Virus record (IMG/VR): IMGVR_UViG_3300032157_000373
Span: 1 to 42,561 of that record
DNA from: a virus
Reading direction: 5' to 3' (one strand)
Length of the DNA: 42,561 nt
Under the pieces are notes generated by a model. It was not told the DNA's origin. It made no database searches and worked only from the letters and a program-made list of their open reading frames with translations. Each line of letters opens with the position of its first letter. The stretch's first letter is position 1. This document shows, piece after piece, positions 1 through 42,561 of this stretch. The position numbers were made by a program, and so were the translations under genes.

Positions 1-1608
1 ATGGCGACCACGCAAACGGAGATGGAGACGATGAGCTACGCGATCCCAGACGCTGCGCTGGAGCAGGACATCGCCATCCTCGGCAAGAAGGGCCGGGGCA
101 AGACCTACACCGCCAAGGGCCTCGTCGAGCGGCTGCTGGACATGGGCCGGCGCGTGATCGTGCTGGACCCTCTCTCGACGTGGTGGGGGCTCAAGGCCAC
201 GGCCAGCGGCAAGGAAGGCTATCCCATCGTCGTCTTTGGCGGGCCGCACGCTGACGTGCAGCTCGACGACGGCATGGGCCGCGGGCTCGGCCGCTTCCTG
301 GCCGCCGAGCACATCTCTGCCGTCATCGATCTCGGGTTGATGCGCAAGGCTGAGCAGTCGCGCGTCGTCGCTGATCTCCTGGAAGAGATGTTCGCCAAGA
401 ACCGAGATCCTGTGACACTCGTGCTCGAGGAGGCAGATGCCTTTGCCCCGCAGAACCCCATGGGCGACGGCAACACTCGAGTCTTGGGTGAGGTCGATCG
501 CATTGCGCGGCGCGGGCGTGGCTTCGGTTTCCGGCTGATCTCGCTCACTCAGCGGCCGGCGAAGATCCACAAGGACGTGCTGACCCAGCTTTCGACGTTG
601 ATAGCGCTGGGCGTGACATCGCCCCAGGACCGGGACGCAATAAAGGCGTGGGTGGAGGGGAACGCGGATCGCGACAAGGCGAGGGAGGTCATGGACAGCC
701 TCGCGAGCTTGCGTGTGGGGGAGGGGTGGATTTGGGCGCCCGATCTCGACCTGTTGAAGCGGGTGCATTTCCCGAAGATCAAGACGCTCGACACGAGCGC
801 GACGCCGAAGGCGGGAGAGAAGCGGATCGAGCCCAAGCGGCTCGCGAAAGCCGATCTCACGCGCATCGAGGAGAAGCTGAAAAAGGAGATCGAGCCGAAG
901 AAGGAGGCGGGAAGGCCTGTTAGCGTTGTCGGCGTGGATGCCGAGGGGAAGATTTATGAAAGGGGTCTAATCCAGGGGAGGAAGGAGGGCCACGGGAGCT
1001 GCTATGCCGCATGTCTCAAGGATATTGGCGAGAAAATCGCGGCCATGAAGCCGGCCTTCCTGCCGCCAGCGGTTGAGGTCAGTGGCAGCCATGATCTCCT
1101 TGTCATCGATCAAATTCCGGCGCTGGAGCGGAAGCAGGCGCCAGTGCGGCCCAAGGCTGCCGGAGAGCTTGGCGCTCCTGCGCGTTCAATGCTCGAGGAA
1201 GCGCAGCGGCGGTTCCCCTGCAAGTTCACATGGGGCCAGCTTGCCGCGCTGACGAAGAGGAAGGCGCGCGGCGGCAGCTTCCACACGGCACGGAAAGAGC
1301 TGATCGAGGGCGGGCACGTCTACGAAGATGGAGAGAAGGTCATCCCGGCGGTCACTGAGAAGCGGCCGGCGCCATCTCAAGCCGAGCTTCTTGAAGTGTG
1401 GATTTCCGCCATGCCCGCTCCGGCGAACGAGCTATTGCGAGTGCTGGCGTCCTACCCGCACCCGCTTTCCGCCGACGAGCTCGCCACTAGAACCAACCGC
1501 AAGCCTACGGGCGGCTCCTGGCACACCGCAATCTCAATGCTGCGGTCGAATGGGCTGATCAAGGAGCAGGCGCGCGGCGTCTATGTGCTTGGCGATCTCG
1601 CCACCTAG
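1..1608 (+). CDS. HerA-like P-loop ATPase with C-terminal winged helices
   Basis: A 535-residue HerA/DUF87-type ATPase, the class that uses ATP to pump or remodel DNA. Seen: Walker A GKKGRGKT at residues 28-35, a Walker B-like TLVLEEADAF near 138-147, then a glutamine/arginine segment (RGFGFRLISLTQRP) as in HerA/FtsK proteins. Residues 270-305 are a charged linker. Two copies of a winged-helix-like unit follow (about 390-440 and 470-530), each with a GGSxHTA signature, which suggests DNA binding. It starts with the first base of the window and no upstream ribosome site is visible, so the true start could lie further left. It runs opposite to the lysis genes. Its function in the phage is unknown; packaging, DNA partition or defence are possible. 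Confidence 0.8.
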   Translation: MATTQTEMETMSYAIPDAALEQDIAILGKKGRGKTYTAKGLVERLLDMGRRVIVLDPLSTWWGLKATASGKEGYPIVVFGGPHADVQLDDGMGRGLGRFLAAEHISAVIDLGLMRKAEQSRVVADLLEEMFAKNRDPVTLVLEEADAFAPQNPMGDGNTRVLGEVDRIARRGRGFGFRLISLTQRPAKIHKDVLTQLSTLIALGVTSPQDRDAIKAWVEGNADRDKAREVMDSLASLRVGEGWIWAPDLDLLKRVHFPKIKTLDTSATPKAGEKRIEPKRLAKADLTRIEEKLKKEIEPKKEAGRPVSVVGVDAEGKIYERGLIQGRKEGHGSCYAACLKDIGEKIAAMKPAFLPPAVEVSGSHDLLVIDQIPALERKQAPVRPKAAGELGAPARSMLEEAQRRFPCKFTWGQLAALTKRKARGGSFHTARKELIEGGHVYEDGEKVIPAVTEKRPAPSQAELLEVWISAMPAPANELLRVLASYPHPLSADELATRTNRKPTGGSWHTAISMLRSNGLIKEQARGVYVLGDLAT

Positions 1609-1663
1609 CGACGGAATATATTCGGCGGGGCGTTAATCAACTGGATCACGTTCGGAGTATCAA

Positions 1664-1783
1664 ATGCTTGAAGTACTGGCCGCTTGGCTTTTCTCGTCAC
1701 CTACCCGTATCGACTGGCTCGTTCTGGGCGTGGTCGCGATCGTGGCGGCTTTTATCGATGACTACCGCCAGGGCCGCTACTGA
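1664..1783 (+). CDS. 39-residue single-pass membrane peptide
   Basis: A short reading frame with a good ribosome site (GGAG six bases before the ATG). The predicted peptide has one hydrophobic segment at about residues 17-31 (DWLVLGVVAIVAAFI) and a charged tail (DDYRQGRY). Its stop overlaps the stop of the converging lipoprotein gene on the other strand by seven bases. It follows the HerA-like gene by 55 bases and could be co-transcribed with it. The function is not recognisable; the membrane segment and the position beside lysis genes allow a lysis-related role, but that is only a guess. Confidence 0.5.
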   Translation: MLEVLAAWLFSSPTRIDWLVLGVVAIVAAFIDDYRQGRY

Positions 1784-2193
1784 TCGAGCGGATTGCCGAA
1801 AAGCGGAGTGGTCGGGGGAGGGGCGGGCGGCGCGTTGCTCGCCTCCTGCACGCCCTTGTACCACTTGAGAAGATTCTCACCGCAAATCTTCTTCTCGTCG
1901 CCCCACTTCATCGACGCAATCACCTTGTCGTTGGCGGTGGCCTGCTGCTTGCCGTCAGGCGCAGGCTTGTAGACGACGAACGGCTTTCTGATGCAGTTCT
2001 CAAGAACCGGCGGCGGGCTTGGCAGCGGGGGTCTTTTGTCGCTTGCCAGCAGGCTTGCTCCCGGCATTTGCACCGTGCGGCCGTCGTTCAAGGGAATCGA
2101 GCACGCCGTCAGAAAGACACTTATCGTCGTTGGGATAAGCGCCACTGAAGCGCAGCGCGTCCATCTCGATATTGAGGTTCGCAAGCTTGTCAT
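1777..2193 (-). CDS. Rz1-like outer-membrane lipoprotein (o-spanin)
   Basis: A 138-residue protein with a lipoprotein signal: a basic N-terminus, a hydrophobic stretch at about 15-30 and the lipobox LTAC at about 28-31. After the lipidated Cys the chain is proline-rich (PPLPSPPP; PPAPPPTTP), as in Rz1-type spanins. The gene begins inside the upstream i-spanin gene in another frame and extends past its end, the usual Rz/Rz1 arrangement. In the family, the outer-membrane lipoprotein pairs with the inner-membrane spanin to fuse or disrupt the outer membrane at the end of lysis. It is longer than most Rz1 proteins. The call rests on lipobox, proline content and gene embedding. Confidence 0.75.
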   Translation of the reverse strand: MTSLRTSISRWTRCASVALIPTTISVFLTACSIPLNDGRTVQMPGASLLASDKRPPLPSPPPVLENCIRKPFVVYKPAPDGKQQATANDKVIASMKWGDEKKICGENLLKWYKGVQEASNAPPAPPPTTPLFGNPLDQ

Positions 2194-2461
2194 TGAGTTC
2201 CCCCGTTAGCTGCCGTTCCTTGATCAGAAGCGAGTGCGCCTGATCGACCTCATTCCACGCCTTGTTGCGCTCCTCCTCGCGAACGCGCGCTTCCCACGCG
2301 GAATTGCACGCGCTCTCACCTTGAGCCCGCAGGTTGCCTTTCCAGTTCTCAATAAGGAGATGCGCGCCCGTGATCGCACACAGCGCGATAATGGGCACGG
2401 TCACGAACCTGAACAGCGGCCCCATGAGAGAGCCGCCGACCAGGGAGAGGAGCGTCATCAT
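2000..2461 (-). CDS. Rz-like inner-membrane spanin (i-spanin)
   Basis: A 153-residue protein with an N-terminal membrane segment (about 13-36, containing VTVPIIALCAITGAHLLI) followed by a long charged helix (about 45-100) with coiled-coil character, the layout of Rz-type i-spanins. The C-terminus (about 120-153) is basic and low-complexity because it is coded in the region shared with the Rz1-like gene in another frame. The ATG lies three bases after the endolysin stop. It should sit in the inner membrane with its coiled coil in the periplasm, contacting the lipoprotein partner. No enzyme motif is seen. Confidence 0.75.
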   Translation of the reverse strand: MMTLLSLVGGSLMGPLFRFVTVPIIALCAITGAHLLIENWKGNLRAQGESACNSAWEARVREEERNKAWNEVDQAHSLLIKERQLTGELNDKLANLNIEMDALRFSGAYPNDDKCLSDGVLDSLERRPHGANAGSKPAGKRQKTPAAKPAAGS

Positions 2462-2464
2462 GGG

Positions 2465-3694
2465 TCACCGCCCGAGGTTCAATGCCTGGATGTGATCCTT
2501 GAGCCGCGCCTTGATGATATGGCGCCCCTTCGTCCAGAACCAGACGCCGCCAATCAGCGTGATCACCCAGAAGAAGTTCTTGAGCCCGAAGCTCGCAGCA
2601 TCGATTACCGGGCTCATGAAGGCGTGCATTTGTGGTGCCCATCCGAGGGTGTCTTGCATGCCGTCGAGCATCCCCGTCTCCGACGCTCCCTTGGCCGCGC
2701 TCGCCGCAACCACCATCGTTGCCGCGGTGTTGGCGTCCTGAGCCGCCGTGACCGTCTCTGACCCCTTGAGATCCTTAACCGTCGCATCCTTCCTCGCCAC
2801 GTAGACGACAGGCTGCGCCGTCTTGAGCGCCGCCCACGTCCTCTCGCCCACGACCTCGTCCGGCTCGAGCTCGTCGCCGCCACGGCGCTTGTAATCGAGC
2901 TTGAAGCCCGCAACCGCGCGCGCGAGCACGGGGCCGAACACGTTGTCGATCGTTCCTACGGGGTAGTTGAGCTCCTTGAGCCGGCGCTGAAGAACCTCGA
3001 CTTCCGAGCCGTCCGCACCAAGAGCCAGGCCGGGGAGGAATTGCGCTGTGGGCCCGAAGATCGCATAGGCGCGCCGTTTCGATTCAACGCGGCTCTCCCA
3101 TCCAATCGGGTCTTTCGAGGAGAAGGCGTTGCCGCGGTTGATGGCATTGTTGATGGCGCGCGTGTAGCCGCGATCAGCATAGCGGTTGCAGTCCTTGCGC
3201 AGCCATTCCCAGATCGCGGCCCTAAGCGAGATGTCGCAATACTCGATGAATTGCGGGTTTTCCTCGAGCGGGGTTCCGATCGCGAGGCCGGCGCGGCGGT
3301 AGTTCTCCCGGCCGGTGGCTTGGAACCAGCCGCCGCCGCGGTAGTTGTAGCCGTCATCGCCGCCGCGGTTGCCAATGTCCTCGCGCCCCGAGTAGACGAG
3401 GTTCGCAAGCTTCACTTCATCGCGCCCGCAAGCGAGGATTCGAGGATCGAGCTGCGTCTTGAAGCGGGTAGGCCAGAGCGTGCAGAGCTGCTTTGGCGTC
3501 CAGCTTGTGCGCTCGCGAATGAGGGTAAAGCCCTGCGTCTCGTGCGCGGCGACGCCCAGGAATTCGCAAACGCGCGGTTCGGTCGCGATGCCGGCCTTCT
3601 TGAGCTCCCCCCAGCCATTGACGAACGAGGTCACGTACTCTTCGCGCGCATTGGGCGCAAAGCTCTTGAATTCTTCCGCCGTGATCGGGTCCAT
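2465..3694 (-). CDS. GH19-type endolysin with peptidoglycan-binding domain and C-terminal membrane anchor
   Basis: A 409-residue cell-wall hydrolase. Residues 1-215 resemble glycoside hydrolase family 19 (chitinase/endolysin): AAHETQGF around E52 fits the catalytic Glu region, and YNYRGGGWFQATGRENY at about 116-132 is the typical GH19 endolysin signature. Residues about 225-292 look like a PG_binding_1 repeat (evVLQRRLKELNYP...FGP...FK). An Ala/Thr-rich linker follows, then a hydrophobic segment at about 373-388 and a basic tail. GGAAGGGT precedes the ATG. The C-terminal membrane segment is unusual, since most endolysins are soluble or carry an N-terminal signal anchor. It sits directly upstream of the spanin genes, so it belongs to the lysis cassette. 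Confidence 0.88.
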   Translation of the reverse strand: MDPITAEEFKSFAPNAREEYVTSFVNGWGELKKAGIATEPRVCEFLGVAAHETQGFTLIRERTSWTPKQLCTLWPTRFKTQLDPRILACGRDEVKLANLVYSGREDIGNRGGDDGYNYRGGGWFQATGRENYRRAGLAIGTPLEENPQFIEYCDISLRAAIWEWLRKDCNRYADRGYTRAINNAINRGNAFSSKDPIGWESRVESKRRAYAIFGPTAQFLPGLALGADGSEVEVLQRRLKELNYPVGTIDNVFGPVLARAVAGFKLDYKRRGGDELEPDEVVGERTWAALKTAQPVVYVARKDATVKDLKGSETVTAAQDANTAATMVVAASAAKGASETGMLDGMQDTLGWAPQMHAFMSPVIDAASFGLKNFFWVITLIGGVWFWTKGRHIIKARLKDHIQALNLGR

Positions 3695-3706
3695 ACCCTT
3701 CCCCCT

Positions 3707-4507
3707 TTAACTGACGCTCTTTGCGTACTCACGCATGACTGCGGCTTCCTGGTCCGCTCGCTCCTTCACGATCAGATCCGCCAGTCCTTGGACGGTCATC
3801 CCCCTTCGCGCTGCCTCGTCCTTGAGCAGCGTTTGCGCTTTGAGGTTGCCGTTGATGGCGCGCAACGCGACCTCGTAGCGAACCTGCTGCTTGATACTCT
3901 CGTCGATCACCACGACGGGTTCGGCCGGCGGCTCCGTTTCCACGACTACCGGCAGCGCCGGCTCTGCGGCCGACTGTTGGACTGGCGATGCGGCCGGCGT
4001 AATCGAGTAGTCCCGCTCCTCGGCCACCGGCTCGTGCTCTTCCTCTGGTTCGGAAAGCGGCTCCTCGTCATCGATCGCGCCGATAGCTTGGCGCCAGTCG
4101 CCAGCCGTGCTCGAGGGCGGCCTTGGCGCCTCTGCCACGGGCTCAGGCTCGGCCGGGCGCGGCGGGGGCGGGATGTCCCGGTAGAGCGGCGCCTCGGGCT
4201 CTGGCGGGGCTGCTGGAGGCTCTGGAGACGGTAACGGCGCGGGCGGCTCCTGATGGACGTAGAGCTGTCCCTCGGCGGCTGCCTTGGCGCGGCGCCACGC
4301 CTCATAGAACGGGTGGACGAGCAGGAAGTCGTTGAAGCCGCAGCTATCGCCGTGCTTGCGCTCGATGTGCCCGAAGGTCTTGCCGTCGAACGGGTTCCAC
4401 TGGATCACATGGATGTCGGGGTCAAACTCGGCCTCGACCAAGTAGCTCTCGCCGTTGACCGACACGCGGCGATCGTCAGCGATGACGGTAATGCGCATGT
4501 CGTCCAT
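3707..4507 (-). CDS. Unknown protein after the tail fibre, Pro/Glu-rich
   Basis: A 266-residue protein. The first 90 residues look folded (MRITVIADDRRVSVNGESYL..., DIHVIQWNPFDG, GHIERKHG) and resemble short proteins often found beside phage tail-collar genes, with an IHVIQW-type strand. Residues 95-200 are a Pro/Glu/Ala-rich low-complexity linker, and 205-266 form a charged helical tail (QQVRYEVALRAINGNLKAQT). It lies between tail-collar fibre and endolysin, three bases after the fibre stop. A tail-fibre accessory or chaperone role is possible from position only. An alternative ATG lies three codons downstream. Confidence 0.6.
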   Translation of the reverse strand: MDDMRITVIADDRRVSVNGESYLVEAEFDPDIHVIQWNPFDGKTFGHIERKHGDSCGFNDFLLVHPFYEAWRRAKAAAEGQLYVHQEPPAPLPSPEPPAAPPEPEAPLYRDIPPPPRPAEPEPVAEAPRPPSSTAGDWRQAIGAIDDEEPLSEPEEEHEPVAEERDYSITPAASPVQQSAAEPALPVVVETEPPAEPVVVIDESIKQQVRYEVALRAINGNLKAQTLLKDEAARRGMTVQGLADLIVKERADQEAAVMREYAKSVS

Positions 4508-4510
4508 CGC

Positions 4511-5674
4511 TTAGACCCCCGCGAAGATCATTTTGTTGAAGATGATTGTCGGCTGCACGTTGTTGTGTGCGCTGTCCGATCCGGCCGAACTAGATGTGAT
4601 GGTGTAGGCGGTGCTGTCAGAGCCGCGGAAGGCGGTCGTTGCAGAGTTGGTGCCGTGGCCACCCGGCTCGGTGTGGGTATGGGCCGCGAGCTGCGCCGCT
4701 GTCAGCGTATGAACCTCAGAGCCACCCGTGGCCCCAAGGGTGTCACCATTCAAGCCACCGGACTGGTTCGTGAGCCGGTCCGCTGACGATCCGCCCATGT
4801 CGTCCTTGCCCGCGACAACACGTCCTCGACAGTCTGGAAGGTTGAACGTCGTCGAGCCGTCACCGACGCCAAACGTCGTGCCGATCGCAGCAAAGAGCAG
4901 TGCGTAAGTCGTGCGCGAGACCGCTTGCCCGTAGCAGAGCAACCACTTCGAAGGCGGCGTTGTACCCGCGAAATCGACGACGCAGCCGATAAGGTGCTCG
5001 GACTTCACGAGATCGGCGGACTTGAGCGTGTTCCCGATCAGCTTCCAGTTCACGCCGTCAGATGCGAGCCAAACCAGCTCACCCTTGACCGAGATCGTAA
5101 CGGACACGGCGACCAAATCACCGGGAGTTACGATCTCGTCGCTACCGACCGCGTTGATGGTGACGGTGTTGCCGGAGCCGATGTGCTGGAATCCGAAAGG
5201 AACGCCCGGCTCCACATCGGCAGCAAGCGGGAGCGTCGCCGTGCGATTGCCGCCAGAGCAGTCGATCGAGAAGAGCTTTCCGGCATCGCCGGCCACGACA
5301 ACGACGTTCGTTCCTGACGAGCCGATCGCGTATTGCGGGGTGGCGAGCGTCGCGTCGAACGGCGCGAGATCGAGAGAGCCAGCGACGCCCTCATGCTCCC
5401 AAACCTCTACATCTTCATCATTGAGGCAGACCACTCGGAGCGTATCAGCGTCGGTGTAGATCAGCGTCTTGGCATTGCCCGACGTGATCGGGTAGGCGGC
5501 GGGATTGAGATTGACCTCGACACCAAGAGATGTGCTCAGGGCCGCATTGGAGAATACCTCAAGGGGATCGTCGAGTGCGTCAAAGAACTGGAGCTTGCCG
5601 CTGGCCACAAAGTTGCGGTTGTCATCGAGAGCACGCCAGCCGGGGGAGAAGATCGGAAGGGCGAACCTCGCCAC
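4511..5674 (-). CDS. Tail fibre / receptor-binding protein with phage tail-collar domain
   Basis: A 387-residue virion protein. The C-terminal part from about residue 228 is a tail-collar domain: GCVVDFAGTTPPSKWLLCYG, then GVGDGSTTFNLPDCRGRV, then LTAAQLAAHTH and a closing NNVQPTIIFNKMI. These are the standard collar-domain blocks in order. The N-terminal 100 residues (SPGWRALDDNRNFVASGKL) probably attach to the virion, and 110-220 is beta-rich. It starts with GTG overlapping the upstream TAG by one base (TAGTG), so it is translationally coupled to the large internal virion protein gene. It probably binds the host surface. Confidence 0.85.
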   Translation of the reverse strand: MARFALPIFSPGWRALDDNRNFVASGKLQFFDALDDPLEVFSNAALSTSLGVEVNLNPAAYPITSGNAKTLIYTDADTLRVVCLNDEDVEVWEHEGVAGSLDLAPFDATLATPQYAIGSSGTNVVVVAGDAGKLFSIDCSGGNRTATLPLAADVEPGVPFGFQHIGSGNTVTINAVGSDEIVTPGDLVAVSVTISVKGELVWLASDGVNWKLIGNTLKSADLVKSEHLIGCVVDFAGTTPPSKWLLCYGQAVSRTTYALLFAAIGTTFGVGDGSTTFNLPDCRGRVVAGKDDMGGSSADRLTNQSGGLNGDTLGATGGSEVHTLTAAQLAAHTHTEPGGHGTNSATTAFRGSDSTAYTITSSSAGSDSAHNNVQPTIIFNKMIFAGV

Positions 5675-8600
5675 TAACGCGGCCTCATCATCTCATTGGG
5701 AGCCCCGCGCTGGCCTCCTCGTCGGGGAGCATCCATCATATCGTTGCCGCCACGGCGCATCTCCTGCCATGGGACCGAATAATCAGGGAGGCTTGGATCA
5801 TCGCTTCGATTCGGGTTGGGAATACCCAAGAGCTGATAGACGCCGTCGATCTGGCCTATACCGCCGTCAGTGGCGCCCCATCCAGCATCCCAAGCCCGTT
5901 GCCAGAGAGTATGCGCCGCGCCCTCGAGATCGCCCCTGCGCGCGAGATCGCGCGCCTCTGCAACACCATCGTCTTGCTCGGTGATGCCCATTTCCTCAAG
6001 AGCGCTGTCGAATTGGGTTTGTGGGTCTTCGGCAGCCGTGTCGGCGTCGTAGCCCGCATCCGCCAAATGCTCGCGGTCCTTGCGCGTCGATGGCCGCGGG
6101 GCGCCATCCAGGCGCCGGCTGCGCTCTGGTCGCTCTAATTGAATGTCGGCACGTCTCTGCATCGGTTTTCCTTTTTTGAATAGTCCGTCACTGCCGCGCG
6201 GCTGATAGTTCGAATGATGCTCGCTGCGCATCGAGACATCGCGCGGTTGCGGCTTGCCTACGGCCTTGTCGATCGATTGCTGTGGCTTGTACTCGCGCGT
6301 GGGCTGATCCCACTGCACACCCTCTTCACCAGGGCGGCGGATACGATCGTCGGGCGCTAACTCGCGCGGCTCCTCGTCGTCGTAGACAATCCCGTGATCC
6401 AGCGTGCCCGTCTTCGGTATCGAGCGGTCGGGCCATTTATCGAGCTTTTCATCAAGCTCTTTCTGCGTTTCCCACGAGCCATCCTCGTGGACATGATACC
6501 GGGGCGACGGCTTTATCGGCTGCGCGCTCGCGGGCGCGGGGAGGAACATGCTTCCGAGGGCATCGAAGATCGCGCCGCCGCTGCCTGTGTCGCTTGCGGT
6601 GATGCCCGAGAGGCGCGCCAGGTGCTGCATCGCAGCCTTCGAATTAATGCCATCCTTGGTCCTGTTCGGAAGCTCGGACAGCCAGCGCACATAGCGCGGC
6701 GAGGCCATGAAGCGCGCAAGCCCCGACGCGCCCACCGTCGCCATCATCGTCGGCCAGAAGTTGAAGTAGAGCCCAGCTGCCGCCATCAGCGATGACGGCT
6801 TGGTTGCGCGGGCGAGCTGCGACAGGTCAGTGCCGCGGTCACGCGCAATGCGCTCGAACGGCGCGAGACGGTTGCCGACGCGCTCAAGTCGCTCGAGCTC
6901 AGCCAGATACGCCTTGCCCTGCTCGCCCTGGAACATCACAGCGCGCGCCTCGGGCGGTATCTCGCCAAGCGCTTTCAGGAAGCTCCCGAGATCCTTGGCG
7001 CTGCGGCTCATGTGCGAGACGATTGCAGCCGCGCCCTTGATCGGGTCGCCCTTCTCGCTCACCACCCGCATGTAGGCCTTGAGGAGCACGAGATCGCCCG
7101 AGCGCGCGGACGCCGAGAGTTTGTCGAGCGCCTGGACGGGGCCAACACCTTCTTTGAAAAGCTGGCCGAGCGGCTTCTTGAGCTCGTCGATCTGCGCCGC
7201 GTAGTCCTCGTCGATCGCGTGCCGCATCGCGGTCGCGTCGCGCCCGCCAGGCGCCATGTTGCGAATGCCATCTATATCCTCGGCAAATGCCTTGTAGAGC
7301 CGGGCTAGCTTCGCCTCGCTTGGCCCGCGCGGCATGCCCGGCGCAGCGCCCTTCTTGGCGTCCGCCAGCGCGCGCCCGATCGCGGTTCTGATGTCGTGCA
7401 ATCGCTGGACGCCGGGAGCGAATTGGCCGGCAGAGCGAAGCTCCGCGAGGTAGCGCAGCTTGGATGCGATCTCGTCGCCAAACTCGGAACGCAGAAACTC
7501 TGCGATCTCAGGCTTGAAGTTTCCGGCCTCATCGAAAAGCTGGCCTTCCTTATAGCCCTTCATCGCGGATCCAGTGCCGCGCGATTCGAGCGCGAGCTTG
7601 TCGATAAGGCTCGCCGTTGCCGTCCGCGCACTGTCGTCCTTCACCCCAAGCGGGTTTCTCTGGATGGGCGGCGTGTGACGGCGGCTCATCTCATAGGCAG
7701 CGTCGGCTTCCGTCACATAGGTTTCGTTCCGGTTGCGCCCGAGCTGGAAGGGCTCCACCGGCCGCGCCCGGCGCTCCGCGATCTCCATTGCCTGCTGCTG
7801 CTCGGCGCTCCTCTGCCGCGCCAGCGTCTCGCGCCGGGCTTCCTCTTCCGCCTGCCGGCGCAAAGCCTCGTTGCGCTTTGCTGCTCCAGCTACCGCGTTC
7901 GGTCGCTCGGCATCGGCCGCCATTTCACGCATCGACTGTGTGTCAAGTGCGCGCTGTGCGTCGGCTGCCTCCTGCTCACGGCGCACGGCCGCCTGATACT
8001 CTCGCATCCCGCGCGCTTCAGCGGAGACCTGGGATGCACGTGTCCCTTCGATCTGCGCCCTGTTCTTGGCATCCAACAGAGCGACCTCGGCCCTTGAGAA
8101 CTCCTGGTTCGCTTTTTCAAAGCGCACCATGGCCGCGTCGGCCCGCTTCTCCATGGCGGCTCGTTGCATCGTCCAATCGTTGAATCGATCGATGAATGCC
8201 TTTTGTCGAGGGTTCGGCCAGCTAGGCCACATGATGTGCCGCTCGCCGCGCTGCTGGAAGATCGGGATTTCCAGCTCCTCGGCCTCCTTGATTAGCGACT
8301 TTATCTTGTCGTTGATCGTGGCTTCGATCTGGTTCACTTCGTCGGCGGCAGTGCGCGCATCAGTGATCGCCTTGTTGTAGGGTTTGACTACTTCGTCACC
8401 CAACCCGATGGCGCTCTCCGGCAGCGGCTCGGGCTTGTAGTTGAAGTTCTCGCGGCGCACAGACTTAGGCGTGATTGCCGGCGCCTCTGGCACTCCAGCG
8501 CGCACCTCATCGAGATAGGCCTCTGGCGACACCGGATCGAAGGGCCTGGGCTGGCTCGGGTCAACGCGCACAGGTTTGGGCTTGTACTTCGGCGGCAGCG

Positions 8601-9654
8601 GCAACCCGGTAATGTCCTGCAACGCTTCCGGCGCCATCTCGTTGATCTGCTCTGGCGGTCGCGAGCGCTCCGTTAATTGATGGCGCAACATCTCTTGTGT
8701 CTCGGCACCAAGATCGGCGGACGGTCTACCGCCCGTCTCGCGCGCCATCATGTCATTGAGCTTGGTCTGAACCTGCCCGATGGAGCGGCGTGCACCCTCT
8801 GCGATCGGAGCACCGACAAGCGAGCCGCCAAGCCCGCGTGCCGTTTTCTGTGCGGTCGGGCTGTCCGTGATCGCGGGGCCGAACTCGTCTACACCAGCTT
8901 CCCTGAAGTCCTCGGCAACCGGCTTGTTGCGCTCGACCCTGGCGGCGCGGCGCGCGCGAAGCACCTCCCGCCCCTTGAGGCCAGCGAGAATGCCGCCGCC
9001 AAGCATAAGCGCGCTCTCTGCACCTTCGAGCGCACCTTGCGGCACGGCCGCAATGCGGTTAGCCAGCTTCTCGTCGGTATCGAGGAAGGCGTGGCCGCCG
9101 CCCCATGCAGCGCCACCCTTGGCCAGCGATTTCCCGGTTTGCCACAGCGTCGGTGCGGCCTGCGTAACCAGACTGGCGGCTGCCTTGGGAGCGCCTGTGA
9201 CCAGAGCGCCAGCTATATCGGCCGCCACGCCGAGCCCCCCACTCGTATTCTCGTACATGAGGTCGAGGTCGGCCTGCTGCTCAGCCCAATAGCGATTGTA
9301 GCGGTCGCTTAAGCTTTCCTCGCTTCCTCCAGCCCACGCGAACGGCGCCGTAACAGCGGCTAGCGATCCCGCCAATAACTCGTCGTCTCCACCAAGGAGC
9401 ATGGAATGCTGCAACCGCTGCCTGTAGCCAGGCGCGTGCTGTCCTCCCGTATCCTCGTGGAACTTCTTGCGCTTGTCGTAGACGTCCCGCATCGCGGGCG
9501 TCCAATCGGAGCGGTCGGGTCCCTCGCTACTATCTCCACCGCCGCCGCCCGGCACCAAACCACGCCGTCGCGCCTCCTCGAGCAAAGGCTTCTTGTTCTC
9601 TGGCAGGATGCCGCGCCGCTCAGCCTCGAGCAGGAGGTCAACCTTGCTCGTCAC
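5674..9654 (-). CDS. Large internal virion / DNA ejection protein (1326 aa)
   Basis: The longest gene of the window. The protein starts with two short repeat-like helices (LLLEAERRGILPENKKP / LLEEARRRGLVPGGGGG), has a glycine/alanine-rich possibly membrane-active part at about 130-230 (LAADIAGALVTGAPKAA...), long Arg/Glu/Ala/Gln coiled-coil segments at about 420-620, and a second hydrophobic patch at about 950-1000 (LMAAAGLYFNFWPTMMATVG). This composition and its place between gp7-like and tail-fibre genes match large ejection proteins of podoviruses, which leave the capsid and form a DNA conduit. No lytic transglycosylase motif was recognised. The start is GTG within a four-base overlap (GTGA) with the upstream stop. 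Confidence 0.65.
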   Translation of the reverse strand: MTSKVDLLLEAERRGILPENKKPLLEEARRRGLVPGGGGGDSSEGPDRSDWTPAMRDVYDKRKKFHEDTGGQHAPGYRQRLQHSMLLGGDDELLAGSLAAVTAPFAWAGGSEESLSDRYNRYWAEQQADLDLMYENTSGGLGVAADIAGALVTGAPKAAASLVTQAAPTLWQTGKSLAKGGAAWGGGHAFLDTDEKLANRIAAVPQGALEGAESALMLGGGILAGLKGREVLRARRAARVERNKPVAEDFREAGVDEFGPAITDSPTAQKTARGLGGSLVGAPIAEGARRSIGQVQTKLNDMMARETGGRPSADLGAETQEMLRHQLTERSRPPEQINEMAPEALQDITGLPLPPKYKPKPVRVDPSQPRPFDPVSPEAYLDEVRAGVPEAPAITPKSVRRENFNYKPEPLPESAIGLGDEVVKPYNKAITDARTAADEVNQIEATINDKIKSLIKEAEELEIPIFQQRGERHIMWPSWPNPRQKAFIDRFNDWTMQRAAMEKRADAAMVRFEKANQEFSRAEVALLDAKNRAQIEGTRASQVSAEARGMREYQAAVRREQEAADAQRALDTQSMREMAADAERPNAVAGAAKRNEALRRQAEEEARRETLARQRSAEQQQAMEIAERRARPVEPFQLGRNRNETYVTEADAAYEMSRRHTPPIQRNPLGVKDDSARTATASLIDKLALESRGTGSAMKGYKEGQLFDEAGNFKPEIAEFLRSEFGDEIASKLRYLAELRSAGQFAPGVQRLHDIRTAIGRALADAKKGAAPGMPRGPSEAKLARLYKAFAEDIDGIRNMAPGGRDATAMRHAIDEDYAAQIDELKKPLGQLFKEGVGPVQALDKLSASARSGDLVLLKAYMRVVSEKGDPIKGAAAIVSHMSRSAKDLGSFLKALGEIPPEARAVMFQGEQGKAYLAELERLERVGNRLAPFERIARDRGTDLSQLARATKPSSLMAAAGLYFNFWPTMMATVGASGLARFMASPRYVRWLSELPNRTKDGINSKAAMQHLARLSGITASDTGSGGAIFDALGSMFLPAPASAQPIKPSPRYHVHEDGSWETQKELDEKLDKWPDRSIPKTGTLDHGIVYDDEEPRELAPDDRIRRPGEEGVQWDQPTREYKPQQSIDKAVGKPQPRDVSMRSEHHSNYQPRGSDGLFKKGKPMQRRADIQLERPERSRRLDGAPRPSTRKDREHLADAGYDADTAAEDPQTQFDSALEEMGITEQDDGVAEARDLARRGDLEGAAHTLWQRAWDAGWGATDGGIGQIDGVYQLLGIPNPNRSDDPSLPDYSVPWQEMRRGGNDMMDAPRRGGQRGAPNEMMRPR

Positions 9655-11054
9655 TGCTCAAGTGCCCGCAATAGCTCTTCGTCGGACATGCCTTGAGCGC
9701 CCGTGTTCCCGGTGGTGCGCCGCTGATGACCGCGCTCTGATGGCTGGGCCGGATCGTTCCCGCCCTGGGAGCCCACGAGGGAGGCGCGAGCCCAATTCTC
9801 ATCCCAATCGATACCCGTGCGCTTGCCATCCTCCAGCGCCTCGAGCATCCCCATCAAGCGCCCAACCTTCTCGTCGATGCGCCACTCGGTATCACCTATC
9901 TTCGGCCCATAGGCCGCCATGAAGCGATTCAGCTCGGCTACCGCCGTCTGCTTGCCAGAGAGCGCGTAGACGACGCTCATGGCCGCCTGCTGAATGTCCG
10001 TCACCGACTGTCCGACCGTGCCCGCGTCCCAATACTGACCCCAGGCGCGGCCCGCCATGTTGCTTTTCTTGAGCTTCGCTTTCGCTTCCGTGATCGTCCT
10101 CTTGGCCTCATCGAGAATAGCGCCCTGGCCGCTCTGGTCCGGAGTGCTCGTGATCTTCCTTTGCACCACGGCGCCGTTCTCGCCAGGCGCCCACACGTAG
10201 CCCTTCTGCGGCTCCCCATAGGTGTCGGTGAAAAGCTTCTGGCGCGCCGCCTCGCCCTTCATGGTGCGCGTAATGCCGGCATCCGCCTCGCTCGGGCTCG
10301 GGGCCATGTCGTCGCCCTCTTGCGCCGCGTATTGGAGCTGCTGCAAGAATTGCCCGCGCTGCTCGAACGGCACCGTCGAGCCCCATGCGGCCTGAATCGC
10401 CGGCTGCGCCGCAGTCCATGACCACGGCGTCTCTGCCGCCTGCACCTGTTGCAAAAGAGATTGGAAGCGCGCCGCGGACTTGCCGCGCGAGTCGTCAGTC
10501 CTCGCCCCGTAATAGCCCGCCCTGGCCTCCTCTGCGGCCGTTTGCGCCTGCTGATGGGCAAGCTTCGCCTCGTCCTGTTGATCCATGTACGGCGCCGCCT
10601 CGGCCTTCACAAAGCGGATAACATCGGCATGATTTGCAGGATCAATCCCGTGCTCGCGCAGCGTAGGCGCCCACGCCTCGTGCGAGCCGACCCAGGCATC
10701 AACCAACTGCTTTTGCCGTGTCGGGTCTTTCTCGGGCTCAATGAAATTCTGAAAGTAGGCGGCGGTTCTCTGCGCCGTCGCTTGTGCCTCCTTCGTCGAG
10801 TGCTCGCCATCGCTCTGCCGGCGCGAGCGGATCGAAAGCCCCTTGTCGATCGCGCCGCGGCTATAGGCCATCTTCTCGGCGCCCGCGAAGTCGCCCTTCG
10901 CGAGCTCGCCACCAATCATCTCGTTTTCCTGCTGCTTGTCCCAGTAGCGATTGCTCTCCTTGAGCGAGTCGAGCGCGCCCATCATGTCGTTGGTGTCGAT
11001 GATGGCGTTGCCGGGAACCTTCGGCGCTGGAAGGGGGATGTAATAGCGGCTCAT
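9651..11054 (-). CDS. Internal virion / ejection-type protein (467 aa)
   Basis: A helical, Gln/Ala-rich 467-residue protein with no signal peptide. Seen: N-terminal Pro-rich start (YYIPLPAPKVPG), long predicted helices with KEAQATAQRTAAYFQNF at about 90, and the short motif GYVWAPGENGAVVQRKI near 290, a form common in helical phage virion proteins. It overlaps both neighbours by four bases (ATGA and GTGA), within the row of three probable ejection proteins. Assignment is by composition and synteny with P22-like ejection proteins (gp7, gp20, gp16), not by a recognised domain. Confidence 0.6.
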   Translation of the reverse strand: MSRYYIPLPAPKVPGNAIIDTNDMMGALDSLKESNRYWDKQQENEMIGGELAKGDFAGAEKMAYSRGAIDKGLSIRSRRQSDGEHSTKEAQATAQRTAAYFQNFIEPEKDPTRQKQLVDAWVGSHEAWAPTLREHGIDPANHADVIRFVKAEAAPYMDQQDEAKLAHQQAQTAAEEARAGYYGARTDDSRGKSAARFQSLLQQVQAAETPWSWTAAQPAIQAAWGSTVPFEQRGQFLQQLQYAAQEGDDMAPSPSEADAGITRTMKGEAARQKLFTDTYGEPQKGYVWAPGENGAVVQRKITSTPDQSGQGAILDEAKRTITEAKAKLKKSNMAGRAWGQYWDAGTVGQSVTDIQQAAMSVVYALSGKQTAVAELNRFMAAYGPKIGDTEWRIDEKVGRLMGMLEALEDGKRTGIDWDENWARASLVGSQGGNDPAQPSERGHQRRTTGNTGAQGMSDEELLRALEQ

Positions 11055-11872
11055 CGGATCTTCGAATAATCCACTGCGAGGTAGCCACTTGGCAGCGTGA
11101 CTACAGCATCCGGGAATATCTCGCGCGCCTCGTCCGCCATGACGCCAATGCTGCGAGCGCCGGGTGGTTCGTTGATGAAGCGGAAACTGTAGAACGGAAG
11201 GCCGCTCGGAAGCGTGCCCTCGTGATCGATGTCCGTCTTGAGCCTCCTGTCTGACGCCGCATAGGCTTTCACGGCGAGCCCGCCGAGCTTGAACAGGTTA
11301 TTGATGCCAATACCTTCCGCTTCCGCCTTGGCGTTCGCGTAGTTGGTCTCCGAGCCGGCGCGCGTCATGCCGTAGCCGTAAGCGCGATCCGCCTTGCGGG
11401 CACCGTAGCCCTCCTGCACCGTCGCCATGTCGTTTGCAAACTTACCGCCCTGCGCGCCCTGCTCCTTGTAGCGGTCGATCCAGTCGCCATAGTTGGCAGT
11501 CAGCACGCGCTGCCCCGCGAGCGCTTGCTTGCCAGGTCCCCAGCCGCGCGCGTTGCCGTACCGCAGCATCTCATTTGAATCCTGGGCGAACTTCCCCTGC
11601 CACATCGGGTCCGACGAGATGACGGCCTGGCGCTGGTCGCGCGCCTCATCGCCATTGAGCCCAAGGAGATCGTTGTAGAAGGCTTGCGCCTCCTGGCCCT
11701 GCTCGAGCCATGGGGCGAGCGTCGCGGTCGCAGCATCGTAGCCAGACTGATCCGCAACGTTGCTTTCATCGTAGGCGCGCTGGCTCCACTGGTCGCTTGC
11801 GGCCTTGCCCGCCGCGAGAGCCTTCTTCTGAGCTTTGCCAGTGAAGGCTTCGAAGACGTCGAAGAGACCCAT
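11051..11872 (-). CDS. DNA transfer (gp7-like) protein with S74-like C-terminal motif
   Basis: A 273-residue protein. The N-terminal 200 residues are helical and Ala/Gln/Gly-rich (KKALAAGKAASDQWSQRAY; ALAGQRVLTANYGDWIDRYK), as in small ejection proteins. The last 65 residues read SDRRLKTDIDHEGTLPSGLP then FYSFRF...GVMADEA...LAVDYSKI, which is the start of the S74/endosialidase-type intramolecular chaperone family. The usual long helical tail of that domain is absent, so self-cleavage cannot be assumed. Stop and start overlap both neighbours. It is probably a virion protein ejected with DNA. Confidence 0.65.
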   Translation of the reverse strand: MGLFDVFEAFTGKAQKKALAAGKAASDQWSQRAYDESNVADQSGYDAATATLAPWLEQGQEAQAFYNDLLGLNGDEARDQRQAVISSDPMWQGKFAQDSNEMLRYGNARGWGPGKQALAGQRVLTANYGDWIDRYKEQGAQGGKFANDMATVQEGYGARKADRAYGYGMTRAGSETNYANAKAEAEGIGINNLFKLGGLAVKAYAASDRRLKTDIDHEGTLPSGLPFYSFRFINEPPGARSIGVMADEAREIFPDAVVTLPSGYLAVDYSKIR

Positions 11873-12027
11873 CAGGGGAGCCCGTTCAAAGCGCGCACGA
11901 TCTGGTTGAGCTTCTGAAGCATGGTCTTGTCTGGCATGACCTCAACCTTGATCTCCTGTCCGTCCGGCAGTTTCACAACCGCTGTCCCGATCGGAACCGT
12001 CGCAGAGAAGTCGCTGAGCTTCGCCAT
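11872..12027 (-). CDS. 51-residue virion-operon protein
   Basis: A short gene coupled on both sides: its ATG overlaps the TGA of the gp10-like gene (TGATG) and its TGA overlaps the next ATG. The product starts MAKLSDFSATVPIGTAVVKL, with PDGQEIKVEVMPDKTMLQKL as a beta-hairpin plus helix. A longer frame reading upstream exists but enters the gp10-like gene and looks like shadow coding. No family is recognised. Its position suggests a small structural or assembly factor. Confidence 0.6.
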   Translation of the reverse strand: MAKLSDFSATVPIGTAVVKLPDGQEIKVEVMPDKTMLQKLNQIVRALNGLP

Positions 12028-13454
12028 CAGGTCTCCAGAACATCCATGTCCATCATCACGCTCATGATCACCTTCTCGACGGGGGCAGGGATGCGAAAGC
12101 GGAAGTGGCGCCCCTTGGGACCGCAGCATCCAAGCCCATTAATCGGCGGTATTGGCCGCGGTTGACCAACCGTGCCGAGAGCGAGGCCGCGCGTGCCGGT
12201 GAAGGAAAACCCGTCGTCGTCCGAGTAGTCGAAGATCATCTTTGGCTCGCGCTCGAAGACCGATGCGCTGTTGAGCCCGACGCCCACCGCGGCGTCGACG
12301 TAGAGAGCATTGAAGCGAACGTCGTAGGGGTAGGCGTGAACCGGCGGGGCGATGATCTCGCTCACGAGGTAGTTCCCCGCCTCGTCGAAGAACGTCTCGT
12401 TCATCTCGTAAAGCTGGCCGTTGGCGTAATCTCCGGCAATCAGCTTTGAGCCGAACGTGGAGACGTGCGAGACCCGCCACCTGTTGAGGCCGTGGCTCCT
12501 TCTCTCATGCCAAGCGCCTGTTTTGGTATCGAGGCAGCGCGTCCAGTCAGCGCACGAGAGCGAGTAGAAGAAGCGCCCCGATGCGGCCCACGCGGTCGCG
12601 ACGAGCTCGTTGGCGCGGCCGGCAACGGCGAGCGTGCGAATGAGCTTCGAAACCTCGTTGGTCGAGACGACGCGGGCGCTGTAGCCAGCAAGCTGGCGCA
12701 CGGTATGGTCTGGCGCCACCCAGAACAGGGTGCGCGCTTCCGGCGTGTCGGCTATCGCCACGCTGCGCGGCGCGAGACACCCGATCTCGACCGTCTGCTC
12801 GCGCTCGAAAGGAAAGTCGGCGTCACCCGTGTTGACGTGGACTTCTGTGTTCGTCTCCTTGAAGAAGTAGACCTCGCGGCCAAGCTCCTGGACGCGCACG
12901 ATCGGCTTCGGTGTGCTGTCGCAAATGCCCTCGTCCAGCCCGTCTATGGTCGAGAAGTCATCAAGGCCGGTGATCATGAAGCCGGCGTTGTCACCGGGAA
13001 GAATGCCGTAGCCGTCGAGGTAGGCCAGCGACGTCGGCGCCGGCAGGTCGGCGTCCTGAACCTGGCTTAGAACCAGGTCATCAACCTTGTAGTAGAGGCC
13101 ATCAGAAACGATGCCGACTTGCGATGGCTCGCGGCGATTGGTCCTCATGTAAAGATGGCCGCTCGTAGCAACGCCGCCGAGATTCGAGGCGCCGCCGCCA
13201 AGGTCTACCGCGTGAATCCGCTGGCCAGCCGCAGCGATAAGCCTCTGCTTCACTTCCAGCAGCTCGCGAATACCGCCGCCGTCGAGTTGGACGCCGAAGT
13301 TGGCCAAGCCCTCGATGCCGTAGATTGCCCAGACCGACTTTCCTTCCTCGCCCTGCTCCTCGGCAAAGCAGTTGATCAGCCGGCCGTTGCCGGCCTGTCG
13401 GTTGCGGGCCGGGTTCGAGCGGATGCCGAGCGAGAGCGGGACGATCTCTCCCAC
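12027..13454 (-). CDS. Packaged DNA stabilisation protein, P22 gp10-like tail accessory factor
   Basis: A 475-residue beta-rich protein. It opens with IVPLSLGIRSNPARNRQAGN then GRLINCFAEEQ, the characteristic start of P22 gp10-type proteins, followed by repeated strand units (GGIRELLEVKQRLIAAAGQ; GYGILPGDNAGFMIT; FKETNTEVHVNTGD) that suggest a propeller. In P22 this protein sits below the portal/gp4 ring, plugs the DNA channel and connects to the tail needle. The start is GTG, overlapping the upstream TAG (TAGTG). No tail-needle gene (gp26-like) was recognised nearby. Confidence 0.82.
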   Translation of the reverse strand: MGEIVPLSLGIRSNPARNRQAGNGRLINCFAEEQGEEGKSVWAIYGIEGLANFGVQLDGGGIRELLEVKQRLIAAAGQRIHAVDLGGGASNLGGVATSGHLYMRTNRREPSQVGIVSDGLYYKVDDLVLSQVQDADLPAPTSLAYLDGYGILPGDNAGFMITGLDDFSTIDGLDEGICDSTPKPIVRVQELGREVYFFKETNTEVHVNTGDADFPFEREQTVEIGCLAPRSVAIADTPEARTLFWVAPDHTVRQLAGYSARVVSTNEVSKLIRTLAVAGRANELVATAWAASGRFFYSLSCADWTRCLDTKTGAWHERRSHGLNRWRVSHVSTFGSKLIAGDYANGQLYEMNETFFDEAGNYLVSEIIAPPVHAYPYDVRFNALYVDAAVGVGLNSASVFEREPKMIFDYSDDDGFSFTGTRGLALGTVGQPRPIPPINGLGCCGPKGRHFRFRIPAPVEKVIMSVMMDMDVLET

Positions 13455-13807
13455 TAAAAGTCATCCACCCTTTGTGGCTCGCCCGATGCCGGCTTGCGTA
13501 CCCGCCTTCTGATCCGGCGCTTGGCCCCCTCCATGGCGGCATCGAGATTGGCATCGACCGTCCCGGGAATGCCGAAGCCAGGGCCGACGACTAGGCGCAT
13601 GAGCCCGATCAGCGCCTCGAAGACCTCCTTGGGGATCGAATCCGCATCCCAATAGACAAGATCCTCGTCGGCGAGCTCGTCCAGAATGTTCAAGTAGCGC
13701 CGCTCAACGCGCTGCTTGTCCTCGGGGCGCGGCTCGGCCAGGAAGTCAAGACGGCCAAGGTCAATCAGAACCTCGCGTGCAAGGTCCTGAATGGTGCGGT
13801 TGGCCAT
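13454..13807 (-). CDS. Head-completion / tail accessory protein, P22 gp4-like
   Basis: A 117-residue helical protein: TIQDLAREVLIDLGRLDFLA at the start, then YLNILDELADEDLVYWDADS and a helix EVFEALIGLMRLVVGPGFG. This helical bundle with an aromatic/acidic middle is typical of P22 gp4-type proteins that attach to the portal and prepare the tail interface. It is coupled to the gp10-like gene by a one-base overlap, as expected for this pair. An AGGAG lies immediately before the ATG, closer than usual. Confidence 0.7.
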   Translation of the reverse strand: MANRTIQDLAREVLIDLGRLDFLAEPRPEDKQRVERRYLNILDELADEDLVYWDADSIPKEVFEALIGLMRLVVGPGFGIPGTVDANLDAAMEGAKRRIRRRVRKPASGEPQRVDDF

Positions 13808-13816
13808 CTCCTGTCG

Positions 13817-14077
13817 CTATTTCTTGCGCGACTTCTTCTCGGCCACGGCCGGCGCCTCATCGGGCTCGCCGTCAACCTCGAAGTGACTGTTGCCGGCAAC
13901 CTTCTTCTGGTCCGCGAGCGACAAATCAGAAGTGTCGCTCCACTCCCCGAGCTTGAAGACCGTCCTTCCCACCTTGATCTGGTAGGTATCGTCAACGGGC
14001 TTGCCGTGCTCGTTCACCTGAGTAAGCCCGGTCTCCTCATCGCGGTACTTGGGATCACCAACAAAACGCGCGTTCAT
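13817..14077 (-). CDS. Small unknown protein in the capsid operon
   Basis: An 86-residue protein with an ordered first half (MNARFVGDPKYRDEETGLTQ, YQIKVGRTVFKLGEWSDTSD) and a Lys/Glu-rich end. AAGGA precedes the ATG at normal distance. It lies between the decoration-like gene and the gp4-like gene. No family is recognised; a minor head protein is the simplest reading from position. Confidence 0.6.
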   Translation of the reverse strand: MNARFVGDPKYRDEETGLTQVNEHGKPVDDTYQIKVGRTVFKLGEWSDTSDLSLADQKKVAGNSHFEVDGEPDEAPAVAEKKSRKK

Positions 14078-14110
14078 CGTGCTTCGTCCTTTCCGCGGGC
14101 TCGGCCGCTC

Positions 14111-14665
14111 CTAGATGATGACGCCCCAACCGTGGAAGGTCATAGCGCCCGTACCGCCAGCGTTCGCGGCCGCGTTCGCCTCAACCTGAATGAGCGTCGA
14201 TTTCGTGAAGAACAGCGGCGTAGGCAACACGAGCGGTCGCCAGATTTGACCAACGATGATGTCGGTCACCGCATCGCCCGACAACACGCCCATGTTGAGC
14301 AGGCCGGTAGGCGACGCCGTCGCAGCGGCGTTCGCGTAGACGGTTCCCCACGGCGACGTGTAGTTGACCGAGCCCGCGCCGTTCGCTGCCCACCCAAGGT
14401 CCATGTCCATGGCCTCAGTGCCGGTGTCGAGATCGGCCGCGTGGAACTCTCCACCTAGGAGGAGGTAACGATCTGGCGTAAGGCACATCTCGAAAATGTC
14501 GCCGTCCTCGACGTTGGCGGCGATCGTGTAAGAGCCCCAGATCGGAACAAGCTGAGATGCCCAGCCATGCCCCTGCGGCGGGAGCTTGCGCTGCGCGCGC
14601 GCCCCGGTCAGCGTCTCGGGCGCAAAACACACGCCAAGGTCCATCAGTCGTTCGAATGAACGCAT
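14111..14665 (-). CDS. Probable head decoration / virion protein downstream of major capsid
   Basis: A 184-residue beta-rich protein without charged low-complexity parts (GWASQLVPIWGSYTIAANVE; TASPTGLLNMGVLSGDAVTD; LFFTKSTLIQVEANAAANAG). GGAG stands eight bases before the ATG. In phages with N4-gp56 capsid proteins a protein of this size and composition often follows the capsid gene, so a capsid-decorating role is inferred from order and composition only. Confidence 0.6.
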   Translation of the reverse strand: MRSFERLMDLGVCFAPETLTGARAQRKLPPQGHGWASQLVPIWGSYTIAANVEDGDIFEMCLTPDRYLLLGGEFHAADLDTGTEAMDMDLGWAANGAGSVNYTSPWGTVYANAAATASPTGLLNMGVLSGDAVTDIIVGQIWRPLVLPTPLFFTKSTLIQVEANAAANAGGTGAMTFHGWGVII

Positions 14666-14728
14666 CTCTCAGTCTCCGAATTGTGTGTTGAGGTTCAGTG
14701 GAGCGTGGACGCTAAAGCGCCGCTAGGC

Positions 14729-15859
14729 TCACGAGTCAGCGATGGCGCAATGGTAGGTGGTGAGCATCCCGACGTCCTTGGATGCTGAGAGGGCGCCGGC
14801 CGTGTTGTTGGCCCAACGGGTCTTCTCGATGCCGTGCGCCATCTCGACGCCGACGCCCTTGAAGTATCCGTAGTCGTCCTCTTTCTTCGATGTCGGCTTT
14901 GCGAGCTGCTTGTTCACGTAGGAGAGCGCCTGACAGCCACAGAAGAAGCCAACGCCCACATCCACCGAGCCCCCGCCCACGCCGACCAGAGTGGTCGTGG
15001 TGTTGACGTCCGAGGAATTCTTGGCAACCTCGAACTCGGGAATCTCTCGCATGATGACGCCCTTGTAGATCAGGTCACCGTCCTGGAAGATCGGATTGTC
15101 TTCCATTCCCTCTCCCTCGCGCGGGCGGCTGTCCTTGTTGGCCGCATAAATCGACGTATCCGCCCAGGCGTCGCGGAAGCAGCGCGGGTGCATGAACCAC
15201 ACGTAATAGTTACGCCCCTTCTTGGTCTTGAAAGGGCGGATCCGCGGGTAGGCATTCCGGGCCCGGCGCTTGAGAAGATGGATGGAATTCGCCACGACCT
15301 TGTCGGCCGTGGAGTCAATGTTGCCGAGAGCGGCTGAGTGATCGAGCCCAGAGTGGTTGCCAATCGCGTTGCCAAACATGACGCGGTCGCGGTTGCCGGA
15401 AACCCAGGCGTCCTTGTTGGCCTCGCTCGCGTCCCCGTACTTCACTCCGTTGATCGAGTGGAAGGTATCGATCAGCTGATACTTGATCTTCTCCGACGCC
15501 CAATTGTTGAGAAGAGGCTCTTTCTCGGCCAGAAGATCAACCGCCGCCTGCTCACGAACCTTCTTCGACGTCTCGATAGCGTGCCGGTAGAATTCCCAGC
15601 TCACATCGAAGTAGTACTCGTCCATCGGCTCTTCGTTACCGGAGAGCTTCTGGTTGCCCGAGACGCCATCGGAGCGCAGGTCGAGCAGGAGCGGCACACG
15701 GATTGTCGCGCCGTCCGTCTCAAGGTCAGTCCGAACATGGATGATGTCCATCTCGGAATTGCCCATGTACGGCTCGAAGCCCGAGGCGAAGAGATACGCT
15801 CGGATGAACTTCTTCTGCCATTTCGTGAGCTCCAGACCGGAGAGTAGTGAGGTTTCCAT
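14729..15859 (-). CDS. Major capsid protein, N4-gp56 family
   Basis: A 376-residue protein matching the N4-gp56/DUF4043 capsid type: GATIRVPLLLDLRSDGVSGN, then YYFDVSWEFYRHAIETSKKV, the linker NAYPRIRPFKTKKGRNYYVW with FMHPRC, and a GDLIYKGVIMREIPEF segment near 270, which is the typical final domain. The order scaffold, capsid, decoration fits a head operon. The pairing of an N4-type capsid with a P22-type portal is known in some podoviruses. It should assemble the icosahedral shell around the scaffold. Confidence 0.85.
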   Translation of the reverse strand: METSLLSGLELTKWQKKFIRAYLFASGFEPYMGNSEMDIIHVRTDLETDGATIRVPLLLDLRSDGVSGNQKLSGNEEPMDEYYFDVSWEFYRHAIETSKKVREQAAVDLLAEKEPLLNNWASEKIKYQLIDTFHSINGVKYGDASEANKDAWVSGNRDRVMFGNAIGNHSGLDHSAALGNIDSTADKVVANSIHLLKRRARNAYPRIRPFKTKKGRNYYVWFMHPRCFRDAWADTSIYAANKDSRPREGEGMEDNPIFQDGDLIYKGVIMREIPEFEVAKNSSDVNTTTTLVGVGGGSVDVGVGFFCGCQALSYVNKQLAKPTSKKEDDYGYFKGVGVEMAHGIEKTRWANNTAGALSASKDVGMLTTYHCAIADS

Positions 15860-15913
15860 TTGCTGCTTCTCGCCTCTCTATGGTGGTTGACGATCAAGCA
15901 GCAACACGGACGG

Positions 15914-16720
15914 CTAACCCCGCTTCCTGGTGGAAGCGAAGAGCTCGTTCGCTACTGCTGCCTGGGTTGGTGGTGATGCCCCTTGCACGCCGGACGCCGA
16001 GCGGGCGCCGAGCGTGCCAGGGAACTTCGGATTGGCGGCTGCTGCCGCCTTCTGCTCGGGCGTCTGCCCGCTCAACTCCGCGAGCACTTCCTCGCGAATC
16101 TTCTTTCGCTCTTCGTCTGCCCACTTCTTCGGGTCTGCGATCTTAGCGCGCGCTGTCTGGTCCTTGTGCCAATCGACGAGATCGCCGTAGGGATCGGACC
16201 GGTCCGCGAAGTCGTAGAAAACGCCAGCCGCCCTGGCCGCATCCTTCGCTGCCTTGACGGTCTCCTTGCCGTGGTCGCGAACGGCGCGTGCCTCCGAGAA
16301 ATTGAGAAAGCGCGCGGTCGCCTGGCGCGTGGCAGCTTCGTAGGTGTAGGCAAGGGCTGCTTCCGGGTCCGTCCTCGGGTCCGGCGGCGGCGCCGGCCGT
16401 CGCTGCGGAGCAGACCTTGCCGCGACGCGCCCCGTCAGCTCCGCAAGCTGGAGCTTCAATTCTCCGATTGTCGAGTTGAGTCCGCCGATCTGATCCTGAA
16501 ACTTCTTGCGCTCGCTCGTGAGCTCACCCAGCGGAACCATCCGCGAGCCTTGCTCTGCCGGGTCTCCCGCCGGCGCCTCTCCACCTCCCTCTCCTGCCGG
16601 CGGCGCACCCTGTCCGCCACCCATGTCGTTCGGCGTCTCGGGCGAGGCTCGCTCGCGCTCGGAGCCGAATACATCGTCCGCAATCTCGTCCTGCGTCTCT
16701 TCTCCTGCCTTCTTCGGCAT
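15914..16720 (-). CDS. Capsid scaffold protein
   Basis: A 268-residue acidic/charged protein with no globular motif. Residues 1-60 are Gly/Glu/Pro-rich, 65-100 form a short coiled coil (LTSERKKFQDQIGGLNSTIG ...ELKLQLAEL), and the rest is helical with a basic C-terminus ending RKRG. This is the standard composition of podovirus scaffolding proteins, and it lies between portal and capsid genes. The start used (ATG at 16720) has GGGAGAAG at good distance; a frame extending 12 codons upstream lacks such a site. Confidence 0.75.
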   Translation of the reverse strand: MPKKAGEETQDEIADDVFGSERERASPETPNDMGGGQGAPPAGEGGGEAPAGDPAEQGSRMVPLGELTSERKKFQDQIGGLNSTIGELKLQLAELTGRVAARSAPQRRPAPPPDPRTDPEAALAYTYEAATRQATARFLNFSEARAVRDHGKETVKAAKDAARAAGVFYDFADRSDPYGDLVDWHKDQTARAKIADPKKWADEERKKIREEVLAELSGQTPEQKAAAAANPKFPGTLGARSASGVQGASPPTQAAVANELFASTRKRG

Positions 16721-16841
16721 CGGTCTTCTCCCACGGTTACGTCGGTGGACACGCAAACGCCCGCTAACGCGCGGGCGGGTCGGACCTCAATAGTCGCTCG
16801 GTCACAGCGCAGCGCCGGCTATTGCCCCGGCGAAGCAAAGC

Positions 16842-18965
16842 TCAAAATCCTGAGTGATCCTGCACGGGCAATCCGCCCGGAAGCTCTGCCCCTTCCGGCA
16901 TCGGGCCGGGCGGCATCATGTCGTTCATCGGCATGCCCGGCGGCGGCCCTTGCGGCGCCTCCTGTGGACCGTTCGGCTCCATGCCAGGCGGCGGTCCCAT
17001 GTCGGCCATGAGCGCCTGCTGCGGCAACGTCGGCTCGCCGTAGTCAACTGGGAACGCCTTCATGAGCGCGAAGCCGGCCGGTATATTCGAACGCTTGGGC
17101 TCGCCCATTGGGTTGCCGAAGTCGTCGGTCGGCTGCGGCTCCTCCGTCGTCGCGTCCTTGAGCTTGTTCAGCGTGTCGGCGCGGGTGTTCTCGACGGATG
17201 CAAGCTCCTTCTCGACCTTGACCGCCTGCAATAGCTCCTCGAGCTTGGCCATCTTGGCCTGCATTTCGAGCAAGGCCGGGGGCGGCGCCTGCGCCTCGTC
17301 AATGAGCTTGTTCAGCCGCTCCTTGTTCGAGACGCCAGAGAGCTCGACGAAGACCTTCCAGAGATTGGGTGGCGTGCCGGCAAGCTGAGCGAGCGTCTGC
17401 ATCAGCTCCTCCTGCATGATGACCGTGTCCGGCCCCTCATCCAGGATAATATCGACGTCGATCTCGGCAACCGCGTTCTCGCGGGCGATCCTGCCCGTCG
17501 CCGGATCCATCTTCAGCTGGTTCACGCCGATGAACTCGATGGAGCGCGGGTCGTCCGTGATCTTGATGTACTTCTCGTTCGTCCACGCCTGGCGCGCTCG
17601 GAACCAGACGGCGCGGTAAATCCTGAGCTTCCAATCGCGCTGCGACTTGAAGACCGGCGAGAGCTCGGTCATGCCGCTGTCGCGCTGGGCGAGGAGCGCG
17701 CGGCCCGAGGCGCCTTCCACACCCTGCCCCTTGCCCGCCAAGCCAGGATTGGGGCCGATGTTCTCCATGGCCGCCTCGGACTGCGCCAAAAGCTCGAACT
17801 GGCCGCGAACCTCCTTCGACTGGTCAATCATACCGATGTCCTCGCCCCACTTCATGCCATTGGTGTCAATGATGGCATCGGGCTTCGCGATCTCGGCCTT
17901 GAGCTTGTCGGTGTCCCCGTCACCGCCCTTGTCACGAATGAACATCTTGTTCGAATTCAAAAAGTGCAGGAAGCGAGAGCGGCGGTGATTCACCTCATCC
18001 TGCATTGGCCTCATGTTGCGGATCGGGCTGTAGCGAACGCCCTTCTCGTCGATGTAGGCCGACCATGCCTTGTATGGGTTGTCCGGCTGGCCGAACTCGT
18101 CGGTGTAGGGCGAGACCATCGAGTCAAGCGTGATGTCGGCGGTAAAGCGGCAGTAATGCCAAAGAACCTTTTGGCTCGCCTCGTCGTAGCGCAACTCGTA
18201 GAGCTCGACGAGCCGCACACGGCGGTTCTCGAAGTCGCCCCATTGCTCGTCGCGGTCTTGCTCGAGCGGAAAGCGCGTCGCGCCCGACTGCGATTCCTTC
18301 ATGAGATCGTCGAAGTAGCGGGCGAACTTCGGGTGCATCTCCTTGGCTTCGTCGATGTCCACCCACAGATGCACGCCCATATAGCGCGCATCCGAAAAGT
18401 CAGCCTTCACCGAGCGGGGATCATAAAAAAACTTGTCCTCTTCGATGAAGCGGAGCTTTACCTCGTTCTCGCCGTTGGGCTGCTGCTCTATCCCAACCCA
18501 GCACACGCCTATGCCGCTCGTGAGACCGGAGCGCATGCCGTCAGAGGCGATCATCTCCCATCGGCAGATGTCGCACACGAAGCGCACAGAGGCGGTCGCA
18601 ACATCAGCCTGTTGCTCATGCTTGGGCGTGCGCGGCAATCCCTTGGGGTCGCGCCGCATGCGCTCCTCGACGCCCACGATGAAGTCGATCTTGCGCCCGA
18701 TGCGGTTGTCGAAGATTGGCGCCTGACCGCGCTTCTTGAGCTTCGCGATCTCGAGGTCGGTCCACTGCTTGCCGTGGTAATACTTGCGATGAAGTCTCTG
18801 CTCTACCAGCTCGTCGTTCTTGTTGCTCTCGAAGGCGCGCAGCCATTTGCGGTAGCGCTCAAGGTTCTCGAGATTGCCGGAATTGTAGACAGCATCGTTC
18901 TCGTTGGCTGGTGCCGCTGCCTGCGGCTGCTCGATCACTGCAATCTTGCGAGCGGTCCTAGCCAC
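16842..18965 (-). CDS. Portal protein, P22-like
   Basis: A 707-residue portal. Diagnostic stretches are LHRKYYHGKQWTDLEIAKLK, RGQAPIFDNRIGRKIDFIVG, and GVCWVGIEQQ near 155-165, all typical of the P22-like portal family. Later parts include a long crown/barrel-type helix (about 545-600) and a Met/Pro/Gly-rich C-terminal tail (GPPPGMEPNGPQEAPQGPPP). It starts with GTG eight bases after the large terminase stop, with AGAGGC upstream. The dodecameric portal forms the DNA entry vertex and docks the terminase. Confidence 0.9.
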   Translation of the reverse strand: MARTARKIAVIEQPQAAAPANENDAVYNSGNLENLERYRKWLRAFESNKNDELVEQRLHRKYYHGKQWTDLEIAKLKKRGQAPIFDNRIGRKIDFIVGVEERMRRDPKGLPRTPKHEQQADVATASVRFVCDICRWEMIASDGMRSGLTSGIGVCWVGIEQQPNGENEVKLRFIEEDKFFYDPRSVKADFSDARYMGVHLWVDIDEAKEMHPKFARYFDDLMKESQSGATRFPLEQDRDEQWGDFENRRVRLVELYELRYDEASQKVLWHYCRFTADITLDSMVSPYTDEFGQPDNPYKAWSAYIDEKGVRYSPIRNMRPMQDEVNHRRSRFLHFLNSNKMFIRDKGGDGDTDKLKAEIAKPDAIIDTNGMKWGEDIGMIDQSKEVRGQFELLAQSEAAMENIGPNPGLAGKGQGVEGASGRALLAQRDSGMTELSPVFKSQRDWKLRIYRAVWFRARQAWTNEKYIKITDDPRSIEFIGVNQLKMDPATGRIARENAVAEIDVDIILDEGPDTVIMQEELMQTLAQLAGTPPNLWKVFVELSGVSNKERLNKLIDEAQAPPPALLEMQAKMAKLEELLQAVKVEKELASVENTRADTLNKLKDATTEEPQPTDDFGNPMGEPKRSNIPAGFALMKAFPVDYGEPTLPQQALMADMGPPPGMEPNGPQEAPQGPPPGMPMNDMMPPGPMPEGAELPGGLPVQDHSGF

Positions 18966-18973
18966 TCACGCCT

Positions 18974-20491
18974 CTAGCCACCAACAGTCCTCCACGAGTC
19001 GTCGTCATCCTTGGCGCCTGACGTGTAGCTCCTGTCCGTCTGCTTCTTTTGCTGGGGTTTGTCGCGCGCCCACGGCCGCGAGTTGGCGCCATAGCGAACG
19101 TCGTCCGCCGCGTGATCCTCGCCGTTCGTGTCCACGTCCTCGGGCCGGTTCTTGTCGTGCATCAGCGCAGGTATGGTGCGGATCGAATCCAGGCACGAGG
19201 AGAAGAACACCATCATCGGGCGGCCCTCATGATCCCCATTGAGCCGGCCGCGGACCTGATCCCAACCCGACAAATGCCCACGCGAGGCGACGCGCGCGTT
19301 GTCCGCCTTGCGAAAGATCATCGCTCGGTTCGTCGGCCTGCCGTCCTTGGCGATCTTGCTGCCCATGTTCATGCGCTGCTCTATCGACCGGCCTCCGTCC
19401 TCGGTGAAGGCCGCCGGATCAAGCACGCGATAATCGATCTTCTCGGTTGCAGGCTCGCGCTCGACAAGCCCGCGGCCTACCTCCTCGGCATCGAGCTTCA
19501 GGCCAACGTCCTCCTGGCCCGGCTTGCACCCGTACCACTCGCGATAGCGGACCATGCAACCGCGCGGGAGCCAGAACGGCACACCAGCATCGTTCTCGAC
19601 CTTGATCGCGTCCGAAAGCACAGCCCACCATCCAAACGAGAACGGTTTGGCTGATCCCCAATCACCAGACATGAAGCGAACCAAGTGCTTGTCGAGCTCG
19701 AACGGGCGCACGACATGCTTGCCGCGGTTCCACTTGTCGAAGTAGGCGCCCTCGACAACGTCCCAATCGCCCCAGCGAAGCGCTTTCACAAGCGCATCCG
19801 ACCCTAGGCCCTCAAGCTTCATTTCGTAGTCGGGGTCCTCCTCGGACATCGACGGATTGTCCTCGAGCACGGCGCGGATGAACTGCCGCTTCATGCCTCC
19901 TTCCGCCTTGTCCATCTGCCGGATGTCGTAGCTCGCAGCCCCGTCAACGAAGAACTTCTTGACGAAATGATGCCCGATGTTCCCCGGATTCGATCCGCAC
20001 AGAATGCGCGGAAAGCGATCACGCCACGCTGCCGGTATCTTGTCGCTCATGCCCACCATGCGGACGCGGGAGCGAAGGAGGCGGTACATCTTCTCGGTGA
20101 AGTGCGTCAGCTCGTCGATCAGCAGCACATGAATCTCGGCGCCGAAATACTTGTAGACGTCGTCTTCGTCCTTGCAGTGGCAGAGAAAGATTTTCGAGCC
20201 GTTCCAAAACCTGATCTCGTCGCCAACCAGCCTCGCGAAGGACGGAGTCCATGGCATCAACATGCCGCGGTAGCCCTTCGGGCCCTCGACGTGGTTCTTG
20301 GTCAAGTCGTCCCTGATGCGGCGGAACATGTAGACTTGCAGGCCCGGGATCATCGAGCACCAGATGATGGCCGCCACGCGCATCAAATGTGATTTGCCGC
20401 CGCCCGCCGCTCCACCGTAAAGAACCTCGGTAGCCTCAGTGTCGAGCGCGAAGTTCTGCTTCGGGTGGAGATTAAGATTTAGGTCCGCCAC
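18974..20491 (-). CDS. terL: Terminase large subunit (packaging ATPase and nuclease)
   Basis: Packaging motor. With the GTG start at 20491 the protein has 505 residues: LHPKQNFAL at 8-16, Walker A GGAAGGGKS at 26-34, Walker B-like VLLIDELTHF near 123-132, and a C-terminal RNaseH-like nuclease part with MSGDWGSAKPFSFGWW around 265 providing the first acidic residue. Another open GTG start at 20623 would add 44 basic residues (TRTAAMRWRVRRRPTCIPSS) that are only the out-of-frame reading of the small-subunit gene, so I reject it. The chosen start overlaps the small subunit gene by 20 bases and lacks a clear ribosome site. Confidence 0.9.
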   Translation of the reverse strand: MADLNLNLHPKQNFALDTEATEVLYGGAAGGGKSHLMRVAAIIWCSMIPGLQVYMFRRIRDDLTKNHVEGPKGYRGMLMPWTPSFARLVGDEIRFWNGSKIFLCHCKDEDDVYKYFGAEIHVLLIDELTHFTEKMYRLLRSRVRMVGMSDKIPAAWRDRFPRILCGSNPGNIGHHFVKKFFVDGAASYDIRQMDKAEGGMKRQFIRAVLEDNPSMSEEDPDYEMKLEGLGSDALVKALRWGDWDVVEGAYFDKWNRGKHVVRPFELDKHLVRFMSGDWGSAKPFSFGWWAVLSDAIKVENDAGVPFWLPRGCMVRYREWYGCKPGQEDVGLKLDAEEVGRGLVEREPATEKIDYRVLDPAAFTEDGGRSIEQRMNMGSKIAKDGRPTNRAMIFRKADNARVASRGHLSGWDQVRGRLNGDHEGRPMMVFFSSCLDSIRTIPALMHDKNRPEDVDTNGEDHAADDVRYGANSRPWARDKPQQKKQTDRSYTSGAKDDDDSWRTVGG

Positions 20492-20795
20492 CCGAGACCG
20501 TGATGTTGAGCACCGGCACCATCGGCATTCCCTCTGTGCCAGCGAAGTGCTCGACGGACGCGAGCTTGGGATGCACGTAGGGCGCCGCCGCACGCGCCAT
20601 CTCATCGCGGCGGTACGGGTCACCCTTCTTGTCGCGCATCACCTTCAGCATGTAGTCGAGCGGAGTAATGCCACTCTTTGCAATCTCAGCGGCCTTTGCC
20701 AGCGTCACCCTGTTCGGCGTTCCCTTCTTACGCCCGCCGGTCTTTCGCCTCCCCTTCCGGAAGGCGCTTTTCGGTATCCGCTTCTGGATCTCCAT
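20472..20795 (-). CDS. Terminase small subunit-like protein
   Basis: A 107-residue protein with basic, glycine-containing start (RKGRRKTGGRKKGTPNRVTL), a helix AEIAKSGITPLDYMLKVMRD, and RRDEMARAAAPYVHPKLASVE, a pattern common in small proteins directly upstream of large terminase genes (DUF5681-like/TerS-like). It is expected to recognise the packaging site and stimulate the large subunit. Its ATG overlaps the upstream TAA (TAATG) and its end overlaps the large-subunit start. Confidence 0.75.
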   Translation of the reverse strand: MEIQKRIPKSAFRKGRRKTGGRKKGTPNRVTLAKAAEIAKSGITPLDYMLKVMRDKKGDPYRRDEMARAAAPYVHPKLASVEHFAGTEGMPMVPVLNITVSGGGPKS

Positions 20796-21121
20796 TACGT
20801 GTAGTCTCCACAGTTGCCCCGCTCGAAGACCGAGGCTTGCACCACGAAATTTCCCTGATCGACAAACACCGGACTTGTCGTTGCCCAGCGGAAGAACCAG
20901 CGCCCAGCACTGTCCGGCACCACGTCCACCCGGAAGCTTCCAAGGGACAGGCGCTCGAGCGCGCTATCCGTTCCGTAGAGGTAGTTCGCCTTCACCGTTC
21001 CATAGCCGTCCGTCAGCTTGAAACCGACGCTCGCGGGGTCGAACAGCTCATCGTCCTCGTTGCGAAACTGCATCGTGAGCGTGTAGGTCGAGCCGACGTA
21101 GATGCGTCCGTTCTTCAGCAT
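20795..21121 (-). CDS. Unknown beta-rich protein upstream of terminase
   Basis: A 108-residue protein with an Ig-like or other beta-sandwich look: IYVGSTYTLTMQFRNEDDEL, then LGSFRVDVVPDSAGRWFFRW and FVVQASVFERG. It resembles small phage proteins that precede terminase genes in alphaproteobacterial prophages, but I know no assigned function. It is separated from the upstream gene by one base and coupled to the terminase small subunit by TAATG. Confidence 0.6.
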   Translation of the reverse strand: MLKNGRIYVGSTYTLTMQFRNEDDELFDPASVGFKLTDGYGTVKANYLYGTDSALERLSLGSFRVDVVPDSAGRWFFRWATTSPVFVDQGNFVVQASVFERGNCGDYT

Positions 21122-21122
21122 G

Positions 21123-21344
21123 TCACTTGGCCTTTGGTCCGCTGCCGCCGCTCCTGCCCCGCGTGCGCGCGCCGCCCGACGTTCTCCCTATGGTGCGGGC
21201 GAGTCCGCCCAACATGCCGCGAAGGCTCTGCGCCCCGCGCGACGCGCTCGAGCCCATGCGGGCTGCCGGCGCCGCCGCCGTGCCGCCGTCCCCGAAGTAG
21301 CGCGGTGCGAAGTAGCGAGCCCCGAAGAACCGGCGGCCGAACAC
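21123..21344 (-). CDS. Small Arg/Gly-rich phage protein
   Basis: A 73-residue basic protein starting (GTG) FGRRFFGARYFAPRYFGDGG, a start sequence typical of small phage proteins placed near terminase genes; the remainder is Arg/Ser/Gly-rich and probably disordered. The GTG overlaps the upstream TAG (TAGTG). A 79-residue reading in another frame over the same stretch lacks this recognisable start and is rejected. Its role is unknown. Confidence 0.6.
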   Translation of the reverse strand: MFGRRFFGARYFAPRYFGDGGTAAAPAARMGSSASRGAQSLRGMLGGLARTIGRTSGGARTRGRSGGSGPKAK

Positions 21345-22294
21345 TAGGTGGCATCCCGCGTCACGGCTGACCTGTTGCCGTCCGCGTCCACAGTGGCGGT
21401 GATGCGGTTCTTGCTGTCGGCCACGTCGCGATAATTCGCTGTCGTCGTCGCAAGCCCGCTCGCCTTGCCGTAGAGCACGGCTGCAACCAGGCGCTCATGC
21501 TGGCGTGGCGTCAGACCCGTCTCGATACCATTCGTGCGGTCGAGGTAAGCGTCCGCAATCTGGTTGGCGGTCGGGATCACAAGCGCCGCTATGGCCGCAA
21601 GCGTCGCGTCGTCCGCGCCTGCCAATGCCGTCGCCAGCTCAGAGTTCGTAGGCAGGTCGCCAACCAGCGTCGCAAGCGCGGCAACTTGAGTAAGTACCGC
21701 ATCGTCTGCCGTTCCTAGAGCAGTTGCGAGCTCGGCGTTGGTGGGCAGGTCGGCGACGCTCGTGTCCAGAGTATCGAAGCGCCCGGCGATCACTGACGCA
21801 TCGGCAGGATCGGAGGGTAGGTTGTCGGTCTTGGCTTTAATGGCGGCAACCTCGGTGTCCACGTAGCTGGCGAGGGTTGCTAGATCCGCAGCGCTTGCAA
21901 GCGCTGTCAGCCCCGCACCCAACGCCCCGATGTCATCGGTCTGCGCTTCGATGGCCGCAATGTCCGCTGACACGGACGCACCAGCCGGCGCACCAAGACG
22001 CGCGAACCCGTCCCCCGTCTGCGGGAAGCTCGTGTAAATCTGGACAGTCGCGGGAACCGCACCCGTCCCGATGAACGTGAATGCAACGTGATCGTAATTC
22101 GTCTCTGCTTGAGCCGGGGCATAGGTGTGGAACCCGTTGCCCTCGTGCGTGCAGGCGCCTGACCCAACAGAGCCCGTGGCCTGAGTGCCGCCGTCTCCAG
22201 TGACATGCACCGTGACGGAACCCGTGAAGGCAGCGCCGTCTGTCGCGCTGACCATCTGCGCGCCGACGACTTGGGAGGCGACGTTCTTGCGCAA
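21344..22294 (-). CDS. Ala/Asp/Thr-rich virion-type protein with internal repeats
   Basis: A 316-residue protein. Residues 1-100 are a beta-rich domain (FTGSVTVHVTGDGGTQATGS). Residues 110-240 are helical with the common phage-linker phrase YVDTEVAAIKAKTDNLPSDP, and contain a tandem repeat: LPTNAELATALGTADDAVL (about 183-201) and LPTNSELATALAGADDATL (about 214-232). The C-terminal 60 residues (ANQIADAYLDRTNGIETGLT) end in a DADGNRSAVTRDAT strand. The start appears to be TTG, following directly on TAA. Probably a virion component; the exact role is unknown. Confidence 0.6.
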   Translation of the reverse strand: MRKNVASQVVGAQMVSATDGAAFTGSVTVHVTGDGGTQATGSVGSGACTHEGNGFHTYAPAQAETNYDHVAFTFIGTGAVPATVQIYTSFPQTGDGFARLGAPAGASVSADIAAIEAQTDDIGALGAGLTALASAADLATLASYVDTEVAAIKAKTDNLPSDPADASVIAGRFDTLDTSVADLPTNAELATALGTADDAVLTQVAALATLVGDLPTNSELATALAGADDATLAAIAALVIPTANQIADAYLDRTNGIETGLTPRQHERLVAAVLYGKASGLATTTANYRDVADSKNRITATVDADGNRSAVTRDAT

Positions 22295-23050
22295 TTACGG
22301 GCCTCCCCCGATCATGACGTTGCTGCCTTTGGCCCATGCCGCCTGGAAGCCGCCGGCACCCGCCGCCTCGAACACCGCAACGGCCGCCGAGTAATCGGCA
22401 ATGCCGGAGCCGCTGATGGCGACGTTGACAGTGCGCGGCGTCTCGGCCGAGCCGAAATTGTTGCTGAGCGCGCTCGTGTAGTAGGTGAACGAGCCAGGAC
22501 TGACATGGTTGTCCTGTTCGGTCGCCCCGGTCCAAGTGTCGGTGTCGCCAGCCGATCCGGAGCCGCCCGCAGCCCCGACCAGAAATCCACCCGTCGGGAC
22601 ATCCACATCCAGGGTCAGCGTCGTGCTCGTGACGGGCGCCGTCGGGTTGTCGTTGGCGACGATTGCCGTGTCGAACGCGGCAGATTCGATTGCGTCCGCA
22701 GTGACGAACATCGTGCAGGCGCAGCCGCGGTTCATGGACCCGGTCCAGGTCACGACGACATCCACGTCCGTCTGCGCCGGATCGGGCAGTGCGTTGCGCG
22801 AGATTTTATAGACCGCGGCAATCGACACCTGATACGTGCCGGCCGTGTCGCCGGCCTTGACCACCTGAGTGGCAGCCACTCCGTCAACCGTGACGGATGA
22901 GAAGTCACGCGCGACGGCCGAGTTGCGCCGCCCATAGATGGTGAAAATCAGCGTGTCGGCGCCGCCGTCAGCCCCAATGGAGCAGACGAAGGTAAAAGCC
23001 GAAAGGTCGGAACCGCTGGCGTCGTAGTCGGTTTTGGTGATGGAGGCCAA
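22295..23050 (-). CDS. Unknown beta-rich structural-type protein
   Basis: A 251-residue Thr/Gly/Ala/Val-rich protein built of beta strands (FTFVCSIGADGGADTLIFTI; FSSVTVDGVAATQVVKAGDT; YQVSIAAVYKISRNALPDPA), without charged helices. This composition resembles phage surface or fibre-like proteins. It starts with TTG three bases after the upstream stop, an uncommon start, and no good alternative in frame was found. No family is recognised. Confidence 0.55.
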   Translation of the reverse strand: MASITKTDYDASGSDLSAFTFVCSIGADGGADTLIFTIYGRRNSAVARDFSSVTVDGVAATQVVKAGDTAGTYQVSIAAVYKISRNALPDPAQTDVDVVVTWTGSMNRGCACTMFVTADAIESAAFDTAIVANDNPTAPVTSTTLTLDVDVPTGGFLVGAAGGSGSAGDTDTWTGATEQDNHVSPGSFTYYTSALSNNFGSAETPRTVNVAISGSGIADYSAAVAVFEAAGAGGFQAAWAKGSNVMIGGGP

Positions 23051-23053
23051 GGG

Positions 23054-23239
23054 CTATCCGGCCGTTATCTCTGCCGCGATCTCCCCGCGCACCATGCGCT
23101 CGAATTCATCGAGATATAGCCCGGGGGCCCGACACGGCTTCCTGATGCTAAGGCGCCTCACTTCAAGCAAGACCCCATCTGCCATGATGCAGAGACAGCG
23201 AACGTGCTCGCTTTCATTTTCAACCTCAATCGTGATCAT
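23054..23239 (-). CDS. Small unknown protein (61 aa)
   Basis: A 61-residue protein, MITIEVENESEHVRCLCIMA then DGVLLEVRRLSIRKPCRAPG and a helix DEFERMVRGEIAAEITAG. The ATG overlaps the stop of the preceding gene (ATGA), which supports both frames. No known family is recognised. Confidence 0.5.
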   Translation of the reverse strand: MITIEVENESEHVRCLCIMADGVLLEVRRLSIRKPCRAPGLYLDEFERMVRGEIAAEITAG

Positions 23240-23415
23240 TGCGCAGCCTTTGCCTGCTTCGCTACGTCGTCCAGCTTCTCTTGAGTGATCACACCGGCAA
23301 CCCGGTACTCACGATTCCCAATCGATATGACGTTGCCAGCAACCAGCGCGTCGAGGCCGTGGCGCTCCTTGAGGTAGTCGCGGATTTTGCGGTTGAGATC
23401 ATAGGGCAGCGGCAC
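23236..23415 (-). CDS. Small unknown protein (59 aa), GTG start
   Basis: A short frame read directly from the sequence. It starts with GTG, with AAGGA nine bases upstream, and ends in a TGA that overlaps the next ATG. Product: MPLPYDLNRKIRDYLKERHG, then LDALVAGNVISIGNREYRVA and GVITQEKLDDVAKQAKAAQ. It has helix-strand-strand-helix character and sensible amino-acid use. A competing out-of-frame reading over the same bases is Arg-rich shadow. Function unknown. Confidence 0.6.
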   Translation of the reverse strand: MPLPYDLNRKIRDYLKERHGLDALVAGNVISIGNREYRVAGVITQEKLDDVAKQAKAAQ

Positions 23416-23680
23416 GCTCGGCCATCCTTGTGCGCATTCGGTTTACTTCTTCTTCCGGCGCCTCCCTCGGGAGCGGCTTCCAGGCGACTACCCATAGATC
23501 GCCGCCGCTTGCGATGTCGCGCCGCCAGCAATGCACCCGATCAACCCCATTGCGCGTCCACACCTGAGACAGCACACGAATTGATCGCGACGCCCGGCAC
23601 TCGATGCCACTGACTGAGCGCACCCAAACCGTGCGGTGGAACGGCATTGTTCGCGGGTAGCGCCAGCGGGTTTCCTTCAT
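23399..23680 (-). CDS. Small unknown protein at the head of the late operon (93 aa)
   Basis: A 93-residue protein with a Trp/Arg-rich core (MKETRWRYPRTMPFHRTVWV, DRVHCWRRDIASGGDLWVVA) and an acidic/basic helix at the end (EEEVNRMRTRMAERAAAL). It is the first gene of the leftward late operon. The last 17 bases overlap the next gene. The ribosome site (GAGA) is weak. Reality is supported by coupling and position, not by a family. Confidence 0.45.
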   Translation of the reverse strand: MKETRWRYPRTMPFHRTVWVRSVSGIECRASRSIRVLSQVWTRNGVDRVHCWRRDIASGGDLWVVAWKPLPREAPEEEVNRMRTRMAERAAAL

Positions 23681-23827
23681 TCTCTAGCAGCCAGCTATTT
23701 TAGAGATTGCTCTCACGCGCTCTTGTTTTCGCGTCATCACGCTATCTGAGATTACCTCTAGACCAGAACCATAGCTGAACAAAGCCTAAACCTTCCGGCA
23801 AACATGCGCTACCTGGCTGTCAGCCTA

Positions 23828-23876
23828 TTGCGTAAGTTAAAGTTACTCTCTATAACCAATGTGCGGTTGAAGTTAC
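23828..23876 (+). promoter_or_regulatory. Promoter with two repressor operators
   Basis: A sigma70-like promoter on the + strand: -35 TTGCGT (23828-23833), 17-base spacer, -10 TATAAC (23851-23856). Operator-like GTAAGTTAAAGTTAC lies at 23832-23846 inside the spacer, and a half-matching TGCGGTTGAAGTTAC at 23862-23876 covers the expected start of transcription. Centres are 30 bases apart, about three helical turns. The same motif occurs at the immunity region. It should drive the secreted-protein and DUF932 genes under repressor control. The region 23681-23827 shows no gene and no convincing leftward promoter. Confidence 0.7.
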
Positions 23877-23903
23877 GCGCCGCTCAACATAGGAGTTATG
23901 GAT

Positions 23904-24194
23904 ATGCGCTTCATCAATGCACACACCCGCTCGACGCTTGCCGCTCGCATCGTTCTTGCTGCTGTAGCGGGCAGTCTTGCAACCAGCTCGCAGGCTTCCG
24001 GGTGCAAGGGCTTGGATCAACCGACGTGCGCGGCCGACGCCGCGTGCAAATGGGTCCCTGAGCGCAAGGCGGGCGAGACGAAAAACCGTGACGGCTCGCT
24101 GTCCAAGGTCTCAGCTAAGGCTCACTGCCGCAAGCCGCGTCCCGTGACAACGCCTGCAACTGAGGCGGCGCCCGATCAGAAGGGCAAGGCGTAA
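23904..24194 (+). CDS. Small secreted cysteine-containing protein
   Basis: A 96-residue protein with a clear Sec signal peptide: MRFINAHTRSTLAARIVLAA then VAGSLATSSQASG, with likely cleavage near residue 33 after an AxA-like site. The mature part begins CKGLDQPTCAADAACKWVP, with a further Cys near 78 (AHCRKPRP), giving four Cys that may form disulfides in the periplasm. AGGAG is eight bases before the ATG at 23904; an ATG six bases earlier is too close to it. It is the first gene after the operator-controlled promoter. No known function; a lysogeny-linked or host-surface effect is conceivable. Confidence 0.65.
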   Translation: MRFINAHTRSTLAARIVLAAVAGSLATSSQASGCKGLDQPTCAADAACKWVPERKAGETKNRDGSLSKVSAKAHCRKPRPVTTPATEAAPDQKGKA

Positions 24195-24201
24195 GCGGCT
24201 A

Positions 24202-24239
24202 GTGGGGCGGGTAGCTCCCCCGAGTTTTTCCCGCCCCAC
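24202..24239 (+). terminator. Perfect 10-bp inverted repeat, hairpin between two genes
   Basis: GTGGGGCGGG (24202-24211) pairs perfectly with CCCGCCCCAC (24230-24239) around an 18-base loop ending in TTTTT. There is no T-run after the right arm, so it is not a standard intrinsic terminator; it may be an attenuator or an mRNA-stabilising hairpin ahead of the DUF932 gene. Confidence 0.5.
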
Positions 24240-24291
24240 ACCCGCGCCGAACACCTTCCCCCAAACTCAATCTGTAACCGGAGTAATTGCT

Positions 24292-25530
24292 ATGCAGTCC
24301 CAAGACATCGTGACCGTCGCCCAGGCTGTCCCCGCGTCCACCAATGGCGGAGCGTTCAAGGTGGCCAACATCAGCGGCGGCACGTCCAAGGGCGATCTAT
24401 CGAAGCAATGGGCCGCACGCCCCCATGATCAGCGCTTCCTCTCGCTGTCCGAGCTTGAAACGTTCAAACTTGGCGAGTGGGGCGAGTCCTCGGACAAGGT
24501 GCGCGAGACACGCACAATTGAGGCCGTGGCGCCCGAGATGCAGACCCGCGACGATGCCAACCGGCTTTCATTCCGGTTTGAAGACGGTAGCGAAGCGGCT
24601 GCAACGCACTGGTCTTTCGGTCAGATGTCCGCGCTCGCCAAGGCGCCAGCGAGCTATCTACGCACGCTCCCCACACCCATCGTCGCTGATGCGCTCAATT
24701 GGTCGCTACGCGGGCGCGCAGAGGCCGTAAAGACCTTTGAGCGCCACAACGGCGCCCATCAGTTGCGGGCCGTCACCGGACCGGACTATGGCCGCATCGC
24801 AGACCACGACGTTGTGCGCGCCGTCCGTAACGTGGCGGGTAACGGCACGGGCGATAGCCGGTGGAAAGTGCCCGGCACGATGGACTGGCGCACCATGATC
24901 TATGATCCGAACACGCCAATCACCCACGACACCACCACGCTATTCGCGTCCGATCGTGACCTGTTCCTGTTCCTTGTCGATGATCGCAACCCGATCGAAG
25001 TCGGCAAGGTGGTGAACAAGACCACGGGGGCGCTAGAGCCAGACCTGATGTTCCGCGGCTTCTACGTGACGAATAGCGAGGTAGGCAAGTCGTCGCTCAA
25101 GCTCGCCGCGTTCTACCTGCGCGCCATCTGCTGCAACCGCATCATGTGGGGCGTGGAAGGATTCGAGGAAATCACCATTCGCCACACCAAGCTTGCGCCC
25201 GACCGATTCATCCATCAGGCGGAACCGGCCCTGCTCTCGTTCGCGAACGGATCCGCCATGAAGCTCAAAGAAGGGGTAGAGAAAGCCAAGGCCGCCAAGC
25301 TCGCCCAGGATGACGAGGAAGCCCTTGCCTTCCTACGTGGCCGCTCACTGTCACGCGACCAGTCGCGCCGCGTGCTCGAGCTTGTGGAAGTCGAAGAGGG
25401 CGCCAAGGCCCGCACTGCCTGGGATATGGCACAGGGCATTACAGCCCTGGCGCGAAACGTGCCGAACAACGACGACCGAGTCGAGCTTGAAAGCACCGCT
25501 CGCGCGATACTCGACAAGGTTGCCGCCTAA
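24292..25530 (+). CDS. DUF932 family phage/plasmid protein
   Basis: A 412-residue protein of the DUF932 (phage/plasmid-like) type: WSFGQMSALAKAPASYLRTL with P near 120, then RAVTGPDYGRIADHDVVRAV, ASDRDLFLFLVDDRNPIEVG, and the conserved core FRGFYVTNSEVGKSSLKLAA with AFYLRAICCNRIMWG. The family is widespread on phages and plasmids and has no firm biochemical function. The start is the ATG at 24292, with CGGAG eight bases upstream; a frame extending 30 codons further runs into the hairpin and is rejected. It is followed by a strong terminator. Confidence 0.82.
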   Translation: MQSQDIVTVAQAVPASTNGGAFKVANISGGTSKGDLSKQWAARPHDQRFLSLSELETFKLGEWGESSDKVRETRTIEAVAPEMQTRDDANRLSFRFEDGSEAAATHWSFGQMSALAKAPASYLRTLPTPIVADALNWSLRGRAEAVKTFERHNGAHQLRAVTGPDYGRIADHDVVRAVRNVAGNGTGDSRWKVPGTMDWRTMIYDPNTPITHDTTTLFASDRDLFLFLVDDRNPIEVGKVVNKTTGALEPDLMFRGFYVTNSEVGKSSLKLAAFYLRAICCNRIMWGVEGFEEITIRHTKLAPDRFIHQAEPALLSFANGSAMKLKEGVEKAKAAKLAQDDEEALAFLRGRSLSRDQSRRVLELVEVEEGAKARTAWDMAQGITALARNVPNNDDRVELESTARAILDKVAA

Positions 25531-25545
25531 CCCATCCCCTCAATC

Positions 25546-25577
25546 GCCCGGCTGGCCACGCGCTAGCCGGGCTTTTT
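25546..25577 (+). terminator. Rho-independent terminator after the DUF932 gene
   Basis: Stem GCCCGGCT (25546-25553) with AGCCGGGC (25565-25572), an 11-base loop, followed by TTTTT at 25573-25577. It lies 16 bases after the DUF932 stop and is the clearest intrinsic terminator in the window. Confidence 0.88.
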
Positions 25578-25591
25578 CGTGAGTGCATGCC

Positions 25592-25840
25592 ATGAAAATC
25601 ACCGTCTACTCCCTCGCCTGGGACACAGACAGCGGAGTCGGATGCGAGGTTTATTCTACCCGAGAAGCGCGCGACGCCCATTTCCGCGAGTGCCTGCTAT
25701 CGCACACTGACAGCAGAAACCGCGCCGACTTCGAGGCGATCAAGGACATTCGCGAGCTATCCGGCGCACTCGAAGGCGAGCTTGATCATTACGGCTCCCG
25801 CTACTGGACCGGCTCACACCAAATCAAGGTTGAGCCATGA
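25592..25840 (+). CDS. Small unknown protein (82 aa)
   Basis: A protein starting MKITVYSLAWDTDSGVGCEV, then YSTREARDAHFRECLLS and a helix FEAIKDIRELSGALEGELDH. The layout, with a strand followed by helices, resembles small phage proteins of unknown role that take part in no known pathway. The ATG at 25592 is preferred to an in-frame GTG three codons earlier. Its stop overlaps the next ATG (ATGA), so both genes are coupled. It begins just after the terminator, so it depends on read-through or its own promoter. Confidence 0.6.
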   Translation: MKITVYSLAWDTDSGVGCEVYSTREARDAHFRECLLSHTDSRNRADFEAIKDIRELSGALEGELDHYGSRYWTGSHQIKVEP

Positions 25841-26184
25841 GCACGCTAGAGCGACGCGAGATCGAATGGCGCGCGGCTAAGGTGCGCCGTGAGGCTAGGG
25901 CTCGAGCCGATGCGATTGGGCGCCTGCCTGATCCCAACTTCGCGAAGCGCGAAGCCGAGCACCTGGCTAAGCACCCACACCTTGCCGAGCACAAGCATTG
26001 CGGGCTCTGCCCAGACTCCGAGGATCGCCCACGCCGCCGTGTCGTGTGCCCCAATGGCGTCGCGCTCTGGTCAACGTGGTACAAGGTACCGACGACTGAG
26101 GCGGACGCAAAGCGCGACGCGAAAGAGCAACGCTGGCTCATGAGCCCCGAGGGTCGCGCTTACTATGCTCCGATGTTCACCTAG
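25837..26184 (+). CDS. Small unknown charged protein with a CxxC motif (115 aa)
   Basis: A 115-residue protein. It has a long basic helix (ERREIEWRAAKVRREARARA), a short His/Cys-rich part (HLAEHKHCGLCPDS, then RRVVCPNG) that could bind a metal, and a Trp/Tyr-rich end (RWLMSPEGRAYYAPMF). It is coupled to the upstream gene by ATGA and followed by a strong hairpin. No family is recognised. Confidence 0.6.
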   Translation: MSTLERREIEWRAAKVRREARARADAIGRLPDPNFAKREAEHLAKHPHLAEHKHCGLCPDSEDRPRRRVVCPNGVALWSTWYKVPTTEADAKRDAKEQRWLMSPEGRAYYAPMFT

Positions 26185-26190
26185 GAAAGA

Positions 26191-26218
26191 GGCCGTCCCG
26201 GTGTCAGCCGGGGCGGCC
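26191..26218 (+). terminator. 11-bp GC-rich hairpin at a convergent gene end
   Basis: GGCCGTCCCGG (26191-26201), loop TGTCAG, CCGGGGCGGCC (26208-26218). One pair is G-U in the + strand RNA and a C-A mismatch in the - strand RNA, which favours action on + strand transcripts. No T-run follows directly. A weaker stem GCCC/GGGC at 26239-26251, followed by CTATTTT, may assist. The two gene sets converge here. Confidence 0.55.
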
Positions 26219-26251
26219 CAAGTCTAGGGAGTTATCGTGCCCTTGCTGGGC

Positions 26252-26452
26252 CTATTTTCGTGCCGCGACGAAAGCCGATGCTGCGCACGCGACGACGAAG
26301 TACGTCCATTCCTGATAGGTGCCAGGAACAAATCTCGGGGAATAATCAACGATCTTTAGAAACACGATAAACGGCGCCAGCGCTGCCGCGAGCATCGTAA
26401 TCGCGTTGATTATTCCCATTAAGTCGAGCTGGTAATTCCCGATCTTTATCAT
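26252..26452 (-). CDS. Holin-like protein with two membrane segments (66 aa)
   Basis: A 66-residue protein with two hydrophobic segments, about 11-33 (LMGIINAITMLAAALAPFIV) and 48-63 (TYFVVACAASAFVAA), separated by a short polar loop. Size and topology fit small class II holins. It is the last of three small membrane protein genes in a leftward cassette. The endolysin and spanin genes are 22 kb away in the late operon, so linkage to lysis is inferred from size and membrane content. Confidence 0.5.
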   Translation of the reverse strand: MIKIGNYQLDLMGIINAITMLAAALAPFIVFLKIVDYSPRFVPGTYQEWTYFVVACAASAFVAARK

Positions 26453-26455
26453 GGG

Positions 26456-26581
26456 TCAGATTCCCAAAACGGCCTTGGTCAAACGCCAGCCGAGAAAGAG
26501 CATGGTCAAAAGCATGCTGATCCCCAGCACGCGATCGGGCCACGTCACGCCGTCCGCGATCTCGTAAAACTGCGCCATCAT
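26456..26581 (-). CDS. 41-residue single-pass membrane protein
   Basis: A short frame whose ATG overlaps the TGA of the preceding gene (ATGATG). Product MMAQFYEIADGVTWPDRVLG then ISMLLTMLFLGWRLTKAVLG, with one membrane segment at about 18-33 and a basic end. The second ATG is equally possible. A longer 155-residue frame ending at the same stop is out-of-frame shadow of the next gene. A holin, antiholin or pinholin role is possible; this is inference. Confidence 0.5.
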   Translation of the reverse strand: MMAQFYEIADGVTWPDRVLGISMLLTMLFLGWRLTKAVLGI

Positions 26582-26910
26582 GGGATGCGGTCGATAATCT
26601 TCGAGGTTCGTTCCGAGACGTGGATTGCGGACTCGAGACTGCCGCTCATCACGAACGCCGCGAACGGGAGCACCAGAGCCGCCAGGAGCTTCCACCACGC
26701 CCACGCTGAAAGGGGCGTGCCGTAGCCTCTCACCCGCATCTCTGCGCGCAGCGACGCGATTTGCTCCCGCAAATCCTCCCGCGCTTGATGGTTCCACTGG
26801 CGATCGTGCGAGATCGTCAACCGAAACTGTTCCTCGAGCCTCGTCAACCTCTCGCGCGTGTGGGTATCGTCGCTCGCCCCCGTCCGCGCCGTTTGCCCCG
26901 TATGATCCAT
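26578..26910 (-). CDS. Coiled-coil plus membrane segment protein (110 aa)
   Basis: A 110-residue protein: a hydrophilic N-terminus, a coiled-coil-like helix (about 20-60, TRLEEQFRLTISHDRQWNHQ, DLREQIASLRAEMRVRG), a membrane segment at about 72-90 (WWKLLAALVLPFAAFVMSG), and a periplasmic tail. This architecture is seen in several phage lysis-associated or unknown small proteins. It is the first of the three coupled genes and is preceded by a terminator, so the cassette needs its own promoter, which I could not identify. Confidence 0.55.
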   Translation of the reverse strand: MDHTGQTARTGASDDTHTRERLTRLEEQFRLTISHDRQWNHQAREDLREQIASLRAEMRVRGYGTPLSAWAWWKLLAALVLPFAAFVMSGSLESAIHVSERTSKIIDRIP

Positions 26911-26959
26911 TCGCTTGCATCATCCTGCGTCCTCGCTTCTGCGGGCCGCCCCCAAAAGC

Positions 26960-26978
26960 AAAAGCCGCCGGGGCTTTT
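26960..26978 (-). terminator. Intrinsic terminator for the leftward replication operon
   Basis: Reading leftwards: AAAAGCC, loop CCGGC, GGCTTTT, then GCTTTT. The stem lies at 26960-26966 and 26972-26978. It falls between the last gene of the leftward early operon and the membrane-protein cassette. On the + strand the same hairpin is followed by GGCTCC, so it is better as a leftward terminator. Confidence 0.7.
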
Positions 26979-27039
26979 GGCTCCAGCGGCTCGCGACTTT
27001 TTCAGCTTGCCCAAATCTAGGCACAATCAGTTAAACCCG

Positions 27040-27582
27040 TCAAGACGGGCTAGCCCTGGTAGGGGGCTGCATGTAACCGTAATGCAACGCCAGCATGTAG
27101 GTCCCCATCTGCACCGTGCGTGCAGCAACCGCAATCGCCTGCGACTTGTTCATGACCATCAGGACCTCGCGCCCGATCCGCTCGAGATTGCATGCTTCCG
27201 TCACGATCATCAGCAACGCCTCGACCGTGCGCGGCTCGCCAACGGTCACCGCCGCATCACGGGCCTTGCCGAAGGCCTCTGCGCGCCTTTCCTCGGGGCA
27301 AAGGATGTCATAGGCGAGCTGTGATAGCGGAGTGCCGCCGCCGCTGGCTTGCTCGCCATACCGGCAGAGAAGGACGCTTGATCGCTGGCTGTTGGTGAAG
27401 TCCTTTTCGAACTGTCGAAATGCGTTGACCTGTTCATCTCTGAGCCTCCCGTCTCGCTTCATGGTTTCGATCACATCAACAAGCCGGAAGGCTTGCCGCC
27501 GCGACTTCTGGTCTACCGCCGGCACATCGAATCCGGCTGCCTTTGCCAACCGCTCGCGCGTTGGCCCGAGTAGCGCTGTCAT
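27040..27582 (-). CDS. Unknown protein at the end of the replication operon (180 aa)
   Basis: A 180-residue helical protein: MTALLGPTRERLAKAAGFDV, then FRLVDVIETMKRDGRLRDEQ and NAFRQFEKDFTNSQRSSVLL. The middle has CRYGEQASGGGTPLSQLAYD. No motif of known function is recognised. The ATG at 27582 is preferred, with GGGGGA close upstream; a TTG four codons earlier is less likely. The 98 bases between this gene and the next one upstream show no further gene. Confidence 0.6.
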   Translation of the reverse strand: MTALLGPTRERLAKAAGFDVPAVDQKSRRQAFRLVDVIETMKRDGRLRDEQVNAFRQFEKDFTNSQRSSVLLCRYGEQASGGGTPLSQLAYDILCPEERRAEAFGKARDAAVTVGEPRTVEALLMIVTEACNLERIGREVLMVMNKSQAIAVAARTVQMGTYMLALHYGYMQPPTRASPS

Positions 27583-27692
27583 CCAGTCCCCCAATCCGCA
27601 AAGGTACCATCACACCCTCAGACGGACATTGCCCCATGAGTGGAAGCGGGGCGGCCGATTCCCCTTGATGCCGCTCCGCTCTTCGAGAGGTC

Positions 27693-28079
27693 TTAGGCGT
27701 GCGCCTCATCGTGCGTCGCCTTGACCACCTTCTTGTTGCCCTTCGTGCTTTTCTTGGTCTCTGCCTCCTCGGCCGCGTCACCGAGCGGCGTTCCCGCAAG
27801 CATGCCGAGCTCGACGCGGCACGTCGCAAGCTGGTCCTCGTAGAGCTGAAGGGCCGCTACCTCCGTCTGATTGAGACCGGCCTCCTTGGCGAGCTTCTTC
27901 GTCACCGATGGCAGCACGCCGCACTGCTGTTGGGCCTGCTCGCATAGCTCGCGCTCTTCCCAGGAGAGTTCTTTTTTCTCGGCCCTGATTTTTGCAAGCC
28001 GACTGATTATTGATTTCATTTTCTTTCTCGCCTCTCCATTGAGCGAGATCGTGATTTCTTTTTCTTCTGCCTTTGCCAT
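27693..28079 (-). CDS. Coiled-coil acidic/basic early protein (128 aa)
   Basis: A 128-residue helical protein: ITISLNGEARKKMKSIISRL then AKIRAEKKELSWEERELCEQ (coiled coil about 20-52), a second helix set TKKLAKEAGLNQTEVAALQL, and a Lys/Glu-rich tail. GGAG is ten bases before the ATG. The first coil resembles small alphaproteobacterial DUF2312-type proteins only loosely, so I do not assign a function. Confidence 0.6.
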   Translation of the reverse strand: MAKAEEKEITISLNGEARKKMKSIISRLAKIRAEKKELSWEERELCEQAQQQCGVLPSVTKKLAKEAGLNQTEVAALQLYEDQLATCRVELGMLAGTPLGDAAEEAETKKSTKGNKKVVKATHDEAHA

Positions 28080-28119
28080 TTACGCATTACTCCGTTCTCG
28101 GTTTCTGGTTTTTGGTTTC

Positions 28120-28557
28120 TTATTTATATTCGATGTCACGCGCTGCTGGTAATGTTGGCCTATCGCAGCCGGGTGGGGGGCTGTTCGCTAACCGACTGGC
28201 GTAGTCCGCAACCTCGCTCTCCTTCCGGTATAGCGTATCGCGCAGCGCAAAGCCCATAAGCGGCCAGAGCTGACGAACCGCGTTCTCGTAGGCGAGTTTG
28301 ATCCCAAGCTCTCGATTGAAGTTCTGCGGCGAGGCCGGCGCACTGTGGCCAATGACCACGAAGCCGTTCCGCATCACGAGGATGCAAAGCGAGAGCACGG
28401 CCAGCTGCCCTGGATCAGCAGCCACGTAGCAGGCGCTCACGGCCTCGGTTCCGGTCACGTCGTAGCGGCTCATAATCGCGCCCTCTATGTCCGCGAGCGA
28501 CACGCGCGGAGCTACCGCCACGGCCGCGCACTCAGCCTCAGTCTCATTCAAGCTCAT
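28120..28557 (-). CDS. N4 gp49 / Sf6 gp66 family protein
   Basis: A 145-residue protein whose core fits the phage gp49/gp66 family: LAVLSLCILVMRNGFVVIGH, SAPASPQNFNRELGIKLAYE, then NAVRQLWPLMGFALRDTL. The pattern NGF-x-x-x-G-x-SA...NF...G...A...A-x-x-x-x-WPL-x-G is characteristic. The family is common in phage early regions and has no known activity. Its ATG overlaps the helicase stop (ATGA), so it is translated with the replication operon. Confidence 0.75.
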   Translation of the reverse strand: MSLNETEAECAAVAVAPRVSLADIEGAIMSRYDVTGTEAVSACYVAADPGQLAVLSLCILVMRNGFVVIGHSAPASPQNFNRELGIKLAYENAVRQLWPLMGFALRDTLYRKESEVADYASRLANSPPPGCDRPTLPAARDIEYK

Positions 28558-30200
28558 AGCAATTCCTTTCCTTCATTTGAGGGAGCAGCATCCGCAACAG
28601 CAGGCGTGTACCTGCCCGTGCGGCGGTCGTAGCGAAGACATGCTTCGCCCGGTACCCCGCCCTGCTCATAGCGGGATTTCTTCACGTAGACTTTCGCGAG
28701 GCTGTGTGTGATCTCTGGACGCTCGATGACTACGCCGTGATCGGCCGCGTTGTACCAGTGAGCCGAACCGTCGATGTCGTAGAGGCCCGGCGTGCGTGTC
28801 TTGCCATTGCGCGGATCGCGCACGTCCTTCGTCGGGTGGACGACGATTGCCACTCCGCACTCGAAGGCGCGAGCAAAGCGCTTCAGCTCGGCCAGCGCGC
28901 GTTCTTGATATTCAACCTTGTCCTCGCCCTTCTTGCGCGAGTGCTGGATCTGGTTCCATGGATCAAGAAGAAGCCACTTGATACCGTAGCGGATCACAGC
29001 ATCCGACGCCTTCTCGATGATCCACTCGAGGTCCATGCGCTCGAATGACGTTGGGTCCTCGTCGATGAACACAAAGCGCTCGTTGATCCACTTGTTGGCT
29101 TCCTCGCGATCGCCCCCATGATACCGGCGCAGCACGTTGGCCACGTAGGGCTCAATCCGCATCTCGAAGGACGCAATGCACCAATTGTGGTCGTAGGCTT
29201 CCGCGATCTGCGCCGCGAGGTTGAGCGCCCATGTGCTCTTACCGTGCGTCGGGATGCCGGTGATGACCAGCAGCTCAGACGGCCACAGCTTCAAATGCTG
29301 GTTGAGATTGATCCACCCGGTGCTGAAAGTCTCGACTTGAGGGACTGGTGGATAATCGGCGAGCTTGAACAGGCCGCGGATAGGATAGGGACGGGCGTTC
29401 TCAACCACAGCCCTGACGCCTGCCTCACCATGAGCCTTGAGAACTTCGTTGAGGTCTTTGGTGCCTTGTGGGTAATCCAGCCAAGCGCATCGAGCAGCGC
29501 CGAACCGGCGCGCAAGCTCAGCATTGAGCCTTCGTCCAGCTTCGTCTCCATCGCCACCGAGGACGAAACGGGGGACTGTGTCGAGGAGCGACCAGATGTC
29601 CACCATGAAATCGAGATTGGAATCGGCCCCGTCAGGGACGGATACCGTTCGCGGTAGATCGCACTGGATTGCTGTGTAGGCATCGAACTCCCCTTCAAGA
29701 ACTAGCGCCGGCATTTTCGCAAGCGTCGAATCGCGCAGAGCATCCTCGTTCCAGAAACTCGACGGTGCGCCGGGATCTTTCAGAAACTTCTTCCCCGGCC
29801 CGCGATATTTGCGGTTGATGACCACGCCCTCGCGCACGTACGGGAAGACCAGCGCATCAGCCTTCCTGCCATCGCGCCCACCGAATTTTCCCGGCTCCGA
29901 ATACAACCCGAGGCGAACCGCTACCTCTGGGTCGAGGCCGCGGGATTCGAGCGCCCGAACGTGCTGCTCGCTCAGCGTTCGTGAAAGCTCCGTCGTGCCA
30001 TCCGCAGGTTGTGTGGTGGCAGTGCCATGCGACGGCACCTTGCTCAACGATGACTGAGAGGCAGCGCTGCCCCTTGTGCCGCTTCCTCGTGTGGTCGCAT
30101 CGTGGGCATCTGACGCGGTGGCGTTTGCGCGCGCTCCAGTGGTGATCGAGCTCGATCCCTGCGGCCTTGAGGATGTCTGCGATGGTTTCGTAGTTGCCAT
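28554..30200 (-). CDS. TOPRIM primase-helicase (T7 gp4-like) core, zinc domain in another frame
   Basis: Replicative primase/helicase. From about residue 75: LSEQHVRALESRGLDPEVAV (linker), TOPRIM with LVLEGEFDAYTA (167-178) and LGGDGDEAG (214-222), then a RecA-type helicase with Walker A GIPTHGKST (315-323), Walker B-like WLLLDPWNQ (409-417) and a VVHPTKD block near 453-459. The first 70 residues are Ser/Thr low complexity and mirror, out of frame, the zinc-binding domain encoded by the overlapping gene. T7 gp4 carries both domains in one chain. The ATG at 30200 lies four bases after the ATG of the zinc-domain frame. Either two proteins are made, or a frameshift joins them. Confidence 0.88.
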   Translation of the reverse strand: MATTKPSQTSSRPQGSSSITTGARANATASDAHDATTRGSGTRGSAASQSSLSKVPSHGTATTQPADGTTELSRTLSEQHVRALESRGLDPEVAVRLGLYSEPGKFGGRDGRKADALVFPYVREGVVINRKYRGPGKKFLKDPGAPSSFWNEDALRDSTLAKMPALVLEGEFDAYTAIQCDLPRTVSVPDGADSNLDFMVDIWSLLDTVPRFVLGGDGDEAGRRLNAELARRFGAARCAWLDYPQGTKDLNEVLKAHGEAGVRAVVENARPYPIRGLFKLADYPPVPQVETFSTGWINLNQHLKLWPSELLVITGIPTHGKSTWALNLAAQIAEAYDHNWCIASFEMRIEPYVANVLRRYHGGDREEANKWINERFVFIDEDPTSFERMDLEWIIEKASDAVIRYGIKWLLLDPWNQIQHSRKKGEDKVEYQERALAELKRFARAFECGVAIVVHPTKDVRDPRNGKTRTPGLYDIDGSAHWYNAADHGVVIERPEITHSLAKVYVKKSRYEQGGVPGEACLRYDRRTGRYTPAVADAAPSNEGKELL

Positions 30201-30204
30201 CCAT
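29857..30204 (-). CDS. Primase zinc-binding domain protein in overlapping frame
   Basis: A 115-residue frame with a phage primase zinc ribbon: YETIADILKAAGIELDHHWS, then VRCPRCDHTRKRHKGQRCLS (C33, C36) and VAWHCHHTTCGWHDG (C62, C67). This matches the N-terminal zinc domain normally fused to the TOPRIM-helicase. Its ATG overlaps the TGA of the upstream gene (ATGA), the usual coupling in this operon. Residues after about 75 become Arg/Pro/Gly-rich and are probably the shadow of the helicase frame. The reading frames cross at about 29970-29998; a +1 shift there would restore a classical primase-helicase. Confidence 0.8.
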   Translation of the reverse strand: MDGNYETIADILKAAGIELDHHWSARKRHRVRCPRCDHTRKRHKGQRCLSVIVEQGAVAWHCHHTTCGWHDGAFTNAERAARSGARIPRPRPRGSGSPRVVFGAGKIRWARWQEG

Positions 30205-30890
30205 CAGCCCCCCCTGCCCATGAGACCAGGTGCGAGCTTTGCTTCCGCGAGACGCTGGCAGACCATACCCATGACGACGATGGGCTTGCGGATCTCGGCC
30301 CCGCTTGCGAGCTGCGCGCAAACCTCCGCGTAGGCGTTCTTCACTACGTCGGCACCGTAGAGGGTCAGTTGTTGGTCGAGCGTCGCGTTTGCGATTCTCT
30401 CATCCGGCACAGAAGAATTCACCCACTTGGCCAGACTCTCGACGATCATCCGTCGTGCTGGACTAACTGCCTTTGACGGCGCAGCGGCAACTACGCTGCT
30501 GCTGGGTGATTCCGTAGAAGTTGGAGATTCCCTATCAACGTTGGAATCGGGAGGGGGGTGTATTTTTTCTTTAGAGGGGGTGTGGGGGAGACCTTTCTTT
30601 TTTAGGGGGGAGGGGTGCGAACTGTGGTTCGCAGGGGTGCGAACTGTGGTTCGCAGCGAACTGGAGTTCGTAGGGTGCGAACTGTGGTTCGCATGCAGTT
30701 TCTGAATGGCGCGCTTCGTGACGCCCAGAACCTGGCTCAACTCGGCTGTGCCGGTGATGCCGAGCGCGGCGAGAACAGCAACGAGCTTCCGCGCCGGTGT
30801 GCCATCGGTTTCTCGAGCTAGGTTCACGAGGTGATCACGTTGTGTCGATGAAATGTTCTTGACTTTGCCGCAATCGTTTCTTAGGTGCAT
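30204..30890 (-). CDS. HTH replication protein carrying iterons inside its gene
   Basis: A 228-residue early protein. Residues 12-66 look like a helix-turn-helix domain (RDHLVNLARETDGTPARKLV, GTAELSQVLGVTKRAIQKLH). Residues 67-150 are a low-complexity Ser/Pro/His linker coded by the iteron repeats and a G/T-rich block. Residues 155-228 form a helical C-terminal domain (ARRMIVESLAKWVNSSVPDE, KPIVVMGMVCQRLAEAKL). A wHTH N-terminus, linker with iterons and helical C-terminus match the plan of lambda O-type initiators. GAAGGAG precedes the ATG. It sits directly upstream of the primase frames. Confidence 0.7.
   Translation of the reverse strand: MHLRNDCGKVKNISSTQRDHLVNLARETDGTPARKLVAVLAALGITGTAELSQVLGVTKRAIQKLHANHSSHPTNSSSLRTTVRTPANHSSHPSPLKKKGLPHTPSKEKIHPPPDSNVDRESPTSTESPSSSVVAAAPSKAVSPARRMIVESLAKWVNSSVPDERIANATLDQQLTLYGADVVKNAYAEVCAQLASGAEIRKPIVVMGMVCQRLAEAKLAPGLMGRGG
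30543..30613. other. Strand-asymmetric A/T-rich block beside iterons (putative DNA unwinding element)
   Basis: The + strand here is nearly all G and T runs: G-rich blocks (30550-30557, 30576-30589, 30605-30614) alternate with T-rich blocks (TATTTTTTCTTTAGA around 30561-30575 and TTTCTTTTTTAG around 30593-30604). Such purine/pyrimidine asymmetry next to iterons is found at lambdoid origins, where it melts first. It lies inside the replication gene on the side towards its 3' end. Confidence 0.55.
30616..30693. repeat. Four iteron-like palindromic repeats (putative replication origin)
   Basis: Three identical 18-mers TGCGAACTGTGGTTCGCA at 30616-30633, 30638-30655 and 30676-30693, plus a degenerate copy AGCGAACTGGAGTTCGTA at 30655-30672 (four differences). 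Each perfect copy is an inverted repeat with 7-base arms (TGCGAAC/GTTCGCA) around TGTG. Start-to-start distances are 22, 17 and 21 bases, about two helical turns. They lie within the replication gene and code for a Ser/His/Thr-rich linker. The location and the adjoining A/T-rich block fit an initiator-binding origin. Confidence 0.75.
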
Positions 30891-30940
30891 TGTTGTTCAA
30901 CTCCTTCGTCGGGTGTTGGATTCTCTGGACGGACAGCCCC

Positions 30941-30976
30941 GAGCCCCTGGTGCAGTAACCCCGCAGCCAGGGGCTC
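30941..30976 (-). terminator. Perfect 10-bp hairpin ahead of the replication gene
   Basis: GAGCCCCTGG (30941-30950) and CCAGGGGCTC (30967-30976) with a 16-base loop. It occupies the 94-base gap between the membrane-protein gene and the replication gene, both leftward. No T-run follows in either direction. It could be an attenuator, a processing site or a transcript-stabilising hairpin that sets the ratio of the two proteins. Confidence 0.5.
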
Positions 30977-30984
30977 ACCTGTTT

Positions 30985-32151
30985 CTAGGCAGCGTCAGAG
31001 TTCTGCATGTAGGGCAGGATGCCCCGGTAGAATTTCTTCCCGTCGATGTCCTCCATGGTTGAAACGAACTTCGCTGCAATCCGCCGGAACGTCTCAACCG
31101 GCAACGGCGCGTCGTTCGACTGCCTGCAAATCTCTCCATAGTGGCGGTAGAAATCTTCCTCTGGCAGCACGCCAGACTCGATGTGGCGTGTGTGCTCGCG
31201 GAAAAAGTATTCGCAGAGCTGGCGGCGCGCGGTCAGCATGTCGATCGACACGACGGGCGCCTTCTTGATCGCGGCAGGCGACTGAATGAGAGCCGGCTTT
31301 TGCACTGACCGGCGTGCTTCAATCTCGCGCTCGCTCTCGCCCGTTTCCTCGCGCTTCAACGTCCATCCGAAGAGGATGATTGCCAACTTCCAGCACGAGG
31401 CTCCCATGACCTCGAGCACGACTGGCGTGGCCATGGCGAGCAGCACGCGCACAGAGCGCTGAGCCATACCCGTCACTTCTGACACACCGTCCACAAACGG
31501 ATCGGCGCTCGCGGTCGTTACCGGCGGGGCCGCTTCGATCTTGCTCGAGAGAGCGTCTATCTGCGTGGTGAGCTTGTCCGCCTTCAAGGCCGAGTCGCGC
31601 TCGCCTTCAAGCGTGCGTAGGTTCATGCAGAAGTCGCGTGAGGCTCTTGCGGTGGCGTCGGTGCATTCACCGGAGCTCGTCCACCGCTTGTTGTTCTTCT
31701 CGGCTTCAATCAGCCTTTCAACCGTGTCCGCTGGGCGATGCTGCGGAATGCCGGCGAGCTGCGCCTTGAGGTTTTTTAGCTGATCGCGCGTGTTATCGAG
31801 CGCTTCGGATTTGTGGGCAATCTCGGCAACTTTTTCCTCGCGCAGCTTGGCGATATTCGAAGTGCCCATCATGAAGTTGTAGAAGAAGAAAATCACCCAG
31901 AGCAGCACGATCAAGAACCGCTGTCCGAAGCGGGAGAGTGCATGCGATGTGATGACGACGATCGAGAACAGCATGGGGATGACGGCGAGCAGCCAGGGAA
32001 CTGCGGCGCCGCCGGCAGCGAGCGCGGCTCGCTCCCAGGTGTCATGCTCATGAGCCCATCTGACGGCGCCGTTGCCGAGCAGATAGGAGTTCGCGAGAAG
32101 AGCAACCGAACCAATAATTGCAAGCAGTCCCCCAACCCAATAGCGAAACAT
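30985..32151 (-). CDS. Multi-pass membrane protein with coiled coil in the replication operon
   Basis: A 388-residue protein. Three membrane segments near the N-terminus (about 4-25, 47-68, 78-98: VGGLLAIIGSVALLANSYLL; WLLAVIPMLFSIVVITSHAL; RFLIVLLWVIFFFYNFMMG), a long coiled coil (about 100-210), a fourth hydrophobic part near 233-262 (VRVLLAMATPVVLEVMGASC), and a soluble helical end from about 305 (LTARRQLCEYFFREHTRHIE). GGGG lies six bases or so before the ATG at 32151; a GTG four codons earlier is possible. No function is recognised. Its place between resolvase and replication genes could mean membrane attachment of replication, or superinfection exclusion. Confidence 0.65.
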   Translation of the reverse strand: MFRYWVGGLLAIIGSVALLANSYLLGNGAVRWAHEHDTWERAALAAGGAAVPWLLAVIPMLFSIVVITSHALSRFGQRFLIVLLWVIFFFYNFMMGTSNIAKLREEKVAEIAHKSEALDNTRDQLKNLKAQLAGIPQHRPADTVERLIEAEKNNKRWTSSGECTDATARASRDFCMNLRTLEGERDSALKADKLTTQIDALSSKIEAAPPVTTASADPFVDGVSEVTGMAQRSVRVLLAMATPVVLEVMGASCWKLAIILFGWTLKREETGESEREIEARRSVQKPALIQSPAAIKKAPVVSIDMLTARRQLCEYFFREHTRHIESGVLPEEDFYRHYGEICRQSNDAPLPVETFRRIAAKFVSTMEDIDGKKFYRGILPYMQNSDAA

Positions 32152-32172
32152 TTGTGCCCCCACAGGCTATGT

Positions 32173-32778
32173 TTACTTGCTGACTTCGTTAGCGGTTTTT
32201 GCTGCGGTCTTTGCTGACCGCTTGAAGGAGTCGATGCCGTAGGCGTAGCTCAACGCGAATTGAAACTTGCGTGTGCCAACGAGGATGATCAGTTTGTTTT
32301 TCTCTCGTCCCCAATGGCAACGCTTAATCCCGTGCTCCGTCATGATCGGCTCGAGGATCTTGTCTGCCTCCTTGGGCTCGACCGGCTTCTGTGGCGCTTT
32401 CACTTCTGGCCCCGCTACGTTGATGTGATCTCCCCCGGCGATAGTGACGATGGCGTTGCGCCCCTTGCGGTCCAGCCACTCAGCCGTGACGGAATCGATG
32501 CGGCTGTCATCGACGATGACGCGCATGTGAACCAGGGCATCGAGGATGGCTTTGAGGTAGTTGTCGGCGTCACGCGGGCGGCGGTCTGGGCGCTCGAGAC
32601 TGACCGCCACCCGGTAGGGCGGGCCGAGCGTCTTGTTCTTCGCGCTGGCGATGATCCAGTAGGCCGCGTCACGCCATCGCTTGTATTGCTTCGACGGGAA
32701 GCGGCGCCCACGGACCGTTTGTGAGAAGAGATTATTGACGGTCGGTGGAAACGGCAGCGTGATTGTGACGATACGCAT
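32173..32778 (-). CDS. rusA: RusA-family Holliday junction resolvase
   Basis: A 201-residue protein. Residues 1-110 fit RusA: TLPFPPTVNNLFSQTVRGRR, RPDRRPRDADNYLKAILDAL, then VIVDDSRIDSVTAEW with the acidic residues (DxDN, DxL, DD) that bind the metal. RusA cuts Holliday junctions and would resolve recombination and packaging intermediates. Residues 120-201 are an extra tail (KAPQKPVEPKEADKILEPIM ... RKFQFALSYAYG) not usual in RusA. The ATG at 32778 is chosen because the RusA fold starts there; a longer frame begins 14 codons upstream within the promoter. It is the first gene of the leftward operon. Confidence 0.87.
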   Translation of the reverse strand: MRIVTITLPFPPTVNNLFSQTVRGRRFPSKQYKRWRDAAYWIIASAKNKTLGPPYRVAVSLERPDRRPRDADNYLKAILDALVHMRVIVDDSRIDSVTAEWLDRKGRNAIVTIAGGDHINVAGPEVKAPQKPVEPKEADKILEPIMTEHGIKRCHWGREKNKLIILVGTRKFQFALSYAYGIDSFKRSAKTAAKTANEVSK

Positions 32779-32801
32779 TAGCTCAAGCCCCCGCGCGGCG
32801 A

Positions 32802-32839
32802 GTAACTTGACCTTATGCAAATTCCCTGTTAACCGTCAA
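32802..32839 (-). promoter_or_regulatory. Leftward early promoter with operator
   Basis: Reading leftwards: -35 TTGACG (32839-32834), 16-base spacer, -10 CATAAG (32817-32812). On the + strand the stretch GTAACTTGACCTTAT (32802-32816) agrees with the shared operator at all but three fixed positions and covers the -10. It would drive RusA and the replication genes, and be closed by the repressor encoded next door. Confidence 0.6.
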
Positions 32840-32879
32840 GCTTGGTAACCACAATCGAATTGCCTTACTTTATCTTGAA

Positions 32880-32904
32880 GCCGGGTAAGATTAAATTACC
32901 CGGC
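32880..32904 (+). promoter_or_regulatory. Operator palindrome abutting the repressor start codon
   Basis: GCCGGGTAA (32880-32888), spacer GATTAAA, TTACCCGGC (32896-32904): a perfect inverted repeat with 9-base arms. The inner 15 bases GTAAGATTAAATTAC match the operator family seen at three other promoters. The right arm ends on the base before the repressor ATG, so bound repressor would block its own initiation, and no ribosome site is left between them. Confidence 0.75.
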
Positions 32905-33204
32905 ATGGAAAGGCTTGAAGACGCGGTGAAAAAGGCATTCAGCAAGCGGCTGCGCGAGGCGCGATCAGCGGCTGGCTATGAGCACGCAAACCAGTTCGCT
33001 CGTGTGCTTGGTGTCGAGGTCCCAAGGTATCGCACCTGGGAGCGGGGAGAACATCTCCCTGATATTTCTACCTTTACGCGGATATGTCAGCTTCTCAACA
33101 GGGAGCCGAACGACATGCTTCCGCATGCACTGAAGAAAAAGCGCCCTCCTACGTCAGAGAGCGGTGGGGGCCGGGACAGCGAGCCCCGCCGGATCGCTTC
33201 ATAA
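32905..33204 (+). CDS. XRE-family repressor (CI/Cro-like)
   Basis: A 99-residue DNA-binding protein. The helix-turn-helix reads FSKRLREARSAAGYEHANQF, ARVLGVEVPRYRTWERGEHL, then DISTFTRICQLLNREPNDML: a typical XRE fold at about 12-72. No self-cleaving peptidase domain is present, so SOS induction by autocleavage is not expected. The ATG at 32905 is selected because the fold begins there and the operator palindrome ends just before it; a longer TTG-started frame would code through the operator. With operators next to it and at two distant promoters, it is the likely master lysogeny repressor. Confidence 0.78.
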   Translation: MERLEDAVKKAFSKRLREARSAAGYEHANQFARVLGVEVPRYRTWERGEHLPDISTFTRICQLLNREPNDMLPHALKKKRPPTSESGGGRDSEPRRIAS

Positions 33205-33251
33205 TCAGGCTGCGCATCCTTCGGGGGCACAACGATTAGGCGATACTGGCG

Positions 33252-33674
33252 CTATTTTTTACAGGGTTGTTCCGAGAGACTTTCATCTGAGCACCAGCCG
33301 TTGCGCTTGCCGCCGTTATAAGGCCGGGCAAGACACTCCTCGAGCAGCGGCTCACGGACGTTCCGTCCGTCCACGATAAGGTCGCCCAACTCCCTCCCGT
33401 ATCGATCTTTTGTGCCGGACGCGACGGTCGCGAGCGTCGAGCAGCCATCTACGATCTGTTGCAGGCGCCGCTTGGCAATTTCCGCTAGGCGGCGCTCTGC
33501 ATCGCATTTCGCGCGTGGTGAGTGCTCGGGCGTGTCGAAGCCGCGCAACCGCCACTCGGCACCATCGACGCGGACAGTGTCTCCATCGACGATCTCGAGC
33601 GGCACCCCGCAAGCGGCGTCCGCATTCTGCATGCTGATGAAGACCAAAGACACGATCAGAAGTATGCGCACCAT
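33252..33674 (-). CDS. Secreted staphylococcal-nuclease-like protein
   Basis: A 140-residue protein with an N-terminal signal peptide (MVRILLIVSLVFISMQNADA, cleavage after ADA) and a thermonuclease/SNase fold: EIVDGDTVRVDGAEWRLRGF (D30, D32), DTPE at 47-50, and KDRYGRELGDL at 89-99, covering the usual acidic and Arg positions. Several Cys (22, 57, 78, 114, 128, 138) may form disulfides. Such proteins cut DNA or RNA with calcium. It points leftwards opposite the early operon, next to the repressor, the usual place for a lysogenic conversion gene. A frame starting 31 codons earlier (TTG) would bury the signal peptide and is rejected. Confidence 0.8.
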   Translation of the reverse strand: MVRILLIVSLVFISMQNADAACGVPLEIVDGDTVRVDGAEWRLRGFDTPEHSPRAKCDAERRLAEIAKRRLQQIVDGCSTLATVASGTKDRYGRELGDLIVDGRNVREPLLEECLARPYNGGKRNGWCSDESLSEQPCKK

Positions 33675-33736
33675 CTCTCGATAGTAGCCCGCAAGCGGTT
33701 GATTCGGAACAGAAAGTGTACGTCTTGGAATTGCAC

Positions 33737-33792
33737 GTAAGTTGAAGTTGCGTTTTTCATTTGACAATTGCAGAGAGGTAAGTCTAACTTAC
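33737..33792 (+). promoter_or_regulatory. Rightward early promoter with two operators
   Basis: Perfect -35 TTGACA at 33761-33766; the -10 would be CTAACT or TAACTT at 33784-33790 (weak). Operator GTAAGTTGAAGTTGC is at 33737-33751 and GTAAGTCTAACTTAC, nearly a perfect palindrome, at 33778-33792, covering the -10. Centres are 41 bases apart, about four turns. It drives the rightward operon from 33949, and the first operator also lies upstream of the leftward SNase gene. Confidence 0.65.
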
Positions 33793-33839
33793 GCATATCG
33801 CCGGGTCACATCCCCACGCACTATCCCCGGCCTGGCGAT

Positions 33840-33919
33840 GCCCGCCAACAGGTTGAGCGTTGCGGGCGAAGAGCCGGTGGATGGGTGACCGAACCTCCCT
33901 CCTACCACCATCCACCGGC
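33840..33919 (+). ncRNA. Structured 5' leader with two hairpins before the rightward operon
   Basis: Hairpin 1: GCCCGCCAAC (33840-33849) with GTTGCGGGC (33859-33867), one bulged C. Hairpin 2: GCCGGTGGATGG (33873-33884) with CCATCCACCGGC (33908-33919), a perfect 12-bp stem with a 23-base C/A-rich loop. They sit between the early promoter and the first gene. No T-run follows. They could be an antitermination or attenuation element, or a translation control. Confidence 0.5.
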
Positions 33920-33948
33920 GCACTTTCGCGAACAGGAGTGCTTGCGTC

Positions 33949-34458
33949 GTGACAGAGAACCTTCAACGCCTGACTGAGCACGGCGAGCTTGCTGTGAGGC
34001 CGCTGCTGCCAGAGCCCGCCCCGCCCAAGCTCGAGATCACCCGCGCCGCGGATGACCCCACGGATGAGCTGCGCGACGCCATCGCAAGCGTGCGCGACTT
34101 GCCGGATGAGAGCCTGGAGGATGCCGCGCTTCGCTGCGGCGCTCCGCTCTCGACGATCCGCGACACTCACGCGGCGATCGACCGCGAGGACGCGCCGACG
34201 CCCAGGGATGAGCCGCCGAGGCTTGGTGGCTCGCCCAACATCCTCGAGCGGCACAAGTCGATCATCGACACGTTCCTTGATGCCGCCGCAGCATCGGCCA
34301 GCAACGCGGGCATTGCCATCGCGCAAATGAACCCGACCGACGCCGCGCTCGCGAAGGAGAGACTTTCCTACCTGCGCGGTACGTGCGCCTTCGTCGTCCA
34401 GATGATCGGCGTTGCCCTTGCTGGCAATCAGGATGGCGCCAATGGCCTTAGTGACTGA
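33949..34458 (+). CDS. Unknown first gene of the rightward early operon (169 aa)
   Basis: A 169-residue protein, GTG start with AGGAG eleven or so bases upstream. It has an acidic/proline-rich N-terminal third, a short helical part like a degenerate HTH (LPDESLEDAALRCGAPLSTI), and a helical C-terminal half (NILERHKSIIDTFLDAAAAS, AALAKERLSYLRGTCAFVVQ). No family is recognised. First position after the repressed promoter suggests an early regulator or host-takeover protein, by position only. Confidence 0.6.
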   Translation: MTENLQRLTEHGELAVRPLLPEPAPPKLEITRAADDPTDELRDAIASVRDLPDESLEDAALRCGAPLSTIRDTHAAIDREDAPTPRDEPPRLGGSPNILERHKSIIDTFLDAAAASASNAGIAIAQMNPTDAALAKERLSYLRGTCAFVVQMIGVALAGNQDGANGLSD

Positions 34459-34669
34459 CGAGATCGACGGCCGCTTCCGAGGCGAGCCGGGAGAGCCAAG
34501 CCCTGACGCCGAAGGCGGATGGGATGCCGAGGCAGTGCGCGGCTACGAGGAGCACATTCTTGGAACCGCGCTGGATCACTTCAAGGAGCTGTATGGCTTC
34601 GACGATCTCGTGATGCGGTTGCGGATCGAGGGCGAGCGCCTGGGCTTCGGGGTGAGCGCTAACGATTAG
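34442..34669 (+). CDS. Small unknown early protein (75 aa)
   Basis: The acidic protein begins MALVTDEIDGRFRGEPGEPS with a helix VRGYEEHILGTALDHFKELY and ends LRIEGERLGFGVSAND. AGGATGG lies five bases before the ATG at 34442; other in-frame starts (ATG 34433, TTG 34412) exist. It overlaps the upstream gene by 17 bases. No family is recognised. Confidence 0.5.
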   Translation: MALVTDEIDGRFRGEPGEPSPDAEGGWDAEAVRGYEEHILGTALDHFKELYGFDDLVMRLRIEGERLGFGVSAND

Positions 34670-34695
34670 CAACTGAACCACATGGGAGCATGAGC

Positions 34696-35190
34696 ATGAA
34701 GATCAAGAATTGGGATCCGTCGAAGGGCGACGCGCAACAGGGCGACGTGATCCTGTTTCGCGTTCCCGAGCGCATGAAGCTGGATACCAGCCGCGAGATT
34801 GAAGCGCGCGACAACCGCCTGATCCTGGCGGAAGGTGAGATCACCGGACATCACCACGCGATCTGGGATCGCAACCCGCCAACAATGCTCCGCGAGGACG
34901 GTTCAGGAGCCGGCATCTCGACCACCGACACCGAGCGGATGCTGAAAGCCGCAACGGCAAAGCGCTCCGGTACGGCCAAGCTCTACGAGGATCGCACTAC
35001 CATCACCGCACTCGTTAGCGCGGGTGAGCTGGCGCATGACCGTCTCGCCATCGGCTTCCTAGTCGTCGAGCACGCACCTGTGGTGCTGCGTCATGACGAG
35101 CACGATGCAATCCGCATTCCTCCCGGTCGCTACTACGTCGGCCGACAGGCTGAGTACGACGGCGCCGAAGAGCGCCGCGTGCAGGATTGA
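34696..35190 (+). CDS. Unknown protein with GHHH motif, partner of the repeat protein
   Basis: A 164-residue beta-rich protein: GDAQQGDVILFRVPERM, then RLILAEGEITGHHHAIWDRN (a GHHH metal-site-like motif), VSAGELAHDRLAIGFLVVEH, and HDEHDAIRIPPGRYYVGRQA. It ends in a Tyr/Glu tail (EYDGAEERRVQD). From memory, proteins with EGExTGHHH and a closing RIPPGxY motif stand next to DUF6745 proteins in other bacteria and phages; this needs a database check. GGGAG is seven bases before the ATG at 34696. The next gene starts 11 bases after its stop. Function unknown; the paired His suggest metal binding. Confidence 0.6.
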   Translation: MKIKNWDPSKGDAQQGDVILFRVPERMKLDTSREIEARDNRLILAEGEITGHHHAIWDRNPPTMLREDGSGAGISTTDTERMLKAATAKRSGTAKLYEDRTTITALVSAGELAHDRLAIGFLVVEHAPVVLRHDEHDAIRIPPGRYYVGRQAEYDGAEERRVQD

Positions 35191-35201
35191 GGGAGGCGGC
35201 G

Positions 35202-36413
35202 ATGGCACGCATCGAGAAGCTGACCCGTGAACAGGAGCGCGAGCTTGTGGCCTTCCGCGAGGAGGAGCGAGCTCGCGCACTCTCCACCGCGCCCGTCGAT
35301 CCTAAGGAAGTGAGATCGAGCGTTGCGGCGCTCTACACCGCGAGCGGCATGAAGCCGCCGATGGCGACGCTTGTGTTCACGAGCCCGCTTCTCTGCCTCT
35401 TGGCGCGAGGCGTTTTACGCCGAGCGCCGAAGCTCGGGGACCAGCTCGGGGCACAGCTCGGGGACCAGCTCGGGGCACAGCTCGGGGCACAGCTCGGGGC
35501 ACAGCTCGGGGCCCAGCTCGGGGACCAGCTCGGGGACCAGCTCGGGGACCAGCTCGGGGCACAGCTCGGGGACCAGCTCGGGGCACAGCTCGGGGCACAG
35601 CTCGGGGCACAGCTCAGGGCCCAGCTCGGGGCACAGCTCGGGGCACAGCTCAGGGCCCAGCTCTGGGACCAGCTCTGGGCCCAGCTCGGGGACCAGCTCT
35701 GGGCCCAGCTCGGGGACCAGCTCGGGGCCCAGCTCGGGGCCCAGCTCGCCAAAGGCGAGTTGTTTGATGCCCTATGGTTTTTAGGCGCATGGGACGCCTT
35801 CTGGCTCGCTTTCTATCAGTTCGGAAGGAAGATCGGAGTCGCTCTCAGGAGCGAGAGCGCCGCGCGTCTCGACGCCTATCAGCAGTACGCGCATTCCTGC
35901 GGCGTCTCGTACCTCTACCCGTCGATTGCGTTCGTCAGTGACAGGCCAGAACGCATCTCATTCGACACGTCACGTCGCTTGCACAACGCAACGGGGCCAG
36001 CGCTCCTCTACCGGGACGGCTTCGCTCTCTATGCCTGGAAGGGCTTCCGTCTCGACGGAAAGTGGATCGTCAACCGCGACAAGACCCAAGCATCCGAGAT
36101 CATAAAAGAGCGCAATGCCGAGCTGCGGCGCGTGCTCATGGAAATCTACGCGGACGTGCACGGCCCCGGCCGCGCGATCATCGATATGGGCGCCAAGACG
36201 ATCTCCGAGGATGTCGAGCACGGCCGTCCGCGGCGCCTGATCGACATCCAGGGCGCGCGCTTCGTGCATGTCGTCAACGGCTCGCTCGAGCCTGACGGGG
36301 CGCGGCGGGAATTCCTGCTTGGGGCGCATCCATCTGCGAAGACACCGCACGAGGCTGTGGCGATGAGCTACGGCCGCCCGGCTGGCAAGTACCGGGAGGC
36401 GGTGCGAACGTGA
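35202..36413 (+). CDS. DUF6745-like protein with 26 tetrapeptide repeats
   Basis: A 403-residue protein. Residues 1-77 form an N-terminal part ([40 protein letters not shown]). Residues 78-181 are exactly 26 units of Leu-(Gly/Arg/Trp)-(Asp/Ala)-Gln. Residues 182-403 are a conserved domain: [60 protein letters not shown], then [16 protein letters not shown] and [15 protein letters not shown]. The latter order fits DUF6745 as I recall it. The ATG at 35202 follows GGGAGGCGGCG; a TTG five codons earlier is rejected. Function unknown; the repeat would form a long amphipathic helix or filament-like spacer. Confidence 0.7.
35433..35744 (+). repeat. 26 tandem copies of a 12-bp repeat
   Basis: A contiguous array of 12-base units of the type CTCGGGGACCAG / CTCGGGGCACAG / CTCGGGGCCCAG, with variants CTCAGGGCCCAG and CTCTGGGACCAG; 312 bases, all in frame with the host gene. 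Every other frame is also open over the array, producing Ser/Gly or Ala/Pro ORFs that are artefacts. Copy number is likely to vary by slippage without breaking the frame. Confidence 0.92.
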
Positions 36414-37066
36414 ACGAGTACCGCAGCGATCTTCCCAACCGTCCCGACCGCATGAAGGATTTGCCGCTCGATGAGCGCGGCTTTCCGGTGCCGTGGTTCG
36501 TCGCCTGGATCGACAATAAACCCGACTTCCGCATCATCCGCGAGCGCGGTGTGGCGATGGCTCACAACCATCAAACGTGCTGGCTCTGCGGGCACACGCT
36601 CGGGCGCTATCTCGCGTTCGTCATCGGGCCCATGTGCGGCATCAACCGCACATCCGCCGAGCCGCCGTCGCATCTCGAGTGCGCCGACTATGCCGCTCGC
36701 GCGTGCCCATTCCTGACACGGCCGATGGCCGTGCGCGACGAGCGCGGCCTTGAGGGCATGAAAGAGCCCGCCGGCGTCATGATCAAGCGCAACCCAGGCG
36801 TGGCGATGGTGTGGATTACGCGCGGCTACAAGCCGTTCCGCGCGCCGCCAAACGGTGTGCTCTTCCGCATCGGAGATCCGACTGAGATTCGTTTCTACAC
36901 GAAGGGCCGACGCTCGTCGCGGGCTGAGATTGAGGAGTCGGTAAACACGGGTCTGCCGTTTCTCGAGAAGGCAGCAGAGCAGGACGGGCCAACCGGCCGC
37001 CGCGAGCTGGAGAAGGCAAAGATGGCGTTCGCGCGCTGCGTAGATAAGTGGGCTGGTCATGTCTGA
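36410..37066 (+). CDS. Unknown protein with Cys motifs (218 aa)
   Basis: A 218-residue protein: LPLDERGFPVPWFVAWIDNK, then HNHQTCWLCGHTLGRYLAFV with IGPMCGINRTSAEPP and ADYAARACPFLTRP, giving CxxC plus further Cys that could bind zinc. The C-terminal half has VMIKRNPGVAMVWITRGYKP, then a small domain with RIGDPTEIRFYTKGR. I recall such proteins in phages and actinobacteria without known function. Its GTG start overlaps the upstream TGA (GTGA). Confidence 0.6.
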   Translation: MNEYRSDLPNRPDRMKDLPLDERGFPVPWFVAWIDNKPDFRIIRERGVAMAHNHQTCWLCGHTLGRYLAFVIGPMCGINRTSAEPPSHLECADYAARACPFLTRPMAVRDERGLEGMKEPAGVMIKRNPGVAMVWITRGYKPFRAPPNGVLFRIGDPTEIRFYTKGRRSSRAEIEESVNTGLPFLEKAAEQDGPTGRRELEKAKMAFARCVDKWAGHV

Positions 37067-37730
37067 GATCTTCGAGAAGCTGCGCGCGCCGTTCCCGCCC
37101 GATGCAGTGTCATGGCGCGTCGGCTCTGTCGGGGAGCGCGACGGCAAGAAGTTCGGGAAGGCGCTTGCCTACATCGACGCGCGCGACGTGATGCGTCGGC
37201 TCGATGACGTGTTGGGTCCGGCCAACTGGCAGAACGACTATCTACCGATGTCGAACGGCACGACATGCTGCCGCATCGATCTCAAGATCGATGGCGAATG
37301 GGTCGGGAAAGCCAACGGCGCGGGGGCCACGGATTACGAAGCGGAGAAGGGCGCCTACTCGGACGCCTTCAAGCGCGCGGCCGTGCTCTGGGGCATCGGG
37401 CAGTACCTCTACGATCTCGACGCGCCGTGGGTGGAGGTTGAGCAAAGAGGCAAGAGCGCCTTCATCAAGAAGGACGAGCTGCCAAAGCTGCGGGGCCTGC
37501 TTGAGCGCAACGGAGCACCGCCGAAGAGCGCCTATGCCGCGCGCAAGGAAGGCGAGTACCCGCGGCTTGAGGCGGGGATACACGAGTGCCGCACTCTCGA
37601 TGATCTCGCGAGGTTCTGGAAGAAGGAAGCGAAGGTAATCGGTGCGCTTCCAGATAGCTGGCAGCGTCAGCTTGTTGAGGAGAAGAACCGCATCAAGGGC
37701 GAGCTCCAGGAAGCAGAGGGGGCGCTCTGA
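37059..37730 (+). CDS. Rad52/Rad22-like single-strand annealing protein
   Basis: A 223-residue recombinase. Residues 1-135 fit Rad52/Rad22-type annealing proteins: SWRVGSVGERDGKKFGKALA, YIDARDVMRRLDDVLGPANW, then EKGAYSDAFKRAAVLWGIGQ and YLYDLDAPWVEVE. The DAFKRAAVLWGIGxYLY segment is diagnostic. The C-terminal 80 residues are a charged helical tail. It would anneal complementary strands during replication and repair, working with the nearby nuclease. It overlaps the upstream gene by eight bases and the next by one (TGATG). Confidence 0.87.
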   Translation: MSEIFEKLRAPFPPDAVSWRVGSVGERDGKKFGKALAYIDARDVMRRLDDVLGPANWQNDYLPMSNGTTCCRIDLKIDGEWVGKANGAGATDYEAEKGAYSDAFKRAAVLWGIGQYLYDLDAPWVEVEQRGKSAFIKKDELPKLRGLLERNGAPPKSAYAARKEGEYPRLEAGIHECRTLDDLARFWKKEAKVIGALPDSWQRQLVEEKNRIKGELQEAEGAL

Positions 37731-37969
37731 TGCTCACCAGGACCCAGCGGCGCCTCTACCTCTTCATAGTCGACTACCTCGCGCGAACGGGTGGCGTTAG
37801 TCCGTCTCACGCGGAGATGCGCCGGTATATGGGAATCGTGAGCTGCGGCTCTGTCGATGAAAGGCTCTCGATACTCGAAGAGCGCGGCTACGTCCGAAGG
37901 TTCAGGCGCAGAACTCGAAGCCTTACAAGTCTTGCGCCAACCCGTCGTTGTCTGCTTCCGCTTCGATGA
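37730..37969 (+). CDS. LexA-like winged-helix protein, apparently frameshifted
   Basis: A 79-residue frame. Residues 1-58 fit the LexA DNA-binding domain: MLTRTQRRLYLFIVDYLART, GGVSPSHAEMRRYMGIVSCG, then SVDERLSILEERGYVRRFRR. After that the frame reads an Arg/Ser/Leu-rich tail unlike the family. The +1 frame from about 37908 gives AELEALQVLRQPVVVCFRFD, which fits the expected wing/tail and ends overlapping the next ATG. So one base appears to be extra, or ribosomes shift. It may regulate the rightward operon or be a LexA-like repressor without peptidase. Confidence 0.7.
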   Translation: MLTRTQRRLYLFIVDYLARTGGVSPSHAEMRRYMGIVSCGSVDERLSILEERGYVRRFRRRTRSLTSLAPTRRCLLPLR

Positions 37970-38012
37970 CGAAAGCAAGGCTCTGGTCGAATTCCAACCC
38001 GTGAGTGTGTGA
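37908..38012 (+). other. Displaced C-terminal part of the LexA-like gene (+1 frame)
   Basis: Read in the +1 frame from 37908: AELEALQVLRQPVVVCFRFD then DESKALVEFQPVSV and TGA at 38010-38012, which overlaps the next gene's ATG (TGATG). That one-base coupling, typical of this operon, indicates the real end of the gene is here, not at 37969. The frames cross at about 37901-37911. The joined product would have about 93 residues. Confidence 0.6.
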
Positions 38013-38770
38013 TGAGTGATCCTGTTTTCTACGGCAAGCCGCTGACCTTCAACCCGCGCAATCATCGCTACTATTGGGACGGTCAACCGGTTCCGTCTGT
38101 GACCACGATCATAAGTAGGCTCAACAAGCCGCTCCTGATCCAGTGGGCTGCCAACTGCGCAGTCGAGCACATCGAGTCCGCGTACCATTCGAACCTTGGG
38201 GCTCTACCGAAGGACGTTTGGGAAAGCGCGAAGAAGGCACACGAGGTTATCCGCGACACAGCCGGCGACGTGGGCACGATGGTTCACGACTATGCCCGCT
38301 GCGCTCTTGGCAACCTTCCTCTGCCGGACACGAGCGAGTTCCCCGAGCAGGCTTTGAAGGCTCTGCGGGCGCTCGGGCAATGGCGTGGTGAGAACAAGGT
38401 TGAGCCGATTGCGGTCGAGCGGCGCGTCATGTCCCGCAAGCTCATGGTGGCCGGGACGTGCGACTACTATGGCCATATCAACGGCCGCCGCGCCTGCCTC
38501 GACTTCAAGACCGGCAACGGGGTCTATGACGAGGCGTGGTGGCAAACGTCTGGCTACGACGATCTCTTGGCCGAGGAGCTGGATCTAGGCGAACCGCTGG
38601 ATCGTTGGATCATCCATCTCAACAAGACGACGGGCGAGTGTGTGCCGCATCTGCGCAACGCGCGTGAGGACCATGAGCAGGACCGGGCCGTATGGCGCAA
38701 CCTTGTCGCGCTCGATGCCGCGCTGCGCGTCGCCCGCAAGCATCCGCAGCCGAAGAAGAAGGCAGCGTAG
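38012..38770 (+). CDS. PD-(D/E)XK family nuclease
   Basis: A 252-residue nuclease. It starts SDPVFYGKPLTFNPRNHRYY with W22, then GQPVPSVTTIISRLNKP, the usual beginning of this phage family. Core motifs: VGTMVHDYARCALG (H92), VERRVM (E136), GTCDYYGHING (D151), and LDFKTGNG (D164, K166) with WWQTSGYDDLL following. This ordering matches RecB/Cas4-type exonucleases. Next to a Rad52-like protein it should supply single-stranded ends for annealing. The ATG at 38012 is preferred to GTG 38009. The gene is complete, and the next begins on the following base after its stop. Confidence 0.85.
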   Translation: MSDPVFYGKPLTFNPRNHRYYWDGQPVPSVTTIISRLNKPLLIQWAANCAVEHIESAYHSNLGALPKDVWESAKKAHEVIRDTAGDVGTMVHDYARCALGNLPLPDTSEFPEQALKALRALGQWRGENKVEPIAVERRVMSRKLMVAGTCDYYGHINGRRACLDFKTGNGVYDEAWWQTSGYDDLLAEELDLGEPLDRWIIHLNKTTGECVPHLRNAREDHEQDRAVWRNLVALDAALRVARKHPQPKKKAA

Positions 38771-39010
38771 ATGGGCTACTTCCCAAACGGCACCGCCGGC
38801 ATGGATTACGAGGAGCGCTATTGCTTGCGGTGCGTCCATCAGAAGCTAGACGACGGCGGGTGCGCGGTGTGGTTCGCGCACATGCTGAAGAACTATTCTG
38901 AGTGCAACGACGCGAACAGCATCCTGCACATTCTAATCCCTTTTGGGGATGATCGTCTCAGCAACGAGCAGTGCCGAATGTTCTACGCCAAGGAGGGTGG
39001 CAATGGCTGA
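38771..39010 (+). CDS. Small Cys-rich phage protein (79 aa)
   Basis: A 79-residue protein: MGYFPNGTAGMDYEERYCLR with CVHQKLDDGGCAVWFAHM, and a final IPFGDDRLSNEQCRMFYAKE. The Cys (18, 21, 31, 45, 68) could coordinate zinc. Proteins starting GYFxNGTxGxxYEExYCxRC are, in my memory, common in phage early regions and without known function. It begins immediately after the nuclease stop. Confidence 0.65.
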   Translation: MGYFPNGTAGMDYEERYCLRCVHQKLDDGGCAVWFAHMLKNYSECNDANSILHILIPFGDDRLSNEQCRMFYAKEGGNG

Positions 39011-39368
39011 TCAGGGGCTCGAGTCGATCCTTCAGGCAGCGCTCGCCGTCTCAGGTATGAGCTGCGAGGCAGTCACGGGCGACAAGAACGCTCCGAACTC
39101 AAGCGTTGTGCGCGGCGCTATCTTCCTCGTCGCTCGCGCAGAGGGCTACTCGTCCCGCGAGACAAGCATCTTCTTGCATCGAGAGCGGGTTGCCATCCTC
39201 GTAGCTATCAGCCGCCGACGAGCGGAATGCGCCTTCCTGGCTGAGCGGATGAGGGCCTACCTCGACAACGATCTAGAAGCGGCGACGCCCGCCCGTAAGC
39301 GCGTGGCGCTCCCGCCTCACATCGAGAAGCACGCGAAGTATGGGGGCAAGGATGAGTGTCGATCTTAG
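39003..39368 (+). CDS. Small helical, possibly HTH, protein (121 aa)
   Basis: A 121-residue protein: ADQGLESILQAALAVSGMSC, then SVVRGAIFLVARAEGYSSRE and TSIFLHRERVAILVAISRRR. The spacing of AIFLVARxxGYSxxETxxFLxRxR is reminiscent of the DnaA domain IV helix-turn-helix, but too weak for a call. The ATG at 39003 overlaps the upstream stop by eight bases; a frame 20 codons longer is rejected. Confidence 0.55.
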   Translation: MADQGLESILQAALAVSGMSCEAVTGDKNAPNSSVVRGAIFLVARAEGYSSRETSIFLHRERVAILVAISRRRAECAFLAERMRAYLDNDLEAATPARKRVALPPHIEKHAKYGGKDECRS

Positions 39369-39951
39369 ACTCGAGTATCAGGGTGGCGGCAAATTCCAGA
39401 CCATCACCAAGCGCGACTTCGAAACCGCGGAAGGCGAGTACGCCGTAGGCGAGCGCGTGGTTTCAAAAACGCATCGTCAGCGATCGGTCTCTCAGAACAA
39501 CCTCTTCCATGCACTGATCGAGGCCGCTTTCGACAACCAACGTGCCGGACCCACGTTCGCCAACTGGCGCCAGCTTAAGGGCTGGCTCTTGGTCGAAGCC
39601 GAGCATAGCGAGACGGACGAGGTGAGCTTGATTGACCCCGACCGCAAGCGCCCGCTCTCGCTGCGGCACGCAAGCTTCATCGTGTCGGGATTCGCCACGT
39701 CCATCCGTCGCCGGCTTGGGGTCGAGTATGTGCGGATCACCTACCGCCCGAACCGAGCTGTTGCCCTGCTGACCTACCCGAAGAGCTGGAAATTCCACGA
39801 CACGGACGGCGACACGGCAGGCGACGTGATGAACCGCGTGGTCGAGATCATCACCCAGGTCATCATGCCGGGCTCGACGGTCGAAGAGATCATGGACGAG
39901 GCCCGCTCACGCGCGGGGATGATGAAGCAACCACGCAAGGAGGCAGCATGA
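39352..39951 (+). CDS. Unknown recombination-region protein (199 aa)
   Basis: A 199-residue protein: SVDLRLEYQGGGKFQTITKR, then VVSKTHRQRSVSQNNLFHAL and IEAAFDNQRAGPTFANWRQL, then RPLSLRHASFIVSGFATSIR and RRLGVEYVRITYRP. The RSxSQNxLFHALI segment loosely recalls NinB-type phage recombination proteins, which have RSxxQN. The location in the recombination part of the operon agrees, but this is inference. An alternative ATG at 39340 is possible. It overlaps both neighbours. Confidence 0.55.
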   Translation: MSVDLRLEYQGGGKFQTITKRDFETAEGEYAVGERVVSKTHRQRSVSQNNLFHALIEAAFDNQRAGPTFANWRQLKGWLLVEAEHSETDEVSLIDPDRKRPLSLRHASFIVSGFATSIRRRLGVEYVRITYRPNRAVALLTYPKSWKFHDTDGDTAGDVMNRVVEIITQVIMPGSTVEEIMDEARSRAGMMKQPRKEAA

Positions 39952-40178
39952 TTGAGATACTGTTGGCCATCATGACACTGTCGCTGCTCTGGATCGTTGC
40001 CGTCCTATGGGGCCTCACGGTGCGAAGCCTGCGCCAGGATGAGACGCTGGAGAGCATACAGAAGGCGATCGACGGTCTCTACGGCGATATGCAGGTCGAG
40101 GGCTGGAACGAGTGGGACAAGATTGATCGAGCGGTGAAACAAGGCGCAACAGAAAGGAAACCGCAGTTGGGCGGCTGA
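39948..40178 (+). CDS. Single-pass membrane protein (76 aa)
   Basis: A 76-residue protein with an N-terminal membrane segment (MIEILLAIMTLSLLWIVAVL, about 2-24) and a charged cytoplasmic-type tail (RSLRQDETLESIQKAIDGLY). Its ATG overlaps the upstream TGA (ATGA). No family is recognised. Confidence 0.55.
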   Translation: MIEILLAIMTLSLLWIVAVLWGLTVRSLRQDETLESIQKAIDGLYGDMQVEGWNEWDKIDRAVKQGATERKPQLGG

Positions 40179-40227
40179 GAGCCGTAGCGCCAGGGGTGTC
40201 GGCCGTATCGATTGATGCGAGGGAGCG

Positions 40228-40383
40228 ATGGAGAGGTGGCCATACCTGCACCCATGGCCAGAACAGGAACAGGACACTCCTGCTCTGTCGGAAGCCTCAC
40301 CACCCAGCGGGACACGCACCAAGGGCGGATTAGCGATCCGCCACCCTCGCTTAAAATTCTGGAGAACAGTGGGCAATGCGTAA
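40228..40383 (+). CDS. Possible small protein (51 aa)
   Basis: An open frame filling the gap between the membrane-protein gene and the zinc-ribbon gene: MERWPYLHPWPEQEQDTPAL then SEASPPSGTRTKGGLAIRHP and RLKFWRTVGNA. Its stop overlaps the next gene by eight bases, as with other genes here, but the ribosome site (GGGAG two bases before ATG) is too close. Composition (Trp/Pro) is not obviously shadow. Uncertain. Confidence 0.35.
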   Translation: MERWPYLHPWPEQEQDTPALSEASPPSGTRTKGGLAIRHPRLKFWRTVGNA

Positions 40384-40765
40384 GTGTGAGAAGTGCGGCG
40401 CCAGGTCGAAGATCCTCGAAACGCGCGAGTCGGAAACGACGCTCGTGCGCCGCCGAGAGTGCGCTCAAAGGGGGTGCCGCCATCGCTGGACAACGATCGA
40501 GGTTCTGAAGGAGGACCGCTGGCAGTCCATCGATCGGCTCGCGCGCACGACCGCTATCCTGATCCGCGATCTCAATGTCATCGCGAAGTCCATCAACAAG
40601 ATGCACTCCGAAGCGCTGGCACTCGCAGACGATCCGCCGACGCCATACGAGAGAGCAGCCCCAATGCGCGCCGAGCATGAGCGCCGCCGTCTCGAGGCGA
40701 CGGAGCGCAACCGTCCAATGTGGACGCCCCCGGCTCAGCCGAGCGAGGAGAAGGAGCAGCCATGA
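40376..40765 (+). CDS. NrdR-like zinc-ribbon protein
   Basis: A 129-residue protein. The N-terminus MRKCEKCGARSKILETRESE, then RRRECAQRGCRHRWTTIEVL gives C4, C7, C29 and C34, a zinc ribbon similar to that of the regulator NrdR, including the RRREC...HRWTTIE phrase. No ATP-cone domain follows; the remainder is helical and Pro/Glu-rich. It may bind nucleic acid. GGAG precedes the ATG. Confidence 0.65.
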   Translation: MRKCEKCGARSKILETRESETTLVRRRECAQRGCRHRWTTIEVLKEDRWQSIDRLARTTAILIRDLNVIAKSINKMHSEALALADDPPTPYERAAPMRAEHERRRLEATERNRPMWTPPAQPSEEKEQP

Positions 40766-40953
40766 TGATCAGCGCGCGCCTCACGCTTTGGCTTCTGGGC
40801 ACGCTGCTTATGTACGCGGTCCTGCTCGCGCAATCGCGCTCGAAGCCGCCCGCTCCCGTGGAGGCGCAGCGCGTCGAGCGTCAGATCATCCTCGGGTGCA
40901 CACCGATCAAGAAGGCAGGCAATCGCTGGCTGACATGCAAGGGCGAGCTGTGA
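40762..40953 (+). CDS. Small membrane or secreted protein (63 aa)
   Basis: The protein starts MMISARLTLWLLGTLLMYAV with LLAQSRSKPPAP, an N-terminal hydrophobic segment that may be a membrane anchor or signal, followed by a short domain with two Cys (QIILGCTPIKKAGNRWLTCK). AAGGAG is five bases before the ATG at 40762, which overlaps the upstream stop (ATGA). No family is recognised. Confidence 0.6.
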   Translation: MMISARLTLWLLGTLLMYAVLLAQSRSKPPAPVEAQRVERQIILGCTPIKKAGNRWLTCKGEL

Positions 40954-41249
40954 GGAAGGGAAAGACGAAGCGGCCGGCGAGGAAGAAAGCGGCGCGGCGC
41001 GAGCGGCGCCCGGGATCGTTCTCGCTCAAGGAGCTGAAGAGCAGCCCCGAGGTTGCGGCGCTCGAGAACGCCATCGACCAGTGCTGTACGGGCTTCGACT
41101 GCGGCGTGGTCGCTACCGCGCTCTTTTCGCTCTACGTCGAAGCTCTCTTGATCGGGTCCGACAACTTCGAAAAGTTCAAGAAAAACGTCGGGGTGTTCCA
41201 CGAGGCCCTAGAAATCTCGGGCCGGAAGCATTTCAAGGTGATGCAGTGA
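40950..41249 (+). CDS. Unknown basic protein (99 aa)
   Basis: A protein with a Lys/Arg-rich start (RKGKTKRPARKKAARRERRP) and a helical body with SFSLKELKSSPEVAALENAI, CTGFDCGVVATALFSLYVEA and FKKNVGVFHEALEIS. The GTG at 40950 overlaps the upstream TGA (GTGA). A longer open frame extends upstream as shadow and is rejected. The basic N-terminus may contact DNA. Function unknown. Confidence 0.55.
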   Translation: MRKGKTKRPARKKAARRERRPGSFSLKELKSSPEVAALENAIDQCCTGFDCGVVATALFSLYVEALLIGSDNFEKFKKNVGVFHEALEISGRKHFKVMQ

Positions 41250-41644
41250 CCGAGATGCTGGATCCTGCCTATCCCCTTGCTGTCGCTGCGAGAAGGTTCC
41301 TCGGAGACGGTTGGGATGCGGCGGCGTTGAGGACCGAGCGGAAGAAGGGACGCTTGGTATGCGAGAAAATTGCGGGCAAGCTTTGCACAACAGAGGCCGC
41401 AATTCGAAGGATGCGCGAGCTATGCCGCGACCAAGAAAGCCCCCGAGACTGTGGCTCAGGCCAGCCCGCGCCGACCGAGAAGCAACCTGGGCGATCCTCG
41501 ACGGCGGACGCGAAACTAGCACTGGATGCTCTGAACGAGACCTTGCTGGAGCAGAGCGGGAGCTCGCGCGCTACCTCGCCCGGAAATACGAAGCGCCGAA
41601 AGTCGACGGACAACTTGATAGAATTCCCATCGCGACAGTGTTGA
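41246..41644 (+). CDS. Excisionase-like HTH protein
   Basis: A 132-residue protein. Residues 1-62 look like an excisionase-type winged helix: MLDPAYPLAVAARRFLGDGW, DAAALRTERKKGRLVCEKIA, then GKLCTTEAAIRRMRELC. The second half is a Ser/Lys-rich tail that overlaps the integrase gene in another frame by 223 bases. Position directly before the integrase supports a role in directing excision. GTG start overlaps the upstream stop (GTGA). Confidence 0.65.
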   Translation: MTEMLDPAYPLAVAARRFLGDGWDAAALRTERKKGRLVCEKIAGKLCTTEAAIRRMRELCRDQESPRDCGSGQPAPTEKQPGRSSTADAKLALDALNETLLEQSGSSRATSPGNTKRRKSTDNLIEFPSRQC

Positions 41645-42561
41645 ACGTCTATCTCAAAGAGCACGTTCCGACCACGAAGCGGCCGGATGTCCTGCGCTAC
41701 TGCACCCGATCGCTCCGCGATTGGTGGTGTGTGCGCGAGCCGCTGATGCTGTCCGACATCCGCGAGAAGACGTGCAACGACTACAAGGACTGGCGAGTGA
41801 AGAAGGGCGTGTCCGAGCAGACCGCGCGCCATGATTTGACGACGCTCGAATCGGCCATCAGCTACTACCACGGGAGCTATGGGCCACTGAAGGCCATCCC
41901 CGTCGTCGCCAAGCCGCCGCTCAAGGCGACGCGGCAGAACTACTACCTTGAGCGCAAGCAGGTTGCCGACCGCATCCGGGCCGCGCGCCGGCTAGAGAAG
42001 TGCAAGCACGTCATTCGCTGCCTGCTTATAGGCGTCTACACCGGAACGCGCCCAGGTGCCACGAAGCGTTTGCGTTGGGTGCCGTCGACCGCAGACGGGT
42101 GGTTCGACTTGGACAACGAAGTGCTGCACAGGCGGGGAGATGATGTCGCTGAGACCAACAAGCGACAGCCGCCCGCCCGCATTCACAGGCGGCTCTTGCC
42201 GTGGCTGCGGCGCTGGTACAAGGCGGACATGATCGAGGGCGTTGCGTGCCAGCGCGTTGTTGACGGCAAGCGAGTGAAGCTTCGCCAGGAGGTGAGCTAC
42301 GTCATACACTACGGCAGGAAGCCGGTAAAGAAGCTCAGGCGCTCTTGGAATTCAGTGCGGATCGAGGCGAAACAAACACGGCCGGACGGTGAGCACATCA
42401 TGCGGCACACGGCGGCGACATGGCAAATGCGCTCTGGCGTCAACGTGGTGGAAGCGAGCGGCTACCTTGGGATGAGCGTCAAGACGCTATTGGAAACCTA
42501 CGGGCATCATCATCCTGATTTTCAGGAGAGCGCGGCGAAGGCGACGGGGAAGAGGCGATGA
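41422..42561 (+). CDS. int: Tyrosine-family phage integrase
   Basis: A 379-residue site-specific recombinase. The arm/core-binding part is about 60-165 (VLNVYLKEHVPTTKRPDVLR, CNDYKDWRVKKGVSEQTARH). Catalytic residues: R210 in GTRPGAT, likely K247, H325 and R328 in HIMRH, and Y360 in LETYGHHHPD. The ending TYGHHHPD is usual in alphaproteobacterial integrases. The ATG at 41422 is preferred; a longer frame begins 37 codons earlier inside the excisionase gene. It ends on the last base of the window, so the prophage attachment site is probably just beyond. Confidence 0.9.
   Translation: MPRPRKPPRLWLRPARADREATWAILDGGRETSTGCSERDLAGAERELARYLARKYEAPKVDGQLDRIPIATVLNVYLKEHVPTTKRPDVLRYCTRSLRDWWCVREPLMLSDIREKTCNDYKDWRVKKGVSEQTARHDLTTLESAISYYHGSYGPLKAIPVVAKPPLKATRQNYYLERKQVADRIRAARRLEKCKHVIRCLLIGVYTGTRPGATKRLRWVPSTADGWFDLDNEVLHRRGDDVAETNKRQPPARIHRRLLPWLRRWYKADMIEGVACQRVVDGKRVKLRQEVSYVIHYGRKPVKKLRRSWNSVRIEAKQTRPDGEHIMRHTAATWQMRSGVNVVEASGYLGMSVKTLLETYGHHHPDFQESAAKATGKRR

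Follow-up and report, generated by a model that had tools for sequence, protein, structure and literature searches.

A candidate origin inside a replication gene

The window analysed here is an IMG/VR virus record in its entirety (42,561 bases). Its minus strand carries an initiator-type gene, which encodes the protein P0001 and is immediately followed by a gene for a TOPRIM/DnaB-like primase-helicase. A cluster of four iterons and a strand-asymmetric stretch both lie within the initiator-type gene (Table 1). The annotated start of the primase-helicase gene was set mechanically, and its true start is probably located further inside.

Table 1. Positions of the iterons, the block and the surrounding genes in the window. 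L333 is the related locus described in the text.
Feature	Position	Strand	Remarks
TOPRIM/DnaB-like primase-helicase	28554..30200	-	phrog_239, E 2.4e-74; likely partner of the initiator
Zinc-binding primase domain ORF (CPRC...CxxHxxxC)	29857..30204	-	its ATG overlaps the initiator stop codon
Initiator-type gene	30204..30890	-	228 aa; N-terminal helical domain with predicted helix-turn-helix, coil linker, C-terminal helical domain
Conserved strand-asymmetric block	30549..30610	-	common to initiator genes of seven other records with other iterons or proteins
Invariant block core	30566..30597	-	GAAAGGTCTCCCCC ACA CCCCCTCTAAAGAAA
Iteron 4, exact	30616..30633	-	read ANHSSH
Iteron 3, exact	30638..30655	-	other codon phase, read LRTTVRT
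Iteron 2, degenerate	30655..30672	-	TACGAACTCCAGTTCGCT, read TNSSSL
Iteron 1 (gene order)	30676..30693	-	TGCGAACCACAGTTCGCA, read (H)ANHSSH
Predicted helix-turn-helix	30681..30749	-	residues about 48-70, ...TAELSQVLGVTKRAIQKLH...; AF2 helices 48-55 and 59-70
Predicted membrane protein	30985..32163	-	30% identical homolog in the corresponding position of L333; belongs to the common gene order
RusA-like Holliday junction resolvase	32173..32820	-	L333 has a RusA-like ORF in the corresponding position, by reading

The preliminary description had reported three identical palindromic 18-mers and one degenerate copy, with spacings of 22, 17 and 21 bases, in the middle of a replication-type gene. We confirmed this arrangement at 30616-30693. 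The exact TGCGAACTGTGGTTCGCA (plus strand) was present three times, the fourth copy carried two mismatches, and the distances between starts were 22, 17 and 21. The 18-mer has the form TGCGAAC-N4-GTTCGCA, that is, two perfect 7-nt arms round a non-palindromic TGTG. It is thus an interrupted palindrome (7-4-7) and not the perfect inverted repeat that had been described. Nor do palindromic iterons set the locus apart from lambda, as had been proposed, because the iterons of lambda, too, are inverted repeats (PMC7466680). Throughout the 42.5 kb, exact 18-mers recurring less than 100 nt apart were found only in this cluster, besides a 12-bp coding array at about 35.4-35.7 kb, and the best tandem-repeat score outside that array was that of the iteron cluster. 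The array consists of 26.5 copies of a 12-bp unit (35431-35748), in frame within a 408-aa ORF (35187-36413).

On one side of the iterons we observed the T/G-rich, strand-asymmetric block noted earlier. Its plus strand (30543-30615) contains 35 G, 23 T, 10 A and 5 C, and the 73-nt window with the highest G+T content of the whole record starts at 30547. It had been likened to the AT-rich asymmetric segment of lambda. The likeness held for the asymmetry but not for the AT-richness, as this stretch has 40 G/C and 33 A/T (approximately 45% A+T, compared with approximately 38.5% in the window). The block is laid out as two A-rich stretches among four C-runs.

GC skew had been suggested as a check of the origin. 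The cumulative minimum of the record was at 30,451, but third-position skews did not change sign there. Since they show no strand switch, GC skew is weak and ambiguous evidence for an origin.

Several further observations were made on the surrounding DNA. The zinc-binding primase ORF overlapped the TOPRIM-helicase ORF, in the same alternative frame, at 62 of 66 distinct helicase-clade loci (L126-L204), a count obtained with a loose mechanical Cys/His pattern test and probably including a few long overlaps that are mechanical. At L128, L149, L150 and L193 the ATG of the helicase ORF was located at or just past an in-frame stop. These ORFs may be overlapping genes of a split primase, or they may be fused by a +1 frameshift. 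In the upstream region of more than 12 loci among the helicase-clade relatives we found clusters of at least four 7-mers, which none of 20 shuffles equalled. Therefore, by sequence, iteron-like clusters ahead of the helicase gene are common in this clade. In L147 a longer interrupted palindrome (GGGGTCG...CGACCCC) occurred in four spaced copies upstream of the helicase gene. When 20000-42561 was compared with the phage collection, a single near DNA match was obtained, to phage record MW202621 (Manatee Spring), which was 84.5% identical to the window over 71 bases (21927-21997).

The initiator-type protein and a related locus

P0001 gave no significant match in Pfam or PHROG, replication-initiation families included, and a whole-protein search of phages and viral contigs yielded no relatives. 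Therefore, relatives were sought by means of the helicase, the iterons and the block. A search with a single palindrome gave mostly unrelated matches among the matches listed. Matches to iteron pairs in Chloroflexi, Planctomycetota and similar MAGs were unrelated and mostly outside long ORFs. None of 115 iteron-pair loci matched the window helicase at E 1e-3, and BLASTn with the origin segment gave nothing in phages and one weak plasmid match.

The AF2 model of P0001, built from a two-sequence alignment and of low confidence (pLDDT 47), consisted of helices at residues 15-70, a coil at 71-142 and helices at 144-218. A helix-turn-helix likely ends the N-terminal helical part of the model. The weak HMM matches and the low-confidence model point only weakly to this assignment. 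The TxRAIQK helix of P0001 recurred in the initiator-type protein of L333, and the HTH_23 match of the latter (E 0.004) was below the cut-off. The part of the gene taken up by iterons and block (codons 66 to about 114) corresponds roughly to the modelled coil, and this coil over the repeats and the block resembles the flexible linker of lambda O (PMC6022878).

The related locus (L318/L333) was found by a genome scan for paired GCGAACN4GTTCGC and belongs to a contig of a Hyphomonadaceae MAG. Its genes follow the order of the window, with a RusA-like ORF (by reading), then a gene for a membrane protein, an initiator-type gene and a phrog_239 primase-helicase (E 2.5e-103). The N-terminal domain and linker of P0001 could be aligned with the L333 initiator (E 8e-12). 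The L333 iterons, GCGAACCACAGTTCGC, have the same core as those of the window, and L333 also carries the asymmetric block. The codon phases of the iterons were 2 and 1 for the window (ANHSSH, RTTVRT) and 2 and 0 for L333 (ANHSSP, EPQFA). Because the same DNA is read in all three phases, the comparison of the two sequences indicates that the iteron DNA is kept while the encoded peptide changes. The comparison with relatives that had been proposed thus spoke for the repeats, as L333, the one relative found, keeps the predicted helix-turn-helix as well as the repeats, and keeps them as DNA across codon phases.

We considered whether the 18-mers could be operators, bound by the helix-turn-helix protein or another regulator for control of transcription, with the block as a mere neighbour. 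Interrupted palindromes suit a dimeric repressor, the encoded protein is itself a predicted helix-turn-helix protein, and GAACN4GTTC is similar to the LexA box found in some Gram-positive bacteria. In alphaproteobacteria, should the host be one, the LexA box has another sequence. Moreover, the 18-mers are located inside a coding region, at least 190 nt past the start codon and beside a primase-helicase gene, they recur with the same block in L333, and operators would leave a block common to several initiators unexplained. Control of transcription is therefore a very unlikely role for these repeats.

In Bradyrhizobium tropiciagri (L242, 5871-6794, minus strand) GCGAACN4GTTCGC occurred three times within the gene of an O-like initiator (phrog_1032/391). 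On sequence grounds this is another candidate for an intragenic origin with the same type of iteron as the window. Its helix-turn-helix ends in RRGLQK, which suggested a code between recognition helix and iteron. We do not claim such a code, as RRGLQK-like helix motifs are common among HTH_36 proteins.

The block in other initiator genes

The block pattern C4-TAAA-GAAAGGTCTCCCCC-N3-5-CCCCCTCTAAAGAAA-C4 recurred in seven other viral or bacterial records, so that eight records carry the block. Five viral records (L321-L325) were found with GAAAGGTCTCCCCC-N0-10-CCCCCTCTAAAGAAA; L340, in which one core base is changed, was added by a looser pattern, and L333 came from the iteron pattern. Identity of the core is partly due to selection, because searching with an exact pattern selects for it. 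In our reading of the sequences, the weight rests on the number and placement of the records rather than on core identity. The chance expectation of the 29-base block pattern was roughly 4e-6, and the block was rare in sampled bacterial genomes (1/385, 1/199 and 0/347).

All eight copies were located inside initiator-type genes, in the same orientation, and started 19-33 nt beyond the last iteron half-site of their gene. Each had four C-runs of at least four round two A-rich segments. Across records the first half of the block was read in codon phases 0, 1 and 2. Pairwise identity of the block was 0.76-0.87 between records (1.00 for L321/L322), while the flanking DNA elsewhere than in L321/L322 was at chance identity, near the shuffled level.

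The signal could instead act in RNA, with iteron hairpins or a rut-like stretch controlling termination or translation of the initiator mRNA. Each 18-mer can fold into a 7-bp stem with a 4-nt loop, and, like a Rho loading site, the block has many C and few G on its coding strand. Base-for-base conservation is, however, not expected of Rho sites. The iterons of the other records differ in sequence, a search of Rfam gave no match, and the A-run varies in length among records, so there is no conserved slippery site; for this last reason we also rejected the block as a frameshift site. We regard a signal in RNA as most improbable.

The initiators of L321 and L322 matched phrog_345 (replication initiation, O-like), and those of L323, L324, L325 and L340 matched phrog_270/9474 (replication initiation). 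No phrog_239 helicase was detected in block carriers besides the window and L333, some of the carriers being fragments. As the block occurs in records in which phrog_239 was not detected, the helicase step would differ in those records or use host DnaB there. For the same reason, a pairing of block and primase, in which GTC within the block would serve as a T7-type primase site, was unsupported. Small DnaA domain IV-like ORFs (by reading; e.g. GGRDHTTVLYA) were noted near block-carrying initiators in L333, L321, L323, L335 and L339, and a Rhizobium phage gene adjoining a related initiator is annotated as DnaA-like.

Six of the block carriers (L321-L325 and L340) differed from the window in both iterons and N-terminal domain. 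They contained three to ten GTNACG each and no GCGAAC. GCGAAC half-sites were present seven times in the window and six times in L333, both of the helix-turn-helix type, and GTNACG was absent from either. Type of iteron thus appears to match type of N-terminal domain, the helix-turn-helix side being represented by two records. By reading, the N-terminal parts of the six records have a short basic motif, e.g. NDAERQRRRRAK and variants. This motif, found together with GTNACG palindromes (some GTCACGTGAC) in these initiators and in L338, is faintly like a bZIP basic region.

L321 and L322 shared an identical block and downstream halves with 96-99% identity, while their N-terminal halves were at chance level and their iterons were unrelated to each other. 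The block therefore marks a swap junction, and the simplest account of these two sequences would be that a cassette of N-terminal domain and iterons was exchanged there. Such a junction would also be left by a recombination hot spot, or by a linker kept by recent exchange between phages, without any role in replication. Against this stands a block that is 76-87% identical in all three codon phases, with flanks elsewhere at chance, and that is always located 19-33 nt beyond iterons in initiator genes. Because those flanks are at chance identity, the exchange would have to be old or repeated. We find it highly improbable that recombination alone explains the block.

Proposed mechanism and comparison with known systems

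We consider it likely that the locus is a phage replication origin of lambda type, located inside its own initiator gene, at which the block would be opened and the primase-helicase loaded. The N-terminal helix-turn-helix of P0001, most likely in dimeric form, would bind the four 18-bp interrupted palindromes, and the bound iterons would be packed into a nucleoprotein complex. This complex would open the adjoining asymmetric block, one strand would be captured, and the primase-helicase encoded next door would be loaded onto it. The iterons and the N-terminal domain would form one exchangeable specificity cassette, and the block would be a common opening or loading element for different initiators. 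The anatomy of the locus, the conservation of DNA in all phases, the matching of iterons with N-terminal domains, the swap junction and the location in initiator genes are read from sequence. Binding, opening, strand capture, helicase loading and the start of replication at this locus probably follow by analogy with lambda (PMC7466680, PMC5043065, PMC3349717).

Comparison of the records suggests that the block is a shared plug-in part among start proteins with mostly differing binding sites. More tentatively, and with some doubt on our side, it may be an initiator-independent core, i.e. a fixed platform for strand capture, helicase loading or priming that serves different phage initiators, whichever helicase is used. 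The G-rich strand would perhaps form a G-quadruplex, an idea based on the four C-runs in all eight copies.

Iterons in an initiator gene were already known; for a block common to initiators with different N-terminal domains and iterons we found no description in the open-access literature. The title of PMC5043065 still treats as an open question the way in which DNA is opened by an initiator and passed on to the helicase. If the proposed role is true, a block kept nearly letter for letter among initiators that differ in binding domain, iterons and apparently helicase would separate site recognition from strand opening or loading, roles that are usually mixed. Natural combinations of block, N-terminal domain and iterons would allow direct swap experiments, and the block would offer a DNA signature by which phage origins could be located even within genes.

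Other known systems share parts of this arrangement. The phrog_270/9474 and phrog_345 initiation genes have the same block with iterons immediately before it, inside an initiator gene, but differ from the window in their GTNACG iterons, in both N- and C-terminal domains and in that no phrog_239 helicase was detected. The Roseivivax marinus plasmid NZ_CP090154 (L326) has related half-sites, CGAACCACAGTGCGCAC, beside a replication gene. In contrast to the window, its repeats (about 3780-4060) are located upstream of a gene weakly like RepL, whose protein had no similarity to P0001, and there is no block. In the unwinding elements of iteron plasmids and oriC, initiator sites are likewise located beside repeated A-rich segments, the 13-mers, which the A-rich segments of the window resemble by eye. 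Exact sequence matters in these elements (PMC5043065); unlike them, the window block is not AT-rich overall and is embedded in coding sequence. SPP1 oriL, with gp38-bound direct repeats and an AT-rich unwinding element, has its initiator repeats inside initiator gene 38, as in the window (PMC6316719). Unlike the window, SPP1 uses a separate loader (gp39), the helicase gp40 and a second origin.

The closest parallel is lambda, whose ori consists of four 18-bp iterons and a 38-bp AT-rich stretch within the O gene (PMC3349717). Like the window, it has four inverted-repeat iterons in the middle of the gene and an asymmetric stretch on one side (PMC3349717, PMC6022878, PMC7466680, PMC5043065). In O a flexible linker joins the DNA-binding domain and the P-binding domain (PMC6022878), and P0001 is similar in layout, with a linker region between an N-terminal part and a C-terminal domain which in O bind DNA and the partner, respectively. 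The differences lie in the proteins and the block. No sequence homology of P0001 to O was found in Pfam or PHROG, and among the neighbours scanned no P-like loader was recognised, a phage primase-helicase and a zinc-binding ORF being present instead. The block of the window is C/A-rich, with an A+T content of only 45%, and its sequence is kept in the genes of different initiator proteins. Thus, the earlier proposal of a lambda-like origin inside the replication gene stands for the layout and not for the protein family or helicase recruitment. In summary, the locus resembles lambda O/ori in layout and, judging by this analogy, probably in mechanism too.
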